A stretch of 64,000 nucleotides of DNA from assembly GCF_006912135.1 (NCBI RefSeq), contig NZ_VIRS01000002.1, forward strand, positions 248,001 to 312,000, written 5' to 3'. Positions 1-64,000 of the stretch are shown here, piece after piece (positions within the stretch are counted from its first letter, which is position 1; the number at the start of each line of letters is the position of its first letter). The notes below the pieces were generated by a model. The model saw only the letters and a list, made by a program, of their open reading frames with translations. It was not told the DNA's origin and ran no database searches. The translations under genes and the position numbers were made by a program. The stretch is from Cryptosporangium phraense. Lineage in GTDB: Bacteria > Actinomycetota > Actinomycetes > Mycobacteriales > Cryptosporangiaceae.

Positions 1-747
1 CACCGCGACCAGGTCCACGGCGGTCGGCTCGATCTCGCCCGCGGGCTGGCGCCCGAGCGACGCGACCAGCGTCGCCACCGCGAAGACCGCGAGCAGCGCG
101 ACCGCGACCACCCGGGCCGCCCGGGGCCAGCCGATGCCGATGTCCCGGCCGGCCAGCAGCACCGCGACCGCGGTCACCGCGAACGGGACGACCAGCGGCG
201 CGGTCAGCGCGGCGATCACCAGGCAGAGCAGCGCGGGCGCGGCGGCCACCCGGCGGCGGGCGTTCGGGCTGGCGAACAGCGCCGCCCCGAGCAGCCAGGG
301 CACGGCCAGGTTCACCGGCGCGACCAGCCGGTGGGCGTCGAGCGCCCAGGGCAGCGCGGCCGTCACCACCGCGGCCAGCACGGTCGCCGGGACGCTCAGC
401 CCGAACCGGCGGACCAGCGCCGCGGTCAGCAGCACGGTCACGACCGAGGTCAGCACCATCAGCTCGCGCGCGGCCACGACGCCGGACGTCCCGCGCACCG
501 CGGTCCAGGCCGCGACCTGGATCGACGCGACCGCGTTCGGGGTGGCCGAGTAGCCGTCGGCGATCAGCGCCGACTCGAACCGGTCCGGAGCCGGCGACGC
601 GAACGGCCCGGCCAGCCGCGCACCCAGGTAGGCCAGCGCGCCCGACGCGACGATCAGCGCCACCATCGGCCAGCGGCGCGGACGACGACGGGACGCGACC
701 GTCCGCCGTGCCACCTCGTGCCGCCCGTGATACGGCGCCGAAGCCAT
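1..747 (-). CDS. Partial multi-pass membrane protein
   Basis: From the ATG at 747 the minus strand is open for 249 codons to the window edge, so the C-terminus is outside. The N-terminus is Arg-rich and cytoplasmic-looking. It is followed by several hydrophobic segments (starting near residues 32, 88, 113, 145, 165 and 200) alternating with short Arg-containing loops, giving at least five membrane spans. GC-rich third positions support coding. No motif identifies a family. The spacing of a first span, a polar extracellular loop of about 40 residues and then many spans resembles integral-membrane glycosyltransferases, but that is only a resemblance. A weak G-rich Shine-Dalgarno stretch precedes the start. 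Confidence 0.6.
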   Translation of the reverse strand, partial: MASAPYHGRHEVARRTVASRRRPRRWPMVALIVASGALAYLGARLAGPFASPAPDRFESALIADGYSATPNAVASIQVAAWTAVRGTSGVVAARELMVLTSVVTVLLTAALVRRFGLSVPATVLAAVVTAALPWALDAHRLVAPVNLAVPWLLGAALFASPNARRRVAAAPALLCLVIAALTAPLVVPFAVTAVAVLLAGRDIGIGWPRAARVVAVALLAVFAVATLVASLGRQPAGEIEPTAVDLVAV

Positions 748-850
748 GCCTGACCCCCGGTACTTCGAAAAGCGGTCCCCCAGCGAGTTACATGATGAAA
801 CCCGCGGGACCGGGGTGTGGGCGAGATCGCCGCAAGACCCCTGTTCGGGG

Positions 851-1315
851 TCAGTGGCCGGGCGGGTCCACGTCGTCCGGGTCGAGGCCGAGCAGGTTCG
901 CGACCTGCTCGACGACGACGTCGTGCACCAGATCGGCGAGATCGTCGCGGTCGTAGGCCCGGGCCTCGAGCGGACGCCGGTACACGACGATCCGCGGGGG
1001 AGTGCTGCGTCCCCGGCCGCCGTCGCGCCCCGGCAGCAACCGGGCGAGCGGCACGTTGCCGTCCTCGAGCACGTCGGAGTCGTACGACGGCAGCTCCGGC
1101 GGCACGTCCTCCACCGCGAACTCGACGTCACGCAACTGGGTGGCCCACCGGGGCTCCAGGTGCTCGACCGCGTCCAGCACCAGGTCGTCGAAGATCTGCG
1201 CCCGGCTGCGGGAGAGCGGGACGGTGGCCGGCACCAGGCGACCGCGCATGCCTCGCCCGCGCCGATCACGGCGGGACGTACCGGGTCGGCGCCGGTGCTC
1301 GGCGGGGGTGGCCAT
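851..1315 (-). CDS. Zincin-like metallopeptidase family protein with degenerate active site
   Basis: This 154-residue protein matches the actinobacterial zincin-like family (PF06262 type) that lies next to DUF3499 genes. After a basic N-terminal tail, the conserved part runs from about residue 35 (RSRAQIFDDLVLDAVEHL) to the C-terminus. Where active relatives carry HExxH, this protein reads VVVEQVANLLGL, so the zinc-binding histidines are missing and catalysis is doubtful. The glutamate and the flanking hydrophobic helix are kept, and the chain ends shortly after with GLDPDDVDPPGH. It is divergent from the DUF3499 gene, with 91 bp between them that probably hold both promoters. The family is well supported; the function is not known. 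Confidence 0.75.
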   Translation of the reverse strand: MATPAEHRRRPGTSRRDRRGRGMRGRLVPATVPLSRSRAQIFDDLVLDAVEHLEPRWATQLRDVEFAVEDVPPELPSYDSDVLEDGNVPLARLLPGRDGGRGRSTPPRIVVYRRPLEARAYDRDDLADLVHDVVVEQVANLLGLDPDDVDPPGH

Positions 1316-1406
1316 GGCAGCAGAATAATGCGTTCGTAGCGCGACACACCCTCGACACCGGCCCCGACCGTTGGCGCAGGAGCCCGCCGCCCGATACCGT
1401 TCCGCC

Positions 1407-1757
1407 GTGAGGTCTCAACGGCGCTGCTCGAAGAATGGCTGCTCTCAGCCTGCGGTGGCGACGTTGACCTACGTCTACGCGGAGTCCACCGCGGTGATCG
1501 GTCCGCTCGCCGTCTCGCACGAACCGCACACCTACGACCTGTGCGACGGTCACGCCGAGCGGCTCACCGCCCCCAAGGGCTGGGACCTCGTCCGGGCCGA
1601 GGGCGACTGGGCCGCACCCCCGCCGAGCAGCGACGACCTGGCCGCGCTGGCCGACGCGGTGCGCGAGGCGGCACGCCCGGCCGCGCCCAACCCGAGCGAG
1701 GGTTCGCCCCCGGCCGGGCGGCGGGGTCATCTGCGCGCCCTACCCAATCCGCGCTGA
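1407..1757 (+). CDS. DUF3499 family protein
   Basis: This 116-residue protein carries the DUF3499 hallmarks: an N-terminal Cys pair (RRCSKNGCSQPA), a short beta-rich core with YVYAEST, and the HTYDLCDGHAERLTAPKGW block. The Cys and His residues (CSKNGC and CDGH) look like a small zinc-binding knuckle. The GTG at 1407 was chosen because it places the Cys motif five residues in, as in relatives; upstream codons are not conserved. The C-terminal 40 residues are low-complexity Ala/Pro. It precedes manB by 53 bp on the same strand, a gene order common in actinobacteria, so a shared operon is likely. The biochemical role is unknown. Confidence 0.85.
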   Translation: MRSQRRCSKNGCSQPAVATLTYVYAESTAVIGPLAVSHEPHTYDLCDGHAERLTAPKGWDLVRAEGDWAAPPPSSDDLAALADAVREAARPAAPNPSEGSPPAGRRGHLRALPNPR

Positions 1758-1810
1758 GCAGGCCCCGGCTAGGCTCCTCTCCAACGCATCACATCGAAGG
1801 AGCGGGCGCC

Positions 1811-3193
1811 GTGTCTTCCCATGACCTGTCCGGCCTGGTCAAGGCATACGACGTCCGGGGCGTGGTGCCGGATCCGTTCAGTGAGGACGTGGCCCGGGCA
1901 TTGGGGGCCGCGTTCGCCGGGCTGATCGCGGACGAGGGCGGTTCCCGGCTGGTCACCGCCTACGACATGCGCGAGAGCTCGGTGCCGCTGTCCCGGGCGT
2001 TCGCCGAGGGGGCGATGAGCCAGGGCGTCTCGGTCGTCGAGGCCGGTCTCGGCTCCACCGACCTGCTCTACTTCGCGTCCGGGCACCTGAACCTGCCGGG
2101 TGCGATGTTCACCGCGAGCCACAATCCGGCCAAATACAACGGGATCAAGATGTGCCGGGCCGGGGCGTCGCCGATCGGGCAGGCGACCGGGTTGGCCGCG
2201 ATCCGGGAGTCGGCCGAGCGCATTCTCGCTGCGGGCGCGCCCGCAGCGGAGACCACCGGTGACATCTCCTCGGTCGATCTGCTGAGCGAGTACGCGCACT
2301 ACCTGCGCTCGCTCGTCGATCTGCGCGGTATCCGGCCGTTGAAGGTCGTCGTCGACGCCGGCAACGGCATGGGTGGCTACACGGTGCCGGTGGTGCTGGG
2401 CGAAGGGCTGCCGCTCGAGATCGTCCCGCTCTACTTCGAGCTCGACGGCGACTTCCCGAACCACGAGGCCAACCCGCTCGACCCGGCCAACCTCGTCGAC
2501 CTGCAGAAGGCGGTCGTCGAGCACAAGGCCGACATCGGCCTCGCGTTCGACGGCGACGCCGACCGCTGCTTCGTGGTGGACGAGCGAGGCGCACCGGTCA
2601 GCCCGAGCGCGATCACCGCGCTGGTGGCCGTGCGCGAACTGGCCAAGAACCCGGGCGCGACGATCATCCACAACCTGATCACGTCACGCGCGGTGCCGGA
2701 GATCGTCCGCGAGCACGGCGGCAACCCGGTGCGCACCCGGGTGGGGCACTCGTTCATCAAGGCCCAGATGGCCGAGACCGGCGCGGTGTTCGGCGGCGAG
2801 CACTCGGCGCACTACTACTTCCGCGATTTCTGGCGCGCCGACACCGGCATGCTGGCCGCGATGCACGTCCTGGCCGCGCTGGGCGAGAGCGACCAGCCAC
2901 TGTCGTCGCTCGGAGCCGACTACGAGCGGTACGTCGCGTCGGGCGAGATCAACTCCGTTGTGGACGACCAGGGAGCCGCCGTCGCGCAGGTCGTGGCGGC
3001 TTTCCCGGAGGCCGAGCTCGATGAACTCGACGGCACGACGCTGAGTCTCGGCGACGGCTCCTGGTTCAACCTACGGGCGTCCAACACCGAGCCCCTGCTC
3101 CGCTTGAACGTCGAAGCGGCCACCGAAGAACGCATGGCCGAGATCCGCGACCAGGTGTTGGCACTGGTCCGCTCTACCCCGGAGGCATCGTGA
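1811..3193 (+). CDS. manB: Phosphomannomutase/phosphoglucomutase
   Basis: This 460-residue alpha-D-phosphohexomutase interconverts mannose-6-phosphate and mannose-1-phosphate, feeding GDP-mannose for lipomannan, glycolipid and protein mannosylation. All four mutase domains are present. The N-terminal motif KAYDVRGVVPD is followed by the active-site serine loop TASHNPAKYNG (Ser about residue 107), the metal loop FDGDADRC (about 245-252), the sugar loop GGEHSAHYYF (about 325) and the phosphate loop RASNTEPLLRLN near the C-terminus. The length is typical. The GTG start at 1811 is preceded by an AAGGAG Shine-Dalgarno. The stop overlaps the GTG of the next gene by 4 nt, so translation is coupled. 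Pmt (33624-35180) is a possible downstream consumer of mannose. Confidence 0.95.
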   Translation: MSSHDLSGLVKAYDVRGVVPDPFSEDVARALGAAFAGLIADEGGSRLVTAYDMRESSVPLSRAFAEGAMSQGVSVVEAGLGSTDLLYFASGHLNLPGAMFTASHNPAKYNGIKMCRAGASPIGQATGLAAIRESAERILAAGAPAAETTGDISSVDLLSEYAHYLRSLVDLRGIRPLKVVVDAGNGMGGYTVPVVLGEGLPLEIVPLYFELDGDFPNHEANPLDPANLVDLQKAVVEHKADIGLAFDGDADRCFVVDERGAPVSPSAITALVAVRELAKNPGATIIHNLITSRAVPEIVREHGGNPVRTRVGHSFIKAQMAETGAVFGGEHSAHYYFRDFWRADTGMLAAMHVLAALGESDQPLSSLGADYERYVASGEINSVVDDQGAAVAQVVAAFPEAELDELDGTTLSLGDGSWFNLRASNTEPLLRLNVEAATEERMAEIRDQVLALVRSTPEAS

Positions 3194-3372
3194 CCGTCGA
3201 TTCGGCACTTCTCGAGATCCTGGCCTGCCCCAGCGACGACCACGCACCGCTGCGCCTGGACGAGGAGGCGGGCGAGCTGGCCTGCACGGTCTGCGACCGG
3301 TCGTATCCGATCCGGGACGGCATCCCGGTGCTGCTGCTGGACGAGGCTCGTCACCGGGGGGAATCGCAGTGA
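3190..3372 (+). CDS. Trm112-like zinc-ribbon protein
   Basis: This 60-residue Trm112 family protein has a CxxC-type knuckle near the start (LACPSDDH; the second Cys is replaced by Asp) and a second pair, ACTVCDRSYPIRDGIPVLL. Bacterial relatives are small proteins often found beside sugar-phosphate or methyltransferase genes. Eukaryotic and archaeal Trm112 activates methyltransferases, but that role cannot be assumed here. The gene uses a GTG start that overlaps the manB stop (GTGA), and its own stop overlaps the next GTG start, so it is embedded in a translationally coupled operon. Its placement between manB and the SIS isomerase is conserved in many actinobacteria. Confidence 0.85.
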   Translation: MTVDSALLEILACPSDDHAPLRLDEEAGELACTVCDRSYPIRDGIPVLLLDEARHRGESQ

Positions 3373-4508
3373 CCGCTCAGATCGACGAGACCCGCCTCGA
3401 CGACACCGACGTCCTCTCCGACGCCGACCCGGCCGAGATGCTCCGGGCCGCGGCCGGCGCGGGCCCGCAGCTGCGTGAGGCCGTGTCGCTGGCCGCCGAG
3501 GCCGGTCTGCACGTCCTCTCCGAGGAGATCCGGCCGCGCGCGCTGGTGGTGGCCGGCGTCGGCACCGCGGCCCGCACCGGAGACGTGCTCAACGCCGTCG
3601 CCGGTCCGCGCTGCCCCGTCCCCGTGATCCTGCACCGCAGCCGGGGCGTCCCGGGCTGGGTCGGCGCGGCCGACGTCGTCATCGCCGTCTCGGCGTCCGG
3701 ACGAAGCCCGGAGGCGCTGGCCGCCGCCGAGGCGGCCATGCACCGCGGAGCGCGCCTGGTCGCAATCGGTGCACCCGACAGCGAGCTGCAGTCGATGGCC
3801 GAGCGCGCTCGCGCGCTGTTCGTGCCGGTGCCCAGGCGACGCCCGGCCCGGGTGGCGTTCTGGTCGCTGGCCGCGCCGGTGCTGCTGGCCGGGCGCGCGC
3901 TCGGGATGTGCCAGGTCGCCGAGGCCGACTTCGCCGAGACCGCGACCCGGCTCGACAACGACGCCGACCGCTGCCGCCCGACCGCCGAGTCGTTCGTCAA
4001 CGAAGGCAAGTCGCTGGCGATCGAGCTCGCGAACACGATCCCGGTCGTGTGGGGCACGTCGGCGCTGGCCACCGTGGCCGCGAACCGGTTCGCCGACCAG
4101 CTCGCCGCCAACGCCAGGTACCCCGCCATCGCCGGCAACCTGATCGAGGCCGGTCGGGGCCGGGTCGGTCTGATCGACGGCGTGTTCGGCTCGCTCGCCG
4201 ACGACGCCGACGACTTCTTCGCCGACCGGGTCGACTCGGCCGGCTCGACCAAGCTGCGGTTGGTGCTGCTGCGCGACGACAGCGAGTCCGAGGTGGACGC
4301 GGCCCGCGCGAACGCGATCGAAGACCTGGCCCGCGAGCGCGGGATCGGCGTCAGCGTGCTGACCGCCGAGGGCGGTTCCGAGCTCGAGCGGCTCGCATCG
4401 CTGATCGCCGTGCCCGACTTCGCGTCGGTCTACCTGGCCCTGCTGCACGGCCTCGACCCGATCGCGGTCCGCGCCGTCTCCGAGCTGAAGGAACGGACGA
4501 ACGCGTGA
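3369..4508 (+). CDS. SIS-domain phosphoglucose/phosphomannose isomerase-like protein
   Basis: This 379-residue protein belongs to the bifunctional PGI/PMI family (SIS domain plus PF10432-type C-terminus). Such enzymes isomerise glucose-6-phosphate or mannose-6-phosphate to fructose-6-phosphate. The first SIS half spans about residues 40-165 and includes VVAGVGTAA and the phosphate-binding VIAVSASGRSPEAL. The second half includes PVVWGTSALATVAANRFADQ and the family motif NARYPAIAGNLIEA. The start is the GTG at 3369, overlapping the Trm112-like stop, and the gene overlaps the following CDF gene by 4 nt. With manA also in the operon, two potential mannose-6-phosphate isomerases lie within 3 kb, so this one may act mainly on glucose-6-phosphate. 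Its specificity cannot be read from the sequence. Confidence 0.85.
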   Translation: MTAQIDETRLDDTDVLSDADPAEMLRAAAGAGPQLREAVSLAAEAGLHVLSEEIRPRALVVAGVGTAARTGDVLNAVAGPRCPVPVILHRSRGVPGWVGAADVVIAVSASGRSPEALAAAEAAMHRGARLVAIGAPDSELQSMAERARALFVPVPRRRPARVAFWSLAAPVLLAGRALGMCQVAEADFAETATRLDNDADRCRPTAESFVNEGKSLAIELANTIPVVWGTSALATVAANRFADQLAANARYPAIAGNLIEAGRGRVGLIDGVFGSLADDADDFFADRVDSAGSTKLRLVLLRDDSESEVDAARANAIEDLARERGIGVSVLTAEGGSELERLASLIAVPDFASVYLALLHGLDPIAVRAVSELKERTNA

Positions 4509-5464
4509 GCGCTGAAGGCGGTACCAGGGCGATCATCGCGGCGCTCACCGCGAACCTCGGCATCGCCCTGACGAAGCTGGTGGCCTGGCTGCTCACCGGC
4601 TCGTCGTCGATGCTGGCCGAGTCGATCCACTCGGTGGCCGACTCCGGCAACCAGCTGCTGCTGCTCATCGGCGGACGTCGGGCCAAGAAGCCGGCGACGC
4701 CCGAGCACCCGTTCGGGTACGGCCGCGAGCGCTACATCTACGCGTTCATCGTCTCGATCGTGCTGTTCAGCGTCGGCGGGTTGTTCGCGCTGTACGAGGG
4801 CTACCACAAGATCAGGCACCCGGAGGCGATCGAGTCCTGGCAGTGGGTCCCGGTCACCGTCCTGGTGATCGCGATCTGCCTCGAGGGCTACTCATTCATG
4901 ACCGCGATGCGCGAGACGAACAAGACACGCGGGTCGGCCTCGCTGATCCGGTTCATCCGCCGGGCCAAGGCGCCCGAGCTGCCGGTGGTGCTGCTGGAAG
5001 ACACGGCGGCCCTGCTCGGTCTGGTGTTCGCGCTGTTCGGCGTCGTGCTCACGCTCTTCACCGACAACGGCGTGTGGGACGGCATCGGCACGCTCGCGAT
5101 CGGCCTGCTGCTCGTCGTCGTCGCCGTCTTCCTGGCGATGGAGACGCAGAGCCTGCTGCTCGGCGAGGGAGCGAATCCGGAGGATTTGCAGCGGATCGAG
5201 ACCGCGATCCGGTCCGACCGGGACACGGTCGAGGGCATCATCCACATGAAGACGCTCTACCTCGGGCCGGAAGAACTCCTGGTCGCGGCCAAGATCGCGG
5301 TGCACCACGACGACACCGCGGCCAAGGTCGCCGACGCGATCGACGCGGCCGAGTCGCGCATCCGCGAAGCGGTGCCGATCGCCCGGGTGATCTACCTGGA
5401 ACCCGACATCTACCACGCGAGCAAGGCGAAGGCTCTGTCGGAGGATCATGGAGCTGCTCACTAA
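4505..5464 (+). CDS. Cation diffusion facilitator family transporter
   Basis: This 319-residue member of the CDF family exports divalent metals in exchange for protons. The first transmembrane helix carries SMLAESIHSVADSGNQLLLL, which contains the HxxxD metal site (His and Asp) and its partner in the opposing helix (LLEDTAALLGLVFALFGV). About six hydrophobic segments precede a cytoplasmic C-terminal domain starting near residue 215 with GEGANPEDLQRIETAI. The family motif FGYGRERYIYAF is clear. The GTG at 4505 overlaps the upstream stop, and the gene overlaps manA by 17 nt. Its presence inside a mannose-phosphate operon is notable, since mannose isomerases need Zn2+ or Mn2+, but a functional link is inference. 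Confidence 0.9.
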   Translation: MSAEGGTRAIIAALTANLGIALTKLVAWLLTGSSSMLAESIHSVADSGNQLLLLIGGRRAKKPATPEHPFGYGRERYIYAFIVSIVLFSVGGLFALYEGYHKIRHPEAIESWQWVPVTVLVIAICLEGYSFMTAMRETNKTRGSASLIRFIRRAKAPELPVVLLEDTAALLGLVFALFGVVLTLFTDNGVWDGIGTLAIGLLLVVVAVFLAMETQSLLLGEGANPEDLQRIETAIRSDRDTVEGIIHMKTLYLGPEELLVAAKIAVHHDDTAAKVADAIDAAESRIREAVPIARVIYLEPDIYHASKAKALSEDHGAAH

Positions 5465-6611
5465 CCCCGTCCGGAACTACGCCTGGGGTTCGACGTCGGC
5501 GATCGCCGGGGTGCAGGGTCGGCCGGTTCCGAGTCCGGAGCCGGAGGCCGAGCTGTGGATGGGCGGTCACCCGTCCGCGCCGTCCCGGGTTTTCCGGGGC
5601 CCGCTGGACGAGGTCGTCGCGGCTGACCCGGCCGGTGAGCTGGGGTCGGAGGTGGCCGACGCGCTCGGCGCGCGGCTGCCGTTCCTGATGAAGCTGCTGG
5701 CCGCGGAGACGCCCCTGTCTCTGCAGGCGCATCCGTCGGAGGAGCAGGCCCGGGCCGGGTTTGCCCTGGCCGAGGAGTCCGGTGTTCCGGTCGGTGACCC
5801 CCGCCGCAGCTACGTCGACCCGCACCACAAGCCGGAACTGATCTGCGCGGTGACCCCGTTCTCCGCGTTGTGCGGGTTCCGGCCGGTGGCCCGGTCGGTC
5901 GAGGTGCTCGCCCCGGTGGTGCAGGACATTCCCGCGCTGCGCGCGCTCGTCGATTCCCTCCGGGCCGACGGCGACCTGCGTGCGTTCGTGGCCGGCCTCT
6001 TTTCTCTTGCGGACGCTTCGCAGGTGGCCGACTCGTTCGCGGCCGCGTGCGGGTCGGCGTCGGGGGACGACTACTCGTTGGCGGTGTCGCTGGCGGCGCA
6101 GTACCCGGGGGACATCGGCGTCGTGCTGGCGCTGCTGCTGAACCAGTTGTCGCTGGTGCCGGGGGAGGCTGTTTTCCTGCCGGCCGGGGTGCTGCACGCG
6201 TATCTGCACGGGGTGGGCGTCGAGATCATGGCGTGCTCGGACAACGTCCTGCGCGGAGGGTTGACGCCGAAGCACATCGACGTGCCGGAGTTGTTGCGGG
6301 TGGTGCGGTTCGAGGCGTCTGCGGCGGAACCGTTCCCGTTCTCGTCGCCGTCGCCGGGGGTGCGGACGTGGAGCCCGCCGGTGCCGGAGTTCTCGCTGAC
6401 GCAGGTCGTGCTCTCGGAGGCGGGCGGGGAGGCGGAGTTGAGCGGGTCCGGGCCGCGGATCGTTTTCGTGCTCGAGGGGGCGGTTGAGGTCTCGGACGGG
6501 GGAGAGGTCGTTTCGTTGGGTGGGGGGCAGGCGGGGTATGTGTCGGCTGGCCACCCGACGGTGAGGCTGACCGGGACCGGGACCGTTTTTCAGGCGACGA
6601 CGGGGTTGTAG
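5448..6611 (+). CDS. manA: Mannose-6-phosphate isomerase, class I
   Basis: This 387-residue zinc-dependent type I phosphomannose isomerase interconverts fructose-6-phosphate and mannose-6-phosphate, the entry step to GDP-mannose. It has PVRNYAWGS at the N-terminus and the zinc-ligand stretch MKLLAAETPLSLQAHPSEEQA (Gln and His ligands). It also has DPHHKPELICAVTPFSALCGFRP (Glu ligand), and GEAVFLPAGVLHAYLHGVGVEIMACSDNVLRGGLTPKHID, whose His is the fourth ligand and whose Arg is catalytic. The ATG at 5448 lies inside the end of the CDF gene. It is the last gene of the operon; no clear hairpin terminator was seen downstream, only GC-rich tandem repeats. Confidence 0.95.
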   Translation: MELLTNPVRNYAWGSTSAIAGVQGRPVPSPEPEAELWMGGHPSAPSRVFRGPLDEVVAADPAGELGSEVADALGARLPFLMKLLAAETPLSLQAHPSEEQARAGFALAEESGVPVGDPRRSYVDPHHKPELICAVTPFSALCGFRPVARSVEVLAPVVQDIPALRALVDSLRADGDLRAFVAGLFSLADASQVADSFAAACGSASGDDYSLAVSLAAQYPGDIGVVLALLLNQLSLVPGEAVFLPAGVLHAYLHGVGVEIMACSDNVLRGGLTPKHIDVPELLRVVRFEASAAEPFPFSSPSPGVRTWSPPVPEFSLTQVVLSEAGGEAELSGSGPRIVFVLEGAVEVSDGGEVVSLGGGQAGYVSAGHPTVRLTGTGTVFQATTGL

Positions 6612-6738
6612 GGGTTTTTCTTTTTTGGGGTGGCCGGGGTGGTGGGTCGGCCGGGGGGCTCGGCGGCCGGGGTTTCGGTGGGCTTGGTTCTGGCTGGCTG
6701 GGAGTTCGGGACGGGCGGGAGTGCCGGGGCCGGCGCCC

Positions 6739-6950
6739 GGGCCGGGCCTGGGCCGGGCCTGGGCCGGGCCTGGGCCGGGCCTGGGCCTGAGCCGGGCCTG
6801 GGTCGGGGCCGGAGCACGGGCCGGGCCGGAGCACGGGCCGGGCCACGGTGGCGGCCAGTGGTCGGGCGCCCGGGGCGGAGATGGCGTGGCCGGGTGGCGC
6901 GGTGGGCGTGGCCGGGTGGCGCGGTGGCGTGGCCGGATGGCGCGGTGGCG
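6739..6950. repeat. GC-rich tandem repeats downstream of manA
   Basis: The stretch between convergent genes (6612-6962) has no credible gene. It begins with four exact copies of the 11-mer GGGCCGGGCCT (6739-6782). Degenerate GGGCC/GGAGCACGGGCC repeats follow. From about 6886 to 6950 there are three copies of a unit of roughly 22 bp related to GCGTGGCCGGGTGGCGCGGT. Open frames here translate to Gly/Trp/Arg-rich low complexity in every frame, as expected for GC repeats. The repeats could act as transcript ends between manA and the convergent gene, but no hairpin with a U-tract is visible. Confidence 0.75.
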
Positions 6951-6962
6951 GCCTGGAGGGTG

Positions 6963-9900
6963 TTAGGCCGGGATCAGGATCGTCGCCGGGCTGGACCGAG
7001 GGACCGTCGGTGACGGCGGCGGTTCCTGCGTCGGCGGAGTCGGATCGTCCTGCGGCGTAGTCGGCTTGTCGGTAGGAACGTCGGTCGGATCGTCCGGAGA
7101 CTCGGTCGGCTCGGGAGAGTCACTGCTCGGCGGAGCCGACGAGGGCTTGGACGCCGAAGGACTAGGGCTAGACGCCGAGGGCTTGGGCGACGCCGACGGA
7201 GTAGTAGGCCGAGGCATAGGAGCCGGCTCGTTGTTCCCGTCCAGGTCGACCGCATAGTTGCCCTGGTCGTTCCCCCCGGTGTTGCTACCCGGAGCGGTAG
7301 CTTTCCGAGAAGGCCCGCCCACGGTGGTCCCGTCGCTGGTAGACGGACTCACGGCGGCCAGCACGTCGGTGTGGTCCTCAGCGGCTTGGTTCTCGATCAC
7401 CCAAACCGCGCCGAACCCGAAGATCAAAGCAGCAGCGGCCGCGGAAGCGTAGGCGGCAAGACGCCGCCGCCGAGAAGGCGCCGCAGGCACAACCGAAGCG
7501 AACGTCCGCACCGGCGGCAGTTCCTCGGGAGCCCCCCAGGGAGACCCCGACCGCGCCCCGTTGGAGAAGTCCGCATGAGCCCGCTCGGGACCCGGAGTGC
7601 CAAATGAAAGCACCCCGTGCGAAGCCGTGATCTCCTCCGCCCCGTCACCCAAGCCCTCGGAAGCCAAGGAGCCGCCCGACTCAGCAGACTCACCGCCAGA
7701 GCCCTGCGCACCCCGAGCGCCATGACCAGCCGCTGCCCCGCCCGCAGCACCGTCCGCAGAGCCGACGCCCAGCGCGAAGCCGACGCCCTGCGGCGCGCTG
7801 GCCGCAGAGCCGCCCGCACCGGACGCGCTGGCCGCAGAGCCGCCCGCACCGGATGCGCCGACGGAGGATCCGCTTGCACCAGACGTGCCGACCGCGGAGC
7901 CACCCATCCCAGGCGCACCGGTTGCGCCACCGGCCGCACCGGGCGCACTACCGGCCGAGCCGTCGATGCCAGGCCCGCTGACCCCGCCCCCGCCGGACCC
8001 ACTCGCAGAGCTACCACTGATCCCAGGCAAGCTCGCGACCGAGCCGCCACCTATCCCGGGGCCACCCCCAGCGATGCCGGCCCCACCGCTCACGCCCGAG
8101 CCGGACCCACCGGCAGCATGTCCGCCGCCCCCAAGCCCACCCAGCGCCGATCCCATCGCACCGGGGTCACTCCCGACCACCCCACCCGCGCCGGGCTCGC
8201 CGGCGGAGCCGCCGATCCCTGGACCACTCGGGCCGCCGGCCGCGTGCCCGCCAGCGCTGCCTCCGCCCACGCCGGACCCACCGAGCGCTGTGCCGACCGC
8301 GCCGGGGTCGCCCCCTGCCATTCCGCCCGCGCCGGGCTCGCCGGCGGAGCCGCCGATCCCCGAACCACTCGAGCCGCCGGCCGCGTGCCCAGCAGCGCTG
8401 CCTCCGCCGACGCCGGGCCCACCGAGCGCCACCCCGGCCGCGCCGAGATCGCCCCCGACCATCCCATTCGCGCCGGGCCCGCCGGCAGCGTTTCCGCCCA
8501 TGCCGGGCGCGCTAGCTCCCGTGTTCGGCCCGCTGCCGACGCCGCCGATCCCAGCGCCGCCCGCGCCGCTACCGGTGCCGGCCGAACCTCCGGCGCCGCT
8601 CGCGGCCGCGCTGGGCCCGCCGAGTGTCGATCCGGCCGCGCCGGGCTCGCCGAGTGTCGATCCGGCCGCGCCGGGCTCGCCGAGTGTCGATCCGGCTGTG
8701 CCAGGACCGTCGAGTGTCGACCCGGCCGCGCCGGGCTCGTTCCCGGCTGCTGCGCCTATGCCAGCGCCGCTGACCATGCCCATTCCCGGGCCGCCCGCGC
8801 CGCTTTCTGCCGAGCCACCGGCGCTGCTCGTGGCCGCGCTGGGCCCGGCGAGCGTCGATCCGGCCGCGGCGGGGTCGCTTCCGGCCACCTTGCCTGCGTC
8901 GGGGTCGTGCGTAGCGCTTCCACCCGTGCCAGGCGCGCTTGTGGCCCTGCCGCTGCCCGCGGAACTACTAGCGCCGCTGCCTGCGGAAACACTGGCGGCG
9001 CTGCCCGCAGAACGCCTGGCGCCGCTGCCTGCGGAAGCGTCGGCGGCGCCGACCGGGTCGGGGGTGCCGATGGCTGATCCGGCCGCGTCGGGGTTGCTCC
9101 CGGCGAGGGCACCCGCGTCAGGGGTGCTGAAGGCTGGTGCGGCCGGGCCTGGGTCGGCCCCGGCCGTACCGACTGCGCCAGCGGTGTCGAGCGCAGATCC
9201 AGCCTCGCCGATGTTGCGTTCGCTGGCGATCGAGCTGTCTGCCTCGGAGTCGCCTACCGCTGCACCGCTCGCCGCTGCACTGCTCGCCGCTGCGCCGCCC
9301 GGCGCTTTGACGCCCGTCGCGGTGGCGCCCGTCGCGGTGGCGCCCGTCGCGGTGGCGCCCGCGTTCGCGCCATTGGCGTCGGCGCCGAGGCTGGCTACCT
9401 CGCTCGTTTCGGTTGGTGCGTCGGTTCCCGCTACCGAGCTCATTTCGGCTGCCTGGGTGGCGGCGCTGGTGTTCGGCGTGCTGCTGACCAGGCCGAGGTC
9501 GTCGGCTGTGGCGCCGGTGCGGCCGTTCATCAAGGCTGCGGCGAGGCTGCTGATCGGTGCCGGTGTGGGTCCGGTCTTGCCGTCGTCTGGCGCGGGCGGC
9601 GCATCTTCGGCGACGGGCGGGCCGCCGGCTGTGGGTGCACGGTCCGCGGCGGAGGCCGGTCTCGAATCTGCGTCCGCGATCAGCTCGCCTGCGGAGACGC
9701 TCGGTTGTGTGGTGGCGAGGTCTGCTTCCGCAGCCGGATCGCTCGCGGGGATGCGCGGCTGTGTCTTGGCAGCGTTTGCGCCCGCGGCCGGTTCTGCGGC
9801 GGAAGCGCGGGGCTGCGTCGTCGCGAAGTCTGTGGGGGCGGCCGGCTCTTCTGCTGGGATCCGCGGCTGGGTCGTGGCGAACTCGTCTGTGATGCTCGCG

Positions 9901-11309
9901 CCTGCCGGGCGACGCCGGCCGCCACGGGCCACCTTTGCCCGTTTCGCTGCGGCCTCGGCTGCAGCTGCTCGCGCTGCCGCGGCCTCCGCGGCAGCCAGCC
10001 GGGCGGCGGCCGCGGTGTCTGCGGCATAGGCCGCGGCGGCGGCCAGCGCGGCAGCGGCGATCTCCGCCGCGCGCGCCGGAGCGGCAGCATCGTCGGCGGC
10101 CACGATCGGACCTGCGGCATCCGCCCGATCGGCGGCATCCGCGTGACCGCCATCCGACGAAGCGGCGCCATCCGCCTGCACAACGGCACCCGCCTGCGCG
10201 GCACCACCGGCCTGCGCGGCATCACCCGCCTGCGCAACGGCACCCGCCCGCGCGGCGGCACCCGAGTCGGCGCCTGCAGCCGTCCCGGCGGCCGACTCGG
10301 ATCCGGCCGCCCCGATTCCCCCGACGCCTATCTCGCTTCCCAAGGCAGCCACGGATCCGGCTCCGGCGGCATCGGCCCCCGCGGCCAGAGACACCGACCC
10401 CACCCGAGCCACCGCCCCATACCCCGGCCGCAACCCCCGCCGGTACTCGAGAGCAACCTCCACCACCTCGGCCCGCAACCCCGAAGGCACCCCGAAAACC
10501 GGCAACGCCTCGCCGAGCACGGTCAGCGCATACGTGTCCTGATTGTCCCGGCAGACCTCACACGGCGGCTCCGACCGCGACCCGTACAAATGCCTCTCGA
10601 TCACCCCGCGCATCGCGCCCGGACGGCCCTCCGCGGCGCCCGCATGCCGGACGAGACGACGCAGGTCGGTGCACCTCTCCGACCCGTACCAGACCGCCAC
10701 CGCGGTGGTCAGCGTCGCCCGGATGCGGTCCCTCGAACGATTCAGCACCGTGAGCGGATGACGCCCACCGATCACGGTGAGTAGGTCGCGCTCGGCCAGC
10801 AGGTCGTGCCACTCGAGCTCGAACAGCAGGCGCTCGCGGTGGCTCAGCGACTCCATCGCTCGCCACACCAGGCGCCGGAGCTCACCATCGCTGCCGGAGT
10901 CCATGATCCCGACCAGAATCGCGGTGGAGGAGTCTCGGCGGGCTCGCCCGCCGGCTCGCAGCCCGCTCTCGTAGGCGGCCCTGGCGACCGCCGTGCGCAG
11001 TTGCTCCGGCCTGGTCAGCCGGGCCGACGCGACGCTGCCGAGCGTCTGCCCCAACGCGTAAGTGGCCTGCGAGCCGTCGCGGAGCGTCCGCATGAAAAGA
11101 CCGAACAGCCAACGGTGGTAGCGGTCGAAGAGGGCATCGAGTCCGGCGCGCGAGATACCGTCGGTCTCATCGTTGGAGTGGCGGCGGAAGCCGCCGGCCC
11201 AGCTGGCCCGGGTACCGGGCGCAGCGGGGGAGTCACCCTGGCGCAGGGCCGCGAGCACCGACGCGTCGTCCCGTAAGCCATACGGAAGGGCGTCGCTGAT
11301 CGTGGACAT
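6963..11309 (-). CDS. Giant sigma-like, Ala/Gly-repeat, single-span membrane protein
   Basis: This 1448-residue protein is read from ATG 11309, which is preceded by GAGGAA six bases upstream. Residues about 58-110 (ALFDRYHRWLFGLFMRTLRD onward) resemble ECF sigma region 2. Residues about 150-205 (MESLSHRERLLFELEWHDLL) resemble a degenerate region 4 helix-turn-helix. Near residue 248 is a Cys pair, PPCEVCRD, like an HHCC anti-sigma motif. From about 310 to 1260 the chain is Ala/Gly/Ser/Pro-rich. This part includes four 18-residue units each containing ATTQPR or a variant near residue 475, and many GxPGAGG units. A single hydrophobic span lies at about 1284-1306 after RRRR, followed by a Pro/Ser/Thr tail of about 140 residues that should be outside the cell. 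No catalytic domain is seen. The antisense frame is a GC shadow. Confidence 0.75.
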   Translation of the reverse strand: MSTISDALPYGLRDDASVLAALRQGDSPAAPGTRASWAGGFRRHSNDETDGISRAGLDALFDRYHRWLFGLFMRTLRDGSQATYALGQTLGSVASARLTRPEQLRTAVARAAYESGLRAGGRARRDSSTAILVGIMDSGSDGELRRLVWRAMESLSHRERLLFELEWHDLLAERDLLTVIGGRHPLTVLNRSRDRIRATLTTAVAVWYGSERCTDLRRLVRHAGAAEGRPGAMRGVIERHLYGSRSEPPCEVCRDNQDTYALTVLGEALPVFGVPSGLRAEVVEVALEYRRGLRPGYGAVARVGSVSLAAGADAAGAGSVAALGSEIGVGGIGAAGSESAAGTAAGADSGAAARAGAVAQAGDAAQAGGAAQAGAVVQADGAASSDGGHADAADRADAAGPIVAADDAAAPARAAEIAAAALAAAAAYAADTAAAARLAAAEAAAARAAAAEAAAKRAKVARGGRRRPAGASITDEFATTQPRIPAEEPAAPTDFATTQPRASAAEPAAGANAAKTQPRIPASDPAAEADLATTQPSVSAGELIADADSRPASAADRAPTAGGPPVAEDAPPAPDDGKTGPTPAPISSLAAALMNGRTGATADDLGLVSSTPNTSAATQAAEMSSVAGTDAPTETSEVASLGADANGANAGATATGATATGATATGVKAPGGAAASSAAASGAAVGDSEADSSIASERNIGEAGSALDTAGAVGTAGADPGPAAPAFSTPDAGALAGSNPDAAGSAIGTPDPVGAADASAGSGARRSAGSAASVSAGSGASSSAGSGRATSAPGTGGSATHDPDAGKVAGSDPAAAGSTLAGPSAATSSAGGSAESGAGGPGMGMVSGAGIGAAAGNEPGAAGSTLDGPGTAGSTLGEPGAAGSTLGEPGAAGSTLGGPSAAASGAGGSAGTGSGAGGAGIGGVGSGPNTGASAPGMGGNAAGGPGANGMVGGDLGAAGVALGGPGVGGGSAAGHAAGGSSGSGIGGSAGEPGAGGMAGGDPGAVGTALGGSGVGGGSAGGHAAGGPSGPGIGGSAGEPGAGGVVGSDPGAMGSALGGLGGGGHAAGGSGSGVSGGAGIAGGGPGIGGGSVASLPGISGSSASGSGGGGVSGPGIDGSAGSAPGAAGGATGAPGMGGSAVGTSGASGSSVGASGAGGSAASASGAGGSAASAPQGVGFALGVGSADGAAGGAAAGHGARGAQGSGGESAESGGSLASEGLGDGAEEITASHGVLSFGTPGPERAHADFSNGARSGSPWGAPEELPPVRTFASVVPAAPSRRRRLAAYASAAAAALIFGFGAVWVIENQAAEDHTDVLAAVSPSTSDGTTVGGPSRKATAPGSNTGGNDQGNYAVDLDGNNEPAPMPRPTTPSASPKPSASSPSPSASKPSSAPPSSDSPEPTESPDDPTDVPTDKPTTPQDDPTPPTQEPPPSPTVPRSSPATILIPA

Positions 11310-11493
11310 GCAGTTCCTCGCCTCCGGTCGCCCCTCGAGTCTCTCACCCTTGGGCCAGATGCCCGAGGACGTTCCCCGCCGTTGTCATGAAACAGACTCA
11401 TCCGACGGTCTATTGACGTCTGTCGCGTCGCTTCGGTTGCGTTTTGCGGCCGATTCGGAAACCTTCACAGAACACTGCTAACCTCAAAAGGCC

Positions 11494-11996
11494 ATGAGTA
11501 CGCTCACGATCCAGGAGGCGGCGGAGACCACCGGGTGGTCACCGCGGATGCTCCGCTACATCGAACAGGTCGGGCTGGTGGCCGCGCCGCGGTCGGCCGG
11601 CGGGTACCGCCTGTACGGACCGGCCGAGCTCCAACGTCTCCGGACGCTGCGCGAGCTGCTGCAGAGCTTCGACATCGGGCTCACCGACGTCGGCTTCGCG
11701 CTGCGGCTGCGCCGCGACGAGGAACTGCGGGCGGCGTTGGACGAGTGGTTCGAGGCCCGGCCGGCTCCCCCGGCGGACATCCCCGCTGACGACTGGTTGC
11801 GCTGGGAATACGACAAGCACCAGAAGTTGCTGGCCGAGATCCCGGTCGCCCAACGCTCACGCCCGGCCCCGGTTGACGCCCCTACAGGGGCCTACCCGAT
11901 AGTCGACATACCGGACGACACTGGGACGTACCCGGTCGTCGATCTCCAGGACGTCGAAAGGCGCCCTGGAGCGCACCGGAACCACGAGGAGAACTG

Positions 11997-11997
<1 letters not shown>
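11494..11997 (+). CDS. MerR family transcriptional regulator
   Basis: This 167-residue MerR-type regulator has an N-terminal winged helix-turn-helix ([20 protein letters not shown], with the wing residues [13 protein letters not shown]) and a short helical linker to about residue 115. The usual metal- or drug-binding tail is absent. Instead the C-terminus carries two similar segments, [12 protein letters not shown] and [12 protein letters not shown], of unknown role. It overlaps the ahcY start by one base (TGATG), so the two are co-translated and the regulator probably senses or controls the methyl cycle. The 184 bp upstream, shared with the divergent giant gene, is less GC-rich and should hold both promoters. 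Confidence 0.85.
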
Positions 11998-13460
<1,463 letters not shown>

Positions 13461-13505
13461 ACCGGGTGCATGACGTGCCCCGTACCGGGGTATGAGCATT
13501 CAAAA

Positions 13506-13543
13506 CGTCGTCGGGGCATCTCAGAAGAGGTGTCCCGACGACG
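13506..13543 (+). terminator. Hairpin terminator after ahcY
   Basis: An inverted repeat with 13-nt arms (CGTCGTCGGGGCA and TGTCCCGACGACG) encloses a 12-nt loop, with a single G-U type mismatch. It begins 46 bases after the ahcY stop. There is no U-tract, as is usual for high-GC actinobacterial terminators. It separates ahcY from the DUF2142 genes, so these probably have their own promoter. Confidence 0.75.
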
Positions 13544-13575
13544 GGTAACCGGGCGCGGAAGCGCCAGGAGGTTCT

Positions 13576-15168
13576 GTGTCGCTCGGATCCGTAGACAACT
13601 GGTCGCCCCGGCTCGTCCGGCCGGTCCGCTCCCGACTCGTCTTCCTGTTGGCTTTCTCCGCTTTCTTCCTGGTCAGTGCCGGTTGGGCGCTCGCGCTCCC
13701 GGCCAACGGCACGAACGACGAGGACGAGCACATCATCCGGGCCTACGGCGCGGCCAGCGGGCAGCTGTACTCGGCGCCGGTCGCGGCCGCCCGGGGCGGC
13801 GGGGCCTGGTACAGCGTCCCGCGCAGCCTGCTGCCGGTGAACGCCGACTGCGCGCAGCGCTGGGAGCTCCCGGCGTCCTGCCTGCAGCGGCCGCCGGACG
13901 ACCCGAGCCGGACCGAGATGGCCACCGCGGCGGGCCGGTACAACCCGCTGTACTACGTGCCGGTCGGCCTCCCGATGGTGATCAGCCCGAACATGGCCGG
14001 CATCGTCCTCGGCCGGCTGATCTCCGGCGCGCTGGTGTCCGCGATGCTCGCGGCGTCGGTCACGATCGCGGTCCGCCGTCGCAGCCCGCTGTTGCTGGCC
14101 GCGCTGATCGTCGCGGCCACCCCGAACATGCTGAACCTGGCCGGCTCGATCAACCCGAGCGGCCTGGAGCTCGCCGCCGGCGTGCTGACCTGGACCGCCC
14201 TGCTGACGCTGGTCCGGGCCCGGGCCGGTGAGCTCAGCGACCGCTACACCGGTCAGTTGCTGATCGCGGCCGGGATCGGCGCCGCGACCCTGGTCTCGAT
14301 CCGGACGCTCGGCCCGCTGCTGCTCGGGCTCACCGTGCTCGCCTGCATGGCCGCGGCCCGCCCCGGCCGGACGAAGGAGCTGCTCGGCCGCCGGGACTTC
14401 CGGCCGGTGGGCATCGGGGTGGCGATCGCCGGCGTCTACGGCGTCATCTGGACGCTCGTCTCCGGCGTGCTCAACAACCCGGAGGCCGAACCGACCCCGC
14501 CGGACCTCTCGGTCGTCGCCCGGATCAGCTACATCCTCGGCGACCGGCTGACCCAGTGGACCGCCCAGATCATCGGGCGGTTCAGCTACGGCGAGGTGCA
14601 GGCGCCGAACAGCCTGATCGTGGCCTGGTACGCGCTCGCGTTCCTGATCATCGTGCCGACGCTGCTGTTCGCCACCAAGCGCCAGGTGACGCTGATCCTC
14701 GGCGTGTTCGTCACCAGCGTCGTTTTCCTGGTCGGGTTCGAGGTGCTGTACTACCCGCACATCGGCTGGGGCCAGCAGAGCCGGTACGTGCTGCCGTTCG
14801 GCGTCGGCGTGCTGCTGTTCGCCGGGTGTCTGCGCCGCTGGGAGCAGCGCCTGGGTGAGGTCGCCACGCGACGGTTCGTCATGATCTGTGCGGCGGGCGC
14901 CGGCGTGATGCACGTCTGGGCTCTCGCCGTCGTCATGACCCGCTTCCAGGTCGGTCAGGGCACGAAGTCGCTCAGCGCGCTGCGCGGCTCCTGGCAGCCC
15001 GCGGTCGGGCCGGAGCTCCCGCTGTTGATCGCCGCCGTCGGCGGCGTCCTCCTCGTCGCTCTGGTCGTCTTGACGCGGACGCCGCGCGCCGCGGTCGAGG
15101 AGATCACCGTCGAGTCGGACGCGTCCTCGCTGACGACGGTGCCCACCGTGCCTACGGCGCGCTCGTAA
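13576..15168 (+). CDS. DUF2142 multi-pass membrane protein (copy 1)
   Basis: This 530-residue integral membrane protein resembles DUF2142, a family related to GT-C-fold glycosyltransferases of cell-surface polysaccharide pathways. It has an N-terminal span (about 20-42) and a conserved external loop with NGTNDEDEHIIRAYGAASGQ. In GT-C enzymes the acidic pair of this loop is catalytic. About ten further spans follow. The GTG at 13576 has AGGAGG five bases upstream. It is a clear paralogue of the next gene: both share RAYGAASGQ, RGGGAWY/F, PRSLLP and GRYNPVYY-type motifs in the same order. The donor and acceptor sugars are unknown. Confidence 0.8.
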   Translation: MSLGSVDNWSPRLVRPVRSRLVFLLAFSAFFLVSAGWALALPANGTNDEDEHIIRAYGAASGQLYSAPVAAARGGGAWYSVPRSLLPVNADCAQRWELPASCLQRPPDDPSRTEMATAAGRYNPLYYVPVGLPMVISPNMAGIVLGRLISGALVSAMLAASVTIAVRRRSPLLLAALIVAATPNMLNLAGSINPSGLELAAGVLTWTALLTLVRARAGELSDRYTGQLLIAAGIGAATLVSIRTLGPLLLGLTVLACMAAARPGRTKELLGRRDFRPVGIGVAIAGVYGVIWTLVSGVLNNPEAEPTPPDLSVVARISYILGDRLTQWTAQIIGRFSYGEVQAPNSLIVAWYALAFLIIVPTLLFATKRQVTLILGVFVTSVVFLVGFEVLYYPHIGWGQQSRYVLPFGVGVLLFAGCLRRWEQRLGEVATRRFVMICAAGAGVMHVWALAVVMTRFQVGQGTKSLSALRGSWQPAVGPELPLLIAAVGGVLLVALVVLTRTPRAAVEEITVESDASSLTTVPTVPTARS

Positions 15169-15288
15169 CCGGTTCAGAGCCGCCCCGCCGCACCGACAGG
15201 CCGCGCCGCGCGCGAGGCTGTCGCACCGGACCACTAGTGTGTCCGAGACGAGGCGGGGCAGGGGTTCTTCGCCGGAGAGGATGAGGTC

Positions 15289-16971
15289 GTGGCCGGGTCC
15301 GGAACGGCGGTCGCCCCACGCTCGGAGGCGGCCGGCCCTGGCCGGTGGGCACTGCTCCTCGCCGTGGCTTCGTTCTTCTTGATGGGCGCCGGTTGGGCCT
15401 TCGCGCTGCCGGTCAACGGCACCTACGACGAGTCCCAGCACCTGGTCCGCGCGTACGGCGCGGCCAGCGGTCAGATCTACGCGAAACCGGCCGACGCCAT
15501 CCGCGGCGGCGGCGCCTGGTTCGACGTACCGCGCAGCCTCCTGCCCGGCGACCTCGACTGCGCCTGGAAACAGCGCACGGCGGCCAGCTGCCAGACGCCC
15601 GCCCCCGACGACCGCACGTCCGAGCGGGTCGCCAGCGCGGCCGGCCGGTACAACCCGGTCTACTACGCGATCGTCGGCCTACCGCTCGTCGCCTCGCCCG
15701 ACCTCACCGGCATCGTCGCGGCCCGGCTCGTCTCGTCGCTCGGCGCCGCGGTGATGCTCGGCCTCGCGGTCTGGGTCGCGGTCCGCCGCCGTCGTCCGCT
15801 GCTGGTCGCGGGCATCGTCGTCGTCTCGACGCCGATGGCGATCGACCTCGACGGCGCGATCAACCCGAACGGCTGGGAGATCGCGGCCGGCGTCCTGCTC
15901 TGGACGACGCTGCTGACGCTGTTCCGGGCCCGCGAGGGTGAGCTGACCGAACGCTTCACCCGGCAGCTCGTCGTGCTGGCCGGGGTGGCCGGCTCGTTGC
16001 TGCTCGTGCTGCGGGCGCTCGGGCCGATCTGGCTGATCCTGATCCTCGCCGCCTGCCTGCTGCTGTCCCGGCGGGTGGCGGTGATGTCGCTGGTCCGCCG
16101 GCCCGACGTCTGGTGGGTGCTCGGGGTCGGCGCGGTCGTCGGGCTGTACGCGATCGCCTGGATGCTGCTGGCCGGCCTGTCCGACAGCGAGGGGGCGGTC
16201 GGCAACGACGCCTCGTCGATTCCCTGGTCGGACGCGGTGCGCCAGCTCTCGCTGACCCGGATGTCGTTCTGGGTCAACCAGATCGTCGGCCAGTTCAGCT
16301 ACGGCGAGACGACGCTGCCGAGCTGGACGATCATCAGCTGGTACCTGCTGGTCGGCGCGCTCGTCGGGCTGGCGCTGCTGGTCGTGAAGCGTCGGCACGC
16401 GCTGGTGCTCGTCGGCATTCTGGCGGTGTCGTTCCTGTCGCTGACCGCGCTGGAGTTCGCGTACCTGCGCAACATCGGCTGGTCGCAGCACGGCCGGTAC
16501 GTCATGCCGTTCGGGGTCGGCCTGGTGCTCGCGGCGGTGGCGCTGCGTCGCGTCGATCGGGCGCTGGGGAACACCGGCGTCGGCCGGGTCGTGCCCGGGG
16601 TCGCGGTCGTGACCGGGGTGCTCCACCTGTGGGCGCTGCTGCTCGTCCAGACGCGGTTCCAGTACGGGCTGGGGTCCGGCTTCAACATCCGCGGCGGGAG
16701 TTGGAAGCCGCCGCTCGGGGCGTTCGCCCCGCTGCTCACCGAGCTGGTCGGCGTCGCGCTGCTCGCCGTTCTGGCGTTCTGGCTGGTCCGCCGGCCCGGA
16801 ACGCGTCCCGACACCGTCCCGCTCGACCCTGCTCCGGCCGAGGGTCCCACCCGGGCCGAAGGCCCGGCTGAGGCCGAGGCTCCGGCTGGGGACTCCGTCG
16901 CGCCTGCCCCACCGGCCCAGGTCGCGTCTCCGGCCAGCTCGCGGCGGCCGGACGAGGCGGTCGCGCAGTGA
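15289..16971 (+). CDS. DUF2142 multi-pass membrane protein (copy 2)
   Basis: This 560-residue paralogue of the preceding gene has the same architecture: a first span near 20-45, the loop NGTYDESQHLVRAYGAASGQ, then AIRGGGAWFDVPRSLLPGDL, AAGRYNPVYYAIVGLPLV and about ten more spans. It differs by a C-terminal Ala/Pro/Glu-rich cytoplasmic tail from about residue 505. The GTG start at 15289 is preceded by a G/A-rich Shine-Dalgarno (GAGAGGATGAGG). Its stop overlaps the GTG start of the second adenosylhomocysteinase by 4 nt. The tandem pair probably arose by duplication, and the tail suggests separate partners or regulation. It is a predicted membrane glycosyltransferase-like protein of unknown substrate. 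Confidence 0.8.
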   Translation: MAGSGTAVAPRSEAAGPGRWALLLAVASFFLMGAGWAFALPVNGTYDESQHLVRAYGAASGQIYAKPADAIRGGGAWFDVPRSLLPGDLDCAWKQRTAASCQTPAPDDRTSERVASAAGRYNPVYYAIVGLPLVASPDLTGIVAARLVSSLGAAVMLGLAVWVAVRRRRPLLVAGIVVVSTPMAIDLDGAINPNGWEIAAGVLLWTTLLTLFRAREGELTERFTRQLVVLAGVAGSLLLVLRALGPIWLILILAACLLLSRRVAVMSLVRRPDVWWVLGVGAVVGLYAIAWMLLAGLSDSEGAVGNDASSIPWSDAVRQLSLTRMSFWVNQIVGQFSYGETTLPSWTIISWYLLVGALVGLALLVVKRRHALVLVGILAVSFLSLTALEFAYLRNIGWSQHGRYVMPFGVGLVLAAVALRRVDRALGNTGVGRVVPGVAVVTGVLHLWALLLVQTRFQYGLGSGFNIRGGSWKPPLGAFAPLLTELVGVALLAVLAFWLVRRPGTRPDTVPLDPAPAEGPTRAEGPAEAEAPAGDSVAPAPPAQVASPASSRRPDEAVAQ

Positions 16972-18239
16972 GCGCTCCGAGAATCCAGCACGACGTCGCC
17001 GACCTCGGGCTGGCCGCCCACGGCCACAACCGCATCGAGTGGGCCGACCGCTCGATGCCGGTCCTGCGCGCGATCCGCGACCGGTTCACCGCCCAGCGTC
17101 CGTTCGAGGGCGTCCGCATCGCCGCCTGCCTGAACATCACCGCCGAGACCGCGAACCTGGTCCGCACGCTGCAGGCCGGTGGCGCCGAGATCCGGCTCTG
17201 CGCGTCGAACCCGCTCTCCACCCAGGACGACACGGCGGCCGCACTCGTCTCGGAGTTCGGCGTCAGCGTGTTCGCCCGGCACCGCTCCGACGTCGTCACG
17301 TACCGCCAGCACCTGGACGCGGTACTGGCCCGCCCGCCGGAGCTGGTCCTCGACGACGCCTGCGACCTCGCCACCGCGCTGCACACCGACTACCAGGACC
17401 TGATCGCCGGGCTGCGGGGCGGCTGCGAGGAGACGACCAGCGGCGTGGTCCGGCTGCGGGCGATGGCGTCCGCCGGTGGGCTGCGGTACCCGGTCGTCGC
17501 GGTCACCGACACCCCGACGAAGAACCTCGTCGACAACCGGATCGGCACCGGCCAGTCCACGATCGACGCGTTGCTGCGCAGCACGAACACGCTGCTGGCG
17601 GGCGCGAACGTCGTCGTGGCCGGCTTCGGGTACGGCGGTCAGGGCGTCGCCGCCCGGCTCACCGGGCTCGGTGCCCGGGTCATCGTCACCGAGGTCGACC
17701 CGGGCCGGGCCCTGGACGCGACGCTCTCCGGCTACCTCGTGATGACGATGGCCGAGGCCGCGCCGCTGGGCGACGTCTTCATCACGGTCACCGGCAACCG
17801 GGACGTGATCCGGGCCGAGCACTTCGCGCTGATGAAAGACGGCGCGGTGCTGGCCAACGCCGGGCACTTCGACCTCGAGATCGACGTCGCCTGGCTCGCC
17901 GCCAACGCGATCGACCGGCACCTCGAGGTGCGTCCGCACGTCGACGAGTACGTGCAGGAAGACGGGCGGCGGCTGCTGCTGGTCGCCGAGGGGCGGGTGG
18001 CCAACCTGGCCGGGGCCGAGGGGCACCCGGCGGCGGTGATGGACGTCGCGTTCGGCATCCAGGCGCTCTCGGCCGAGTGGCTGCTGCGCAACGAGCCCGG
18101 CGCGCTCCCGGCGGCGGTCCTCGAGGTTCCGCCGGGAATCGACCGGGAAATAGCCCGCCTCAAACTCGCCGCCCTAGACGTCAACCTCGACATACTCACC
18201 GAAACCCAGCTCGCGTACCTCACTTCGTGGAGCAGCTGA
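16968..18239 (+). CDS. Second adenosylhomocysteinase, archaeal/Thermotoga type
   Basis: This 423-residue homologue of AhcY belongs to the shorter subgroup. It keeps the catalytic Asp (LDDACDLATAL), Glu (GCEETTSGVVRL), the Lys/Asp/Asn block (DTPTKNLVDNRIGTGQST), the NAD fold (GFGYGGQGVAARL) and His (NAGHFDLEID). It lacks the insertion of about 40 residues and the C-terminal KxxHYRY of the long type, ending instead with ETQLAYLTSWSS. The IGTGQST signature in place of YGCRHS is that of archaeal and Thermotoga enzymes. One archaeal member of this type is an S-inosylhomocysteine hydrolase, so the substrate here may be S-inosylhomocysteine or another SAH derivative. It is translationally coupled to the DUF2142 copy 2 gene. 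Confidence 0.88.
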   Translation: MSAPRIQHDVADLGLAAHGHNRIEWADRSMPVLRAIRDRFTAQRPFEGVRIAACLNITAETANLVRTLQAGGAEIRLCASNPLSTQDDTAAALVSEFGVSVFARHRSDVVTYRQHLDAVLARPPELVLDDACDLATALHTDYQDLIAGLRGGCEETTSGVVRLRAMASAGGLRYPVVAVTDTPTKNLVDNRIGTGQSTIDALLRSTNTLLAGANVVVAGFGYGGQGVAARLTGLGARVIVTEVDPGRALDATLSGYLVMTMAEAAPLGDVFITVTGNRDVIRAEHFALMKDGAVLANAGHFDLEIDVAWLAANAIDRHLEVRPHVDEYVQEDGRRLLLVAEGRVANLAGAEGHPAAVMDVAFGIQALSAEWLLRNEPGALPAAVLEVPPGIDREIARLKLAALDVNLDILTETQLAYLTSWSS

Positions 18240-18570
18240 CGGGTGGCAGGCCGCCGAGGGCGGTGTGGCCGCGGCGGTGATCGGAGAAGTGCAGCCAGGG
18301 CGCGAACGCGCCGCGTCGGTAGGGCCGGGGGCGTTTGTGAGTGATCCCGGTGCCCGTCGCCGTCGGGGATCCGGCCGAGTTTCTTGATGTCGACGTGGAT
18401 CAAATCGCCGGCGGCGGCGCGGCCGATCCCGGCCGCACCGAGCCGGCGGTAGCGAGAGGCCCAGCGGGCGGCGGTGGTGTGAGAGACCGGGAACGGCTCA
18501 GCGGCCCGCCACAGCGACCAACAGTCCTCGACGACGCGGCATCGTGTTTGCCGGAAGGGTTTGGCCGGGG
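18220..18570 (-). pseudogene. IS481-family transposase remnant
   Basis: The minus strand encodes scattered pieces of an IS481-type transposase. There is a helix-turn-helix segment with PVSHTTAARWASRYRRLG, then directly GDLIHVDIKKLGRIPDGDGH with the first catalytic Asp. After a frame change comes the end of the DDE domain, including GITHKRPRPYRR and HRRGHTALGGLPP, which stops at 18220 inside the convergent hydrolase gene. Large internal deletions remove most of the middle, including the second catalytic Asp and the Glu, so it cannot be active. The rest of 18571-18740 shows no further gene; terminal inverted repeats were not found. Confidence 0.75.
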
Positions 18571-18743
18571 TTGCGGTAGGCCGGGATCGGCAGCTGGGCG
18601 CCGTCCGGCCTACAGCAGGGCGTGCGGTCAGGAGGGTGTCGAGGTCTCGGTCACACGCAGACCAACGGCACCCTCCGTCGCACGTCACGGGCCAGAACGC
18701 GTCGCCACGCCGTACAGAATCAACCATCTGGGGGGACACCCGG

Positions 18744-18795
18744 TTGACGGATGCACCTAGGTAAGGCTTACCGTGCTCTGGTAAGGCTTGCCTTG
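18744..18795 (+). promoter_or_regulatory. Promoter with two tandem iron boxes (IdeR/DmdR type)
   Basis: Two adjacent sites match the actinobacterial iron box TTAGGTTAGGCTAACCTAA. Box 1 (18757-18775) contains the perfect palindrome GGTAAGGCTTACC. Box 2 (18777-18795) contains GGTAAGGCTTGCC with one mismatch. Box 1 overlaps a possible -10 (TACCGT, 18769) below a TTGACG -35 at 18744. Fe2+-loaded IdeR would therefore block transcription of efeUOB when iron is plentiful. Confidence 0.8.
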
Positions 18796-18808
18796 GTGTG
18801 AGGTCAGG

Positions 18809-19663
18809 ATGCTTGATTACTTCTTCCCGAACCTGCTGATCGGGCTCCGCGAGGGGCTCGAGGCGGCGCTCGTCGTCAGCATTCTCGTCGCCTACCTGGT
18901 GAAGACCGACCGTCGGAACCGGCTCCCACTGGTCTGGGTCGGCGTCGGCGCCGCGGTGGTACTCGCGGTCGCGTTCGGCGCGCTGCTCACCTACGCGGTG
19001 ACCGGCCTCGACACGTTCAAGCAGCAGGAACTCGCAGGCGGGTTCCTCTCGATCATCGCGGTCGGGCTCGTGACCTGGATGATCTTCTGGATGCGGCGTA
19101 CGGCCCGGCACCTCAAGGCCGAGCTCACCGACAAGCTCGAGGCCGCGATCGCGATGGGCGCGGGCGCGGTCGCGTTCATGGCGTTCCTCGCGGTCGCCCG
19201 CGAGGGCCTCGAGACCACGCTGTTCTTCTTCAGCGCCGCCCAGCAGGCCGACAGCGAACTCGGCCCGCTGCTCGGGTTCCTGGTCGGCATCGCGATCGCG
19301 GTCGTGCTCGCGTTCGCGCTCTACCAGGGCGCGGTCCGCATCAACCTCGGCACGTTCTTCACCTGGACCGGCGCGCTGCTGGTCGTCGTCGCCGCGGGCA
19401 TCTTCGCCTACGGCTTCCACGACCTGCAGGAGGCCGAGATCCTGCCCGGCCTGAACACGCTGGCGTTCGACGTCAGCGCGCAGATCCCGCCGGACTCCTG
19501 GTACGGCACCCTGCTCAAGGGCATCTTCAACTTCCAGCCGCAGACGACGGTGCTGCAGGCGATCGCCTGGGTCGCGTACCTCGTCCCCGTGCTGACGTTC
19601 TTCCTCTGGCCCAGCGCGAAAACGCCCGCGCAACGGACGCCCGAACCCGCGCCCGCCTCCTGA
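18809..19663 (+). CDS. efeU: High-affinity iron permease (FTR1/EfeU family)
   Basis: This 284-residue membrane protein has seven predicted spans and the two REGLE motifs that bind iron in the FTR1 family: LLIGLREGLEAALVV (residues about 9-23) and LAVAREGLETTLFFF in helix four. EfeU is the permease of the EfeUOB system, which takes up iron delivered by EfeO and EfeB at the outer face of the membrane. The ATG at 18809 was preferred over an upstream TTG because it follows GAGGTCAGG and because the protein then begins at the first membrane helix. It lies just downstream of the tandem iron boxes and heads a three-gene operon. Confidence 0.93.
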   Translation: MLDYFFPNLLIGLREGLEAALVVSILVAYLVKTDRRNRLPLVWVGVGAAVVLAVAFGALLTYAVTGLDTFKQQELAGGFLSIIAVGLVTWMIFWMRRTARHLKAELTDKLEAAIAMGAGAVAFMAFLAVAREGLETTLFFFSAAQQADSELGPLLGFLVGIAIAVVLAFALYQGAVRINLGTFFTWTGALLVVVAAGIFAYGFHDLQEAEILPGLNTLAFDVSAQIPPDSWYGTLLKGIFNFQPQTTVLQAIAWVAYLVPVLTFFLWPSAKTPAQRTPEPAPAS

Positions 19664-19727
19664 CGCTCCCCGCACCCCCCACCCCCCGCCGGCGCCTCCG
19701 CCGGACCAACGAGGAGACAACCCCCAC

Positions 19728-20867
19728 ATGCGGATTTCCAGACCCTCCACCGTGCTCGTCCTGGCCCTGGTGGGCGTCACGCTGGCCGGCTGCGGCTCGT
19801 CGTCCGACGACAAGGCGTCCGGCGACAAGAAGGGCGGACCGGTCTCGGTGGCCGCCACCGACACGTCCTGCAAGCTCGGAGACACCGAGCTCGACGCCGG
19901 CACCAGCACGTTCGAGATCAAGAACACCGGCTCGAAGGTCACCGAGTTCTACGTGTACGCCGAGGGCGACCGGATCATGGGCGAGGTCGAGAACATCGGC
20001 CCCGGTCTGACCCGCAAGCTGATCGTCGAGCTGCCGGCCGGCTCGTACCAGGGAGCCTGCAAGCCGGGCATGAAGGGCGACGGCCTGCGCACGGCGCTCA
20101 AGGTCACCGGGGCCAGCGAGTCGCTGGGCACCGACGCCCAGCTCGCCGAGGCCACCGCGAGCTACCAGCGGTACGTGAAGTCGCAGACCACCGCGCTGAT
20201 CGCGAAGACGACCGAGTTCGTCGCCGCGGTCAAGGCCAACGACATCGAGAAGGCCAAGGCGCTGTTCCCGGTCGCCCGCACCTACTGGGAGCGGATCGAG
20301 CCGGTCGCCGAGAGCTTCGGTGACCTCGATCCGCGCACCGACGCCCGCGAGAACGACGTCGAGCCGGGTACCGAGTGGACCGGGTTCCACCGCATCGAGA
20401 AGGACCTCTGGGTCACCAAGGACGTCTCGAAGGACGGCGCGCTCGCCGACCAGCTGCTGAAGGACGTCCAGGAGGTCGTCACCAAGTCCAACTCGGTGAA
20501 GCTGTCCCCGCTGGAGCTGGCCAACGGCGCCAAGGGCCTGCTGGACGAGGTCGCGACCGGCAAGATCACCGGCGAGGAGGACCGCTACTCGCACACCGAC
20601 CTGTGGGACTTCCAGGCCAACGTCGAGGGCTCGAAGGCGGCGATCGCCGCGCTCCGGCCTACGCTGGAGGACCGGAACCCCGCGTTGGTGAAGGAGCTCG
20701 ACACCCGGTTCGCCGCGGTGCAGAAGCTCCTGGACGCCCAGACGACCGACGACGGGTTCAAGCTCTACACCGACCTGACCCAGGCCGAGATCAAGCAGTT
20801 CGCGACCGCGGTCGACGCGCTGAGTGAGCCGCTGAGCCAGGTCGCGGCGGTCGTCGCCCAGAAGTAG
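19728..20867 (+). CDS. efeO: Iron uptake lipoprotein EfeO
   Basis: This 379-residue secreted lipoprotein has signal peptide residues 1-21 ending in the lipobox LAGC. The N-terminal half (about 40-125) is a cupredoxin-like domain. The C-terminal half is an M75 (imelysin-like) domain with the metal-site motif TGFHRIEKDLW and SHTDLWDFQANVEG. EfeO is thought to bind iron at the cell surface and pass it to EfeU. It has the length and two-domain build of full EfeO rather than the short EfeM. It follows efeU by 64 bp and is separated from efeB by a long hairpin. Confidence 0.93.
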   Translation: MRISRPSTVLVLALVGVTLAGCGSSSDDKASGDKKGGPVSVAATDTSCKLGDTELDAGTSTFEIKNTGSKVTEFYVYAEGDRIMGEVENIGPGLTRKLIVELPAGSYQGACKPGMKGDGLRTALKVTGASESLGTDAQLAEATASYQRYVKSQTTALIAKTTEFVAAVKANDIEKAKALFPVARTYWERIEPVAESFGDLDPRTDARENDVEPGTEWTGFHRIEKDLWVTKDVSKDGALADQLLKDVQEVVTKSNSVKLSPLELANGAKGLLDEVATGKITGEEDRYSHTDLWDFQANVEGSKAAIAALRPTLEDRNPALVKELDTRFAAVQKLLDAQTTDDGFKLYTDLTQAEIKQFATAVDALSEPLSQVAAVVAQK

Positions 20868-20874
20868 GAACCAC

Positions 20875-20903
20875 GACGCCCCGGGCCACCGGCCCGGGGC
20901 GTC
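20875..20903 (+). terminator. Perfect hairpin between efeO and efeB
   Basis: Arms of 13 bp (GACGCCCCGGGCC and its exact complement) enclose a 3-nt loop, starting seven bases after the efeO stop. There is no U-tract. It may act as a partial terminator that lowers efeB relative to efeUO, or as an RNA stabiliser of the efeUO transcript. Confidence 0.7.
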
Positions 20904-20929
20904 GGCCTGATCGAACGGAGGCTGAGCGC

Positions 20930-22306
20930 ATGGACGCGTCCGAAGGCCGCGGTGCGGCCGGTCCGGCCGCTGAGGTCAGCGAGGCGGCGGCCCCGCCGTC
21001 GGAGGCGCCCCCGATCAAGCCTCCTGCGGACGCTCCGCCGCGGCGCGGCTTCTCCCGGCGACGGTTGCTGGGCGCCGGTGCGGTGGGAATCGCCGGTCTC
21101 GGCGCGGCCGCGGCCGGTGGCTACGTCGTGTCGGACGCCCGCTCCGGCGCACGGTCGGGCGGCAGCGACACGGCCGCGGCGATCCCGTTCCGGGGCACCC
21201 ACCAGGCCGGCATCGTCACCCCGGCGCAGGACCGGCTGCACTTCGTCAGCTTCGACGTCACGACCGAGAGCCGCGCGGACCTCGTCGACCTGCTCCGGGA
21301 GTGGACGAAGGCCGCGGAGCGGATGACCGCGGGTGAAGCCGCGGGCGCGCTCGGCGCGGTGGACGGGCCGATCGAGGCGCCGCCGCAGGACACCGGCGAG
21401 GCGCTCGGCCTGCCCGCCTCCCAGCTGACGCTGACGATCGGGTTCGGCCCCTCGCTGTTCGACCGCCGGTTCGGCCTGGCCGCCAAGCGTCCGGCCGCCC
21501 TCGTCGACCTTCCGGCCTTCCCGGGCGACGACCTGGAAGCGGCCCGGTCGGGCGGGGACATCGCGATCCAGGCCTGCGCGAACGACCCGCAGGTGGCCGT
21601 GCACGCGGTCCGCAACCTGGCCCGGATCGGGTTCGGCGCGGTCGCCGTCCGCTGGTCCCAGCTGGGCTTCGGACGCACGTCCTCCACCAGCCGCGGCCAG
21701 GCCACCCCGCGGAACCTGTTCGGCTTCAAGGACGGCACCGCGAACCTGAAGGCAGAAGACGCCTCGCTCCTCGAGCAGCAGCTCTGGGCCGGGGCCGCCG
21801 ACGGCACGCCGTGGATGGCCAACGGCTCGTACCTGGTCGCCCGGCGCATCCGGATGCACATCGAGACCTGGGACCGCACCTCGCTCGACGAACAGCAGGC
21901 GATCTTCGGCCGCTTCAAGGGCACCGGCGCCCCCAAGACGAGCGCGGACGCCGACAGCGCCGAATTCGACGACTTCGAGTTCGACACCGTGACCGGCGCG
22001 TCCGAGCCGGTCATCGCCGACAACGCCCACACCCGCCTGGCTCACCCGGACTTCAACCAGGGCGCCCGGCTGCTGCGCCGGGGCTACAACTTCGTCGACG
22101 GGTCGGACGGGCTCGGCCGCCTGGACGCCGGGCTGTTCTTCCTGGCCTACCAGCGCGATCCGCGCAAGCAGTTCATCCCGATCCAGCAGAACCTGGCCCG
22201 CGTCGACGCGATGAACGAGTACGTGAAGCATGTCGGCAGCGCGGTCTTCGCCTGCCCGCCGGGGCTGAGCCGGGACGGTTACTGGGGCGACACGCTGTTC
22301 GCCTGA
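20930..22306 (+). CDS. efeB: Deferrochelatase/Dyp-type peroxidase EfeB
   Basis: This 458-residue haem peroxidase of the Dyp family is exported folded by the Tat system. After an Ala/Pro-rich start, residues about 40-70 hold the twin-arginine signal RRGFSRRRLLGAGAVGIAG. The Dyp hallmark LFGFKDGTANL (GxxDG; Asp catalytic) is near residue 265, and the proximal haem ligand is probably the His in NAHTRLAHPDF near 365. EfeB works with EfeO and EfeU in iron acquisition, oxidising ferrous iron or releasing iron from haem. It is the last gene of the iron-box operon; its final 28 bases overlap the convergent RDD gene. Confidence 0.93.
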   Translation: MDASEGRGAAGPAAEVSEAAAPPSEAPPIKPPADAPPRRGFSRRRLLGAGAVGIAGLGAAAAGGYVVSDARSGARSGGSDTAAAIPFRGTHQAGIVTPAQDRLHFVSFDVTTESRADLVDLLREWTKAAERMTAGEAAGALGAVDGPIEAPPQDTGEALGLPASQLTLTIGFGPSLFDRRFGLAAKRPAALVDLPAFPGDDLEAARSGGDIAIQACANDPQVAVHAVRNLARIGFGAVAVRWSQLGFGRTSSTSRGQATPRNLFGFKDGTANLKAEDASLLEQQLWAGAADGTPWMANGSYLVARRIRMHIETWDRTSLDEQQAIFGRFKGTGAPKTSADADSAEFDDFEFDTVTGASEPVIADNAHTRLAHPDFNQGARLLRRGYNFVDGSDGLGRLDAGLFFLAYQRDPRKQFIPIQQNLARVDAMNEYVKHVGSAVFACPPGLSRDGYWGDTLFA

Positions 22307-23130
22307 CCGGGCACACCCGTCGGCAGGCCCGGGGCGCCGAGCGCGACGAGCGCCCGGCGGGCGGCCAGGCGCTCGGCCTCGCGACGGCGCCGCTCGGCGA
22401 CGACCGCCTTCAGGTAGGCCGGCGGCTGGGTGCCCGGCGGAGGCGGTGGCGTCGTGCTGCGGTACACCTCGGCGGCCAGCCGCCGCTCGAGCGAGGTCCG
22501 GGCCTCGGCGCGCATCCCCGGTGCCCGGGTGATGAACTGGCGCAGCGTCATCGCGAGCGCGTCGTCGACGCCGGCCAGATCGAGGTCGCGGGCCCAGCGC
22601 TCGAGCTCCGGGGGCATGAAGATCGGCCGCCTGCTCAGGTCGGGCAGCCGTTCCACCAGGACGATCGTGCCGGCCGCGAGGTCGCCCAGACGCTTCCCGC
22701 GGGCCGAGAACAGCATGCACGTCGACCCGAAGATCCAGGTCAGCGGCGGCAGCAACAGCCCTGGCCACTCGATCGCGACGCCGATCAGCCCGCGGGTCAC
22801 CGCGTGCCGGAACCGGATCGGGCCGCCGTCGTCGCGCACCACCCGCAGGCCGAGCGCGAACTTGCCCGGGCTGCGACCACGGCTGAACGTCTCGAACGCG
22901 ATCGGCCAGAACACGAAGACGAACACGACCAGGAGCACCGAGAGCGTGTCCTGCACCGCCGCGTTGGCCCGGGACGTGGTGGCGCTGAGCAACGTGGCCA
23001 GCGAGAACACCATCACGATCTGGATCGTCGCGTCGATCGCGATCGCGGCCGCCCGGGTGGCCAGCCGGGCGACCGGGAGCTCGACCTCGACGGCCTCCCC
23101 GATGACGAGCCCTCGCTGTGTCACCAGCAC
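22279..23130 (-). CDS. RDD family membrane protein
   Basis: This 283-residue protein has the RDD domain in its first 160 residues: a span with RAAAIAIDATIQIV (Asp of the family motif), a second near 65-90, FSRGRSPGKFALGLRVV (the conserved GxSPGK-type loop) and RGKRLGDLAAGTIVLV. The C-terminal 120 residues are soluble, helical, charged and Arg-rich. RDD proteins are membrane proteins of unclear function, with some linked to Na+/H+ exchange. The start is GTG 23130 or the nearby GTG at 23124. It is convergent with, and overlaps, efeB. Confidence 0.85.
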   Translation of the reverse strand: MLVTQRGLVIGEAVEVELPVARLATRAAAIAIDATIQIVMVFSLATLLSATTSRANAAVQDTLSVLLVVFVFVFWPIAFETFSRGRSPGKFALGLRVVRDDGGPIRFRHAVTRGLIGVAIEWPGLLLPPLTWIFGSTCMLFSARGKRLGDLAAGTIVLVERLPDLSRRPIFMPPELERWARDLDLAGVDDALAMTLRQFITRAPGMRAEARTSLERRLAAEVYRSTTPPPPPGTQPPAYLKAVVAERRRREAERLAARRALVALGAPGLPTGVPGQANSVSPQ

Positions 23131-23141
23131 ACCCTAGCGAC

Positions 23142-23786
23142 CTAGGCCAACGTGAAGCCCAGCTCGGCGGCCAGGAGGTCGGCGATCGACAGCGCCTGAT
23201 CAGGGGTGATGATCGCGCCCCGCAGCGTGGTCAGGCCGCGGGCGCCCATCATCCGGGACGTGCGCAGGTCGCATTTGCGGGCCGCGTCCGCGCCGAACTC
23301 GGCGCCGTTCAGGTCGCACCCGTCGAACACGACCCCGGACAGGTCTCCGCGCAGCGTCGTGCCGGAGAACGTGCAGTCGCGGAACACCACCGAGCCCTTG
23401 CCCCGCCGGACGTACAGCCCGCCATCGTCCCACCGGCAGCCGGTGATCAGCACGTCCTCGACGAACGTCGCGATCAGCCGGAACCCCATCAGCCGCGAAT
23501 CGCTGATCTCGACCCGGCGCGCCGAGGCGCCTTCCCAGCGCGCCCCGGCCAGGTCCGACCGCTCGATCCGGACGTCGGACAGGTCGATCGGCTCGAACTT
23601 CGTCCCGGTGAAGTCGGCGCCGTCGGCGTGCACCTGGGCGATCTCGCCGCGGCCCGCCGCACCGACGTACGAGCCGGTCACGCGGTTGCGGTAGAGATCG
23701 ATCTCGTCGTCGAGCGCGCTGTCGGCCGGCTCGAGGTCGTCGGGCTCGATCTGCGGGGCGCGGGGGACGGTCCCGGTGGGAGGCAC
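23142..23786 (-). CDS. Pentapeptide-repeat protein
   Basis: This 214-residue protein has a right-handed beta-helix signature of five-residue repeats (A/D-L/F-x-x): GADFTGTKFEPIDLSDVRIE, SDLAGARWEGASARRVEI, and later DCTFSGTTLRGDLSGVVFDG and CDLNGAEFG. The N-terminal 35 residues are acidic and not repetitive. Related short proteins act as DNA mimics or have unknown roles, and nothing in the sequence chooses between these. It lies 11 bp upstream of the RDD gene on the same strand and may be co-transcribed. It is divergent from the phosphotransferase-like gene, whose start region it nearly touches. Confidence 0.85.
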   Translation of the reverse strand: MPPTGTVPRAPQIEPDDLEPADSALDDEIDLYRNRVTGSYVGAAGRGEIAQVHADGADFTGTKFEPIDLSDVRIERSDLAGARWEGASARRVEISDSRLMGFRLIATFVEDVLITGCRWDDGGLYVRRGKGSVVFRDCTFSGTTLRGDLSGVVFDGCDLNGAEFGADAARKCDLRTSRMMGARGLTTLRGAIITPDQALSIADLLAAELGFTLA

Positions 23787-23817
23787 CCTCGAACCGTATT
23801 ACAGCGAGAATGGCGCG

Positions 23818-24777
23818 GTGACCGCCACCGGCCCCGGCAGCCGTAGCCGCCCGCGACCGACCTGGTCCGAACTCCCCGCCGACGTGCGGGCCGGCATCGA
23901 GGCGACGCTCGGTGCCCGCGTCGTGCAGGCCCGGAGCGCGCCGCTCGGACTGACGCCCGGGCTCGCGTCCCGGGTCCAGCTCGACGACGGCCGGCGGGTG
24001 TTCCTGAAGGCCGCCGGGGCTCACCGCGGCGCCGGGACGGTCGAGAAGTTGCGCCGCGAGGCCCGCGTGCTCGCGGTGCTTCCGGAGAGCGTCCCGGCCC
24101 CGCGTCTGCTCGGCTTCTACGACGACGGCCGATGGGTCGCGGTGGCGAGCACGGACGTGGGCGGCCGGCCGCCGTCACTGCCGTGGAAGCGCCCCGAGCT
24201 CGACCGGGTGCTGGCCGCCCTGACCGACATCCCCAGCCCGCTGAGCGAACCTCGGTTCGTGACCGACTGGGCGTTCGACCTCACCGGCTGGCGAACGCTG
24301 GCCGCCGGGGCCGGCGAGGGTATTCGAGCCGCGCTCCCGGCCGATCTCGCCGACTGGGCGATCGAACACCTGGACGAGATCGCCAACCTGGAGGCCGGCT
24401 GGTCGGTGGCCGCCGACGGCGACTCGCTGCTCCACGGCGACCTGCGCGCCGACAACATCCTGCTCACCGACGACCGGGTGTGGTTCGTCGACTGGCCGTC
24501 CGCCAGCGTCGGCGCGCCCTGGCTCGACGTCCTCTTCTTCCTCCCGACGGTGACCGGCGCCGACCTCGACGTCGTCGTCGGCAAACATCCCCTGACCAGG
24601 GACGTCGCCCCAGCGACGATCACCGCGACGGTGGCCGCGATCGCCGGGTTCCTGGTGACGGTCGGGCTCGAGGAGCCCCCGTGGTACGCGCCCGAGGTGC
24701 GGCGGTTCCAGCTCGCCGAGGCGGCCATCGCGACGGCCTGGTTGCGGAACCGTTGCGAGCGGCGCGAGTTCCTCTGA
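23818..24777 (+). CDS. Aminoglycoside phosphotransferase-fold protein
   Basis: This 319-residue protein has the APH/choline-kinase fold. It has an N-lobe with RVFLKAAGAHRG (ATP-site Lys), the catalytic Brenner motif LLHGDLRADNILL (about residue 205) and the metal motif VWFVDWPSA about 20 residues later. Such proteins phosphorylate small molecules, and the substrate here cannot be inferred. Resistance is possible but most family members of soil actinobacteria are not proven resistance enzymes. The GTG at 23818 was chosen over an ATG at 23776, because the earlier start would overlap the divergent pentapeptide gene. No strong Shine-Dalgarno is visible for either. Confidence 0.8.
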   Translation: MTATGPGSRSRPRPTWSELPADVRAGIEATLGARVVQARSAPLGLTPGLASRVQLDDGRRVFLKAAGAHRGAGTVEKLRREARVLAVLPESVPAPRLLGFYDDGRWVAVASTDVGGRPPSLPWKRPELDRVLAALTDIPSPLSEPRFVTDWAFDLTGWRTLAAGAGEGIRAALPADLADWAIEHLDEIANLEAGWSVAADGDSLLHGDLRADNILLTDDRVWFVDWPSASVGAPWLDVLFFLPTVTGADLDVVVGKHPLTRDVAPATITATVAAIAGFLVTVGLEEPPWYAPEVRRFQLAEAAIATAWLRNRCERREFL

Positions 24778-24806
24778 TCCACCCGTCCCGCCCCGATAAG
24801 CAGGAC

Positions 24807-25187
24807 ATGACGATGCAGACGGCACCAATGGCGGTGCTCCGGCGCCCCGGGACGCTGCTCCTGCTCATCGTCGGCGCCGACTCGCTGGCCTACTACGCGT
24901 CCGACACCCGCGACTCGGTCGTCGCCCTGGTCTGTTACCTGCTCCAGATGTTCCTGGTCTACCGGATCTGGCGGGGCGCGAACCTCGTCCCGGTCGTGCT
25001 GCTGGTCAGCATCAGCGGCTACGAGGCCTACTGCGTCAAACAGGTCCTCGACGCGGGCACCGCGCCGGATCACCCGCTGTGGGTGTTCGTCCACTGCCTG
25101 GCGATCATGACCACGGTCTTCGTCCTGATCAGCGGCCCCGTCCGAGGACGGATCGGTCCACTGCGTGGAACGCGGTCGGTCGAATGA
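24807..25187 (+). CDS. Small hypothetical membrane protein
   Basis: This 126-residue protein has four hydrophobic segments (residues about 16-26, 38-55, 60-75 and 93-110) and an Arg-rich C-terminus, so it is a likely four-span membrane protein. The ATG at 24807 follows AGGA five bases upstream. It lies 29 bp after the phosphotransferase-like gene on the same strand. I do not recognise the family. Confidence 0.6.
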   Translation: MTMQTAPMAVLRRPGTLLLLIVGADSLAYYASDTRDSVVALVCYLLQMFLVYRIWRGANLVPVVLLVSISGYEAYCVKQVLDAGTAPDHPLWVFVHCLAIMTTVFVLISGPVRGRIGPLRGTRSVE

Positions 25188-25575
25188 CAGTGATCTGCGA
25201 CACGTCCGCGCAACGCCGGCGACGCGGACGGCGTCGGGTAGCCACCCGACCGTCCAGCGGAGATGACCAGCCGGACGAACCCGCGACGGAAAAAGGCTGG
25301 TGCGGTCCGACCTGCTGACGGACACGCCCGACGTGCCATGCGCGCCCCGAACTCTGTAACGTTCTTGTTGCTCGACCGCGAACACCACATGTCAACCAAG
25401 TGGCTTGCGCGTCGACGCAAGGGAGTGGCTCCATCCGCAGCCGGCTAACCCCGGACGAGCCCCCCGACATCCGGCCACGGCGTCGTTCGCGACGCCCGCT
25501 GCCCCGTGCCTGCGCGAACCATGCGCCGGGTCGGCCGGGATGCCCACAACGATCGACGTCGCGTTGGAGATTGTC
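25188..25575 (+). promoter_or_regulatory. Upstream region of the GH63 gene with a palindrome
   Basis: There is no credible gene in this 388-bp stretch; open frames on both strands are short and lack the GC3 bias. It contains a perfect inverted repeat, CTTGCG-N6-CGCAAG (25404-25421, written CTTGCGCGTCGACGCAAG), resembling LacI-family operators. It lies about 155 bp before the start of the hydrolase gene. Regulation of that gene by a sugar-responsive repressor is inference. Confidence 0.45.
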
Positions 25576-27024
25576 ATGACCGCCGGGCCTTCTGCCCTGC
25601 CTGCCCTGCTGTCTGCCCACAACCGGGCGGGCGGCACCCTCGAGAACCTCGGCGTAGCGGACGCCGCCTCGACGGCCCGAGTCCTCCGTCGCCCTCGCTC
25701 GTTCGACGTAGCCGACCTGGCCATGGGCGCCGCCGACGTGCTCCGCGGCAACGACATCGGCACGATGGTCACCGCCGCGCCGGCGCTCTACCCGCACATG
25801 TGGAGCTGGGACGCCGCGTTCATCTCGATCGGCCTCGCGCACCTCGGCGTCGAGCGGGCGGGCCAGGAGATCCGGACGCTGCTGGCCGCCCAGTGGGCCG
25901 ACGGCATGATCCCGCACATCGTCTACGGCGACCGGGGCGGGTACTTCCCCGGTCCGGGCCGGTGGGGGACCGCTGAGCTGTCGTCGGCCGCGCCGTCGGC
26001 CCCGCTCACGTCGGGCATCTGCCAGCCGCCGGTGCACGCGATCGCGGTCGGGCGCATCCTCGAGGTCGCGCGTCGCGGCTCGGAGGCCGACCGTCTCGCC
26101 GGTGAGCAGCTGGTGCGCGACTGCTGGGACTCGCTCTACCGCTGGCACGCCTGGCTGTCGGAGTACCGCGACCCGTCCGGCACCGGGCTGATCGGTGTCG
26201 TGCACGGCTGGGAGTCCGGGATGGACAACTCGCCGCGCTGGGACCGCCCGTACTCCGCGGTCGTCCCCGGCCCCGACCTGCCGTCGTACGTCCGCCTGGA
26301 CCGCGAGCTGGTCCGGGACGGCGCCGAGCGTCCTACGGATGTCGAGTACGACCGGTACCTGTGGCTGATCGAGGAGATGCGCCGCGCGTCCTACGACCCG
26401 GCCAAGGTGTACGACACGTGCAGCTTCCTGGTCGCGGACGTGTTCGTCAGCGCGATCTTCGCGGTCGCGTCCGACGTGCTCGCGGACCTCGGGTCGGATT
26501 TCGGCGCGCCTGCATCCGAGGTTGCTGACCTGCGGATGTGGGCGGCCCGCTCCCGCGCGGCCGTCGCCGCGTCCTGCTCGCCGGAGACCGGGCTGGCCCG
26601 GGACTTCGACCGGCGCACCAACACCTGGATCGACGTCGAGACCCTCGCCGGTTTCGCGCCGTTGATCTCCGGCGGTCTTTCTCCGGACGCTGAGCGAGCG
26701 CTGTTGGACGAGCTGCACGGGCCGCGCTGGGCCGGGCACCCGTCGCTGGTGGCGAAGGTGCCGCCGACCGTGTCGCCGGACTCCGAGGGCTTCAAGTCGC
26801 GCGAGTACTGGCGCGGGCCGCAGTGGCCGGTCGTCTCGTGGCTGTTCGGCTGGGCGCACGCCCGGCACGGGTACGCGGCCGAGTCCGAGCGGCTGCGGGC
26901 CGAGACGCTGAAGCTGGTCGGCGACGGCGCGTTCAGCGAGTACTACGAGCCGGTGACCGGCGAGGCCCTGGGCTCGCGCAAGCAGTCGTGGACCGCGGCG
27001 GTGATCCTGGACTGGCTCGACTGA
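25576..27024 (+). CDS. GH63-type glycoside hydrolase, glucosylglycerate/mannosylglycerate hydrolase-like
   Basis: This 482-residue enzyme has an (alpha/alpha)6-barrel fold. Signature blocks match mycobacterial glucosylglycerate hydrolase and related mannosylglycerate hydrolases: HMWSWDAAFISIGLAH, AAQWADGMIPHIVYG, HGWESGMDNSPRWD (probable catalytic Asp) and SREYWRGPQWPVVSWLFGWA, followed by a Glu-rich end, FSEYYEPVTGEALGSRKQSW. Such enzymes release glycerate from the compatible solute glucosylglycerate after stress. The ATG at 25576 with GGAGA five bases before is better than the farther upstream ATG codons, which would add 57 residues of low complexity. A LacI-like palindrome lies upstream. 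The exact substrate is inferred. Confidence 0.82.
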   Translation: MTAGPSALPALLSAHNRAGGTLENLGVADAASTARVLRRPRSFDVADLAMGAADVLRGNDIGTMVTAAPALYPHMWSWDAAFISIGLAHLGVERAGQEIRTLLAAQWADGMIPHIVYGDRGGYFPGPGRWGTAELSSAAPSAPLTSGICQPPVHAIAVGRILEVARRGSEADRLAGEQLVRDCWDSLYRWHAWLSEYRDPSGTGLIGVVHGWESGMDNSPRWDRPYSAVVPGPDLPSYVRLDRELVRDGAERPTDVEYDRYLWLIEEMRRASYDPAKVYDTCSFLVADVFVSAIFAVASDVLADLGSDFGAPASEVADLRMWAARSRAAVAASCSPETGLARDFDRRTNTWIDVETLAGFAPLISGGLSPDAERALLDELHGPRWAGHPSLVAKVPPTVSPDSEGFKSREYWRGPQWPVVSWLFGWAHARHGYAAESERLRAETLKLVGDGAFSEYYEPVTGEALGSRKQSWTAAVILDWLD

Positions 27025-27043
27025 CTTCGAGGTTCGTGCCACT

Positions 27044-27409
27044 GTGCGATGGTTGGTCGATCCGCGGACGTTCCGCGTCCGTATCAGGGGCATGGACGTC
27101 GCGGCCAACTTCCTCCCTGTCCCCGAGTCGGCCAGCCCTCCGCCCGATCCGTTCTCGGGCTTCCTGCCCCCGGGCTGGATGACGCTGCGCGTCGCCCACG
27201 ACCGCTGGCTGCTCTACGGCCCGCACCGGGAGCGAGGCCCGTCCCGTGCGTCGGCCGTGCTCGTCGGTGAGTTGACCTGGCTCCACTCCGACGAGTGGCG
27301 AGTGCTACCGGTGGGCGAGATCCTGCCCTGGTCGCGCACGTACCCGAACGTGCTGGCCGCCCTGGACCCGCTGATGACCTGGTGGAACCTCCGCCGCCGA
27401 GTAGCCTGA
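27044..27409 (+). CDS. Small hypothetical protein
   Basis: This 121-residue protein (GTG start) has no signal peptide or membrane span. It has PGWMTLRVAHDRWLLYGP and ASAVLVGELTWLHSDEWRVLP. High GC3 and a stop shared by no competing frame support coding. The first 17 residues may not be translated: an in-frame ATG at 27092 begins MDVAANFLPV. It follows the GH63 gene by 19 bp. The family is not recognised. Its 3' end overlaps the convergent truncated gene fragment. Confidence 0.55.
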   Translation: MRWLVDPRTFRVRIRGMDVAANFLPVPESASPPPDPFSGFLPPGWMTLRVAHDRWLLYGPHRERGPSRASAVLVGELTWLHSDEWRVLPVGEILPWSRTYPNVLAALDPLMTWWNLRRRVA

Positions 27410-27847
27410 ACGCCGTTTGTCGAGGAAGGTGCCTCCGCGGCGGATCACGCATTGGGAGACGGGCTTCGGCAGGCCGGCCAGAACGAGCCGCACCCGGGTC
27501 CGGGTCTCCTGGGGCGACTCGGCCCGCCCGTCGGCGAGCCCGATCGCGCGAGCCCCGCGGCTGCGTGGCCGGCGGGCGGCCAGCGCCGCCAGATCCAACG
27601 CACGCACGTAGCGGTGCCTGAGCAGAACGTCCAGGCCTACGACCGCCTCGACGAGCTCCGGCTCGCGAGCGATCTCCCAGGCCGTGCGGAGAGGCACGGT
27701 CGTCGGGATCCGGTCCGGACGAATCTCGTCCGCCGCCACCTCCGCCCGACGTAGCCGAAGGCCAGGCACCGCGCTGCTCCGGGTTCCGGGCGGCGCTATC
27801 GCCACCACCGGACAACCGAGCTCACCGGCCCCGTCCGTGTCATCCAC
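27305..27847 (-). pseudogene. Truncated DUF559-type endonuclease-family gene
   Basis: The 180-codon frame matches the N-terminal non-catalytic half of the common actinobacterial proteins that end in a DUF559/Vsr-like nuclease domain. It has GLRLRRAEVAADEIRPDRIP and TTVPLRTAWEIAREPELVEAV, then RARGAR-type linker and SPQETRTRVRLVLAGLPKPV. In intact relatives a nuclease domain of about 90 residues follows. Here the homologous reading stops after QCVIRRGGTF and the rest is unrelated. The conserved start of the family is also missing upstream. It therefore looks like a fragment left by deletion, convergent with and overlapping the preceding small gene. Confidence 0.6.
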
Positions 27848-27856
27848 AGGCGGGCG

Positions 27857-28615
27857 TCAGTCCCACCAGAAGTACCAGCTCGGGCTGCGCACCTGGCCCG
27901 CGGCCAGGGCCGCTAACGAGCCCACGCCCTGGTCGACGGCATCCGGGCAATACGCGTACTGCTCCACTGCCGTCTCCGCCGCCTGCCGGGGATCCATCGG
28001 CGGCGACGGCACCAGCAGCTCCAGCATGTCGAACGACAACGTCACCAGCTGGGCCCCGAACAGATCATGCCAACGCTTCAGGACGGCCACGTGATCGGCG
28101 CCGTCCAGGTCACAGTTCACCGCACCCTGCCAGGACAGCAGACCCGGCACCTCGTACCCGGCCCGGGCCGGGATCAGGCCGACCAGCGTCTCCTGCTTGT
28201 CCCAGACGAACTCGGGCTCCGCGGCCGGCTGCGTGTCGAGATCGGGCGAGTTCACTACGTCGTCGACCGACATCGTGTTCTGCATCGCGGCCAGTTCGGC
28301 GAGCCGGCGGCCGGCGTCCATGGCCAGGCCCCGCTCCACCGCGGTGGGGTCGCAGTCGTTCTCGGCCATGAAGGCCAGATCCGCGGTCTCGTCGCCCGGG
28401 CCGACCAGGAACGGGTAGAGCCCGGTGCGTTCGTGCAGGCGGCGCAGCCGTAACCAGTGGTCGAAACCCTCGCCGGCATCCACCGGGTACGACCACACCG
28501 GCACCCCGGTGCCGGTCCGGAACAACAGGTCGAGTCCGGGGAGTGCGACGCCGAGCCGGACGAACACGTCCTGCGGGTTGCCTCCTCGATCGGAGAACGA
28601 ACTGACAGCGGCCAC
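27857..28615 (-). CDS. DUF4253 domain protein
   Basis: This 252-residue soluble protein has a C-terminal DUF4253 domain (about 130-252), which includes ARAGYEVPGLLSWQGAVNCD, VLKRWHDLFGAQLVTLSFDMLELLV and QYAYCPDAVDQG, and ends SPSWYFWWD. The N-terminal region carries VPVWSYPVDAG and YPFLVGPGDE, also seen in relatives. The function is unknown; DUF4253 genes are often scattered singly in actinobacteria. It is divergent from the CNNM-type gene, with 145 bp between the starts. Confidence 0.85.
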   Translation of the reverse strand: MAAVSSFSDRGGNPQDVFVRLGVALPGLDLLFRTGTGVPVWSYPVDAGEGFDHWLRLRRLHERTGLYPFLVGPGDETADLAFMAENDCDPTAVERGLAMDAGRRLAELAAMQNTMSVDDVVNSPDLDTQPAAEPEFVWDKQETLVGLIPARAGYEVPGLLSWQGAVNCDLDGADHVAVLKRWHDLFGAQLVTLSFDMLELLVPSPPMDPRQAAETAVEQYAYCPDAVDQGVGSLAALAAGQVRSPSWYFWWD

Positions 28616-28760
28616 CGAACAAGTCTCTCAGGCCGACCGGCGTGTCGGCAGGCTAGGTGGCGCACAGGTTGTCCCGCGTCACTGTGACCCGCATCGTCCC
28701 GGGTGTGGAACCGCAGGATGCGGCAACATCTGAAGCCATGAGCCCCGAAAACTTCCGCCG

Positions 28761-30083
28761 GTGACCGCGCTCGCCCTGGTCGCCGCTCTGGTCTTCCTGG
28801 CCGCCAACGCGGTGTTCGTCGCGGCCGAGTTCTCGCTCACCAGCGTCGACCGGCCCCGCGTCCAGCGGCTGGCCGACGGCGGAAGCGAACGGGACGTTCG
28901 CGTTCTCAAGGCGCTGCGCACGCTCTCCTTCCAGCTCTCGGGCTCCCAGCTCGGCATCACGGTCTCGTCGCTGGTGCTCGGCTACCTGGCTGAGCCCGCG
29001 ATCGGCGCGCTGGTCGAGCCCGCGCTCGGCGGCCTGCCCGAAGGCACGCGGAGCTCGGTCTCCTACGGCATCGCGCTCATCCTGGCCACCGCGATCCAGA
29101 CCGTCTTCGGCGAGCTCGTCCCCAAGAACGCGGCCGTCGCGACCCCGCTGCGCACCGCGCACTACATCGCGCCGATCATGCGGGCGTTCAGCGCCACGTT
29201 CCGGCCGATCATCCTGGCCCTGAACGGCTCCGCGAACTGGGTGATGCGCAAGGTCGGCATCGAACCCACCGACGAACTCGGCGCCGGCCGCTCCCGGGCC
29301 GAGCTCGGCTCGCTGGTCACCACGTCGGCCGAGCGCGGTGCGCTCGCGCCCGGCACGGCCCGGCTGGTCCGCCGTTCCCTCGCGTTCGACGACCGCACGG
29401 TCGCCGACGTCCTCACCCCGCGGACGAAGATCGAGGCCCTCCCGGTCACCAGCACCGTCAAGGACCTGGTCGAACGCTCCAGGAGCACGGGCTTCTCGCG
29501 CTTCCCGGTGTTCGAGCACCAGCTCGACAACCTGCTGGGCGTCGTCCATGTGAAATCGGTCTTCCGCTACCCGGAGGAGGAGCGGGCCAACACGCCGATC
29601 CGGGAGGTGATCGAGCCGCTCGGCGTCCTCCCCGAGACCCTGGAGCTGGACGAGGCGCTGGGCCAGATCCGGCGGGAACCGCTGCAGGTCGCGGGCGTGA
29701 TCGACGAGTACGGCGGGCTGGCCGGCGTGGTGACGCTGGAGGACCTGATCGAGGAACTGGTCGGCGAGGTCCGCGACGAGCACGACCGGCCGGCCGAGCC
29801 GGACCTGGTGAAGCTGGGCAACGACGTCTGGCGGGTCTCCGGCCTGCTGCGCGACGACGCGGCCGCGGCCCGGATCTGCTTCAACGTCCCGTCCGGCCCG
29901 TACGAGACGCTGGCCGGGCTCTTCCTCGACCGCGCGGGCAAGGTGCCGACCCAGGGCGACTCGGTCACGGTCGAGGACGCGATCGACCCGGCGAGCTGGG
30001 AACTGACCGTCGAGAAGATGGACGCCCACCGCATCGCCACCCTGCGGCTGGCCCGAACCGAGCACGAGCCGACGGAGGACTGA
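28761..30083 (+). CDS. CNNM/HlyC-CorC family membrane protein (CBS-pair), copy 1
   Basis: This 440-residue protein has a DUF21 membrane domain (about 1-190, with NAVFVAAEFSLTSVDR and FGELVPKNAAVATP), two CBS domains (about 215-335) and a C-terminal CorC/HlyC domain (about 350-430, with VSGLLRDDAAAARICF). Relatives (CNNM, CorB, YfjD) are linked to Mg2+/Co2+ efflux or transport; the hemolysin label is historical. The GTG start at 28761 gives the standard N-terminus. It is followed after 4 bp by a shorter paralogue, a pair arrangement common in actinobacteria that suggests a hetero-oligomer. Confidence 0.9.
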   Translation: MTALALVAALVFLAANAVFVAAEFSLTSVDRPRVQRLADGGSERDVRVLKALRTLSFQLSGSQLGITVSSLVLGYLAEPAIGALVEPALGGLPEGTRSSVSYGIALILATAIQTVFGELVPKNAAVATPLRTAHYIAPIMRAFSATFRPIILALNGSANWVMRKVGIEPTDELGAGRSRAELGSLVTTSAERGALAPGTARLVRRSLAFDDRTVADVLTPRTKIEALPVTSTVKDLVERSRSTGFSRFPVFEHQLDNLLGVVHVKSVFRYPEEERANTPIREVIEPLGVLPETLELDEALGQIRREPLQVAGVIDEYGGLAGVVTLEDLIEELVGEVRDEHDRPAEPDLVKLGNDVWRVSGLLRDDAAAARICFNVPSGPYETLAGLFLDRAGKVPTQGDSVTVEDAIDPASWELTVEKMDAHRIATLRLARTEHEPTED

Positions 30084-30087
30084 CGCG

Positions 30088-31146
30088 ATGGACATCGGCC
30101 TGGTCTTCCTGACCCTCGCGTTGGTGCTCGGCAACGCGTTCTTCGTCGGCGGCGAGTTCGCGCTGGTGACGACCCGGCGCGACCAGCTCGAGCCGCTCGC
30201 CCAACGCGGCTCGCGCCCGGCCAAGACCGCGCTCTACGGCGTCGAACACCTCTCGCTGATGCTCGCCGGAGCGCAGCTCGGCGTCTCGCTCTGCTCGCTC
30301 GGGCTCGGCGCGGCCGGCGAACCGGCGGTCGCGCACCTCATCGAGGGGCCGCTGGAGGCGGTCGGCCTGGCCGAGGGCATGGTGCACCCGATCGCGTTCG
30401 TGATCGCGCTGACGATCGTGTCGTACCTGCACCTGGTGCTGGGCGAGCTGGTGCCGAAGAACATCGCGCTGGCCGGTCCGGTGCGCGCCGCGCTGATCCT
30501 CGGCCCGCCGATGGTCGGCTGGTGCCGGATCACCAAGCCGTTCGTCGTCGCACTCAACGCCACCGCGAACGGCGTCCTCAGGCTCGTCGGCATCACCCCG
30601 CGCGACGAGATCGAGACCGTCTACACCGGAGAAGAGGTGACGGAGCTGGTCGCGGAGTCGCGCGCCGAGGGATACCTGGACGAGGACGCCGAGGCCCGGC
30701 TCAGCCGGACCCTCTCGTCGGAGGCCCGCACCGCGGGCGACGTGGCGCTCGTCGGCGACCAGGTGCAGGTCGTGCCGAACGGCGCGACCGTCCGGGAGGT
30801 CGAGCGACTGGTGGCCACGTCCGGTTACTCCCGGTTCCCGGTCGAGGGCGAGGCCGGATTCTCCGGCTACGTCCATGCCAAAGACCTTTTGGACGCTACG
30901 CGCGACGAGCTCGACGGCACCTTGCCGGAGCGTCTCGTGCGCACGATGCCGGAGATCGCGGCCGACGCGCCGCTCGCCGACGCGGTCGAGGCGCTGCGCC
31001 GGGACGGGGCCCACCTGGGGCTCGTCCGGATCGAACGGGGCGAGGCCGTGGTCGCGCTCGAGGACCTCCTCGAGGAACTAGTGGGGCAGTTGAACGAGAC
31101 GCCCCCGGTGTACGAGCGTTTGGAGCAGGCTCCCAGCGGTGACTGA
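30088..31146 (+). CDS. CNNM/HlyC-CorC family membrane protein (CBS-pair), copy 2
   Basis: This 352-residue paralogue of the preceding protein has the DUF21 domain (NAFFVGGEFALVTTRR, LGELVPKNIALAGP) and a CBS pair (about 205-340). It lacks the C-terminal CorC domain, so it is about 90 residues shorter. The loss of that domain is common to the second member of such gene pairs. It starts 4 bp after copy 1, implying co-translation and probably co-assembly as a metal transporter in the cytoplasmic membrane. Confidence 0.9.
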   Translation: MDIGLVFLTLALVLGNAFFVGGEFALVTTRRDQLEPLAQRGSRPAKTALYGVEHLSLMLAGAQLGVSLCSLGLGAAGEPAVAHLIEGPLEAVGLAEGMVHPIAFVIALTIVSYLHLVLGELVPKNIALAGPVRAALILGPPMVGWCRITKPFVVALNATANGVLRLVGITPRDEIETVYTGEEVTELVAESRAEGYLDEDAEARLSRTLSSEARTAGDVALVGDQVQVVPNGATVREVERLVATSGYSRFPVEGEAGFSGYVHAKDLLDATRDELDGTLPERLVRTMPEIAADAPLADAVEALRRDGAHLGLVRIERGEAVVALEDLLEELVGQLNETPPVYERLEQAPSGD

Positions 31147-31177
31147 TCTGTGTATCAGCCACGGATGGAGGGCCCCC

Positions 31178-32008
31178 ATGACCGCGTCGGTGAGCGGAGC
31201 CGCAGACCGCGCCAGCAATACCGCACGCCGCGCCGCCCGCAACGACTGGATCACCCGGATCGGTCGTGTCGGACTGGTCGCGTACGGCGTCGTGAACCTG
31301 TTGATCGCGTTCCTGGCGATCCAGGTCGCGACCGGTGACTCCGGCGAGCAGGCGAACAAGAACGGCGCCCTGCAGGAGGTGGCCGAGAAGCCGTTCGGTC
31401 CGGCTCTGCTGTGGATCATCGCGGTCGCGCTGATCGGGCTGGCGATCTGGCAGTTCGCCGAGGCGATCTGGGGACACTCGTCGGCCGGGAAGCGTCGGCT
31501 GAAGAAGCGGGTGATCAGCGCCGGTGAGGGCGTGCTGTTCGCGTTCCTGGCCTTCAACGCGATCAAGTTCGCGATGGGTAGCGGCAAGACCGGCAGCAAG
31601 ACGCAGTCCTTCACCGCGAAGCTGCTCGGCGAGCCGTTCGGGCAGGTGCTGGTCGGCATCGTCGGCGTGGCGATCATCGTCGGGGCGGCGTTCGTGATCT
31701 GGCACGGCTTCAAGAAGAAGTTCCGCGAGGACCTGGATCTGACCCACGCCGACGCCAAGGCGCGCACCGCCGCCGAGCGGTTCGGGCAGGTCGGGTACAT
31801 GGGTATCGGGGCGGCTTATGCGGTGGTGGGGGCGTTGGTCGTGGCGGCGGCGGTGAGCTACGACCCGGACAAGGCGTCGGGGTTGGACGGTGCGATGAAG
31901 ACGATCGCCTCGCAGCCGTTCGGTTCGGTGTTGCTGTGGCTGGTTGCGCTGGGGTTCGTCTGCTATGGCGTCTACTGCTTCTTCGACGCCCGGTACCGCA
32001 AGTCGTAG
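31178..32008 (+). CDS. DUF1206 membrane protein
   Basis: This 276-residue protein consists of three repeats of a two-helix DUF1206 unit, each beginning with a glycine-rich motif: IGRVGLVAYGVVNLLIAFLA, ISAGEGVLFAFLAFNAIKFA and FGQVGYMGIGAAYAVVGALV. The second helix of each unit ends in a QPFG/KPFG-type stretch followed by a hydrophobic segment. Six spans are expected; the function is unknown. The ATG at 31178 has GGAGGG six bases upstream and is better than the GTG at 31139, which overlaps the CNNM copy 2 gene. Confidence 0.85.
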   Translation: MTASVSGAADRASNTARRAARNDWITRIGRVGLVAYGVVNLLIAFLAIQVATGDSGEQANKNGALQEVAEKPFGPALLWIIAVALIGLAIWQFAEAIWGHSSAGKRRLKKRVISAGEGVLFAFLAFNAIKFAMGSGKTGSKTQSFTAKLLGEPFGQVLVGIVGVAIIVGAAFVIWHGFKKKFREDLDLTHADAKARTAAERFGQVGYMGIGAAYAVVGALVVAAAVSYDPDKASGLDGAMKTIASQPFGSVLLWLVALGFVCYGVYCFFDARYRKS

Positions 32009-32069
32009 AACGCGCGAGGGAGGGTGGCGATGGCCTGCTGAAGCCTTCGCTGCTCTCAGCGGGGCGACG

Positions 32070-32810
32070 TCAGAGCGTCGCCGGGGACGCGTACACGACC
32101 ACGTTCGCCTCGTACGTCTGGGTCTTCCGGTCGTACGGGCTGGTGCACGTGACCAGCACCAACCGCTCCGGTACCGACTGAGCGAACACGTCCCCCGGCA
32201 ACTGCGCCTTCTTGTAGACGCGCCGCGCCGCCACGCGGTACGCCCGCCGTCCGGCCGTGCTGTCGACCCAGATCAGATCCCCGATCGACAGCGATCCGAT
32301 CTTGTAGAGCGCCCCCGGCCCCAGCTCCCGATCGTCCACATGACCGGCCAGAACGACCGAACCGAAACCGGAGCCCGGCCCGGCGCCGGCCGACCACCAA
32401 CCGACCCGCTTCGGGTTGTCGGGCAACGTGAGCCCGCCGACCGGGTCGAGCTTCTCCGACTCGACGCTCGCCTCGACCCCGAGCACCGGGATCACCAGAC
32501 GCTTGGGGTGCGCGACGTCCGGCGCAGCCGGGACGACGACGGCCGGCCCGGACGCCTTCCGCGGCGACGGGGCGGGCCGCGCCTCGGCGGTCTGGCCGGG
32601 CACGACGCCGACCTCGGACGGCAGAGCCGGCGCCGGCGGCGGGACGAGCGCGTAGATCGCGGCCGCGGCCAGGCACACCACGCCCGTGCCGAGGCCCAGG
32701 TACGCGGGCCAGCGGCTGGTCCGGTCGGGCTTGGGAATCCGGAACCGCCGGGGCAGCCGGAACCGCGGGCGCTCCGGTAACACGAAGCGCCGGGAGGGCA
32801 GCTCGTTCAC
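32070..32810 (-). CDS. Class F sortase
   Basis: This 246-residue membrane-anchored cysteine transpeptidase has one N-terminal span (about 36-56), a Pro/Ala-rich linker and a sortase domain from about residue 100. The catalytic His is in VVLAGHVDDRE, the Cys in LVTCTSPYD and the Arg in the following YDRKTQTYEANVVVYA. Class F/E sortases attach secreted proteins to peptidoglycan or act on small pilins. The GTG start overlaps the stop of the upstream DUF4142 gene (GTGA), so the two proteins are made together. No canonical LPxTG protein is visible in this window. Confidence 0.88.
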   Translation of the reverse strand: MNELPSRRFVLPERPRFRLPRRFRIPKPDRTSRWPAYLGLGTGVVCLAAAAIYALVPPPAPALPSEVGVVPGQTAEARPAPSPRKASGPAVVVPAAPDVAHPKRLVIPVLGVEASVESEKLDPVGGLTLPDNPKRVGWWSAGAGPGSGFGSVVLAGHVDDRELGPGALYKIGSLSIGDLIWVDSTAGRRAYRVAARRVYKKAQLPGDVFAQSVPERLVLVTCTSPYDRKTQTYEANVVVYASPATL

Positions 32811-33472
32811 TCGAGATGCCCGGCCGAGCGCCGACGCCAGAGCCAGGCCGAGCCGACCAGGAAAGCCAGCCCGATCGCCGCCAACGTCGCTGCGATCGTC
32901 GGCCGGTTGCCCGGTGAGATGCCCCGCCCACTGTCGACCTGCCCGGGAGCCGCACCCACGGCCGGCGCCGAGTCGTCGAGCGAAGCGGCGTGGGCCGCCA
33001 CGACCGGCGACGCCTGCCGGGCCAGGGCCTTGACCTCGGCGTTCTGGCCGCTGGTGACCTCGGCCTCGATCAGCCGCCGATAGGACGCCTGACCCTGCCG
33101 CTGAGTGGTGACCCAGAGCCCGTCGAACGACGAACCGCTGGTCTGCTCATAGCGGTTGAGCGTCGCCTGCTGGGTGGTGTCGGGACGGGCGGGCAGGTCG
33201 ACGCCGAGTTTCTTGGCCACCGGGCGCAGGTCGTTGTCGAGCTTGGTGTGATCGGTCAGCCAGCGGTTGGCGAGATCACGCGTGTCCTGCTCGGTGGCCT
33301 TCCGGATCGCGATCCGCGCGGCCGCGATCGCGGCCAGGTTGGCCTGGTGGGCACCGCGTAAGTACGACTGATCCTGGGCGTTGACGCCGGCAACGGGTGC
33401 GGCGTGAGCCGGAGCAGCAACGGCGAGTAGCGCGCCGATCGTCACGATCAACGCTGTCAAGCGACGCCGCAT
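32807..33472 (-). CDS. Secreted DUF4142 protein with C-terminal membrane anchor
   Basis: This 221-residue protein has a Sec signal peptide (about 1-25, ending AHAAP) and a DUF4142 ferritin-like helical domain (about 30-170, with SYLRGAHQANLAAIAAAR and WLTDHTKLDNDLRPVAKK). A short linker, then one hydrophobic segment (IAATLAAIGLAFLVGSAWLW) with RRRS and a short tail, complete it. This end looks like a cell-wall sorting signal without LPxTG; the nearest pattern is SPGNRPT just before the span. The gene is directly upstream of, and translationally coupled to, the class F sortase, so it is the best candidate substrate. ATG 33472 was chosen over 33541 because it starts the signal peptide and has AAGGGA upstream. 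Confidence 0.82.
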   Translation of the reverse strand: MRRRLTALIVTIGALLAVAAPAHAAPVAGVNAQDQSYLRGAHQANLAAIAAARIAIRKATEQDTRDLANRWLTDHTKLDNDLRPVAKKLGVDLPARPDTTQQATLNRYEQTSGSSFDGLWVTTQRQGQASYRRLIEAEVTSGQNAEVKALARQASPVVAAHAASLDDSAPAVGAAPGQVDSGRGISPGNRPTIAATLAAIGLAFLVGSAWLWRRRSAGHLE

Positions 33473-33623
33473 GGCACCGTCCCTTCCGGGCCGCCGTTGT
33501 TCACGGAGAACGTACCCGATTCCTCCTAGTGACCTCTTCATCGCGTTCCGTTCTAGCGCCTGGGGTACCCGCCGTATTCGGTCCGTACGCGTCCCGGTCG
33601 TACGGCCGCTCTACGATCGGCGG

Positions 33624-35180
33624 GTGGCCGTGACCGAAACGCTTGACCCGCCAGCCGAGAAGCCCGCTGCCCGGCCGTCGCTGCGGTACCGATTGGCGAC
33701 GGGTCTGCCCACCGATCAGGCCTGGTCCTGGCTGTGGACCGGGCTGGTCGCGCTGCTCGCGCTGGTGTTGCGGCTGGTCGGCCTGGGCACGCCGGGCACG
33801 AAGATCTTCGACGAGGTCTACTACGCCAAGGAGGCGCACGACCTGCTCCAGGCGGGCGTCGAGCTCAACAAGGAGGGCGACGGCCCCGGGTACGTCGTCC
33901 ACCCGCCGCTGGGCAAGTGGATGATCGCGCTGGGTGAGCACGTCTACGGCTACAACGCGCTCGGCTGGCGGATCTCGGCCGCGCTGATCGGAGCGCTCTC
34001 GGTCCTGCTGCTGGCCCGCATCGCCCGGCGGATGTTCGGCTCGACGCTGCTCGGCTGCGTCGCCGGTCTGCTGCTGGCGCTCGACGGGCTGCACTTCGTC
34101 ATGAGCCGGGTCGCGCTGCTCGACATCTTCCTGATGTTCTGGCTGCTCGTCGCGTTCGGCTGCGCGCTGCTCGACCGCGACTCGACCCGCACCTGGCTGC
34201 TGCGGAAGGCCGAAACCGGCGCCGATCTCACCGCCACCGCGGGCACCCGCGTCCCCTGGTGGCGGATCGCGATGGCGGTCAGCGCGGCCTGCGCGCTCGG
34301 CGTCAAGTGGAGCGCGACCTGGTACATCGTCGCGCTGTTCGGCATCGCGTTCTGGTGGGCCGTGCAGGCGCGGCGCACCGCCGGGGTCGAGCGGCCGTTC
34401 GTCGACACGCTGGCCCGCGAGACCGGCTGGTTCGTGCTCTGCGGCGTGCTGCTGCTGGGGATCTACCTCTCGACCTGGACCGGCTGGTTCCTGTCCGACG
34501 ACGGCTGGAACCGGCACGGCGACCCGTGGCCCGGCCCGGCCTGGCTCCCGTCGGCGCTCGGGAACCTGTGGGAGTACCACAAGCACGCGTACGAGTTCCA
34601 CACCGGCCTGCACGCCAAGCACGACTACCAGTCCACGCCGTGGAGCTGGCTGTTCCTCGGTCGCCCGGTCGCGTACTACTACTCCAGCGACGGCGGCTGC
34701 GGCGCCGAGAACTGCTCGGCCGAGGTGCTCGCGCTGGGCAACCCGCTGATCTGGTGGGCGTTCATCCCGGCGCTGGTGATGACCGGCTGGCGCTGGCTGG
34801 CCCGGCGCGACTGGCGCGCGGGCGCGATCCTGCTGATGAGCCTGGGCGCCGGCATCATCCCGTGGACGTTCTACCCGACCCGCACGATGTTCTTCTTCTA
34901 CACGCTGCCCGCGCTGCCGTTCCTGGTACTCGCGGTCACGCTGGGGCTGGGCATGGTGCTCGGCCCGGGCGCGCTGCCGCGCACCGAGGCGGTGCCCGAC
35001 CGCGTGCGTCTGATGGAGCCGGTCACCGACCGCGACCGACGCCTGGTCGGCGCGGTCGCGGTGGCCAGCTATCTGCTGGTCGTCGCGGTCACGTTCGCGT
35101 ACTTCTACCCGATCTACACCGGCGAGCAGCTCACGTACGAGTCCTGGCACTCGCGGATGTGGTTCGACTCCTGGATCTGA
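33624..35180 (+). CDS. pmt: Dolichyl-phosphate-mannose-type protein mannosyltransferase
   Basis: This 518-residue GT39 enzyme transfers mannose from polyprenyl-phosphate-mannose to Ser/Thr of proteins as they are secreted by Sec. The first external loop carries the catalytic acidic pair KIFDEVYYAKEAHDLL. Further hallmarks are VHPPLGKWMIALG, RIARRMFGS, LLALDGLHFVMSRVALLDIF and the central loop with EYHKHAYEFHTGL and YQSTPWSWL. About eleven spans are seen, ending in the conserved C-terminal YESWHSRMWFDSWI. The start is GTG 33624, with GTG 33630 also possible. Its mannose supply comes from the manB/manA pathway. It is divergent from the DUF4142/sortase pair, with 151 bp between the starts. Confidence 0.93.
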   Translation: MAVTETLDPPAEKPAARPSLRYRLATGLPTDQAWSWLWTGLVALLALVLRLVGLGTPGTKIFDEVYYAKEAHDLLQAGVELNKEGDGPGYVVHPPLGKWMIALGEHVYGYNALGWRISAALIGALSVLLLARIARRMFGSTLLGCVAGLLLALDGLHFVMSRVALLDIFLMFWLLVAFGCALLDRDSTRTWLLRKAETGADLTATAGTRVPWWRIAMAVSAACALGVKWSATWYIVALFGIAFWWAVQARRTAGVERPFVDTLARETGWFVLCGVLLLGIYLSTWTGWFLSDDGWNRHGDPWPGPAWLPSALGNLWEYHKHAYEFHTGLHAKHDYQSTPWSWLFLGRPVAYYYSSDGGCGAENCSAEVLALGNPLIWWAFIPALVMTGWRWLARRDWRAGAILLMSLGAGIIPWTFYPTRTMFFFYTLPALPFLVLAVTLGLGMVLGPGALPRTEAVPDRVRLMEPVTDRDRRLVGAVAVASYLLVVAVTFAYFYPIYTGEQLTYESWHSRMWFDSWI

Positions 35181-35202
35181 GCCCGTCCGGCGCCACCGAG
35201 CG

Positions 35203-35796
35203 CTACGGGCGCCAAGCGGGGTCGCGTCCGAGTAGGCGGAGAATGCGGTCGCTCGGGGCGTCGCCCTCGACGGGCGGAAGCCCCGGAGCGAAGGCGCTGC
35301 CCGCTTCGGTGCGCTGCTCGCCGTCCGGAATGGACGAGACGAACGGCAGGAGCGCGTCGGCCACGTCCTCATCGGGCGTGAAGGGGAGGCCCAGCGTCGC
35401 GGCGACGTCCCAGGAGTGGGCGAAGTAGTCGACGGCGTGGATCGCGATCGCGAGCGCGGCCGGGAGCGGGCCGGGGGAGACCTCGGGAAGCGAGCACGGC
35501 CGGTCGCCGTCGGAGACGGCGGCGAAGGCCGCGAGGACCTGGCCGGAGGCGGTGCGGTAGGCGCGGGCCGGGTCGCTCCCGATCGGCCTCACGGTCCAGT
35601 CGGCCGGGACGCCCTGGACGGACGCGGCGAACCCGCGGTGCTGGGTGGCCATGTGGGCGAGCAGGTCGCCGAGGTCCCAGTCGGTGCACGGGGTCTTCCG
35701 GCCGAGGTCGGCCGCGGTGACGCGGTCGACGACCTCGACGCTGAGGTGGACGGCGTGGGAGTCGTAGTCGCGGGCGTTCTCGAGATTAATAGGCAC
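35203..35796 (-). CDS. TIGR03086-type DinB/mycothiol-dependent maleylpyruvate isomerase-like protein
   Basis: This 197-residue four-helix-bundle protein of the DinB-like superfamily has the typical TPCTDWDLGDLLAHMATQHRGF and AIHAVDYFAHSWDVAATLG; its three His residues form the presumed metal site. Such proteins can be mycothiol-dependent enzymes, but most, including this type, have no known reaction. It starts at GTG 35796 and is divergent from a MarR regulator 51 bp away, suggesting control by that regulator. Confidence 0.85.
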   Translation of the reverse strand: MPINLENARDYDSHAVHLSVEVVDRVTAADLGRKTPCTDWDLGDLLAHMATQHRGFAASVQGVPADWTVRPIGSDPARAYRTASGQVLAAFAAVSDGDRPCSLPEVSPGPLPAALAIAIHAVDYFAHSWDVAATLGLPFTPDEDVADALLPFVSSIPDGEQRTEAGSAFAPGLPPVEGDAPSDRILRLLGRDPAWRP

Positions 35797-35847
35797 GCGC
35801 CTACGATCTACGGACGATTACGATTTGTCAACGGGTATGTTCGGCGC

Positions 35848-36264
35848 ATGCCTCGCCCGGATCTCGCCGCGATGCTCGGGCCGCTCGGGCGGAGGTTGCT
35901 CGCCCTCGAGCGGCCGATCCTGGCCGCGCACGGCGTCTCGATGTGGGGGTACGCGGTGCTGCTGCGCCTGGCCGACGAGCCGGTGCGGGCGCAGGCGGCG
36001 CTGGCCGAGTCGATCGGCGCGGACAAGACCCGGCTGATCCCGGTGCTCGACGAGCTGCAGGCGGCCGGGCTGATCGAGAGGACCCCGGACCCCGCTGACC
36101 GGCGGGCGCGGGTGCTGTCGATCACCGCGGCCGGCCGGTCGCTGCGGGATGCCGTCCAGACCGAGATCCAGGCGCAGGAGGAGCGGTACCTCGCGGTCCT
36201 GCCGCCGGATCAGCGCGAGGCGTTCCTGACCGCGCTCCGGACGCTGGCCGGCTTCACCGGCTGA
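35848..36264 (+). CDS. MarR family transcriptional regulator
   Basis: This 138-residue winged-helix regulator has a helix-turn-helix around residues 45-70 (QAALAESIGADKTRLIPVLDEL) and the wing IERTPDPADRRARVLSITAAG with the conserved Asp-Arg pair. Dimerisation helices lie at both ends. The ATG at 35848 fits the family length. It is divergent from the DinB-like gene. The intergenic region, AT-rich for this genome, contains two TACGAT direct repeats that may be part of an operator. Confidence 0.85.
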   Translation: MPRPDLAAMLGPLGRRLLALERPILAAHGVSMWGYAVLLRLADEPVRAQAALAESIGADKTRLIPVLDELQAAGLIERTPDPADRRARVLSITAAGRSLRDAVQTEIQAQEERYLAVLPPDQREAFLTALRTLAGFTG

Positions 36265-36268
36265 GGAG

Positions 36269-37000
36269 TCACCACGGGACCCGGCCGTCGTCGTCCCAGA
36301 CGGCTCCGGTGGAGCCGTCGCGACCGAGGGTCGCGAGCTTCACGATCACCCGCGCGCCGTCCGCGGCGGTCCGGTCCAGCTTCAAGCCCATGGCGGACGC
36401 GAAATCCGTCGCGATCGCGCCCGGGTTGGCCGCGTTGACCAGGATGCCCTCGCTGAACAGCTCCTTGGCGTACTGCAGGGTCAGCATGTTGAGCGCGGTC
36501 TTCGAGGGGGCGTACGCCGACGAGGCGGGGGAGCGGGCGAAGTAGTCGGTCAGATCGGCATGCCGGGTCAGTGAGCCGACCCGGCTGCTGACGTTGACGA
36601 TGCGGGCGGCCTCGGAGCGGCGCAGCAGCGGCAACATCGCGTTGGTGACCGTGATGACGCCGAGGAAGTTCGTGTCGAAGACCTCGCGGACTGTTTTCAT
36701 GTCGGCCTGGCTGGGCGGGCCGGCCCGGAAGCCGGAGATGCCGGCGTTGTTGATCAGGACGTCGAGCACGCCGAAGGTCTGGTCGATGTGCTCGGCGGCC
36801 CTCTGGACCGTGGACTCGTCGGTGACGTCGAGCGCGACGGTGTGGGCGTCGAGGCCGTTCGTTCGTAGGTCGGCGGCGGCTTCTTCGCCGCGGCGGGCAT
36901 CCCGGGAGCCGAGGATCACGGTGATCTTCTGCTGCCCCAACTGCTCCGCGACGGCTTTACCGAGGCCCTTGTTGCCGCCGGTGATGAGTGCGATCGTCAT
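36269..37000 (-). CDS. Short-chain dehydrogenase/reductase
   Basis: This 243-residue classical SDR has the NAD(P) motif TGGNKGLG (residues 8-15), the NNAG motif, the catalytic Ser (NVSSRVG), YxxxK (YAPSK), and AANPGAIATDF after it. The Arg-Asp pair after beta-2 (GSRDARRG) suggests NADPH. The ATG at 37000 is used because the 14 upstream codons to 37042 are not conserved and lie over the palindromic regulatory region. It is convergent with the MarR gene. The substrate is unknown. Confidence 0.88.
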   Translation of the reverse strand: MTIALITGGNKGLGKAVAEQLGQQKITVILGSRDARRGEEAAADLRTNGLDAHTVALDVTDESTVQRAAEHIDQTFGVLDVLINNAGISGFRAGPPSQADMKTVREVFDTNFLGVITVTNAMLPLLRRSEAARIVNVSSRVGSLTRHADLTDYFARSPASSAYAPSKTALNMLTLQYAKELFSEGILVNAANPGAIATDFASAMGLKLDRTAADGARVIVKLATLGRDGSTGAVWDDDGRVPW

Positions 37001-37056
37001 GCCGTCGAGCCTCGTGCGGGGCCGCCGGTGACGCCATGCCACTCTCGGTCTGCGCC

Positions 37057-37073
37057 GATACCGTACGGGTATC
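37057..37073. promoter_or_regulatory. Palindrome upstream of the SDR gene
   Basis: The perfect inverted repeat GATACC-GTACG-GGTATC lies 57 bp upstream of the SDR start. It has the form of a dimeric repressor or MerR/TetR operator and is a plausible control site for the SDR gene. The rest of 37001-37382 contains no gene I can support: the short open frames there have poor codon bias. Confidence 0.5.
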
Positions 37074-37382
37074 AGCTCGGCGTGAACTGGTCGTTCGGTA
37101 CGTCTGTGCCGTTGGCGCAGTCCGGTGGGTGGCTAGGTGGCGATGTCGTTGGGGATCTGCGCCAGTCGAGCCTGATCCGCGGCCAGCGCATCACCGGAGG
37201 ATTGACATCGATCGGCGACTGAGACGCCGTCGCGGCCGGCTGCCCATCGGAGTCACCGAGCAGCAGCGCGGTCGACCGGGTCGGCGGAGATCGCGAGTTA
37301 CCGGGCAGCAGCCGGGCCGGCCTCGACGCTCGTCGGCGAGCAGCCGCTAGTACGGCGGGTCAGGGGCGCTTACCGTGGGGGT

Positions 37383-38219
37383 ATGGAGACGCTGGAGGTT
37401 CGCGAGCTGACGTACTTCGTCGCGGTCGCGGAGGAGCGTCATTTCGGGCGGGCGGCCGCTCGGCTCGGGATCGCGCAGCCGCCGTTGTCCCGGGCCATCA
37501 AGGCGATCGAGCACCGCGTCGGCGTGCCGTTGTTCGAGCGCACCAGCCGGGGCGTCCTGCTCACCGCGGCCGGCGAGGTGCTGCTGGAGGACGCGCGCCG
37601 GCTGCTCGAGGCGTCGACCGCGGCGGTGGCCCGCGCCCGTCGCGCCGGATCGGACCAGCCTCGGCTGGTACTCGTATTGAAGCCGGGCGCCGACGGCGGG
37701 ATGCTCGCCGAGGTCCTCCGCGAGTACGAGCACGCCCCCGACGCCGTCCCGGTCGACCTCCACACCTGCGGCTTCCGCGAGCACGCCGGGCTGCTGCGCG
37801 CGGGCGTCGGCGACGTCGCCCTGATCTACGGGAAGGATCCGGACCTGGCCGGCCTCGACAGCGAGGAGCTGTTCCGGGAGGGCCAGATCCTCGTCGTGGC
37901 GCAGGATCACCCGCTGGCCGCACGCCCGTCGATCACGATGGACGAGGTCCACGCGCAACCGACCCCGCTGTGGACGGGCGACGGCTCCGTGCCTCGCCAG
38001 GGGGAGTTGCCGCAGCTCGTCGCCCTGGGCCGATGGATCCACCTGGCGCCGATCTCGGCCGGTCACCACCTGCGCCGGGACGTGGCCGCGGTCCCGGTCT
38101 CGGACGCCCCCGAGCTGCCGGTGCTACTCGCCTGGCCCGAACAGCACCGCTCGAAGGCGCTCGCGTCGTTCGTCCGGACGGCTGTGGATATCGCGGCCGA
38201 GCGTCGCTCGTTGCGCTAA
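37383..38219 (+). CDS. LysR family transcriptional regulator
   Basis: This 278-residue LysR regulator has the N-terminal winged helix RELTYFVAVAEERHFGRAAA, ARLGIAQPPLSRAIKAIEHR and PLFERTSRGVLLTAAGEVLL, then a linker helix and a periplasmic-binding-like effector domain from about residue 92. The effector is unknown. It stands alone on the plus strand; the neighbouring SDR is 382 bp away on the other strand and may be its target, a common pairing. It is followed by the TIGR03089 gene after 9 bp. Confidence 0.88.
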   Translation: METLEVRELTYFVAVAEERHFGRAAARLGIAQPPLSRAIKAIEHRVGVPLFERTSRGVLLTAAGEVLLEDARRLLEASTAAVARARRAGSDQPRLVLVLKPGADGGMLAEVLREYEHAPDAVPVDLHTCGFREHAGLLRAGVGDVALIYGKDPDLAGLDSEELFREGQILVVAQDHPLAARPSITMDEVHAQPTPLWTGDGSVPRQGELPQLVALGRWIHLAPISAGHHLRRDVAAVPVSDAPELPVLLAWPEQHRSKALASFVRTAVDIAAERRSLR

Positions 38220-38228
38220 CTTGCTGGC

Positions 38229-38948
38229 GTGAACGAGCTCGCGGTGCCGGACGCCGTCTTACCCGCTTCCGTCGATCAACCGATGCTGATCTACCGCGAC
38301 GACGCGACCGGTGAGCGGGTCGAGCTGTCGGTCCGCGAGCTGTCCGGCTGGGCCGCCCGCACTGCCCGCCTGCTGCACGAAGACTGCCGGATGCAGGTCG
38401 GTGACACCGCGGCCGTGCTGCTCCCGCCGCACTGGCAGACCGCCGGTGTGCTGCTCGGGGCCTGGGCCGCCGGGGTGTCGGTGTCGTACCAGGGCTGGTC
38501 CACCGCGGGCCTGCTCGACGGCGCTCCGGTGGATGCGCGGTTCGTCAGCGCGGAGCGGCGGCGGAGCTTCCTCGAGAACCTTCCCGAGGCCACCCACTGT
38601 TTCGTGCTGGGGATGGGGCGCGAGGTCGTCGACGATCTCGACTACGACGTCGAGGTGCTGCGGTACAGCCCCGACCTGCCCTCCTACGCGCCGCTGCGCT
38701 GGACCGACGAGGCGAGCGTCGGCGGTACGACCTATCGCGAGCTGGGCAGCATCGCGGCCGGCGTGGCCGACCAGATCGGCCTGCGCGCCGGCGACCGCTT
38801 GCTGGTCGATGCGGCGTCGTTCGAGCAGCCGATCCACTGGTTGTTGACCCCGTTGGCGGTGGGGGCCTCGGTAGTGGTCTGTGCCAATCTCGACCGGAAC
38901 CGTCTGACCGACCTCCGCGCCGAGGAGAACGCCACCCACGTCCTGTAG
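38229..38948 (+). CDS. TIGR03089 family protein (truncated acyl-adenylate synthetase-like)
   Basis: This 239-residue actinobacterial family resembles the N-terminal subdomain of AMP-binding enzymes (QPMLIYRDDATGERVELSVRELS, GDTAAVLLPPHWQTAGVLLGAWAAG) but lacks the P-loop-like motif and the C-terminal domain, so it cannot form acyl-adenylates. The length is normal for the family. GTG start. Its function is unknown; its ubiquity in actinobacteria suggests a conserved cellular role. Confidence 0.82.
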   Translation: MNELAVPDAVLPASVDQPMLIYRDDATGERVELSVRELSGWAARTARLLHEDCRMQVGDTAAVLLPPHWQTAGVLLGAWAAGVSVSYQGWSTAGLLDGAPVDARFVSAERRRSFLENLPEATHCFVLGMGREVVDDLDYDVEVLRYSPDLPSYAPLRWTDEASVGGTTYRELGSIAAGVADQIGLRAGDRLLVDAASFEQPIHWLLTPLAVGASVVVCANLDRNRLTDLRAEENATHVL

Positions 38949-38953
38949 GCCCG

Positions 38954-39003
38954 GCCGGGTGCCGGGTGCCGGGTGCCGGGTGCCGGGTGCCGGGTGGCCG
39001 GGT
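38954..39003. repeat. Heptamer tandem repeat
   Basis: There are seven copies of GCCGGGT in a row (one extra G before the last copy) directly after the TIGR03089 stop. The unit is not a multiple of three, and no gene spans it. This is a slippage-prone array. Confidence 0.85.
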
Positions 39004-39176
39004 GCCAGCCAGGCGCGGGGGAGCATCGCGGTGGCGGGCGTTGGCGGTCTTCTGACGGTTGGGCGCGCGGTGGCCGCCGTCGGGAATCGTGCTGAGGTCC
39101 TTCGTGCCGACGTCGACCGACGCGCCGGGCGGTCGTATTCGTAGCGGCGGATCGGCGCGACGGTAGCCCGGTTGAG

Positions 39177-39304
39177 GTGCGGTGCGGTCGGAGTGCGGTG
39201 CGGTCGGAGTGCGGTGCGGTCGGAGTGCGGGGCGGTCGGAGTGCGGCGCGGTTGAGGTGCGGCGCGGTCGGGGTGCGGCGCGGTCGGGGTGCGGCGCGGT
39301 CGGA
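39177..39304. repeat. 16-bp tandem repeat, eight copies
   Basis: There are eight consecutive 16-bp units of GTGCGGTGCGGTCGGA and variants (GTGCGGCGCGGTCGGG and others). The first three are identical; later copies diverge at the same positions. It lies in a 674-bp stretch (38949-39622) that otherwise holds no gene I can support: the Arg/Gly/Ala-rich open frames are products of the repeats. Confidence 0.85.
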
Positions 39305-39622
39305 GTGTCCGCGGCAGTGCGGCCGGTCGCACCGGCACGGCCGTGCGGTCGGCCGCGACCAGCACGGCGCGGACCGCGTCCCGGGCCGGGCGCCGATCGC
39401 GGTTGGCGGGCTGCTGTCGCCCGCAAAGCCGCACGATCCGTTGGGCACGGCCAGCGAAGATGCGCGCCCGGCCGCCACACGGCGCCCCGCTCCAGGCGGC
39501 CAGCCGGCCAGCCCGCCGGCCAGCCGAGCACAGCGCGCCGGGCCGTCACACGAAGCCCCGCTCCAGCCAGCCAGCCCGCCCGCCCGCCCGCCCGACGCCC
39601 ACCCCCAGCAACTGAGCGGACG

Positions 39623-40006
39623 TCAGAACGCGTACGGGCCGAAGCGTCCCCAGGCCACTACCAGGGCCAGCACCAGCAGCACACCGCTCGGCACCAGCGC
39701 CGCGTACTCACGACGCACCACATGCATCGCGACCGCGCCGAGCATCACCACGGCCAGGCCGGCCGCCGCCACCGGCACCAAAGCCGGCGCCACGTCCACC
39801 GCCGCCGGCAGCACGACGCCGATCGCGCCCAGCACCTCGAGCACGCCGATGGCCCTCGGCGCCCAGCTCGGCGCATCCGCGGCCCACGCCTGGGCGGCGA
39901 CGTACTTCTCGTGCGTCAGCGCCAGCTTGAACGAACCGGAAAACAGAAACGCGGCCGCGACCAGCCCAGCAACGACCCACAGAACAACGTTCACGACTCT
40001 CCACAT
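39623..40006 (-). CDS. DoxX family membrane protein
   Basis: This 127-residue protein of four spans matches DoxX-like proteins: a first helix with VAAAFLFSGSFKLALTHEKY, then WAPRAIGVLEVLGAIGVVLP with the family Glu in the second helix, a third with AAAGLAVVMLGAVAMHVVRRE, and a fourth near 108-122. DoxX proteins are small membrane redox-associated proteins of unsettled role. It is divergent from a MarR regulator across 77 bp holding two palindromes, so it is very likely that regulator's target. Confidence 0.88.
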   Translation of the reverse strand: MWRVVNVVLWVVAGLVAAAFLFSGSFKLALTHEKYVAAQAWAADAPSWAPRAIGVLEVLGAIGVVLPAAVDVAPALVPVAAAGLAVVMLGAVAMHVVRREYAALVPSGVLLVLALVVAWGRFGPYAF

Positions 40007-40014
40007 CCCAGCGA

Positions 40015-40067
40015 TGACTTAAACAGTGAAGTCAACCTAGGCCGCTATGAGTTAAACATGCAAGTCA
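40015..40067. promoter_or_regulatory. Two MarR operator palindromes
   Basis: Two sites of identical layout lie between the divergent DoxX and MarR genes: TGACTT-N8-AAGTCA (40015-40034, perfect) and TGAGTT-N8-AAGTCA (40048-40067, one mismatch). Both spacers begin AAACA. Centre-to-centre distance is 33 bp, about three helical turns. This fits autoregulation plus control of doxX by the adjacent MarR protein. Confidence 0.75.
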
Positions 40068-40083
40068 CTGCTAGGATCTCGAC

Positions 40084-40572
40084 GTGACCGACGAACCTCG
40101 CTGGCTCGACCCCGACGAACTCCGGACCTGGCTGGCGCTGTTCTCCGTACTGGTCCGCCTACCGGGCTCGCTCGACGCCCAGCTCCAGCGCGACGCCGGC
40201 ATCAACCTCTTCGAGTACATGCTGCTCGCCGGGCTCTCCGACGCGCCCGACCGCCGGCTCCGGATGAGCTTGCTCGCGCACATCTCCGAGGGCTCGCTCC
40301 CGCGCCTCTCCCAGGCCATCGGCCGCCTCGAGAAGCGCGGCTGGGTGCGCCGCACCCCCGATCCCGAGGACGGCCGCTACACGCTCGCGATCCTCACCGA
40401 CGAGGGCCAGGCCAAGGTCTCCGAGACCGCGCCGAGCCACGTCGCCGAGGTTCGGCGTCTGGTCCTCGATCCGCTGTCCAAGGCCCAGCCCAGGCAGCTC
40501 CACGACATCTGCGGCCGCATCATGCGCACGATCGACCCGGACGGCCCCTACCCAGGCGCCCGCCCCTACTAA
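40084..40572 (+). CDS. MarR family transcriptional regulator
   Basis: This 162-residue MarR protein has an N-terminal helix, then LQRDAGINLFEYMLLAGLSD, the recognition helix SEGSLPRLSQAIGRLEKRGW and the wing VRRTPDPEDGRYTLAILTDEG, with the conserved Asp-Gly-Arg. The C-terminal helices mediate dimerisation. GTG start. Two operator-like palindromes lie directly upstream, shared with divergent doxX. It probably responds to a small phenolic or oxidant ligand, as is usual for the family, but the ligand is not known. Confidence 0.88.
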   Translation: MTDEPRWLDPDELRTWLALFSVLVRLPGSLDAQLQRDAGINLFEYMLLAGLSDAPDRRLRMSLLAHISEGSLPRLSQAIGRLEKRGWVRRTPDPEDGRYTLAILTDEGQAKVSETAPSHVAEVRRLVLDPLSKAQPRQLHDICGRIMRTIDPDGPYPGARPY

Positions 40573-40620
40573 ATCCCGCCCGCCCCCGGTCCCAGCCAGC
40601 CACACCAGCCCGCCCGCGCC

Positions 40621-40860
40621 CCGCGTTCCGGTCCGGGCCCCGGCGTTCCGGTCCGGGCCCCGGCGTTCCGGTCCGGGCCCCGGCGTTCCGGTCCGGGCCC
40701 CGGCGTTCCGGTCCGGGCCCCGGCGTTCCGGTCCGAGCCCGGCCCTCCGGGCCCAGCCCCCGCCCTCCGGGCCCAGCCCCCGCCCTCCGGGCCCAGTCCC
40801 CGCCCTCCGGGCCCAGCCCCCGCCCTCCGGGCCGCGCCCCCGCCCTCCGGGCCCAGCCCC
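40621..40860. repeat. 20-bp minisatellite, twelve copies in two blocks
   Basis: Six near-identical copies of CGGCGTTCCGGTCCGGGCCC (40621-40740) are followed in register by six of CGCCCTCCGGGCCCAGCCCC (40741-40860). The two block units are themselves related. The array fills the gap between the convergent MarR and SDR genes (40573-40932), where no gene is supported; the long Gly/Pro/Arg open frames on the minus strand come from the repeat. Each unit contains short self-complementary CCGG/GGGCCC stretches that could fold. Confidence 0.9.
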
Positions 40861-40932
40861 CGCCCCTCCGAACGGGGCCCCGCCCCCGGGACGACCCCCT
40901 CCGCGGCGAGCTCCAAGCCCAGAACAGCGACC

Positions 40933-41811
40933 TCACCCCCGACTCGGCACCCCCTCCGAACTCGGAAAGTGCTTCCGCAAATCAGCCGCCACCACCCGAT
41001 CCAGCACCCGATCCGGCAACACCCGAGTCAACCGCGTCATCACCGCCGCATCCCGCCCGATCGTGTACCTGGTCCGCGGACGCCGATCAGTCACCGCCCG
41101 CGCGATCACCCGCGCCGCCGCCCCGGCCGACACCCCTCCCGCCGTAAATGCCGCCGCATGCGACATCACCGCCTGCATCAACGCCCCGTACCGCTCCCTC
41201 TGAGCCGCGCTCATCCCCGACGCCAATCGAGTCGCCGTCTCGACACCCCGCGCTGCCATCTCGGTCTGCACCCCACCCGGCTCGACCACGACCACCTGCA
41301 CCCCGTGCGGGGCCAACTCCCGGCGCAGTGCATCGCTGACCGCTTCCAGCGCGAACTTCGTCCCCGCGTACGCGCCGTACGTCGCCAGCGCGACCTTCCC
41401 GCCGATCGAGCTGATGTTGACGACCCGGCCCCGGCTCCGCAGCAGGGCGGGCAGCAGCGCCTGGGTCACCTCGATGTGCCCGAACAGGTTGACGTCGAAC
41501 TGGCGCCTCCATTCGTCCATCGGTAACGCCTCGACCGGCGCGTTCACCGCGATCCCGGCGTTGTTCACCAGCGCCAGCAGCGGCCGCGGGTCGGCGTCGA
41601 CCCGGGCGGCCAGCGCGGCGATCTGCGCCGAATCGGTGATGTCGAGGAGCACCGGCTCGACGCCGTCGGCCCGAAGCGCCTCCCCGTCGCGTTCCCGGCG
41701 AACCCCGGCCAGCACATGGAAACCGCGCCCAGCCAGCTCGCGCGCACTGGCCGCACCCATACCGGTCGAAGCGCCGGTCACGACGATCATAGTTTCAGTT
41801 GACGTTGTCAC
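40933..41811 (-). CDS. Short-chain dehydrogenase/reductase
   Basis: This SDR of up to 292 residues has TGASTGMG, NNAG, catalytic Ser (NISSIGG), YxxxK (YAGTK) and EPGGVQTEM after it. The extended C-terminus (YTIGRDAAVMTRLTRVLP) is typical of the SDR group often called oxidoreductases of unknown substrate. The start is either GTG 41811 or ATG 41790 (MIVVTGASTG). A palindromic operator at 41800-41810 lies between them, so the shorter protein is plausible. It is divergent from a TetR regulator that is the probable repressor. Confidence 0.88.
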   Translation of the reverse strand: MTTSTETMIVVTGASTGMGAASARELAGRGFHVLAGVRRERDGEALRADGVEPVLLDITDSAQIAALAARVDADPRPLLALVNNAGIAVNAPVEALPMDEWRRQFDVNLFGHIEVTQALLPALLRSRGRVVNISSIGGKVALATYGAYAGTKFALEAVSDALRRELAPHGVQVVVVEPGGVQTEMAARGVETATRLASGMSAAQRERYGALMQAVMSHAAAFTAGGVSAGAAARVIARAVTDRRPRTRYTIGRDAAVMTRLTRVLPDRVLDRVVAADLRKHFPSSEGVPSRG

Positions 41812-41845
41812 CTCACCTACGTTAGCGACTGAGATGACATTGTCA
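41800..41845. promoter_or_regulatory. Two TetR operator palindromes
   Basis: TGACGTTGTCA (41800-41810) and TGACATTGTCA (41835-41845, a perfect palindrome around one base) lie in the SDR/tetR divergent region, 35 bp centre to centre. One site sits at the SDR start and the other just upstream of tetR. Two identical sites next to a divergent TetR gene make control of both directions by that protein likely. Confidence 0.75.
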
Positions 41846-41861
41846 ACAGTAAGCTGGAGGC

Positions 41862-42455
41862 ATGGTCACCCGGGTCGAATCAGCCGCCGCCACCCGTCAA
41901 GCTCTCCTGGAGGCCGCGCGCGAACTGCTCGACGCCGGCGGCCCCGAGGCGGTCACCCTGCGCGAGGTCGGAGCCAGGGCAGGCGTCAGCCGGGGCGCGC
42001 CCTACCGGCACTTCGCCGACAAGGAGAGCCTGCTCACGGCCATCGCGACCGAGGCCTGGGAGCGCATCGGCGACGCTGTCCAGGCGCTGCGCGCCGACCC
42101 CGACCTCGAACCGGCCGACAAACTGAAGAGCGCCCTGACCGGCCTCATCGAGCTCGGCCGCCGCCAACCGCGCCTCTACCAGCTGATGTTCACGACCCCG
42201 TCCGGCGACCCGTCGGCGATCGCGAACGCGGCCGGCCGCAGCCAGGACGAGTTCCTCGCGATCGTCGCCGAACTCGTCGGCGAGGCCGACGCCTACCGCT
42301 ACGGGGCCCTCCTGATGACGAGCGCCCACGGCATCACGGGCATGGAGGTGAGCGGCCACCTCACGGTCGAGAAGTGGCACACGAACCCCGACGAGCTGGT
42401 CGCCCTGCTCGCCGCGCTCGTTCTTGACCGGCGTGGAACGCCGTTCCATGATTGA
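41862..42455 (+). CDS. TetR family transcriptional regulator
   Basis: This 197-residue TetR repressor has a helix-turn-helix at residues about 12-58 (REVGARAGVSRGAPYRHFADKESLL) and an all-helical ligand domain of the TetR_C_33-like kind (ELGRRQPRLYQLMFTTPSGD). ATG 41862 has GGAGG five bases upstream. Its operators are probably the two TGACRTTGTCA sites upstream. A third, different palindrome lies inside its 3' end and may control the following flavin monooxygenase. Confidence 0.9.
   Translation: MVTRVESAAATRQALLEAARELLDAGGPEAVTLREVGARAGVSRGAPYRHFADKESLLTAIATEAWERIGDAVQALRADPDLEPADKLKSALTGLIELGRRQPRLYQLMFTTPSGDPSAIANAAGRSQDEFLAIVAELVGEADAYRYGALLMTSAHGITGMEVSGHLTVEKWHTNPDELVALLAALVLDRRGTPFHD
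42434..42448. promoter_or_regulatory. Palindrome at the end of tetR, upstream of the monooxygenase gene
   Basis: The perfect inverted repeat TGGAACG-C-CGTTCCA overlaps the last codons of tetR. A half-site, AACGTTCCA, follows at 42462-42470. It lies 32 bp before the flavin monooxygenase start and may be an operator for it. It does not match the TGACRTTGTCA sites, so another regulator would be involved. Confidence 0.5.
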
Positions 42456-42480
42456 TGGATCAACGTTCCAGGGAGTGGCC

Positions 42481-43602
42481 ATGACTGTCACGATCATCGG
42501 TGCGGGCCTGGGCGGGCTCGTGCTCGCCCGCGTCCTCCACGTCCACCACGTCCCCGTGGTGATCTACGAGGCGGAAGCCTCGGCCGGGGCCCGCACGCAG
42601 GGCGGGCAGCTCGACATCCACCAGCACAACGGTCAGCCCGCCCTCCGGGCGGCCGGGCTCACCGCGGAGTTCCGCGCGATCATCCACGAGGGGGGTGGGG
42701 CCAACCGCATCCTCGACCCGCAGGGAAAAGCGCTGCTCGACGAGCCGGACACCGGCGACGACGCGCGTCCGGAGGTCCTCCGGGGAGATCTGCGCCGGAT
42801 CCTCATCGAGTCGCTTCCCGCCGACACCATCCGCTGGGGGAAGAAGCTCGCCTCGGCCGCGTCGCGCGACCGTGGCCGCGGCCGCCACGAGCTGACCTTC
42901 ACCGACGGCGAGACCGTGACGACCGACCTGCTGGTCGGTGCCGACGGTGCCTGGTCGAAGGTCCGTCCGCTGCTGTCCGACGCGAAGCCCGAGTACGTCG
43001 GGATCACGTACGTCGAGACCTACCAGTACGACGTCGACGAGCGGCACGCCCCGTCCGCGGAAGCCGTCGGCGCCGGTTCGATGGCCGCGCTCGTCCCGGG
43101 CCAGGGGATCACCGCGCACCGCGAGGCCGGCGACGTCATCCACACCTACGTGCAGCTGACGCGCCCGGCCGAGTGGGCCGCCGGGATCGACTTCGGCGAT
43201 CCGGCCGGCGCCGCCGCCCGGGTCGCGGCCGAGTTCGACGGGTGGGCGCCCGAGCTCACCGCGCTGATCACCGACATCGAGGTCGGGCCGACGCTGCGGA
43301 TGATCTACGCGCTGCCCGACGGTCACCGCTGGGACCGCGTGCCCGGCGTCACGCTCGTCGGCGACGCCGCCCACCTGATGGCGCCGAACGGCGAGGGCGC
43401 CAACCTGGCGATGCTCGACGGGGCCGAGCTCGCGCAGGCGATCGTCGCGCACCCCGACGACGTCGAGGCCGCGCTCGCCGCCTACGAGGCGGCGATGTTC
43501 CCGCGCAGCGAGGCCGAGGCCGTCGACACGCACGTCATCCTCGACCTCTGCCTCGGCGACCGCGCGCCCTACGGCCTGATCGACTTCCTGACGTCGGCCT
43601 GA
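42481..43602 (+). CDS. FAD-dependent monooxygenase, TetX-like
   Basis: This 373-residue group A flavoprotein monooxygenase has the N-terminal FAD motif TIIGAGLGGLVLARVL, then ARTQGGQLDIHQHNGQPALRAAGL and RGDLRRILIESLPADTIRW. The DG-type motif is LLVGADGAWSKVR and the second FAD motif is GVTLVGDAAHLMAPNGEGANLAMLDG. The order and wording are those of TetX and related soil enzymes. Whether it inactivates tetracyclines or oxidises another phenol-like compound cannot be told. ATG 42481 has a GGGA Shine-Dalgarno. It follows the TetR gene by 25 bp and is probably co-transcribed. Confidence 0.88.
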   Translation: MTVTIIGAGLGGLVLARVLHVHHVPVVIYEAEASAGARTQGGQLDIHQHNGQPALRAAGLTAEFRAIIHEGGGANRILDPQGKALLDEPDTGDDARPEVLRGDLRRILIESLPADTIRWGKKLASAASRDRGRGRHELTFTDGETVTTDLLVGADGAWSKVRPLLSDAKPEYVGITYVETYQYDVDERHAPSAEAVGAGSMAALVPGQGITAHREAGDVIHTYVQLTRPAEWAAGIDFGDPAGAAARVAAEFDGWAPELTALITDIEVGPTLRMIYALPDGHRWDRVPGVTLVGDAAHLMAPNGEGANLAMLDGAELAQAIVAHPDDVEAALAAYEAAMFPRSEAEAVDTHVILDLCLGDRAPYGLIDFLTSA

Positions 43603-43608
43603 GTCCGG

Positions 43609-44181
43609 CTACCAGGCGTCCGACAGGATGAACAGACCGATGCCGATCAGGACGACCGGCAGGAGCACGTGCCCCCAGCGGGAGAGCACCCCGGCCACCG
43701 CCGGACGGGTGGCGAAGAAGCGACCGGCCGCCACCCAGACCGCGACCAGCACCAGGAACACGACGACGTAGACGCTCGTGCCGCCGGCGCCGGCCGTCGC
43801 GAAGACCGGCACGTAGACGCCGATGTTGTCGCCGCCGTTCGCGAACGTGACCGCGGCGACGGTCAGGGCGCTCGTGGCCGGTTGCGGGCCGTCGTCGTCG
43901 CCGGAGTGCCGGAACGCCTGCACGGCGGCCTTGATCCCCAGCGCGATCGGGAGCAGGCCGAGGTAGGGGATGGCCGCGTCGGGGAGGAACGTCGCGCCGA
44001 ACGCGGCCAGCCCGGCGGCGACCAGGATCCCGGCGAAGCCGAGGTACTGGCCGAGCGCGATGTTCCGGAGCGTGTGGCGGTGCCCGGCGCCCTGGGCGAA
44101 GAAGAGCGCGAGGATCAGGATGTCGTCGATGTTCGTGACGGCGAACAGGCCGATGGCCTGCCCGATGATGCCGAGGCTCAT
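43609..44181 (-). CDS. cadD: Cadmium resistance transporter family protein
   Basis: This 190-residue membrane protein of about six spans matches the CadD family: AIGLFAVTNIDDILILALFF in the first helix (Asn and Asp pair conserved) and AAVTFANGGDNIGVYVPVFA in the fourth, with the family Asn-Gly-Gly-Asp-Asn motif. CadD proteins export Cd2+ or related cations. ATG 44181 begins the protein at the first span. It lies 38 bp downstream of a CDF exporter on the same strand, making a small metal-efflux operon; no metal-sensing ArsR or MerR gene is adjacent. Confidence 0.88.
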   Translation of the reverse strand: MSLGIIGQAIGLFAVTNIDDILILALFFAQGAGHRHTLRNIALGQYLGFAGILVAAGLAAFGATFLPDAAIPYLGLLPIALGIKAAVQAFRHSGDDDGPQPATSALTVAAVTFANGGDNIGVYVPVFATAGAGGTSVYVVVFLVLVAVWVAAGRFFATRPAVAGVLSRWGHVLLPVVLIGIGLFILSDAW

Positions 44182-44219
44182 GGGTCGTCTTTCGGTTCTC
44201 GGCAATCCGGGCTTCCCGC

Positions 44220-45131
44220 TCAGCTCGGGGCGTGGGCCAGTTCGTCGTGGTGGGCCGCGCCCGGATGGCTGGCCGGGTCGACGTGCACGGTCGCGCCGCC
44301 CAGCTGAGGGATCGCATGCGACAGCTGATGTTCGACCCGGGCCGCGAGCTCGTGTGCGGCCACCAGCGTGAGATCGGCATCGGCGACGACGTCCGCCTCG
44401 GCGTGCATCCGGTGACCGATCCAGCGGAGTCGGACGGCGCCGACGGCGTCGACGCCGGGGGTCGCGCGGATCGCGCTCTCGGCCGCGTCCACCAGCACCG
44501 GATCGACCGCATCCAACAGTCGCGCCAGCACCTCGGCGGCCGCGTCCTTCAGCACGACAACGATGGCCACCGTGATCGCGAGCCCGACGACCGGGTCGGC
44601 CCAACTCCACCCCACCGCCGCGCCGCCAGCGGCCGCGATGACGGCCAGGGACGTGAACCCGTCCGTGCGGGCGTGCAGGCCGTCCGCGACCAGCGCCGCG
44701 GAGCCGATCTTCCGTCCGACCCGGATGCGGTACCGGGCCACGGCCTCGTTGCCGACGAATCCGATGAGCCCGGCGACCGCAACCGCACCGACGTGCGTCA
44801 TCGACGCCGGATGCAGGAGCCGATCGACCGCGGTCCAGCCGGCGAGGACCGCCGATCCGGCGATCGTCAGTACCACCGCGAGTCCGGCCAGATCCTCCGC
44901 CCGGCCGAAGCCGTAGGTGAACCGTCGGGTGGCGGCCCGCCGCCCGACGAGAAACGCGATGCCCAGCGGCACCGCGGTCAGTGCGTCGGCGACGTTGTGC
45001 AGGGTGTCGCCGAGCAGCGCAACCGATCCCGAGAGCACCACGATCGCCGCCTGGGCCGCCGCCGTGAGCCCGAGAACCACCAGGGAGATCCACAGTGCCC
45101 GCAAGCCCTCGCGGGAGGACTCCATCGCCAC
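44220..45131 (-). CDS. Cation diffusion facilitator family transporter
   Basis: This CDF exporter of 301-303 residues has six spans. The metal-site motif HxxxD is in LLGDTLHNVADALTAVPLG, and its partner is in ALVADGLHARTDGFTSLAV. The loop FTYGFGRAEDLAG is typical. The C-terminal domain (about 205-303) ends in a His-rich tail (PGAAHHDELAHAPS) that may bind metal. The start is GTG 45131 or ATG 45125. It sits between the SepF-like gene and cadD, all on the minus strand. Confidence 0.9.
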   Translation of the reverse strand: MAMESSREGLRALWISLVVLGLTAAAQAAIVVLSGSVALLGDTLHNVADALTAVPLGIAFLVGRRAATRRFTYGFGRAEDLAGLAVVLTIAGSAVLAGWTAVDRLLHPASMTHVGAVAVAGLIGFVGNEAVARYRIRVGRKIGSAALVADGLHARTDGFTSLAVIAAAGGAAVGWSWADPVVGLAITVAIVVVLKDAAAEVLARLLDAVDPVLVDAAESAIRATPGVDAVGAVRLRWIGHRMHAEADVVADADLTLVAAHELAARVEHQLSHAIPQLGGATVHVDPASHPGAAHHDELAHAPS

Positions 45132-45153
45132 TGACCTGCAACAACACCCCTGC

Positions 45154-45429
45154 TCAGGGCACCAGGGTCGGTGTCCGCGACTCCTCGTAGGCCTCCACCA
45201 TCGACGCCGGTAGCAGCAGGAACAAGCGCGGCGCTATGCGCTCTATCGCCCCTCCGCATCCGATCACCAGGCCGGTCGCGAAGTCGACCAGCGGCGTCGC
45301 GTCGTCTTCCTCGTACTCGTTCAGGTCCATCACGACCGGCGTACCGCACCGGAACCAGTCGCCGACGTAGAAGACTTCGTTGTAGTTCTGCGGACGGAGT
45401 GTCTTGACCACCGAATCAGTGTGCTGCAC
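45154..45429 (-). CDS. Standalone SepF-domain protein
   Basis: This 91-residue protein consists of a single SepF domain: VKTLRPQNYNEVFYVGDWF, GTPVVMDLNEYEEDDATPLV, DFATGLVIGCGGAIERIAPRLFLLLP. Full SepF anchors FtsZ to the membrane with an N-terminal amphipathic helix. That helix and the linker are missing here, so this is a minimal paralogue rather than the divisome SepF. It cannot bind membrane in the same way and may modulate SepF polymers or have another role. The GTG start is divergent from the SigE-family sigma factor (72 bp). Confidence 0.8.
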   Translation of the reverse strand: MQHTDSVVKTLRPQNYNEVFYVGDWFRCGTPVVMDLNEYEEDDATPLVDFATGLVIGCGGAIERIAPRLFLLLPASMVEAYEESRTPTLVP

Positions 45430-45465
45430 GAGCGTCGGGGCTCAAAGGAGACGCGCGCCGGGGGA

Positions 45466-45494
45466 TGCAACGTTTCGCACCGCTCGGCGTGTAG
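45466..45494 (+). promoter_or_regulatory. Possible autoregulated ECF promoter
   Basis: TGCAACGTT (45466-45474) followed by CGTGTAG (45488-45494) has the AAC-type -35 and CGT-type -10 layout used by ECF sigma factors. It lies just before the sigma gene start, as expected for self-activation. The transcript would be nearly leaderless if it begins a few bases downstream. Confidence 0.45.
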
Positions 45495-45501
45495 TCAGAG
45501 T

Positions 45502-45981
45502 GTGAGGGCCACCGACTTCGAGGCGTACGTCCGCGCGCACGGCGCCGGACTGCTCCGCTTCGGACACGTCCTGACGCTCGACCGGGCGGCCGCGGAGGAT
45601 CTCGTCCAGGAAGCGCTGATCCGGGTCGGGCTGGCCTGGCCGCGGATCCGGCGGGACGGGAACCCGGTCGGGTACGCGCAGCGGACCATGGTCAACCTGT
45701 TCCTCAACCGGCGCCGGCGCGTGAGTGACGTCCCGGTCGAGCAGGTTCCTGAAAAGGCACACGAGGACGCGGCGCTGTCCGCGGTCGACTCGGCCGACGC
45801 GGTCCGGCACGTGCTCGCCGGGCTGCCGCCCAAGCAGCGGGCGGCGATCGCGCTGCGGTACTTCGCCGACCTGCCCGACGACGAGATCGGCCGCCTGCTC
45901 GGGTGCACGCCACAGACCGTGCGGTCGCAGGTGTCACGCGGGCTCGCAGCGTTGCGCCAGCAGCTAGCGCAGGAGAGGTGA
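45502..45981 (+). CDS. SigE-family (ECF) RNA polymerase sigma factor
   Basis: This 159-residue sigma factor has region 2 (FEAYVRAHGAGLLRFGHVLT, AAAEDLVQEALIRVGLAWPR, PVGYAQRTMVNLFLNRRRR) and region 4 (VLAGLPPKQRAAIALRYFAD, DEIGRLLGCTPQTVRSQVSR). This fits the short SigE (SIGE/TIGR02983) group common in actinobacteria. The GTG at 45502 was chosen since upstream codons are not conserved. The next gene starts one base after its stop and encodes a single-span membrane protein, the likely anti-sigma partner. Confidence 0.9.
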   Translation: MRATDFEAYVRAHGAGLLRFGHVLTLDRAAAEDLVQEALIRVGLAWPRIRRDGNPVGYAQRTMVNLFLNRRRRVSDVPVEQVPEKAHEDAALSAVDSADAVRHVLAGLPPKQRAAIALRYFADLPDDEIGRLLGCTPQTVRSQVSRGLAALRQQLAQER

Positions 45982-45982
45982 G

Positions 45983-46660
45983 ATGCCGTCACCCGAGGAA
46001 GACCTGCTGGTCGGCGCCGCGTGGGACATCCCGCTGACCGACGACCTCGTCGACAGCGTGCGGCAGGGCGTCAAGCGCCGACGCGCTGTCCGTGGCCTGA
46101 TGGCCGGCGCGATGGTCATGTTCGTCGTTTTCGCCGGATTGATCCTCGCCGTCGATCGTCCGGGCGATCGGGTGGCGACGAGCCGGATCTCGATGGCACC
46201 GGACGTGTCACCGCTGATAGACGGGTTCTCGGTCGGACAGCTGCCACCCGGTGTGCGCCCGGGCCGGCAGACCATCTCCAGCGTCTGCGGGTTCGTCGCG
46301 GCCGGTACCGACTGCGTGGATCAAGCCGATCCGGCGGCCATCATCTCCGCCCGCCGGTTCGACGACGGCGGAGCGAACTGGCTGTGGGTCACGGTGTGCC
46401 GGCCGCTGGCCACGAAGTCGGCGGCCGAGCGGACCGACATCACCCGGCGGTTGATCGCCTGGCAGGCCGGCGGCGCACGTCGGATCGACGAGTTCGGGGT
46501 GCCGGCCGGCCGGGCCCGGATCCTGCGGGAAGACGGTTCCGAGGTGACGATCTACACCGCCGTGATCACGGCGAAGGATGGCGCAGTGGTCGCGATCACC
46601 ACCAACTCGACCGTCGACCAGATCACGAGGGTCGCCCAGGGCGTCTCTACGACCCGCTGA
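45983..46660 (+). CDS. Single-span membrane protein, probable sigma partner
   Basis: This 225-residue protein has a short cytoplasmic N-terminus (about 1-37, WDIPLTDDLVDSVRQGVKRRR), one span (about 38-57) and an external domain with two Cys (SSVCGFVAAGTDCVDQ) that could form a disulfide. Such layouts are usual for proteins co-encoded with SigE-group sigma factors, and a regulatory, anti-sigma-like role is inferred from position: it starts one base after the sigma stop. No zinc anti-sigma motif (HxxxCxxC) is present. Confidence 0.7.
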   Translation: MPSPEEDLLVGAAWDIPLTDDLVDSVRQGVKRRRAVRGLMAGAMVMFVVFAGLILAVDRPGDRVATSRISMAPDVSPLIDGFSVGQLPPGVRPGRQTISSVCGFVAAGTDCVDQADPAAIISARRFDDGGANWLWVTVCRPLATKSAAERTDITRRLIAWQAGGARRIDEFGVPAGRARILREDGSEVTIYTAVITAKDGAVVAITTNSTVDQITRVAQGVSTTR

Positions 46661-47081
46661 CCGCCGCGCCCAGCGCGTCGAGCCAGGTGGCCGTCCCCTG
46701 TTCGCGCCAGGACGGTTGCTCGTGACCGTCGAGAAAACTGTTCTGCTCGGTGAGCTCCAGCCGGGTTCCGTCGCCGTCGGCGACGAACTGCACCGACGTC
46801 AGCGAGACGGTGACGGTCTCGTCCCGGTTGGCCAGCGTCGACGTGTAGACGATCCGCTCGCCGTCGACGATGTCGTGATAGGTCGACGTGAAGCGCATGT
46901 CGCCGGCCGTGTTGACCTCCTGGCCGCCGACGCGGAAATCGAGGTCGTGGGCGTCCGCGGTCGGCGCGAACCACGACCGCTTGGTCTCCGGGTCGGCCCA
47001 GGCGCCGAACACGATCGACGGCGGCGCCGAGTACGTGCGCTCCAGGGTGAACGTGGACGTCATCACCGAACGGTCAGTCAT
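46647..47081 (-). CDS. SRPBCC/AHSA1 family protein
   Basis: This 144-residue Bet v1-fold protein has the AHSA1 pattern: FTLERTYSAPPSIVFGAWAD, PETKRSWFAPTADAHDLDFRVGG, then beta strands and a C-terminal helix with WREQGTATWLDALGA. Proteins of this kind encoded beside ArsR regulators are ligand-binding or stress proteins of unknown function. ATG 47081 gives the standard N-terminus. It overlaps the ArsR gene by 8 nt and is convergent with the sigma-partner gene. Confidence 0.88.
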   Translation of the reverse strand: MTDRSVMTSTFTLERTYSAPPSIVFGAWADPETKRSWFAPTADAHDLDFRVGGQEVNTAGDMRFTSTYHDIVDGERIVYTSTLANRDETVTVSLTSVQFVADGDGTRLELTEQNSFLDGHEQPSWREQGTATWLDALGAAVSGS

Positions 47082-47415
47082 CGCTGTCTCCAGACTTCTC
47101 GAGTACGTCACCGAGGCGGTCGAAGCTCCGCTCCCAGCCGGTCCGTTGAGTAGTGATCCAGCCCTCCGCGGCGCGGAGGGCGGCCGGCTCGATGCGGCAG
47201 GTCCGCACCCGCCCGGTCTTCTCCGTGGCCACCAACCCGGCGTCGATCAGCACCTGCAGGTGCTGCAACACCCCGGGCAACGACATGTCGAACGGCCGCG
47301 CCAGGTCGCTCACCGACGTCGGTCCCTGCACCAGCCTCTCGACGATCGCCCGCCGGGTGCCGTCGGCCAGCGCCTGGAACGCCCGGTCGAGATGGTTAAC
47401 CATGTGCTTAACCAT
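47074..47415 (-). CDS. ArsR family transcriptional regulator
   Basis: This 113-residue winged-helix regulator has LADGTRRAIVERLVQGPTSV, DLARPFDMSLPGVLQHLQVL and the wing LVATEKTGRVRTCRIEP. It lacks the CxC metal site, as usual for ArsR proteins paired with SRPBCC genes. The AT-richer upstream segment (47416-47447) with TTAACCATGTGCTTAACCAT contains two TTAACCAT repeats, a likely operator, at and just before the start codon. It is translationally coupled to the SRPBCC gene. Confidence 0.9.
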   Translation of the reverse strand: MVKHMVNHLDRAFQALADGTRRAIVERLVQGPTSVSDLARPFDMSLPGVLQHLQVLIDAGLVATEKTGRVRTCRIEPAALRAAEGWITTQRTGWERSFDRLGDVLEKSGDSDD

Positions 47416-47447
47416 AGCCCGGACGACGGCAATGGTAAAGCAGATAC

Positions 47448-48437
47448 TTAACTAAACCGTGCGTAGACGTTGTGCGGGAAGACCGTCGGCACCTGGTAGC
47501 TCACCTCGTCCAGCGTCCGCCCGACCGAGCTCGGAACCTCGACGTCCAGCGCGCCGACGTTCGCCTCGAGCTGTTCGACGGTCGTGGCGCCGATCAGCGT
47601 GCCGGCCACCCCGTCCCGTCCCGTCACCCACTTCAGCGCCAGCTGCGCCGGGTGGCACCCGATCGCCTCGGCGGCCTCCCGCAGCGCCTCGACGACGGCC
47701 CAGTCCCGCTCGGTCGGCGCGGGTTCCCGGCCCGGCCACCCGCGGGTCAGCCGGCCCTCTCCTCCGTCCGGCGAGTACTTCCCGGTGAGCAGGCCGTTGG
47801 CCAGCGGCGACCAGGCGACGACGCTCATCCCGAGGTCGCGGGCCGCCGGGACGAGCTCCCACTCGATCGTGCGCTGCAGCAGCGAGTACTCGAGCTGCAG
47901 GGCGGCGACCGGTTCCCAGCCCCGGTGATCGGCGACGAGCTGGGCTTTCGTCGTCCACCAGGCCGGTACGTCGCTGAGCCCGACCGCGCGCACCCGACCG
48001 TCGCGGACCAGAGCGTCGAACGTGGACATGACCTCCTCGGGAGGCGTCATCCGGTCCCAGAGGTGCAGCCAGTAGAGGTCGACGTAGTCGGTCCGGAGGC
48101 GACGGAGGGACGCCTCCAAGGCGGACAGGATGTGTTTGCGGCCGTTGCCGCGGCCGTTCGGGTCGGTCGCGTCGACCGGGCCACCGAACTTCGTGGCCAG
48201 GACCAGCCGGTCGCGGGCGCCGGTCTCCTCGACGAAGCGGCCGACGAGCTCCTCGCTGGCGCCGCCCCCGTAGATGTTCGCGGTGTCGACGAAGTTGCCG
48301 CCGAGGTCGAGGTAGCGGCGGAAGATCTGGCGGGCCTGGCCGGGGTCGGCGTGCCAGGCGGCCGAGCCGAACGTCATCGTGCCGAGGCCGAGCGCGGAGA
48401 CGCGGAGGCCGGTACGGCCGAGGAGGTGGTAGCGCAC
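47448..48437 (-). CDS. Aldo/keto reductase
   Basis: This 329-residue NADPH-dependent TIM-barrel oxidoreductase has the catalytic tetrad: Asp and Tyr in FVDTANIYGGGASE, Lys in LVLATKFGG, His in DLYWLHLWD. The N-terminus MRYHLLGRTGLRVSALGLGT and the late motif IGATTVEQLEANVGAL are standard for the family that includes YajO/Tas-like enzymes. The substrate is unknown. It is divergent from a MerR regulator, a pairing frequently seen for this AKR group. Confidence 0.92.
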   Translation of the reverse strand: MRYHLLGRTGLRVSALGLGTMTFGSAAWHADPGQARQIFRRYLDLGGNFVDTANIYGGGASEELVGRFVEETGARDRLVLATKFGGPVDATDPNGRGNGRKHILSALEASLRRLRTDYVDLYWLHLWDRMTPPEEVMSTFDALVRDGRVRAVGLSDVPAWWTTKAQLVADHRGWEPVAALQLEYSLLQRTIEWELVPAARDLGMSVVAWSPLANGLLTGKYSPDGGEGRLTRGWPGREPAPTERDWAVVEALREAAEAIGCHPAQLALKWVTGRDGVAGTLIGATTVEQLEANVGALDVEVPSSVGRTLDEVSYQVPTVFPHNVYARFS

Positions 48438-48480
48438 GGATGCTCCCTGGGTCGTGGATCGACCCGGTCACCGTCGTTCA

Positions 48481-48494
48481 TGGAGCGCGCTCCA
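48481..48494. promoter_or_regulatory. MerR operator palindrome
   Basis: TGGAGCGCGCTCCA is a perfect 14-bp palindrome midway between the divergent AKR and MerR starts. On the AKR side it lies between possible -35 and -10 elements, the usual place for MerR binding. It probably lets the MerR protein control both genes. Confidence 0.7.
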
Positions 48495-48516
48495 CCTCAA
48501 GTGGCAATCTGGAGTC

Positions 48517-48891
48517 GTGGAGTCCTACACCCGGGCCGAGGCGGTTCGCCGGTCCGGCCTGAGCGCGGACACGATCCGCTACTACGAGCGCGTCGGCCTG
48601 GTGCCGCCGGTGCAGCGCACGGCGGCCGGGCGCCGCCGCTACACGGACGTCGACCTGCGCTGGCTGTCGCTCGTGCACTGCCTGCGCGAGGCCGGCATGC
48701 CGATCGCCGAGATCGACCACTTCAGCCGCCTGATGCGCACCGACGCGACCGACACCGACGCCCGCCTGGACGTTCTCCGGGTCCACGAACGCCGGGTCGA
48801 AGCCCAGATCGAACGGCTGCACGATCACCTGAACCAGATCCGCGCCAAGATCCACACCTACGAGTCCGGCACGGCCTGGACCGACGACTAG
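48517..48891 (+). CDS. MerR family transcriptional regulator
   Basis: This 124-residue MerR protein has the HTH RAEAVRRSGLSADTIRYYER, the wing RRRYTDVDLRWLSLVHCLRE and a dimerisation coiled coil (about 75-115). No Cys cluster for metal sensing is present, so it probably senses an organic electrophile or stress metabolite. The GTG at 48517 has GGAG three bases upstream. It is divergent from the aldo/keto reductase, its probable target. Confidence 0.88.
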   Translation: MESYTRAEAVRRSGLSADTIRYYERVGLVPPVQRTAAGRRRYTDVDLRWLSLVHCLREAGMPIAEIDHFSRLMRTDATDTDARLDVLRVHERRVEAQIERLHDHLNQIRAKIHTYESGTAWTDD

Positions 48892-48892
48892 G

Positions 48893-49441
48893 ATGGTTTC
48901 CGCCGACGAGAGGCGGCGAGCCGCGATGAGCCAGAACCGCCGGGACGACCGAGCCGATGCGGGCGACCGCGCCGCGCTGGAGCGCGACTCGCAGGCCTCC
49001 CGGCGCGACGAGGTCGCGTCCGCCCGAGACGACGCCGCGATCGACCGCGACGCCGTCGCTGAGGCCGCCGACGACCTCGACGTCGTCGCCGGGCGTCGCA
49101 TCGAGAACCTTCTGACCGCCGCGGCCGGCCGTGACCGGGCCGCGGAGGCGCGCGACGACGCGGCCGGGTCGAACAGCGGCGGGTACGAGCAGGCCGTGCT
49201 GGACCGGGAGATGGCGACGGCGGACCGCGAGCAGAACCTGCGCGACCGCCAGCAGATCCGGCTCGAGCTGCACGAACTCCGGCAGGCGCGCGGCCGCGCG
49301 GCGGCCGATCGGCGCGCCGCGGCCGACGACCGCCACGCGGCCGCGTTCGACCGGTCCGCGGCGACCCAGGACCGCGAAGACGCCGCGGCCGATCGCGACG
49401 AGGCCGCGATCTACCGCGCCCAGGGCCCGGCCGGAACCTGA
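48893..49441 (+). CDS. DR-repeat coiled-coil protein
   Basis: This protein of up to 182 residues is made almost entirely of Asp, Arg, Ala, Glu and Gln in a pattern that repeats about every seven residues: DRADAGDRAALERDSQASRR, DDAAIDRDAVAEAADD, and near the end DRRAAADDRHAAAFDRSAAT. The pattern favours a long charged helix or coiled coil with no membrane span. Similar DRxxAAxDR arrays occur in actinobacterial proteins, sometimes fused to GGDEF or response-regulator domains; here it stands alone. ATG 48926, after GAGAGGCGG, is an alternative start. The function is unknown. Confidence 0.65.
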   Translation: MVSADERRRAAMSQNRRDDRADAGDRAALERDSQASRRDEVASARDDAAIDRDAVAEAADDLDVVAGRRIENLLTAAAGRDRAAEARDDAAGSNSGGYEQAVLDREMATADREQNLRDRQQIRLELHELRQARGRAAADRRAAADDRHAAAFDRSAATQDREDAAADRDEAAIYRAQGPAGT

Positions 49442-49510
49442 GGGAGGGGCCGGGGTTACCCCGATGCTCAGGCCCTCCCGGGAGCGCCGCCGTCGGCGTT
49501 TGCTGAGCTC

Positions 49511-50329
49511 ATGCGCACCTGGCTGATCACCGGCGTCAGCAGCGGCTTCGGCCGCGAGCTCGCCGTACAACTGCTCGACCGCGGCGACCGCGTCGTCGGT
49601 ACGGTCCGTAAATCCGACGCGGTCGACGATCTGGTCGACGCCCACCCCGGCGCGTTCCGGGCCGAACTGCTCGACGTCACCGACACCGCCGCCCTGCGCG
49701 AGGTCGTCGACCGCTCGTTCGCCGACCTCGGACGCATCGACGTCGTCGTCAGCAACGCGGGGTTCGGCCTGTTCGGCGCGGGCGAGGAGTACACCGACGA
49801 GCAGATCCGCTCGATCGTCGACACGAACCTGATCGGGTCGATCCAGCTCATCCGGGCCGCGCTGCCGCACCTGCGGGCGCAGGGCTCCGGGCGCATCCTT
49901 CAGGTGTCGAGCTACGGCGGCCAGGTCGCGTTCCCGGCCACGTCGCTGTACCACGCCACCAAGTGGGGCATCGAGGGCTTCGCCGAGGCCGTCGCGGCCG
50001 AGGTCGCGCCGTTCGGCATCGGCGTCACGATCGTCGAGCCCGGCGGCGCCCGGACCGAGTTCCGGTCCGGGAGCGCGCGTCTCGCGCCGGCGATCGACGC
50101 GTACGACGGCGGTCCGGCGCACGCGTACCGCGGGGCACTGCGCACCCCGGCGATCGGCGACCCGGCCAAGATGGCGGCGGCGATGATCGCCAGCGTCGAC
50201 GTCGACCCGGCGCCGCTGCGCCTGCTGCTGGGGTCGGACGCCTTCTCCCGGACGCGCGCCGTCCTCGCCCGGCGCCTGGCCGACCTGGAGGCCCAGCGCG
50301 ACCTCGCGGCCAGCACCGACGTCCGGTAA
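49511..50329 (+). CDS. Short-chain dehydrogenase/reductase
   Basis: This 272-residue classical SDR has TGVSSGFGREL, VSNAGFGLFG in place of NNAG, catalytic Ser (QVSSYGG), YxxxK (YHATK) and EPGGARTEF. The C-terminal part is of the kind found in oxidoreductases acting on hydrophobic substrates. It is not in an operon with the preceding gene (69 bp gap) and is closed by a hairpin with a T-tract 18 bases after its stop. Confidence 0.9.
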   Translation: MRTWLITGVSSGFGRELAVQLLDRGDRVVGTVRKSDAVDDLVDAHPGAFRAELLDVTDTAALREVVDRSFADLGRIDVVVSNAGFGLFGAGEEYTDEQIRSIVDTNLIGSIQLIRAALPHLRAQGSGRILQVSSYGGQVAFPATSLYHATKWGIEGFAEAVAAEVAPFGIGVTIVEPGGARTEFRSGSARLAPAIDAYDGGPAHAYRGALRTPAIGDPAKMAAAMIASVDVDPAPLRLLLGSDAFSRTRAVLARRLADLEAQRDLAASTDVR

Positions 50330-50347
50330 CCGGCCCGCCCTGGGATC

Positions 50348-50371
50348 CTCGCCCGGTGGGGCGAGTCTTTT
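50348..50371 (+). terminator. Rho-independent terminator
   Basis: CTCGCCC-GGTG-GGGCGAG is a perfect 7-bp stem with a 4-nt loop, followed by TCTTTT, just after the SDR stop. It is the only intrinsic terminator in the window with a clear U-tract. The following 50372-50746 shows one weak 87-codon plus-strand frame (50356-50619) that would start inside the terminator. I do not call it. Confidence 0.85.
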
Positions 50372-50746
50372 CCGACGTCACCCACGACGCTTCCGGCTGC
50401 CCGGTCCTGACGTCGGACGAGGTCGGCGGGCCGCGCCACCCGGATCTCGCGGGCGTTCCGCCGGACTTCGACGCCGGCCAGCCCGCGAACCTCGGCCGAC
50501 GGGTCCCACGTGAGGACGGTGCAATCGCCGTCGTCCGGGGACGGTTCACCGTGAGGCGGCCGGAGGGAGGTAACCCGGTACCCGGACGATGCCTCGCCCG
50601 GTCGGGCGCGAAGCCCTAGCCTCGTCGGCGTCCATGAATCGCACTCCGGCCGCGTCACGACAGTAACCGGCACACCTCGGGTCAGGCAGTCGGGTCTCCA
50701 CACGTCGAGCGCTGCCCGGCGCTCGCTAGCGACGGCGCAAAGCAAG

Positions 50747-50777
50747 CGAGCGGCCCGACGGATCGCCGAACCGCTCG
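50747..50777 (-). terminator. Hairpin terminator of the AAA ATPase gene
   Basis: The arms CGAGCGG and CCGCTCG enclose CCCGACGGATCGCCGAA. It lies 16 bases after the stop of the minus-strand ATPase gene. The 25-nt core GCGGCCCGAC...ACCGC has the same length and layout as the terminator of the msrA-tail repeats, so it may be related or simply a common local terminator type. Confidence 0.6.
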
Positions 50778-50793
50778 TTGATGTGGGCTCCGG

Positions 50794-52218
50794 TCAGAGC
50801 GGCCAAGCAGAGATCAGCTCGTCCGGCCGAAGGGTCTTCAGGCCGTCGACGCTGGAGCCAGTCCGACTGATGGCGATCAGCGCGGTGTCCGCGGATGCGC
50901 CGGGTAGGCGGTCTCGGTGCTGAGCCAGTCGAGCCAGATCTCTCACGTCGAAGGCGGCGCGGTCGTGCCATTTGATCGATCCGACTGCGGTGATGCGTTT
51001 TGCTACCGGACTGCGGTCTGCCGCGACGATGTCGATCTCAGGATCGTTGTTCCGGGTCCAGTAGCTCCCGACCACGTCGCTGCCGTCCGGAAGCTGGTCG
51101 TCAGCGAGACGCCAAAGGCCGTCGCGGACTACCGGCTCGATCGCGCGGCCTCGCCAATCGGTCCAGCGTGAGCGAATGCCCTGCAGGACCAGGTCTCCCC
51201 GACCGCGCTCGATCGTGGGGATTCCGGCTCGGACGAAGGCGAGCCAGAACCGCAGATAGGGATCGCTGATCCGATAGCGCGTCAGCTTGCTGGCCTGCGT
51301 CGACAACGGAAGTTCTGATGTCACCATCTGGCGTGAGACAAGGACGTCCAACGCCCTGGTCAGCGTGGCCGGTGACATTCCGCCGGCCTCCCTGGCGATC
51401 AGCGTAAAAGTGCGCTCGCCATTGCCGATCGCAGCAAGTACCTGCTGCGCCAGTGCCTCGGTGGGAAACTCTGCCGCAAGCACTCGTTCGCCGCTGACCA
51501 GCAGCGGCGACGTGGGGCGGCCGAGAGCAGCTGCCAGGTAGATCCAGAGGTTCGCGCCTTCAGGCCATTCCTCCAGAATGAGCGGCAGCCCACCGGTTAC
51601 GAGGAAGGCATCGAACGCGTCCGCAGCGCGCAGTCCCAGCATCTCGCCTACTTCGGCGGGGTTGAGGGACGGCACGACGAGGTCGGTGCCGCGCTGATAG
51701 AACGGTCGGCCGTAGGTATTCAGCTCCTGCATCATGCCGATGTCCGATCCGATCAAGATGAGCAGGACCGGCAAGCGGGAGAGGGTGCGGTCGAACGCCT
51801 TCTGGAGAGAGCCTTCGAAGGTCACATCCTCGCGGACCAGGTACGGTAGCTCGTCCAGAATGACGACGCTCGGGGTGTCGGTCGGAAGAGTCTGGCCGAG
51901 CACGCCTAGAGCAGCGTCCCAGGTCTGTGGTGTGCCGAAGTCGGCCACAAGCTCTGCGTGCGGCAGGTCCGACTCCGCAATCGCAGCGGTGAAGCCGGCC
52001 AAATCTTGGGAGCGAGACCCACCCACTGCGGTGAAATACACGCTGGGCAGGCCAGATCGTTCTATGAACTCCTCGACCAGGCGCGATTTTCCGACCCGTC
52101 GCCGCCCGCGGATCAGCAGCGCCTTGCCCGGCCTTCCGGTCCGGCTGCCAGAGGCCACGCCGGTTACCAGGTCGGACAGCAGCTTCAGCTCACGTGCCCG
52201 TCCCACAAATCCGGCCAC
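50794..52218 (-). CDS. AAA ATPase with DUF234 domain
   Basis: This 474-residue ATPase of the archaeal ATPase/DUF234 group has the Walker A motif IRGRRRVGKSRLVEEFI (about 36-52), Walker B VVILDELPYLV (about 125) and a sensor region (LILIGSDIGMM). It then has a winged-helix part (about 265-330) and a C-terminal DUF234 domain with a PD-(D/E)xK-like nuclease fold: DPEIDIVAADRSPVAKRITAVGSIKW (Asp about 400, with Ser-Ile-Lys in the place of the E/Q-x-K motif). Such proteins are common in mobile or defence-rich regions, with unproven function. Third codon positions are less GC-biased than in neighbours, suggesting recent transfer. Confidence 0.85.
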   Translation of the reverse strand: MAGFVGRARELKLLSDLVTGVASGSRTGRPGKALLIRGRRRVGKSRLVEEFIERSGLPSVYFTAVGGSRSQDLAGFTAAIAESDLPHAELVADFGTPQTWDAALGVLGQTLPTDTPSVVILDELPYLVREDVTFEGSLQKAFDRTLSRLPVLLILIGSDIGMMQELNTYGRPFYQRGTDLVVPSLNPAEVGEMLGLRAADAFDAFLVTGGLPLILEEWPEGANLWIYLAAALGRPTSPLLVSGERVLAAEFPTEALAQQVLAAIGNGERTFTLIAREAGGMSPATLTRALDVLVSRQMVTSELPLSTQASKLTRYRISDPYLRFWLAFVRAGIPTIERGRGDLVLQGIRSRWTDWRGRAIEPVVRDGLWRLADDQLPDGSDVVGSYWTRNNDPEIDIVAADRSPVAKRITAVGSIKWHDRAAFDVRDLARLAQHRDRLPGASADTALIAISRTGSSVDGLKTLRPDELISAWPL

Positions 52219-52263
52219 CGTTGCCCCCTCACCGATCGATCGATACCCACATAGCTATCATGA

Positions 52264-52290
52264 GCGAAAGTTTCCCGAGCGAAAGTTTCA
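52264..52290. repeat. Direct repeat upstream of the ATPase gene
   Basis: GAGCGAAAGTTTC occurs twice, 17 bp apart, 46 to 75 bp upstream of the ATPase start. Each copy contains the near-palindrome GAAAGTTTC. This is a possible tandem operator; no other gene is visible in 52219-52439. Confidence 0.5.
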
Positions 52291-52439
52291 TGCGTGGTAG
52301 CTACCTGTCGCGACCGCGCGGCAATTTGGCGGCGCCGCGCTGAGCGGCCTCGGTCAGGCTCGCCTGGGGCGGGTCGTAGGGTTGCAGCCCAGTCAAAGCG
52401 TGGCCGGTTGCGTCCGGTGTTCAGGCTGAGGTGGTCACG

Positions 52440-52817
52440 ATGGAGATCGCGCTGGCCGGATGCACGTTGGACTCGTTCGAGTGGGGCTTCTCTGTGAATC
52501 TCGCCTTCTCGGCGGGGTGGGAGGTGCGTATCGAAGGCCGCTTCGGCCTACGCACACCGCACGCGGGCGTGATGGTCGACCCGGCCACGTATTACGGACG
52601 CGAGATCGCATCGCCGGCCCTTGCCGCGCTGGTCGGGCGCGCGGTCGAGGCGGCCGAGGTGAGTCGGTCCGGGCTTCTCGCGATCACCTTCGATCGTGGC
52701 CCGGCGCTCACCGTCGGGCCGGATGACGAATATGAATCGTGGACGGTGGCTGGACCGGGCGGCGTGAAGGTGATCTGCGGGCCGGGCGGGGAAGTCACTT
52801 CATGGCCTGCGGGTTAG
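52440..52817 (+). CDS. DUF6188-like small protein
   Basis: This 125-residue protein resembles the DUF6188 family of small actinobacterial proteins: a beta-rich start ALAGCTLDSFEWGFSVNLAF, then EVRIEGRFGLRT and a C-terminal PDDEYESWTVAGPGGVKVIC. Such proteins often occur near toxin or immunity genes, but a role has not been shown. ATG 52440 is preferred to GTG 52431. It lies left of the first msrA-tail copy and could be cargo of a further element whose outer boundary is lost. Confidence 0.65.
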   Translation: MEIALAGCTLDSFEWGFSVNLAFSAGWEVRIEGRFGLRTPHAGVMVDPATYYGREIASPALAALVGRAVEAAEVSRSGLLAITFDRGPALTVGPDDEYESWTVAGPGGVKVICGPGGEVTSWPAG

Positions 52818-52857
52818 TGGCGGGAGTTGAGCACGAGGAGGGCGCCGGGCACGCAAC

Positions 52858-53049
52858 GGGCGGCCCGACTGTGTCTCGGACCGCCCAGAGTCGTGCGGAC
52901 CGCTAAAGCGTCAGTGCGCGGGGCCCGGGACCTCGACGTCGGTCTGCGCCGGCATCGCGCCGACACCGATCGGGCACGACAGCCCGTTGGACCCGTGGTT
53001 GCAGTACCCGTACGGGTCCTTCGCGTCCAACAGGTACTGCTGGTGGTAG
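52858..53049 (-). pseudogene. msrA 3'-end copy 1 with terminator
   Basis: This displaced tail (coding part 52911-53049) has an intact frame: [20 protein letters not shown] and onward to the stop. It includes both C-terminal Cys residues that resolve the MsrA disulfide. It has no start or upstream part. It is about 82% identical to the tail of the intact gene (25 differences in 139 by eye), many of them silent, so it is a diverged allele. The terminator hairpin (52858-52886, GGGCGG...CCGCCC) travels with it. Right of the junction is unrelated DNA. Confidence 0.85.
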
Positions 53050-53080
53050 CAGTCGCGATCATGTGCATTTTCGGCATCGC

Positions 53081-53098
53081 GAATACCTCGGAGTATTC
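53081..53098. promoter_or_regulatory. Inverted repeat near the element end
   Basis: GAATAC-CTCGGA-GTATTC is a perfect repeat 31 bp inside the element from the copy 1 junction. It could be a recombinase arm site or an operator for the toxin-antitoxin genes. Between 53099 and 53256 I see no gene. Confidence 0.45.
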
Positions 53099-53256
53099 AC
53101 AACTTGCTTCTGGGTCTGCCGGTCACTGACCGCGAAGACCGAGCCTTTGCCGACATGACGGTCCCTCATCGCGATGCCGCTGTGCGAGCGCTGCCCCGCC
53201 ATCTCAGTGCGCTCGTCGGTGTGCTGAGCGGTCCGGGCGGAGCCGAGGTTTGCTTA

Positions 53257-53290
53257 TCTCCCGCGCGAGAGCAAAACGCTATCTTGGAGG
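53257..53290 (+). promoter_or_regulatory. Operator and ribosome-binding site of the RHH/Doc pair
   Basis: TCTC-CCGCGC-GAGA (53257-53270) is an inverted repeat 28 bp before the antitoxin start, where RHH antitoxins usually bind. GGAGG at 53286-53290 decides the start: it is 8 bases from ATG 53299 but only 2 from ATG 53293. Confidence 0.55.
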
Positions 53291-53298
53291 ACATGGCC

Positions 53299-53496
53299 AT
53301 GACTCTTCGTCTGGATGACGCGCAGACCGAGGCGCTTCGCCGTCGGGCGGAGGTCGAGGGCCGCAGCATGGAGCAGGTGGCGTCGGCGGCTATCAACGAC
53401 TACCTGATGCGGGCCGACGACGATGCGCTCACTGAGCAGTTGGCGGCTCAGGGCGCCGAGCGCTTTGCCGATCTACTGCGTCGCCTCGGCGAGTGA
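53299..53496 (+). CDS. Ribbon-helix-helix antitoxin
   Basis: This 65-residue protein has an RHH DNA-binding fold at the start: the strand MTLRLDDAQTEALRRRAEVE and helix GRSMEQVASAAINDYLMR. A C-terminal helical tail (ADDDALTEQLAAQGAERFAD) should bind and neutralise the toxin. The ATG at 53299 has GGAGG at correct spacing. The stop overlaps the GTG start of the Doc-type gene by 4 nt. The pair is probably autoregulated from the palindrome upstream. Confidence 0.85.
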   Translation: MTLRLDDAQTEALRRRAEVEGRSMEQVASAAINDYLMRADDDALTEQLAAQGAERFADLLRRLGE

Positions 53497-53870
53497 CCCG
53501 CTTCCTCACCACCGAGCAGGCGCTCGTCATCGCGCGGTACGCCGTTGGCGGCGATGTCCAAATTCGCGATTTCGGCTTGCTGGACGCGGCGGTGCATCGT
53601 CCGCGGGCAGGGATGTACGGCCAGGAGGCCTATCCCGACGTGTTCACGAAAGCAGCGGCGCTGCTGCATTCTCTGGCGGCGAACCACCCGCTGGTAGACG
53701 GCAACAAGCGCCTGGCGTGGCTCGCGACGTACGTATTCTGCGCGAAGAACGGTGTCCTACTCGATCCGGCCGACGATGACGCGTATGACTTCGTCGTAGA
53801 CGTGGCTTCCGGCGAACTGAGCGACGTCGCCGAGATCGCCGACCGTTTGAAGACCTTCGTTCGGACATGA
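53493..53870 (+). CDS. doc: Doc-type Fic toxin
   Basis: This 125-residue Fic/Doc family protein has the core motif NHPLVDGNKRLAWLATYVF, matching HxFx(D/E)GNxR with Val replacing Phe. Upstream is DFGLLDAAVHRPRAGMYGQ, typical of Doc. Doc phosphorylates elongation factor Tu and stops translation until the antitoxin is restored. It is coupled to the RHH antitoxin (GTGA overlap); the usual Doc partner Phd is replaced by an RHH protein, as in several actinobacteria. It is the cargo of the first msrA-tail element and stops 4 bp before the copy 2 terminator. Confidence 0.9.
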   Translation: MTRFLTTEQALVIARYAVGGDVQIRDFGLLDAAVHRPRAGMYGQEAYPDVFTKAAALLHSLAANHPLVDGNKRLAWLATYVFCAKNGVLLDPADDDAYDFVVDVASGELSDVAEIADRLKTFVRT

Positions 53871-53873
53871 ACT

Positions 53874-54057
53874 GGGCGGCCCGGCTGATGCCGGACCGCC
53901 CGTGATCACGCGTTAGAGCGTCAGTGCGCCGCGCCCGGAACCTCTACCTCGGTCTGCGCCGGCATCGCCCGACACCGATCGGGCACGAAAGCCCATTCGG
54001 ACCATGGTTGCAGTATCCGTACGGGTTCTTGCGTCGGAAAGATACTTCTGGTGGTAG
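53874..54057 (-). pseudogene. msrA 3'-end copy 2 with terminator
   Basis: This is the tail copy closest to the intact gene (about 89% identical by eye). It has two single-base deletions, one in the codons for DAK and one in those for GVGAMP, so its frame is broken. The hairpin (53874-53901, GGGCGGCCCGG...CCGGACCGCCC) is identical to that of the intact gene. It ends at the same junction base as the other copies, before ATGTCCCTTTCGG. Confidence 0.85.
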
Positions 54058-54120
54058 ATGTCCCTTTCGGGACCCCACCTCAGACGGCTCGATCGCGCGA
54101 GTTGTTCCGTGGGAGTTGAG

Positions 54121-54730
54121 ATGAAGGTTCGCTGCCGGAAGATCGTCAGCCCGGTCGATGGGTCAAGTCTCGCGGAGAGTGCCTGGCTTCGGGTTGGTGC
54201 GGAGTACGTGGTACCCACGGTGCTCATCCCTGCCGGCGGCCGCATCGAGGTTCGAGTTCTCGCGGAGGACGGAACGCCAGGCTATTGGCCGGCCGAGATG
54301 CTCGAGACCACCGATGAAGCGGTGCCGGCGAACTGGGGGCTAACTCGATTTCGACGGCACTCTCAGGCTCGGTCCGCGTGCCTGGCTCAGACGAGGGTTC
54401 TGGGAGGACTTCTTCGATCGCGTGCCGGAGGCCGAGGCCCAGTACGAGCGGGAGTTGTCGGTGATCCGCGGTGACCGGGTCGCGCTGACGGTGTGGCGCG
54501 ATCAGCTGCCGCTCTTGGCCAACTGCGTGAACGAGGCGATGGAGGCGGTCGAGGATTGGGAGTTCTCGACACGATTGGGCGCGGAGAAGGCTGATGCTCG
54601 TCGCCTGCGCGCCGAGCTGGCGGACCTGATCTGGGCTCAGGTCCTTCCAGTTCTCAGAGTCGAGCGCGCGCTTCAGCTACGAGCCACTCGATTGCGGCCA
54701 CCGGGGCCTGTCGGTCTCCGGACATCCTGA
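54121..54730 (+). pseudogene. Frameshifted hypothetical gene
   Basis: The first part, from ATG 54121, encodes MKVRCRKIVSPVDGSSLAES and continues to VPANWGL near 54345. Sensible coding then continues in another frame as LDFDGTLRLGPRAWLRRGFW and FFDRVPEAEAQYERELSVIR to 54730. One base at about 54345 separates the frames; either a sequencing error or a real mutation could explain it. The combined product of about 200 residues is soluble and not recognised. If real, the gene is dead or makes a 117-residue protein with an altered end. Confidence 0.5.
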
Positions 54731-54866
54731 AGGTCCGCGCACCTGTGGTCCCGTCCTCGAAAACTTCGGCGACCTGCTCGCCGTCGGGGCCGGTCAGCTC
54801 AAGAGCCATGCCATCGCGGTCGCCGACAGAACTGGCAAGGATGAGGCGGTAGCCGGCGACGCTCAA
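54654..54866 (-). CDS. Small hypothetical protein, last gene of the STAS operon
   Basis: This 70-residue protein has YRLILASSVGDRDGMALELT, VAEVFEDGTTGARTFRM and APVAAIEWLVAEARARL. It uses a TTG start that overlaps the STAS gene stop (TTGA), giving strong support for coupled translation. Its 3' end overlaps the opposite-strand broken gene by 77 bp. The family is not recognised. The beta-then-helix layout and acidic character would suit a small partner protein. Confidence 0.6.
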   Translation of the reverse strand: MSVAGYRLILASSVGDRDGMALELTGPDGEQVAEVFEDGTTGARTFRMSGDRQAPVAAIEWLVAEARARL

Positions 54867-55210
54867 TACGGGTGCCTGTGCAAATCGAAGGTACGCACTG
54901 CGGCGTCGCTGAGCCGGATGAAGGTGAGCGACCTGCTGTGGTGCGCAGCGTTTCGGCGAATGTCAGAGAAGGACGTCAACGCCGTGTCGTGAAGGGTGGT
55001 GACGTCACCCAGGTCGATGAGAATGTCGGAACGCGGAGCTGCCTCGGCAGCGCTCACCGCCGCCGCGAGAAGTGGCCCTGACCACTGGTCTACGTCCCCG
55101 GAGAAGTCCAGGCGTAGCCGATGGCGGCCCGGCAGGAAGATTCTCAGCTGCGGTTGGCGCCGGGACGGTGGCTGCGGGGCGAGCCGTCTAGGGCGTTCGG
55201 ACGGGTCCAT
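54863..55210 (-). CDS. STAS-domain protein
   Basis: This 115-residue protein has a basic Pro/Arg-rich N-terminus (about 1-22) and a STAS fold: LRLDFSGDVDQWSGPLLAAA, SDILIDLGDVTTLHDTALTS and SLTFIRLSDAAVRTF. In anti-sigma antagonists the loop after the third strand carries a phosphorylatable Ser; here the matching site reads HDTALT, so Thr may take its place. ATG 55210 overlaps the upstream stop (ATGA). It is the third gene of a minus-strand operon of four in the second element. STAS proteins elsewhere switch sigma factors or kinases, but no partner kinase is present here. Confidence 0.78.
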   Translation of the reverse strand: MDPSERPRRLAPQPPSRRQPQLRIFLPGRHRLRLDFSGDVDQWSGPLLAAAVSAAEAAPRSDILIDLGDVTTLHDTALTSFSDIRRNAAHHSRSLTFIRLSDAAVRTFDLHRHPY

Positions 55211-55755
55211 CACCGGAGAGGCTCCGTCTGCGGCGTGGGTTCTGCCCGTGCGAGAAGGCGCTGCTGCTCGGGAGATATCGCATAGTCGACCTCGGTCAGC
55301 GTCGTGCGGGTTCCGGGTAGCCGCAGTTCCAGGACGATGCACAGGTCGAGGTCGGCGGTGAGTTGACCATCGGCGTCGGGATCGTCGGCGTGAATGAGTC
55401 GGAGCGTCGCGGTCCGGCGTTCGACGGTCACCGGGCCGGCCAGGCGCCAGTCGTGCTGAGGGCGTCCCCAGATCGGGAGGTGCCGGGGACGGAGGAATGC
55501 GGCGGGATTGTCGGGCAGGCTCAGCGGGATCGACGGCCCGCGCTGCCAGCGTCCGCGCCCGACCCGGATCTCGCTCGCTTCTGGCCCGCTGATCATCACG
55601 TAGTCGTCGTCTTGTTCGACGAGCCACAGCCCGCGGTCGGTCCAGACGATCCGGCCGGTCTGCCGCCCGGACCGGTCGTCGTGCCGAACATAGGAAGCGG
55701 TGAGTTGTTTCGTGCGCTGACCCAGCAGATAGCCGGCGACCTCGATCGGTTCCAC
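55210..55755 (-). CDS. Hypothetical protein, paralogue of the next gene upstream
   Basis: This 181-residue soluble protein begins MEPIEVAGYLLGQRTKQLTA. The middle has RIVWTDRGLWLVEQDDDYVM and ISGPEASEIRVGRGRWQRGP, and the end EVDYAISPEQQRLLAR. The same pattern (EVAGxxLG, GRxVxxD, WL, MSGPxxSExRxGR) appears in the 55761-56285 product, so the two are diverged duplicates. It overlaps the STAS start and follows its paralogue by 5 bp. No enzyme motif is seen. Two related binding subunits or a paired sensor are possible. Confidence 0.65.
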   Translation of the reverse strand: MEPIEVAGYLLGQRTKQLTASYVRHDDRSGRQTGRIVWTDRGLWLVEQDDDYVMISGPEASEIRVGRGRWQRGPSIPLSLPDNPAAFLRPRHLPIWGRPQHDWRLAGPVTVERRTATLRLIHADDPDADGQLTADLDLCIVLELRLPGTRTTLTEVDYAISPEQQRLLARAEPTPQTEPLR

Positions 55756-55760
55756 GGCGA

Positions 55761-56285
55761 TCAGCCTCGGACGCGCTGGAGTAGCGCGAGGTCGGGACCG
55801 CTGACCTGGAAGCGGACGTCAGTCAGGGTGGTGTGGCCGTGGATGTCCGCGAAGTCGAGAATGTGTCCGTGGGCTAGATCGACCCGCAACCGACCGCCGA
55901 GACCGGGATGTTCGAGACTGACCAGCGGCACCTCGGCGATGGACCCGGTAACCCGAACCGGGTCAGCGAGCCGATAGGGAGCGGAATAGGCCCAGAGGTA
56001 GGCGAGCCGGGGCACCAGCATCGTCCCGGGGTTCCGCATCCCGAGGAACGGGATGCCGTGCTCGCTGCGATCGATGAGCTTCCGGCCGCTCCGGGTCTCG
56101 CTGCCACCCGGCCCGCTCATCTGCTGGAACCCATCGGTTCGGGAGTTGAGCCAGACCTGGCCGGCGTCCATGAGCACGAACCGGCCAGAGTGCGATGAGC
56201 CGTCGATATCCTGATCGGCATACTCGGCGGTGACGGCCGCAGGGTGCGCGCCGAGCATCCGACCGGCGACCTCCATCAGGTCCAT
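55761..56285 (-). CDS. Hypothetical protein, first gene of the STAS operon
   Basis: This 174-residue protein starts at ATG 56285 (ATG 56276 or upstream TTG/GTG codons possible): MDLMEVAGRMLGAHPAAVTA, GRFVLMDAGQVWLNSRTD, MSGPGGSETRSGRKLIDR, then FADIHGHTTLTDVRFQVSGP. It is a paralogue of the following gene and of unknown family. The N-terminal 45 residues form a helix and beta hairpin, the rest mostly beta. It begins 46 bp inside the element from the copy 3 terminator and heads an operon of four genes reading away from msrA. Confidence 0.65.
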   Translation of the reverse strand: MDLMEVAGRMLGAHPAAVTAEYADQDIDGSSHSGRFVLMDAGQVWLNSRTDGFQQMSGPGGSETRSGRKLIDRSEHGIPFLGMRNPGTMLVPRLAYLWAYSAPYRLADPVRVTGSIAEVPLVSLEHPGLGGRLRVDLAHGHILDFADIHGHTTLTDVRFQVSGPDLALLQRVRG

Positions 56286-56330
56286 ACCTGTCAGATCGAC
56301 CGAGACAGCAGCCTCGCTTAACAAAACGAA

Positions 56331-56518
56331 ACAGGTGGCCCGACCAGAGTCAGACCACCTGTCGTCAACGGCCGGTGCGTCAGTGCGTCGCGCCCGGAAC
56401 CTCTACCTCGGTCTGCGCCGGCATCGCCCCGACACCGATCGGGCACGACAGCCCGTTGGGTCTGTGGTTGCAGTACCCCTACGGGTTCTTGGCGTCCGAC
56501 AGGTAATGCTGGTGCTAG
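56331..56518 (-). pseudogene. msrA 3'-end copy 3 with terminator
   Basis: The coding part (56380-56518) is about 85% identical to the intact tail. It is full length but has stop codons: TAC of the NPYG motif has become TAG, and the first Tyr codon (YHQQ) is also TAG. The terminator hairpin has diverged to ACAGGTGG...CCACCTGT with both arms changed together, so base pairing is kept. The junction is at the same base as in the other copies. Confidence 0.85.
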
Positions 56519-56581
56519 CGATCTTGAACAGGTGCATATTCGCGATGGTCGATGGAACCCGATGACGTGCGATTCCCGCGG

Positions 56582-56951
56582 CTAAGGCAGCAGTGTTAAC
56601 GCCTCGACATGCTTAGGCCGGACGATCGTGAAGTGCCGTTTGTCGAGCGTCGCGATCTCCGTGACCTTCAAGCGCTCGGCGAGCGCGATGACCGGCCATG
56701 CGGCCGTAGTCCGTCGGCGTGAGGTCGACGATTTGAAAGTCGCCCTCCGCCATCGATCGGAGAAATACCGCCTCGACCTGCGGTCCCGACTCCCGCGCTA
56801 GGAGGTGGCCGACTTCGGCGACCACCGTTGCCGGCACGAGAAGCCGACGACCGGCAAGGTGCATGCCGGTGAACAGTTCGGTGCAGGCATGGTGGTCAGG
56901 ATCGTCGGAGAGCGAGGCGGCTACGAGCGGGCCGGTATCGCACAGGATCAC
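56582..56951 (-). pseudogene. Decayed PIN-domain toxin (VapC type)
   Basis: The N-terminal half is intact: MILCDTGPLVAASLSDDPDH (first catalytic Asp), PATVVAEVGHLLARESGP (Glu) and DFQIVDLTPTDYGRMA. An internal deletion of about 50 bases then joins GRMA, out of frame, to VIALAERL and IATLDKRHFTIVRPKHVEAL. The lost piece held the third acidic residue (the GTxDAS motif). The stop of the original frame is at 56582. The in-frame product would be an inactive 112-residue protein. It is coupled to the upstream antitoxin (ATGA). Confidence 0.8.
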
Positions 56952-57163
56952 GAACGTCCGAAGCGTTCCGAGAGGATCTCGTCGACCCTCCGAGCCACGC
57001 CGGGCCGGCGCGATGTTCCGGCACCGAAGAAGGCGGGTGGCCAGGGGCGCTGACCGGCCGGGCGCAGATGGCGGCGTAGCTCATCGAGAGCAGGAACGAC
57101 TTCCTCCTCGGGCAACTCCTCGACGATCCGACGAAGCTCGTCGCGCTCGGCGCTCATAGCCAT
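56948..57163 (-). CDS. VapB-like antitoxin, orphaned
   Basis: This 71-residue protein from ATG 57163 (or 57157) begins MAMSAERDELRRIVEELPEE, followed by a helical repeat and the C-terminal toxin-binding part with PPAFFGAGTSRRPGVARRVD. Its stop overlaps the start of the broken PIN toxin. The N-terminal helix-rich layout, with EVVPALDELRRHL, is that of antitoxins paired with PIN toxins in actinobacteria rather than AbrB-type VapB. With the toxin dead it has no obvious job left. Confidence 0.7.
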   Translation of the reverse strand: MAMSAERDELRRIVEELPEEEVVPALDELRRHLRPAGQRPWPPAFFGAGTSRRPGVARRVDEILSERFGRS

Positions 57164-57182
57164 GAGGTTACCTTCGCGCTTT

Positions 57183-57212
57183 CTTCCGGGAGATAGTTCC
57201 ACGTCCCGGAAG
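57183..57212. promoter_or_regulatory. Inverted repeat upstream of the VapBC pair
   Basis: CTTCCGGGA-N12-TCCCGGAAG is a perfect 9-bp repeat 20 bp before the antitoxin start. It is a likely operator for the pair; hairpin formation in RNA is the alternative. Confidence 0.6.
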
Positions 57213-57281
57213 ACATAGCGGACGGAGCCTTCCCGTCCTGATACCCCTAGGCGTGGACGTAACTTGCTCAGAATTCAATGA

Positions 57282-57465
57282 GGGCGGCCCGGCTGATGCC
57301 GGACCGCCCGCGTCGAACAAAGAGCGTCAGTGCGCAGCGCCCGGAGCCTCTACCTCGGTCTGCGCCGGCATGTTCCCGATCCCGATCGGGCAGCTCAGCC
57401 CGTTCGGACCGTGGTTGCAGTATCCGTACGGGTTCTTGGCGTCGGAAAGATACTGCTGGTGGTAG
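57282..57465 (-). repeat. msrA 3'-end module (functional copy) with terminator
   Basis: This is the module repeated three more times to the left. It spans the terminator hairpin (57282-57309, GGGCGGCCCGG...CCGGACCGCCC) and the last 45 codons of msrA. The homology ends at 57465, the last base of the Asn codon in NYHQQ. The module encodes both resolving cysteines (residues 202 and 211). Its codons for GIGNMP differ from the GVGAMP shared by the three displaced copies. Confidence 0.88.
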
Positions 57466-58022
57466 TTCTCCGCGTAGAAGAAGTCGCCCAGCGGCTTGAT
57501 CTCCGTCGTGATCTCGCCCTTGCCCGCGGCCGTCACCACCGGCTGGAAGACCTCTCGGCTGTGCTCGGCGACCTTCGCCTGCTCGGGGGTCGTCGTGTAG
57601 ATCGCCGAGCGGTACTGGGTACCGCGGTCGTTGCCCTGGCGGTTGAGCGTCGTCGGGTCGTGGTTCTCCCAGAACGCCTTCAACAGGGTCTCGTACGAGA
57701 CCTTCGCCGGGTCGTACACGACCAGCACGGCCTCGGTGTGCCCGGTCAGACCCGAGCAGACCTCCTCGTACGTGGCGTTCGGCGTGTAGCCGCCGGAGTA
57801 TCCGACAGCGGTGGAGTAGACGCCGGGAATCCGCCAGAAGATGCGCTCCGCACCCCAGAAACAGCCCATTCCGAAGACGGCGGTCTCGTAGCCCTCCGGC
57901 CACGGGCCGGTGAGCGGGGTGTCGAGGACAGTATGGCGGGCGGCGACCGGCAGCGGCTGCGCCCGGCCGGGGAGCGCGTTCTCCGCGGAAATCAGCTCGG
58001 ACTTGCTGCGGCCGAACAGCAT
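57327..58022 (-). CDS. msrA: Peptide-methionine (S)-S-oxide reductase
   Basis: This 231-residue enzyme reduces methionine-S-sulfoxide in proteins and free amino acid. The active-site motif is [13 protein letters not shown] (catalytic Cys near residue 54). Further marks are [30 protein letters not shown] and [12 protein letters not shown], and the C-terminal part has the two resolving Cys (YGYCNHGP and LSCPIG) used with thioredoxin. An N-terminal extension of about 45 residues is normal in actinobacteria. The last 45 codons form the mobile-looking module, so the enzyme's tail may have been replaced by recombination. The coding sequence is intact. Confidence 0.95.
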
Positions 58023-58120
58023 GGTTTCGCCTCCTGCGATTCAGCGGGGCCGGGTCGTACCGACCCACGTCCAGCCCAACACGGAGACCCCGTCTCCTGT
58101 TCCCGAAGGCCCCGAGGGGG

Positions 58121-59512
58121 CTACGTCACCCCCCGCAACGGTAGCTCCCGTCCCACCGCCGAGAAAGCCGCCGCCAACCGCTCCACTGCCGAAGACAACG
58201 TCAACGAATCCAGCGTGTACGGCAACCGCACGAACCGTTCGAAAGCCCCGTCCACCCCGAACCGAGGCCCAGCCGCCAACGCCACCCCGTGACGCTCCGC
58301 CGCGATGGCCAACGCCGACGACACCGGCGCGCCCAGATCCACCCAGAACCCCAACCCACCCGCCGGCTCGTTCACCCCCCACTCCGGCAACTGCGACGCC
58401 ACCAGCGACCGCAACTCGGCCCGCGATGAGAGCAACGCCGTTCGGCGCACCGCGGCCACCGCCGACGTCTGCGGCACCAGTTCCGCGGCCATCAGCTGCT
58501 CCAGGATCGGGCTCGACAGGTCGAGAGACGCCCGCGCCGAGGCCACCCGCCGGATCAGCCCCGGCGTCCCGCGCAGCCAGCCGATCCGCAGCCCGCCCCA
58601 GAACATCTTGGTCGACCCGGTGACCAGCACCGAGTCCGAGTACACCGGCGACACCGGTCCGCCGTCCAGCCACAGCTCGGCCACGGTCTCGTCGAAAACC
58701 AGCGTCGTACCGGCCCGTGCGGCCAGCGCGACGACCGCGGCGCGATCGTCGGCCGACATGGCGAAGCCCGAGGGGTTCTGGAAGTCCGGCATCAGGTACA
58801 CCAGCGACGGCGCCACCTGCCGGATCGTCGCCGCCAGCATCTCCAGGTCCCAGCCGTCCGGCCCGAACGACACCGGCACCGGACGGCACCCGGCGCCCCG
58901 GATCGCCTCCAACGCGTTCGGGTACGTCGGGTGCTCCACCACGACCCGATCACCCGGCACGGTCAGCGCCCGCAACGTCAACGCGAACGCGTGCTGGGCG
59001 CCACCCGTCACCAGAACCTGGTCCGGAGAGGAAACAGCACCCCGCGCCGAAAATCGAGCCGCCACCGCTTCCCGCAACACCAGCAACCCCAACGGGTCGT
59101 ACCCGTGCGTCGGCAGGAACCGGGTCAGCTGAGTGACCGCGGACTCGGCCGCGGCGTGCAGGAACTCCTCCGGCGCGGCCGGTGCGGCGTGGGCCAGGTC
59201 GATCAGATCGTCGTCGTCGAGCGTCGCGACCGGCCCGGCCGCGGACACGCCCCCGGCCGGCAGGTCGGTCCACGTCCCCGCGCCCTGCCTGCTGATCAGG
59301 AACCCCGACGACCGCAGCTGCGCGTACGCGCCCGCGACCGTGGTCCGCGACACCCCGAGCGCGTCTGCCAGATCCCGCTCCGCGGGAATGCGGGTGTGCA
59401 GCGGCACCCGCCCGTCGAGAATCAGCAGACGGAGCCGGTCGGCCAGCCCCGAGTAGGCCGTCGACCGCGTCCGCCAGTCGCCCAGCAGCCGGACGAGGTG
59501 CGGGCCATTCAT
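58121..59512 (-). CDS. MocR-type GntR/aminotransferase regulator (YczR/PdxR group)
   Basis: This 463-residue regulator has a GntR winged helix (about 20-85: YSGLADRLRLLILDGRVPLH, AERDLADALGVSRTTVAGAY) joined to a fold-I aminotransferase-like domain. The PLP-binding region is LVTGSTKMFWGGLRIGWLRG, where the Lys follows Ser-Thr as usual. Its N-terminal marks and divergent neighbour YczE identify it as the YczR type, which uses PLP as an effector rather than for catalysis. ATG 59512 was chosen, with GTG 59530 possible. It probably regulates the divergent yczE through the intergenic repeats. Confidence 0.88.
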   Translation of the reverse strand: MNGPHLVRLLGDWRTRSTAYSGLADRLRLLILDGRVPLHTRIPAERDLADALGVSRTTVAGAYAQLRSSGFLISRQGAGTWTDLPAGGVSAAGPVATLDDDDLIDLAHAAPAAPEEFLHAAAESAVTQLTRFLPTHGYDPLGLLVLREAVAARFSARGAVSSPDQVLVTGGAQHAFALTLRALTVPGDRVVVEHPTYPNALEAIRGAGCRPVPVSFGPDGWDLEMLAATIRQVAPSLVYLMPDFQNPSGFAMSADDRAAVVALAARAGTTLVFDETVAELWLDGGPVSPVYSDSVLVTGSTKMFWGGLRIGWLRGTPGLIRRVASARASLDLSSPILEQLMAAELVPQTSAVAAVRRTALLSSRAELRSLVASQLPEWGVNEPAGGLGFWVDLGAPVSSALAIAAERHGVALAAGPRFGVDGAFERFVRLPYTLDSLTLSSAVERLAAAFSAVGRELPLRGVT

Positions 59513-59537
59513 CCGCCGATCGGTAGGCACCAGTCCA

Positions 59538-59575
59538 CTATCCCCGAATTGGCTATTGGATAGAAGGCCAATCCG
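59538..59575. promoter_or_regulatory. MocR operator region
   Basis: The short AT-rich gap between the divergent genes holds CTATCC (59538-59543) and its complement GGATAG (59558-59563). It also holds ATTGGCTATTGGATAG, which has two TTGG-T-A repeats, and GGCCAAT at 59567-59573. Repeats of CTATCC/TTGG type are known targets of MocR proteins of the YczR group. Confidence 0.6.
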
Positions 59576-59590
59576 GGAGAACGTAGGGCC

Positions 59591-60235
59591 ATGCTTCCGC
59601 CCGATCACCGGCTCCGCCGGCTCGTCCAGCTGTATGTCGGACTGGCCCTCTACGGCTTCTCGATGGCCCTGATGATCCGCGCCAACCTCGGCCTGGACCC
59701 CTGGGACGCCTTCCACCAGGGCATCGCCGAGCACGTCCCGTGGAGCTTCGGCACGGTGACGATCGTCGTCGGCGCCGCGGTACTGCTGCTCTGGATCCCG
59801 CTGCGGCAGCGCCCGGGCTTGGGCACGATCAGCAACGTCGTGGTGATCGGCGTGGCGGTCGACGCCTCCCTCTGGTTGCTCCCGACGATGACGTGGACGC
59901 CCGGCCGCTGGACGTTCCTGGTCGCCGGAATCCTCCTGAACGGCGTCGCCGGAGGCTGCTACATCGGCGCCGGTCTCGGCCCCGGGCCACGCGACGGGCT
60001 GATGACCGGTCTGGTCGCCAAGACCGGCGGCTCCATCCGGCTGATCCGCACCGGCATCGAGCTGACCGTGCTGGCGATCGGCTTCCTGCTCGGCGGCAGC
60101 GTCGGCATCGGCACGATCGCCTACGCGCTGTTCATCGGCCCGGTCGTACACGTGACGCTTCCGTTACTCACCGTATCGTCCAACCCGGAAACCACCAGGA
60201 CGGCCGATGACGGCGGGTTACCCGCGGCGGCCTAG
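59591..60235 (+). CDS. yczE: YczE family membrane protein
   Basis: This 214-residue protein of five or six spans has the YczE marks: LYVGLALYGFSMALMIRANLG, DPWDAFHQGIAEHVPWSFGT, then GCYIGAGLGPGPRDGLMTGL and IRLIRTGIELTVLAIGFLLG. YczE-like proteins are paired with YczR regulators across actinobacteria and bacilli, but their transport substrate is unknown; links to PLP or vitamin B6 metabolism have been proposed from the regulator. It starts 79 bp from the divergent regulator. Confidence 0.88.
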   Translation: MLPPDHRLRRLVQLYVGLALYGFSMALMIRANLGLDPWDAFHQGIAEHVPWSFGTVTIVVGAAVLLLWIPLRQRPGLGTISNVVVIGVAVDASLWLLPTMTWTPGRWTFLVAGILLNGVAGGCYIGAGLGPGPRDGLMTGLVAKTGGSIRLIRTGIELTVLAIGFLLGGSVGIGTIAYALFIGPVVHVTLPLLTVSSNPETTRTADDGGLPAAA

Positions 60236-60246
60236 GCTCTCCAACC

Positions 60247-61383
60247 ATGACCGCTTTCGAGACGCTCGCGATCCACGCCGGGCAGGAACCCGACCCGACG
60301 ACCGGAGCCGTCGTCCCTCCGCTGCACCTGTCGTCGACGTTCAAGCAGGACGGGGTCGGCGGCCTGCGCGGCGGCTACGAGTACGCGCGGAGCGGCAACC
60401 CGACCCGCACGGCGCTGGAGGAATGCCTCGCGGCTCTCGAGGGCGGTTCGCACGCGTTCGCGTTCGCGTCCGGTCTGGCGGCGGAAGACACGCTGCTGCG
60501 CAGCGTCGCCCGGCCCGGCGCGCACGTCGTGCTGCCGAACGACGCCTACGGCGGCAGCTACCGCCTGATCGCGGGTGTGCTGTCGAACTGGGGCATCAGC
60601 CACACGAGCGCCGACCTCAGCGATCCGGACGCCGTCCGCGCGGCGATCCGCCCGGAAACGGCGGTCGTCTGGTGCGAGACGCCGACGAACCCGCTGCTCG
60701 GCATCGCCGACATCGCCGCGCTGGCCGGTATCGCCCACGACGCGGGCGCGCTGCTCGTCGTCGACAACACGTTCGCCTCGCCGTACCTGCAGCAGCCGCT
60801 GACGCTCGGCGCGGACGCGGTCGTCCACTCGACCACGAAGTACCTCGGCGGCCACTCGGACGTCGTCGGCGGGGCCTTGATCGTCAACGATCAGGAGCTG
60901 GCCGAGAAGGTGAAGTACCACCAGAACGCGGTCGGCGCGGTCGCCGGACCGTTCGACTCCTGGCTCACCCTCCGGGGCATCAAGACGCTCGCCGTCCGCA
61001 TGGAGCAGCACTGCACGAACGCCGAGCGCATCGTCGAGGTCCTCACCAGCCACCGGGCGGTCACCACCGTGCGCTACCCGGGCCTGCCCGAGCACCCCGG
61101 CCACGAGACCGCGGCCAAGCAGATGCGCCGCTTCGGCGGCATGATCGCGCTCCAGCTCGGTGGTGGGCTCGAGCATGCGCTGGCCGTCGTCGCCAAGACG
61201 CAGATCTTCACGCTGGCCGAGTCGCTCGGTGGGGTCGAGTCGCTGATCGAGCACCCGGGCCAGATGACCCACCAGAGCGTGGCCGGCTCGCCGCTCGAGG
61301 TCCCGGAGGACCTGATCCGCCTCTCGGTCGGCATCGAGAACGTCGACGACCTGATCGGTGACCTGCTCCAGGCCCTGGGATGA
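60247..61383 (+). CDS. metB: Cystathionine gamma-synthase/lyase family protein
   Basis: This 378-residue PLP-dependent trans-sulfuration enzyme has YEYARSGNPTRTALEECLAA, VWCETPTNPLLGIADIAAL, DNTFASPYLQQPL, the PLP Lys in VVHSTTKYLGGHSDVVGG and SLGGVESLIEHPGQMTHQSV. MetB makes cystathionine from O-succinyl-homoserine and cysteine, while gamma-lyases run it in reverse; the sequence alone does not decide firmly, but the actinobacterial group with this wording is mostly annotated MetB. It overlaps the amidase start by 4 nt. Confidence 0.88.
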   Translation: MTAFETLAIHAGQEPDPTTGAVVPPLHLSSTFKQDGVGGLRGGYEYARSGNPTRTALEECLAALEGGSHAFAFASGLAAEDTLLRSVARPGAHVVLPNDAYGGSYRLIAGVLSNWGISHTSADLSDPDAVRAAIRPETAVVWCETPTNPLLGIADIAALAGIAHDAGALLVVDNTFASPYLQQPLTLGADAVVHSTTKYLGGHSDVVGGALIVNDQELAEKVKYHQNAVGAVAGPFDSWLTLRGIKTLAVRMEQHCTNAERIVEVLTSHRAVTTVRYPGLPEHPGHETAAKQMRRFGGMIALQLGGGLEHALAVVAKTQIFTLAESLGGVESLIEHPGQMTHQSVAGSPLEVPEDLIRLSVGIENVDDLIGDLLQALG

Positions 61384-62738
61384 CCGACTCGTCCGCCGGG
61401 CCCGGCGTCGGCTCGACCGCCGTCGAGATCGCCGCGGCCGTCCGCGAGGGCCGCACCACGGCCCGGGAGGTCGTCGAACAGCACCTCGCCCACATCGACC
61501 GCGTCGACCCGACCTACGGCGCCTTCCGCCGCGTCCGCGCGGCGGAGGCGCTCGCCGAGGCCGACGAGGTCGACCGGCGCGCGGACAAGGGCCCGCTGGC
61601 CGGGGTCCCGGTCGCGATCAAGGACCATGTGGACGTCACCGGAGAAGTCCGGGCCGACGGATCGCTCGCCACCTCCCGCGAACCGGCGCGCGAAGACCAC
61701 CCGCTGGTCGCGCGCTGGCGCGCGGCCGGGGCGGTCGTCGTCGGGCTCACCCGGGTGCCCGAACTGTGCATCTTCCCGACCAGCGACGACCCCGAGGGCA
61801 TCGCCCGCACCCCGTGGGACACCCGCTACAGCGCGGGCGGCTCGTCCGGCGGTGCGGCCGCGGCGGTGTCGGCCCGGATGGTGCCGCTGGCCCACGGCAG
61901 CGACGGCATGGGATCGATCCGCATCCCGGCCGCGTGCTGCGGGCTGCTCGGCCTCAAGCCGGGTCCGGGGGTCACCCCGCACGTCGACGGCGAGGGCTGG
62001 CTCGGCCTGTCCGAACACGGCGTGCTGGGCACGACGATCGACGACGTGGCACTCGGGCTCGGCGCGATGGCCGACCGGCCGATCACCGTGCAGCGCCCGG
62101 AGAAGCTGACGATCGCGGTCTCGTCACGCAGCCCGGTCGTGTTCGCCCAGCCCGACGCCGAGACCGTGCGGGCGCTGCACCGGGTCGGACGCGCGCTCGC
62201 CGTGGCCGGGCACGACACGGTGGGCCGGGGTCCCCGGATCCCGGTCACGTTGCAGACGCTCGCCGGCGCCTACTGGACCGGCGCCGCCGCGTCCGACGTC
62301 CCCGCGAACCTCGACGAGACGAAGCTCCAGGCGCGCACGCGCACGCACGTCGCGGTGGGCCGGAAGGCCCTACGGGCCGGACTCGTCGACGAGAACGCCC
62401 GCGACCGGTGGCGTCAGCGCGCCGTTGCGTTCTTCGAGGACGTCGACGTGCTGGTCACGCCGGTGCTGGCGCGCGCACCGCTGGACGCGCTGGCCTGGTC
62501 GACGAAGTCGTGGTGGGCGAACGCGCAGCTCTCGAGCCGGCTCGCGCCCTTCCCGGGGCTGTGGAATCTGGCCGGACTACCCGCGCTCGCCGTGCCGGCC
62601 GGCGTCCGTAGTGATGGTCTTCCGGGGTCGGTGCAGCTGGTCGGGCCACCCGGCAGCGAAGGGTTGCTGCTCGGCGTAGCCGCGCAGCTGGCGGAGGCGC
62701 TGCCGTGGCCGCGCCATCCGGAGCTCAGCCCTAACTGA
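61380..62738 (+). CDS. Amidase
   Basis: This 452-residue amidase-signature enzyme has the Ser-cisSer-Lys triad: Lys in [11 protein letters not shown], cis-Ser and nucleophile Ser in [14 protein letters not shown] and [20 protein letters not shown]. One Gly of the usual GSDGGGS is Met here. C-terminal [20 protein letters not shown] closes the fold. The substrate is unknown. It is translationally coupled to metB. The 3' end overlaps the convergent membrane protein gene by 8 bp. Confidence 0.9.
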
Positions 62739-63294
62739 ACGGGCGGGTCACCATGAAGATGACGATGATCAGCAGGAGCAGGGCGACGATGCCGCTGGAG
62801 GCCGCGACCCGGCCGTAGGTCGCGTCGAGCTTCCGGCGCGCCTCGACGTCGATCGTCGCGGTGTCGGTACCGGCCGGCTCGAGCGGCTCCGGGGTGGCCG
62901 GGTTCGTCGGGTCGGTGACGTCCGGGAGCGTGGGCGCGGTGAGCGGGGTCGCGGGCACCGAGGTGCTGGCGTCCAGCAGCCGGGCCGCAGCGGTCAGACC
63001 GGGAGCGACGACCGCGATGCCGAGCAGCAGCGCGATGACGTAGAGCGTGGTCGAGATGACGATCCAGGTGTCGCCGTAGGACCACTTGTCGCTGCCGACC
63101 GCGGTGAGGATGAAGCCGAGCGCGGCGACGATCAGCGACAGCAGCGTGTACAGCGTGGTCGTACGGGCGGCCTCGTGGACGCCCCGGGCATCGTGCCGAC
63201 GAATCGCCCGCATGCCCATCATCGGGGCGATGACCATCGGCCCGATCAGGAAGACCGCGGCGATCACGTGCAGCGTCAACACGAACTTCGTCAT
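62731..63294 (-). CDS. DUF2269-like membrane protein
   Basis: This 187-residue protein of four spans has the start MTKFVLTLHVIAAVFLIGPM. A second span is near 42-62, a third near 75-97 (VISTTLYVIALLLGIAVVAP) and a last at the C-terminus ([17 protein letters not shown]). A Thr/Pro-rich cytoplasmic or external insert lies between spans three and four. The pattern matches the DUF2269 group of predicted integral membrane proteins. The function is unknown. ATG 63294 begins the first span. Confidence 0.75.
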   Translation of the reverse strand: MTKFVLTLHVIAAVFLIGPMVIAPMMGMRAIRRHDARGVHEAARTTTLYTLLSLIVAALGFILTAVGSDKWSYGDTWIVISTTLYVIALLLGIAVVAPGLTAAARLLDASTSVPATPLTAPTLPDVTDPTNPATPEPLEPAGTDTATIDVEARRKLDATYGRVAASSGIVALLLLIIVIFMVTRPFS

Positions 63295-63420
63295 GGCCGA
63301 CACCGTACCCACGTCCGGTAGTCGTAAAGCGTGTGGCGGGCCCGGTGAATTCTCCCGACGGAAGGTACTCGCCGGTATTACTGTGAGCGCCGTTCACTCA
63401 CGACCCCGGAGGGGCGATCG

Positions 63421-63945
63421 ATGCGTGCCGCACCGCCGCCGCCCGAGCTGACGAGCCGTCCGAGCCGGAGCCAGGAACGGCGGCTGCGAAGACGTCGTCG
63501 CCGGGTCGCGCTCTACAGCGGGTTCGCGGTCGTGGCCGCGCTGGTCGTCTGCGCGGTCACGGTCGTGTTCTTCTACCGCACCGGCACGGAGGGGCCGCCC
63601 ACCCCGCGGGCCGCCGCCGACCAGATGCTGCGCAGCATGGGCGAGAACAGCATCAACGAGTTCGAGGGCTCGCTGTGCGAGGCCAAGAGGAGCCAGGCCG
63701 GCGCGATCCTGCGTGAGTTCAACAGCGGGCTGGTGCAGTACGGCCAGACGCTCGACGGCATCACCTGGCGCGTCACCAAACAGACGCCGGTGAGCCGGGA
63801 CGAGGTCTCGCTCGACGTCGACGTCACGCTCGTCACCCTGGAGAAGGGGACGAAGAAACGGGAGAACCGACCGTTCCCGATGCGCCTGCAGACGCTGCAG
63901 GACCGCGGCTGGTACGTCTGCAACATCGAGATCTTGACGTTGTAG
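63421..63945 (+). CDS. Membrane-anchored Rv0361-like protein
   Basis: This 174-residue protein has a basic N-terminus (ERRLRRRRRRVALYSG), one span (about 31-55) and an external domain with the fold of small NTF2-like lipoprotein/Rv0361-type proteins: PRAAADQMLRSMGENSINEF, Cys in GSLCEAKR and the ending LQDRGWYVCNIEI. Two Cys may pair. The role is unknown, with a cell-envelope location predicted. ATG 63421 follows GGAGGGGCG in the sequence immediately upstream. Confidence 0.75.
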   Translation: MRAAPPPPELTSRPSRSQERRLRRRRRRVALYSGFAVVAALVVCAVTVVFFYRTGTEGPPTPRAAADQMLRSMGENSINEFEGSLCEAKRSQAGAILREFNSGLVQYGQTLDGITWRVTKQTPVSRDEVSLDVDVTLVTLEKGTKKRENRPFPMRLQTLQDRGWYVCNIEILTL

Positions 63946-63947
63946 GC

Positions 63948-64000
63948 ATCACGCTGCGGCCGGGAACGCTCTACGGCGCGCTCGACCGGCTGACCGACGA
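63948..64000 (+). pseudogene. PadR-like winged-helix fragment at the window edge
   Basis: In the frame from 63948 the sequence reads ITLRPGTLYGALDRLTD, the recognition-helix block of PadR-family regulators. The upstream 40 residues of a PadR domain are absent: the reading frame before it overlaps the end of the preceding gene, with no start codon in range. The gene is therefore truncated at its 5' end, and its 3' end is outside the window. Confidence 0.45.

What the first reader, a model, noticed from the sequence alone, without database searches (positions are those of the whole stretch)
54654..56285. Unknown four-gene operon with two paralogues and a STAS protein
Four minus-strand genes (55761-56285, 55210-55755, 54863-55210, 54654-54866) are linked by a 5-bp gap and then ATGA and TTGA overlaps. 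Genes one and two are diverged duplicates sharing EVAGxxLG and MSGPxxSExRxGR-like motifs. Gene three is a STAS protein with Thr in the place of the regulatory Ser. Gene four is a 70-residue protein. The set has no kinase, transporter or sigma factor partner, and it rides on an msrA-tail element whose other cargos are toxin-antitoxin systems. It could be an unrecognised defence, conflict or partner-switching module.
Basis: partly seen in the sequence, partly recalled or inferred. Interest (0 to 1): 0.72.

Follow-up and report, generated by a model that had tools for sequence, protein, structure and literature searches.

The report
Orphan toxin-immunity operon on mobile cassette
A bacterium carries, on what looks like a mobile gene cassette, four small linked genes of which at least one resembles an antidote to a toxin made by other bacteria, so the set is more likely a shield against rival bacteria than a regulatory switch.

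Summary
The operon is real, and genes 1 and 2 are paralogues (34%, E 3e-18). Gene 4 is best explained: relatives stand directly behind an Rhs/CdiA-type toxin tip (profile match to CdiA-CT 6d7y, E 1.2e-5) in 3 of 4 tip loci read. That tip was not found in the host or the other four family genomes. By homology, gene 4 is an orphan immunity gene. Genes 1/2 match no family library. A low-confidence model of gene 2 resembles the LolA/RseB/LprG/VioE fold. Their rare relatives lie mostly on actinobacterial plasmids. In 2 of 5 known loci they adjoin a secreted modular protein whose N-terminal part recurs in some Rhs proteins. The operon sits in an msrA-tail cassette array shared with three congeners that lack genes 1/2. 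Best reading: an orphan immunity operon in a mobile array, comparable in role to Bacteroidales rAID but with no recombinase seen. Neutralisation is untested, and the role of the STAS gene is open. Partner switching is not supported.

The parts
55761..56285 (-). gene 1, paralogue A, probable LolA-like fold, no signal peptide visible (174 aa)
55210..55755 (-). gene 2, paralogue B, LolA-like fold by low-confidence model (181 aa)
54863..55210 (-). gene 3, STAS_2 protein with a degenerate phospho-acceptor signature (115 aa)
54654..54866 (-). gene 4, orphan immunity protein by homology (70 aa)
56334..56517 (-). msrA-tail copy plus hairpin, upstream side of the operon
53874..54056 (-). msrA-tail copy plus hairpin, downstream side of the cassette
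52866..53048 (-). further msrA-tail copy plus hairpin
57282..58022 (-). complete msrA gene (57327-58022) with its hairpin, head of the array

Best explanation
The operon is the cargo of one cassette in a mobile msrA-tail array and is an orphan immunity operon: small cytosolic antidotes without their toxins. Gene 4 belongs to the family that accompanies an Rhs/CdiA-type nuclease tip (shown by homology and repeated gene order). Genes 1 and 2 would be two diverged copies of a second, LolA-fold immunity family, covering more toxin variants (inferred, moderate). Gene 3 (STAS) would be a further antidote or an accessory (inferred, weak). Mode of action: the proteins are made in advance from coupled genes, bind toxin domains that neighbours deliver into the cytosol and block them, so the host survives toxins it does not make. 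Shown: gene structure, paralogy, the array and the variable presence of its cargo, homology of gene 4 to tip-linked proteins, no tip found in the host. Inferred: neutralisation, and the roles of genes 1-3.
For: Gene 4 relatives: G421, 58%, E 4.5e-18, overlapping by 4 bases the end of an RHS-core protein whose tip matches CdiA-CT 6d7y_A (E 6e-4; E 1.2e-5 as profile). Two of three further tip loci read have a gene-4-family protein as next gene (G020; G008). The tip was found in 3 of 131 genomes, not in the host nor the other four family genomes. Genes 1/2: a relative in G584 is ATGA-coupled to a 934-aa protein with a signal-peptide-like start; an Arthrobacter relative lies 83 bp from a full-length homologue of that protein (30%, 1e-94), whose residues ~40-435 recur in Rhs proteins of 3 of 17 plasmid records. 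One Rhodococcus relative has a SUKH protein 317 bp away. Array.
Against: Neutralisation is not shown. At L057 the tip has no intact gene 4 relative, and at L060 the tip is split over two frames. In 3 of the 5 gene 1/2 family loci no such secreted protein was found in the stretches fetched, and one of those is in a catabolic-looking operon. The secreted partners are alike over their whole length, whereas polymorphic toxins usually differ in their tips. No toxic activity is known for their C-terminal parts. Nothing ties gene 3 to immunity: no STAS immunity protein was found.
Confidence: 0.5

Rival explanations
1. Genes 1-3 are a self-contained new conflict or sensing module (LolA-fold pair as ligand or toxin sensor, STAS as relay), and gene 4 is a separate immunity gene that joined the operon.
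For: Tight coupling of genes 2-4. The nearest structures of gene 2 include RseB and MucB, which are sensors of sigma-factor control. A relative lies behind a SIR2_2-HerA pair.
Against: No other locus was seen with a STAS gene beside the gene 1/2 family (annotation or reading by eye). No effector in the operon.
Confidence: 0.2
2. Genes 1/2 are ligand-binding or catalytic proteins of metabolism with a LolA-like fold, as VioE is.
For: VioE is among the nearest structures. The R. fascians relative overlaps a limonene-epoxide-hydrolase-like gene and follows an oxidoreductase and a hydrolase.
Against: No enzyme of a pathway in the operon; scattered distribution on mobile elements; neighbours differ from locus to locus.
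Confidence: 0.13
3. Partner-switching regulator: the STAS protein is phosphorylated and sequesters a host kinase or anti-sigma factor, with genes 1/2 as inputs.
For: STAS_2 match above the cut-off; best solved relative is RsbV; a Thr remains in the signature.
Against: Signature degenerate; match to RsbV weak (E 0.0044); no kinase, phosphatase or sigma factor linked.
Confidence: 0.1
4. Decaying passenger DNA without present function.
For: A frame-broken gene lies in the same cassette.
Against: All four frames are open, coupled and show coding bias.
Confidence: 0.07

Closest known systems
[quoted passage not shown]
   Same: Short immunity-type genes without the cognate toxin, carried in arrays with a conserved intergenic repeat
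   Different: No recombinase seen here; cargo of mixed orientation and mixed with toxin-antitoxin pairs; the repeat is the end of msrA plus a hairpin; toxin source Rhs/CdiA-like, not T6SS
CdiA-CT/CdiI pair of P. aeruginosa PABL017 (6d7y; PMC9086364, passages read)
   Same: The toxin tip beside gene 4 relatives matches its toxin chain
   Different: Gene 4 and its family do not match any solved chain, so not its immunity chain by sequence
LolA / RseB / LppX-LprG / VioE fold
   Same: Predicted strand-helix-strand topology and nearest structures
   Different: No signal peptide visible, no Pfam match
Tandem T7SS immunity paralogues such as esaG (PMC9484751, passages read)
   Same: Adjacent diverged copies, including copies without the cognate toxin
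   Different: No relation by sequence was tested; no T7SS toxin gene in the operon
SpoIIAA/RsbV anti-anti-sigma factors
   Same: Gene 3 is a STAS_2 protein
   Different: Degenerate signature and no linked kinase

Membership tests
Orphan immunity gene (gene 4) | Homologue stands next to a toxin in other genomes | tested here: met
   3 of 4 tip loci read, one being the locus of discovery
Orphan immunity gene (gene 4) | Cognate toxin absent from the host genome | tested here: met
   Tip not found in G000 at E <= 0.01; genome 99.44% complete, 87 contigs; tips of other sequence not excluded
Orphan immunity gene (gene 4) | Neutralises the toxin | not testable with these tools
   needs the bench
Immunity protein (genes 1/2) | Homologue stands next to a toxin in other genomes | tested here: inconclusive
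   2 of 5 loci adjoin a secreted modular protein of unproven toxicity
rAID system | Predicted tyrosine recombinase | tested here: not met
   None among the 21 window ORFs given to Pfam; not every ORF was scanned
rAID system | Array of co-oriented short immunity genes | tested here: not met
   The operon is co-oriented, but the RHH-Doc and DUF6188 cargo lies on the other strand
rAID system | Conserved intergenic motif | tested here: met
   A repeat of another kind, the msrA tail plus hairpin
LolA/LppX/RseB exported proteins | Fold | tested here: inconclusive
   Models of pLDDT 49 and 46; gene 2 best E 1.2e-4 and Z 8.6, gene 1 weaker and mixed
LolA/LppX/RseB exported proteins | Signal peptide and export | tested here: not met
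   No hydrophobic N-terminus by reading the sequence; no predictor run
LolA/LppX/RseB exported proteins | Match to a curated family model | tested here: not met
   No Pfam or NCBIfam match
Anti-anti-sigma partner switch (gene 3) | STAS domain | tested here: met
   PF13466 31.7 bits, cut-off 29.2
Anti-anti-sigma partner switch (gene 3) | Intact phospho-acceptor signature | tested here: inconclusive
   HDTALT against DSTGLG of RsbV
Anti-anti-sigma partner switch (gene 3) | Linked kinase or sigma factor | tested here: not met
   None among the cassette ORFs scanned; partners elsewhere in the genome not excluded

The most novel reading that the evidence does not exclude
The msrA-tail arrays of this genus are a platform for acquired interbacterial defence outside Bacteroidales: cassettes move by exchanging the last ~43 codons of msrA plus a hairpin and collect orphan immunity operons beside toxin-antitoxin pairs. 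Genes 1/2 define a new immunity family with a cytosolic LolA-like fold against secreted, modular actinobacterial surface toxins.
Probability: 0.3. Interest if true: 0.75.

Novelty: new variant of a known kind. Interest (0 to 1): 0.52.

Why it matters
If right, acquired immunity against rival bacteria, described for gut Bacteroidales, has a counterpart in another phylum with a different vehicle (msrA-tail cassettes), and a set of unannotated plasmid proteins gains a likely function. The kind of toxin that gene 4 should neutralise can be named and tested at once.

Tried and rejected
Family libraries: nothing for genes 1, 2 and 4 in Pfam, NCBIfam, PADLOC (E <= 1) and PHROGs (E <= 1), nor in Pfam at E <= 10.

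Relatives of gene 1: only the host in 5 family genomes and in 397 order genomes; none in plasmids. Gene 2: none in phages or genome contigs. Two-row profile: 3 of 394 class genomes, the host plus G588 and G024, rejected because those matches lie opposite other genes (by eye); none in genome contigs or viral contigs. Seven-row profile: 2 of 148 genomes, the host and G533 (E 0.0098), not followed. These searches score a limited number of candidates per genome, so rarity is stated at that sensitivity.

STAS gene: only the host at E 1e-6 in 197 genomes; none in plasmids at 0.01.

Gene 4: 7 of 246 genomes at E <= 0.01. G135, G429, G457, G461 and G556 (E 0.003-0.009) were set aside as chance; stretches of three of them (L038-L040) were fetched and not read. 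G908 has a relative but no recognised toxin in the 3.2 kb seen. Tip loci L059 (G007) and L061 (G008) were not read. Gene 4 family against solved structures: no credible match.

The gene 1 model was less decisive: its VIA list mixes LolA-type folds with polo-box and other sheets at Z under 6, so the fold claim rests mainly on gene 2. VIA's own note warns that Z under 8 may mean only a common arrangement; gene 2 has 3 chains at Z 8 or more. Both models used the same two sequences, so they are not independent.

Papers on msrA as an insertion site: one listed (Paracoccus), 87 of which 20 were shown; none opened, and no title shown concerns such arrays.

On recount I corrected the Arthrobacter gap to 83 bp, told that the L060 tip is split, and stated the motif and plasmid counts exactly.

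Full report
Observation. The four minus-strand genes are present and show coding bias. Genes 1 and 2 are paralogues at 34% identity (E 3.0e-18). The junctions are a 5-base gap, a one-base overlap (TGATG) and a TTGA overlap. Gene 3 is a STAS_2 protein whose phospho-acceptor signature is degenerate (HDTALT against DSTGLG of RsbV).

Vehicle. The operon lies between two copies of a ~180-bp repeat: the last ~43 codons of msrA, the stop codon and a GC-rich hairpin. Aligned copies from the window and three congeners show a left edge at the codons for YHQQY and a right edge after the hairpin; several copies are truncated or diverged. The four window hairpins fold well (z -2.7 to -4.5), and by eye the stem keeps pairing through base changes in the copy at 56334-56359. 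Each of the three congeners has a full msrA followed by one to four tail matches nearby. With gene 1 as query, none of the three congeners, nor the fifth family genome, has genes 1/2. A VapC-like cassette with its tail is 92.6% identical between G002 and G003 over 1259 bp, while the msrA region (843 bp) is 87.9% identical; in G003 the match runs into the end of the true msrA, in G002 into a tail copy. That is what tail replacement on cassette insertion would leave. The stretch 51-58 kb has G+C 0.64-0.68 per kb against about 0.70-0.75 in most of the window. No recombinase was seen among the 21 window ORFs given to Pfam.

Gene 4. Besides the host, one of 246 class genomes (G421) has a convincing relative. 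There it overlaps by 4 bases the end of an RHS-core protein, whose tip matches the toxin chain of the complex 6d7y (E 6e-4). That tip was found in 3 of 131 genomes, not in the host or the other four family genomes. Three further tip loci were read. In G020 the next gene is a 68-aa gene 4 relative. In one G008 locus (L060) it is too, although the tip there is split over two frames. In a second G008 locus (L057) no intact relative follows. As a profile, four tips match 6d7y_A at E 1.2e-5, with the next, unrelated chain at 1.5e-3. The review PMC9086364 (passages) lists that toxin as a BECR-fold nuclease acting on tRNAs. Gene 4 is therefore an orphan immunity gene by homology; neutralisation is not shown.

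Genes 1 and 2. No library matches. The gene 2 model has low confidence (pLDDT 46), yet its first 29 Foldseek rows are LolA, RseB/MucB, ependymin-related, LprG and VioE structures, led by LolA at E 1.2e-4. The VIA list is led by RseB (Z 8.6, 122 aligned, rmsd 4.2 A) and is mostly of these groups. The gene 1 model (pLDDT 49) also ranks LolA first (E 5.7e-3) but has a mixed VIA list. No signal peptide is visible by eye.

Relatives of genes 1 and 2. tblastn of gene 2 reached an Arthrobacter plasmid protein (E 2e-4; pairwise 3e-12; gene 1 only 0.002). From it came relatives on Rhodococcus plasmids and in G584. Some of these are linked to the window only through intermediates. In the seven-row alignment one P and one W of the core motif are invariant, and LPIWG is exact in 4 of 7. 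Five intact loci outside the window are known: Arthrobacter, G584, R. qingshengii CX-1 plasmid 1, R. fascians, and one element found on six R. qingshengii plasmids (five identical copies, one at 91%). A truncated relative is on a further plasmid.

Their neighbours are uneven. In G584 the gene is ATGA-coupled to a 934-aa protein with a signal-peptide-like start. In Arthrobacter it lies 83 bp from the convergent 904-aa homologue of that protein and 620 bp behind a SIR2_2-HerA pair. Residues about 40-435 of the secreted protein recur in proteins annotated as RHS in 3 of 17 plasmid records, the others being hypothetical, PKD-domain or cutinase-family proteins or unannotated (two RHS loci seen, ~1500 aa). 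At the other three loci no such protein was found in the stretches fetched. One of them has a SUKH protein 317 bp away, one follows genes annotated, or by eye read, as recombinases, and one ends a catabolic-looking operon.

Interpretation. The most economical reading is an orphan immunity operon carried as a cassette. Gene 4 supports it well, genes 1/2 moderately and gene 3 hardly at all. Tandem immunity paralogues and orphan immunity arrays are known elsewhere (PMC9484751 and PMC12247911, passages).

Novelty. Three searches for a LolA-type protein together with immunity proteins listed no paper whose title or passages describe a LolA-fold immunity protein; only PMC12419801 was opened (passages), where LolA-like is used for lipoprotein carriers. 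Searches on msrA insertion and on orphan immunity with Actinobacteria or Streptomyces listed nothing on these arrays by title. The library lacks most subscription papers.

Noticed in passing
window 52866-57464; L025, L026, L027: Array of msrA-tail repeats (about 43 codons plus hairpin) with exchangeable cargo, shared by four genomes of the genus, no recombinase seen in it.
   Followed up: partly
window 50794-52218; L026:8594-10192: DUF234 ATPase in the array, 80% identical DNA in G002 beside tail copies; matches PADLOC candidate defence model PDC-S27, E 1.4e-21.
   Followed up: partly
window 54118-54730, plus strand: A gene on the other strand of the same cassette appears broken by a frame change (two open pieces, both with coding bias; by eye).
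   Followed up: partly
window 52431-52817, plus strand: DUF6188 protein (E 3.3e-30) in the next cassette; function unknown.
   Followed up: no
L045:3798-12300 (NZ_CP084562.1): Arthrobacter plasmid region with SIR2_2, HerA/DUF87 and DpnII-MboI-type genes around the gene 2 relative.
   Followed up: no
L050, L051, L052: One gene 2 relative on six R. qingshengii plasmids of two strains, behind tyrosine recombinase genes in two of the three regions viewed.
   Followed up: partly
window 48079-48177: ARAGORN calls a 99-nt tRNA-Trp, unusually long; possibly a false call.
   Followed up: no
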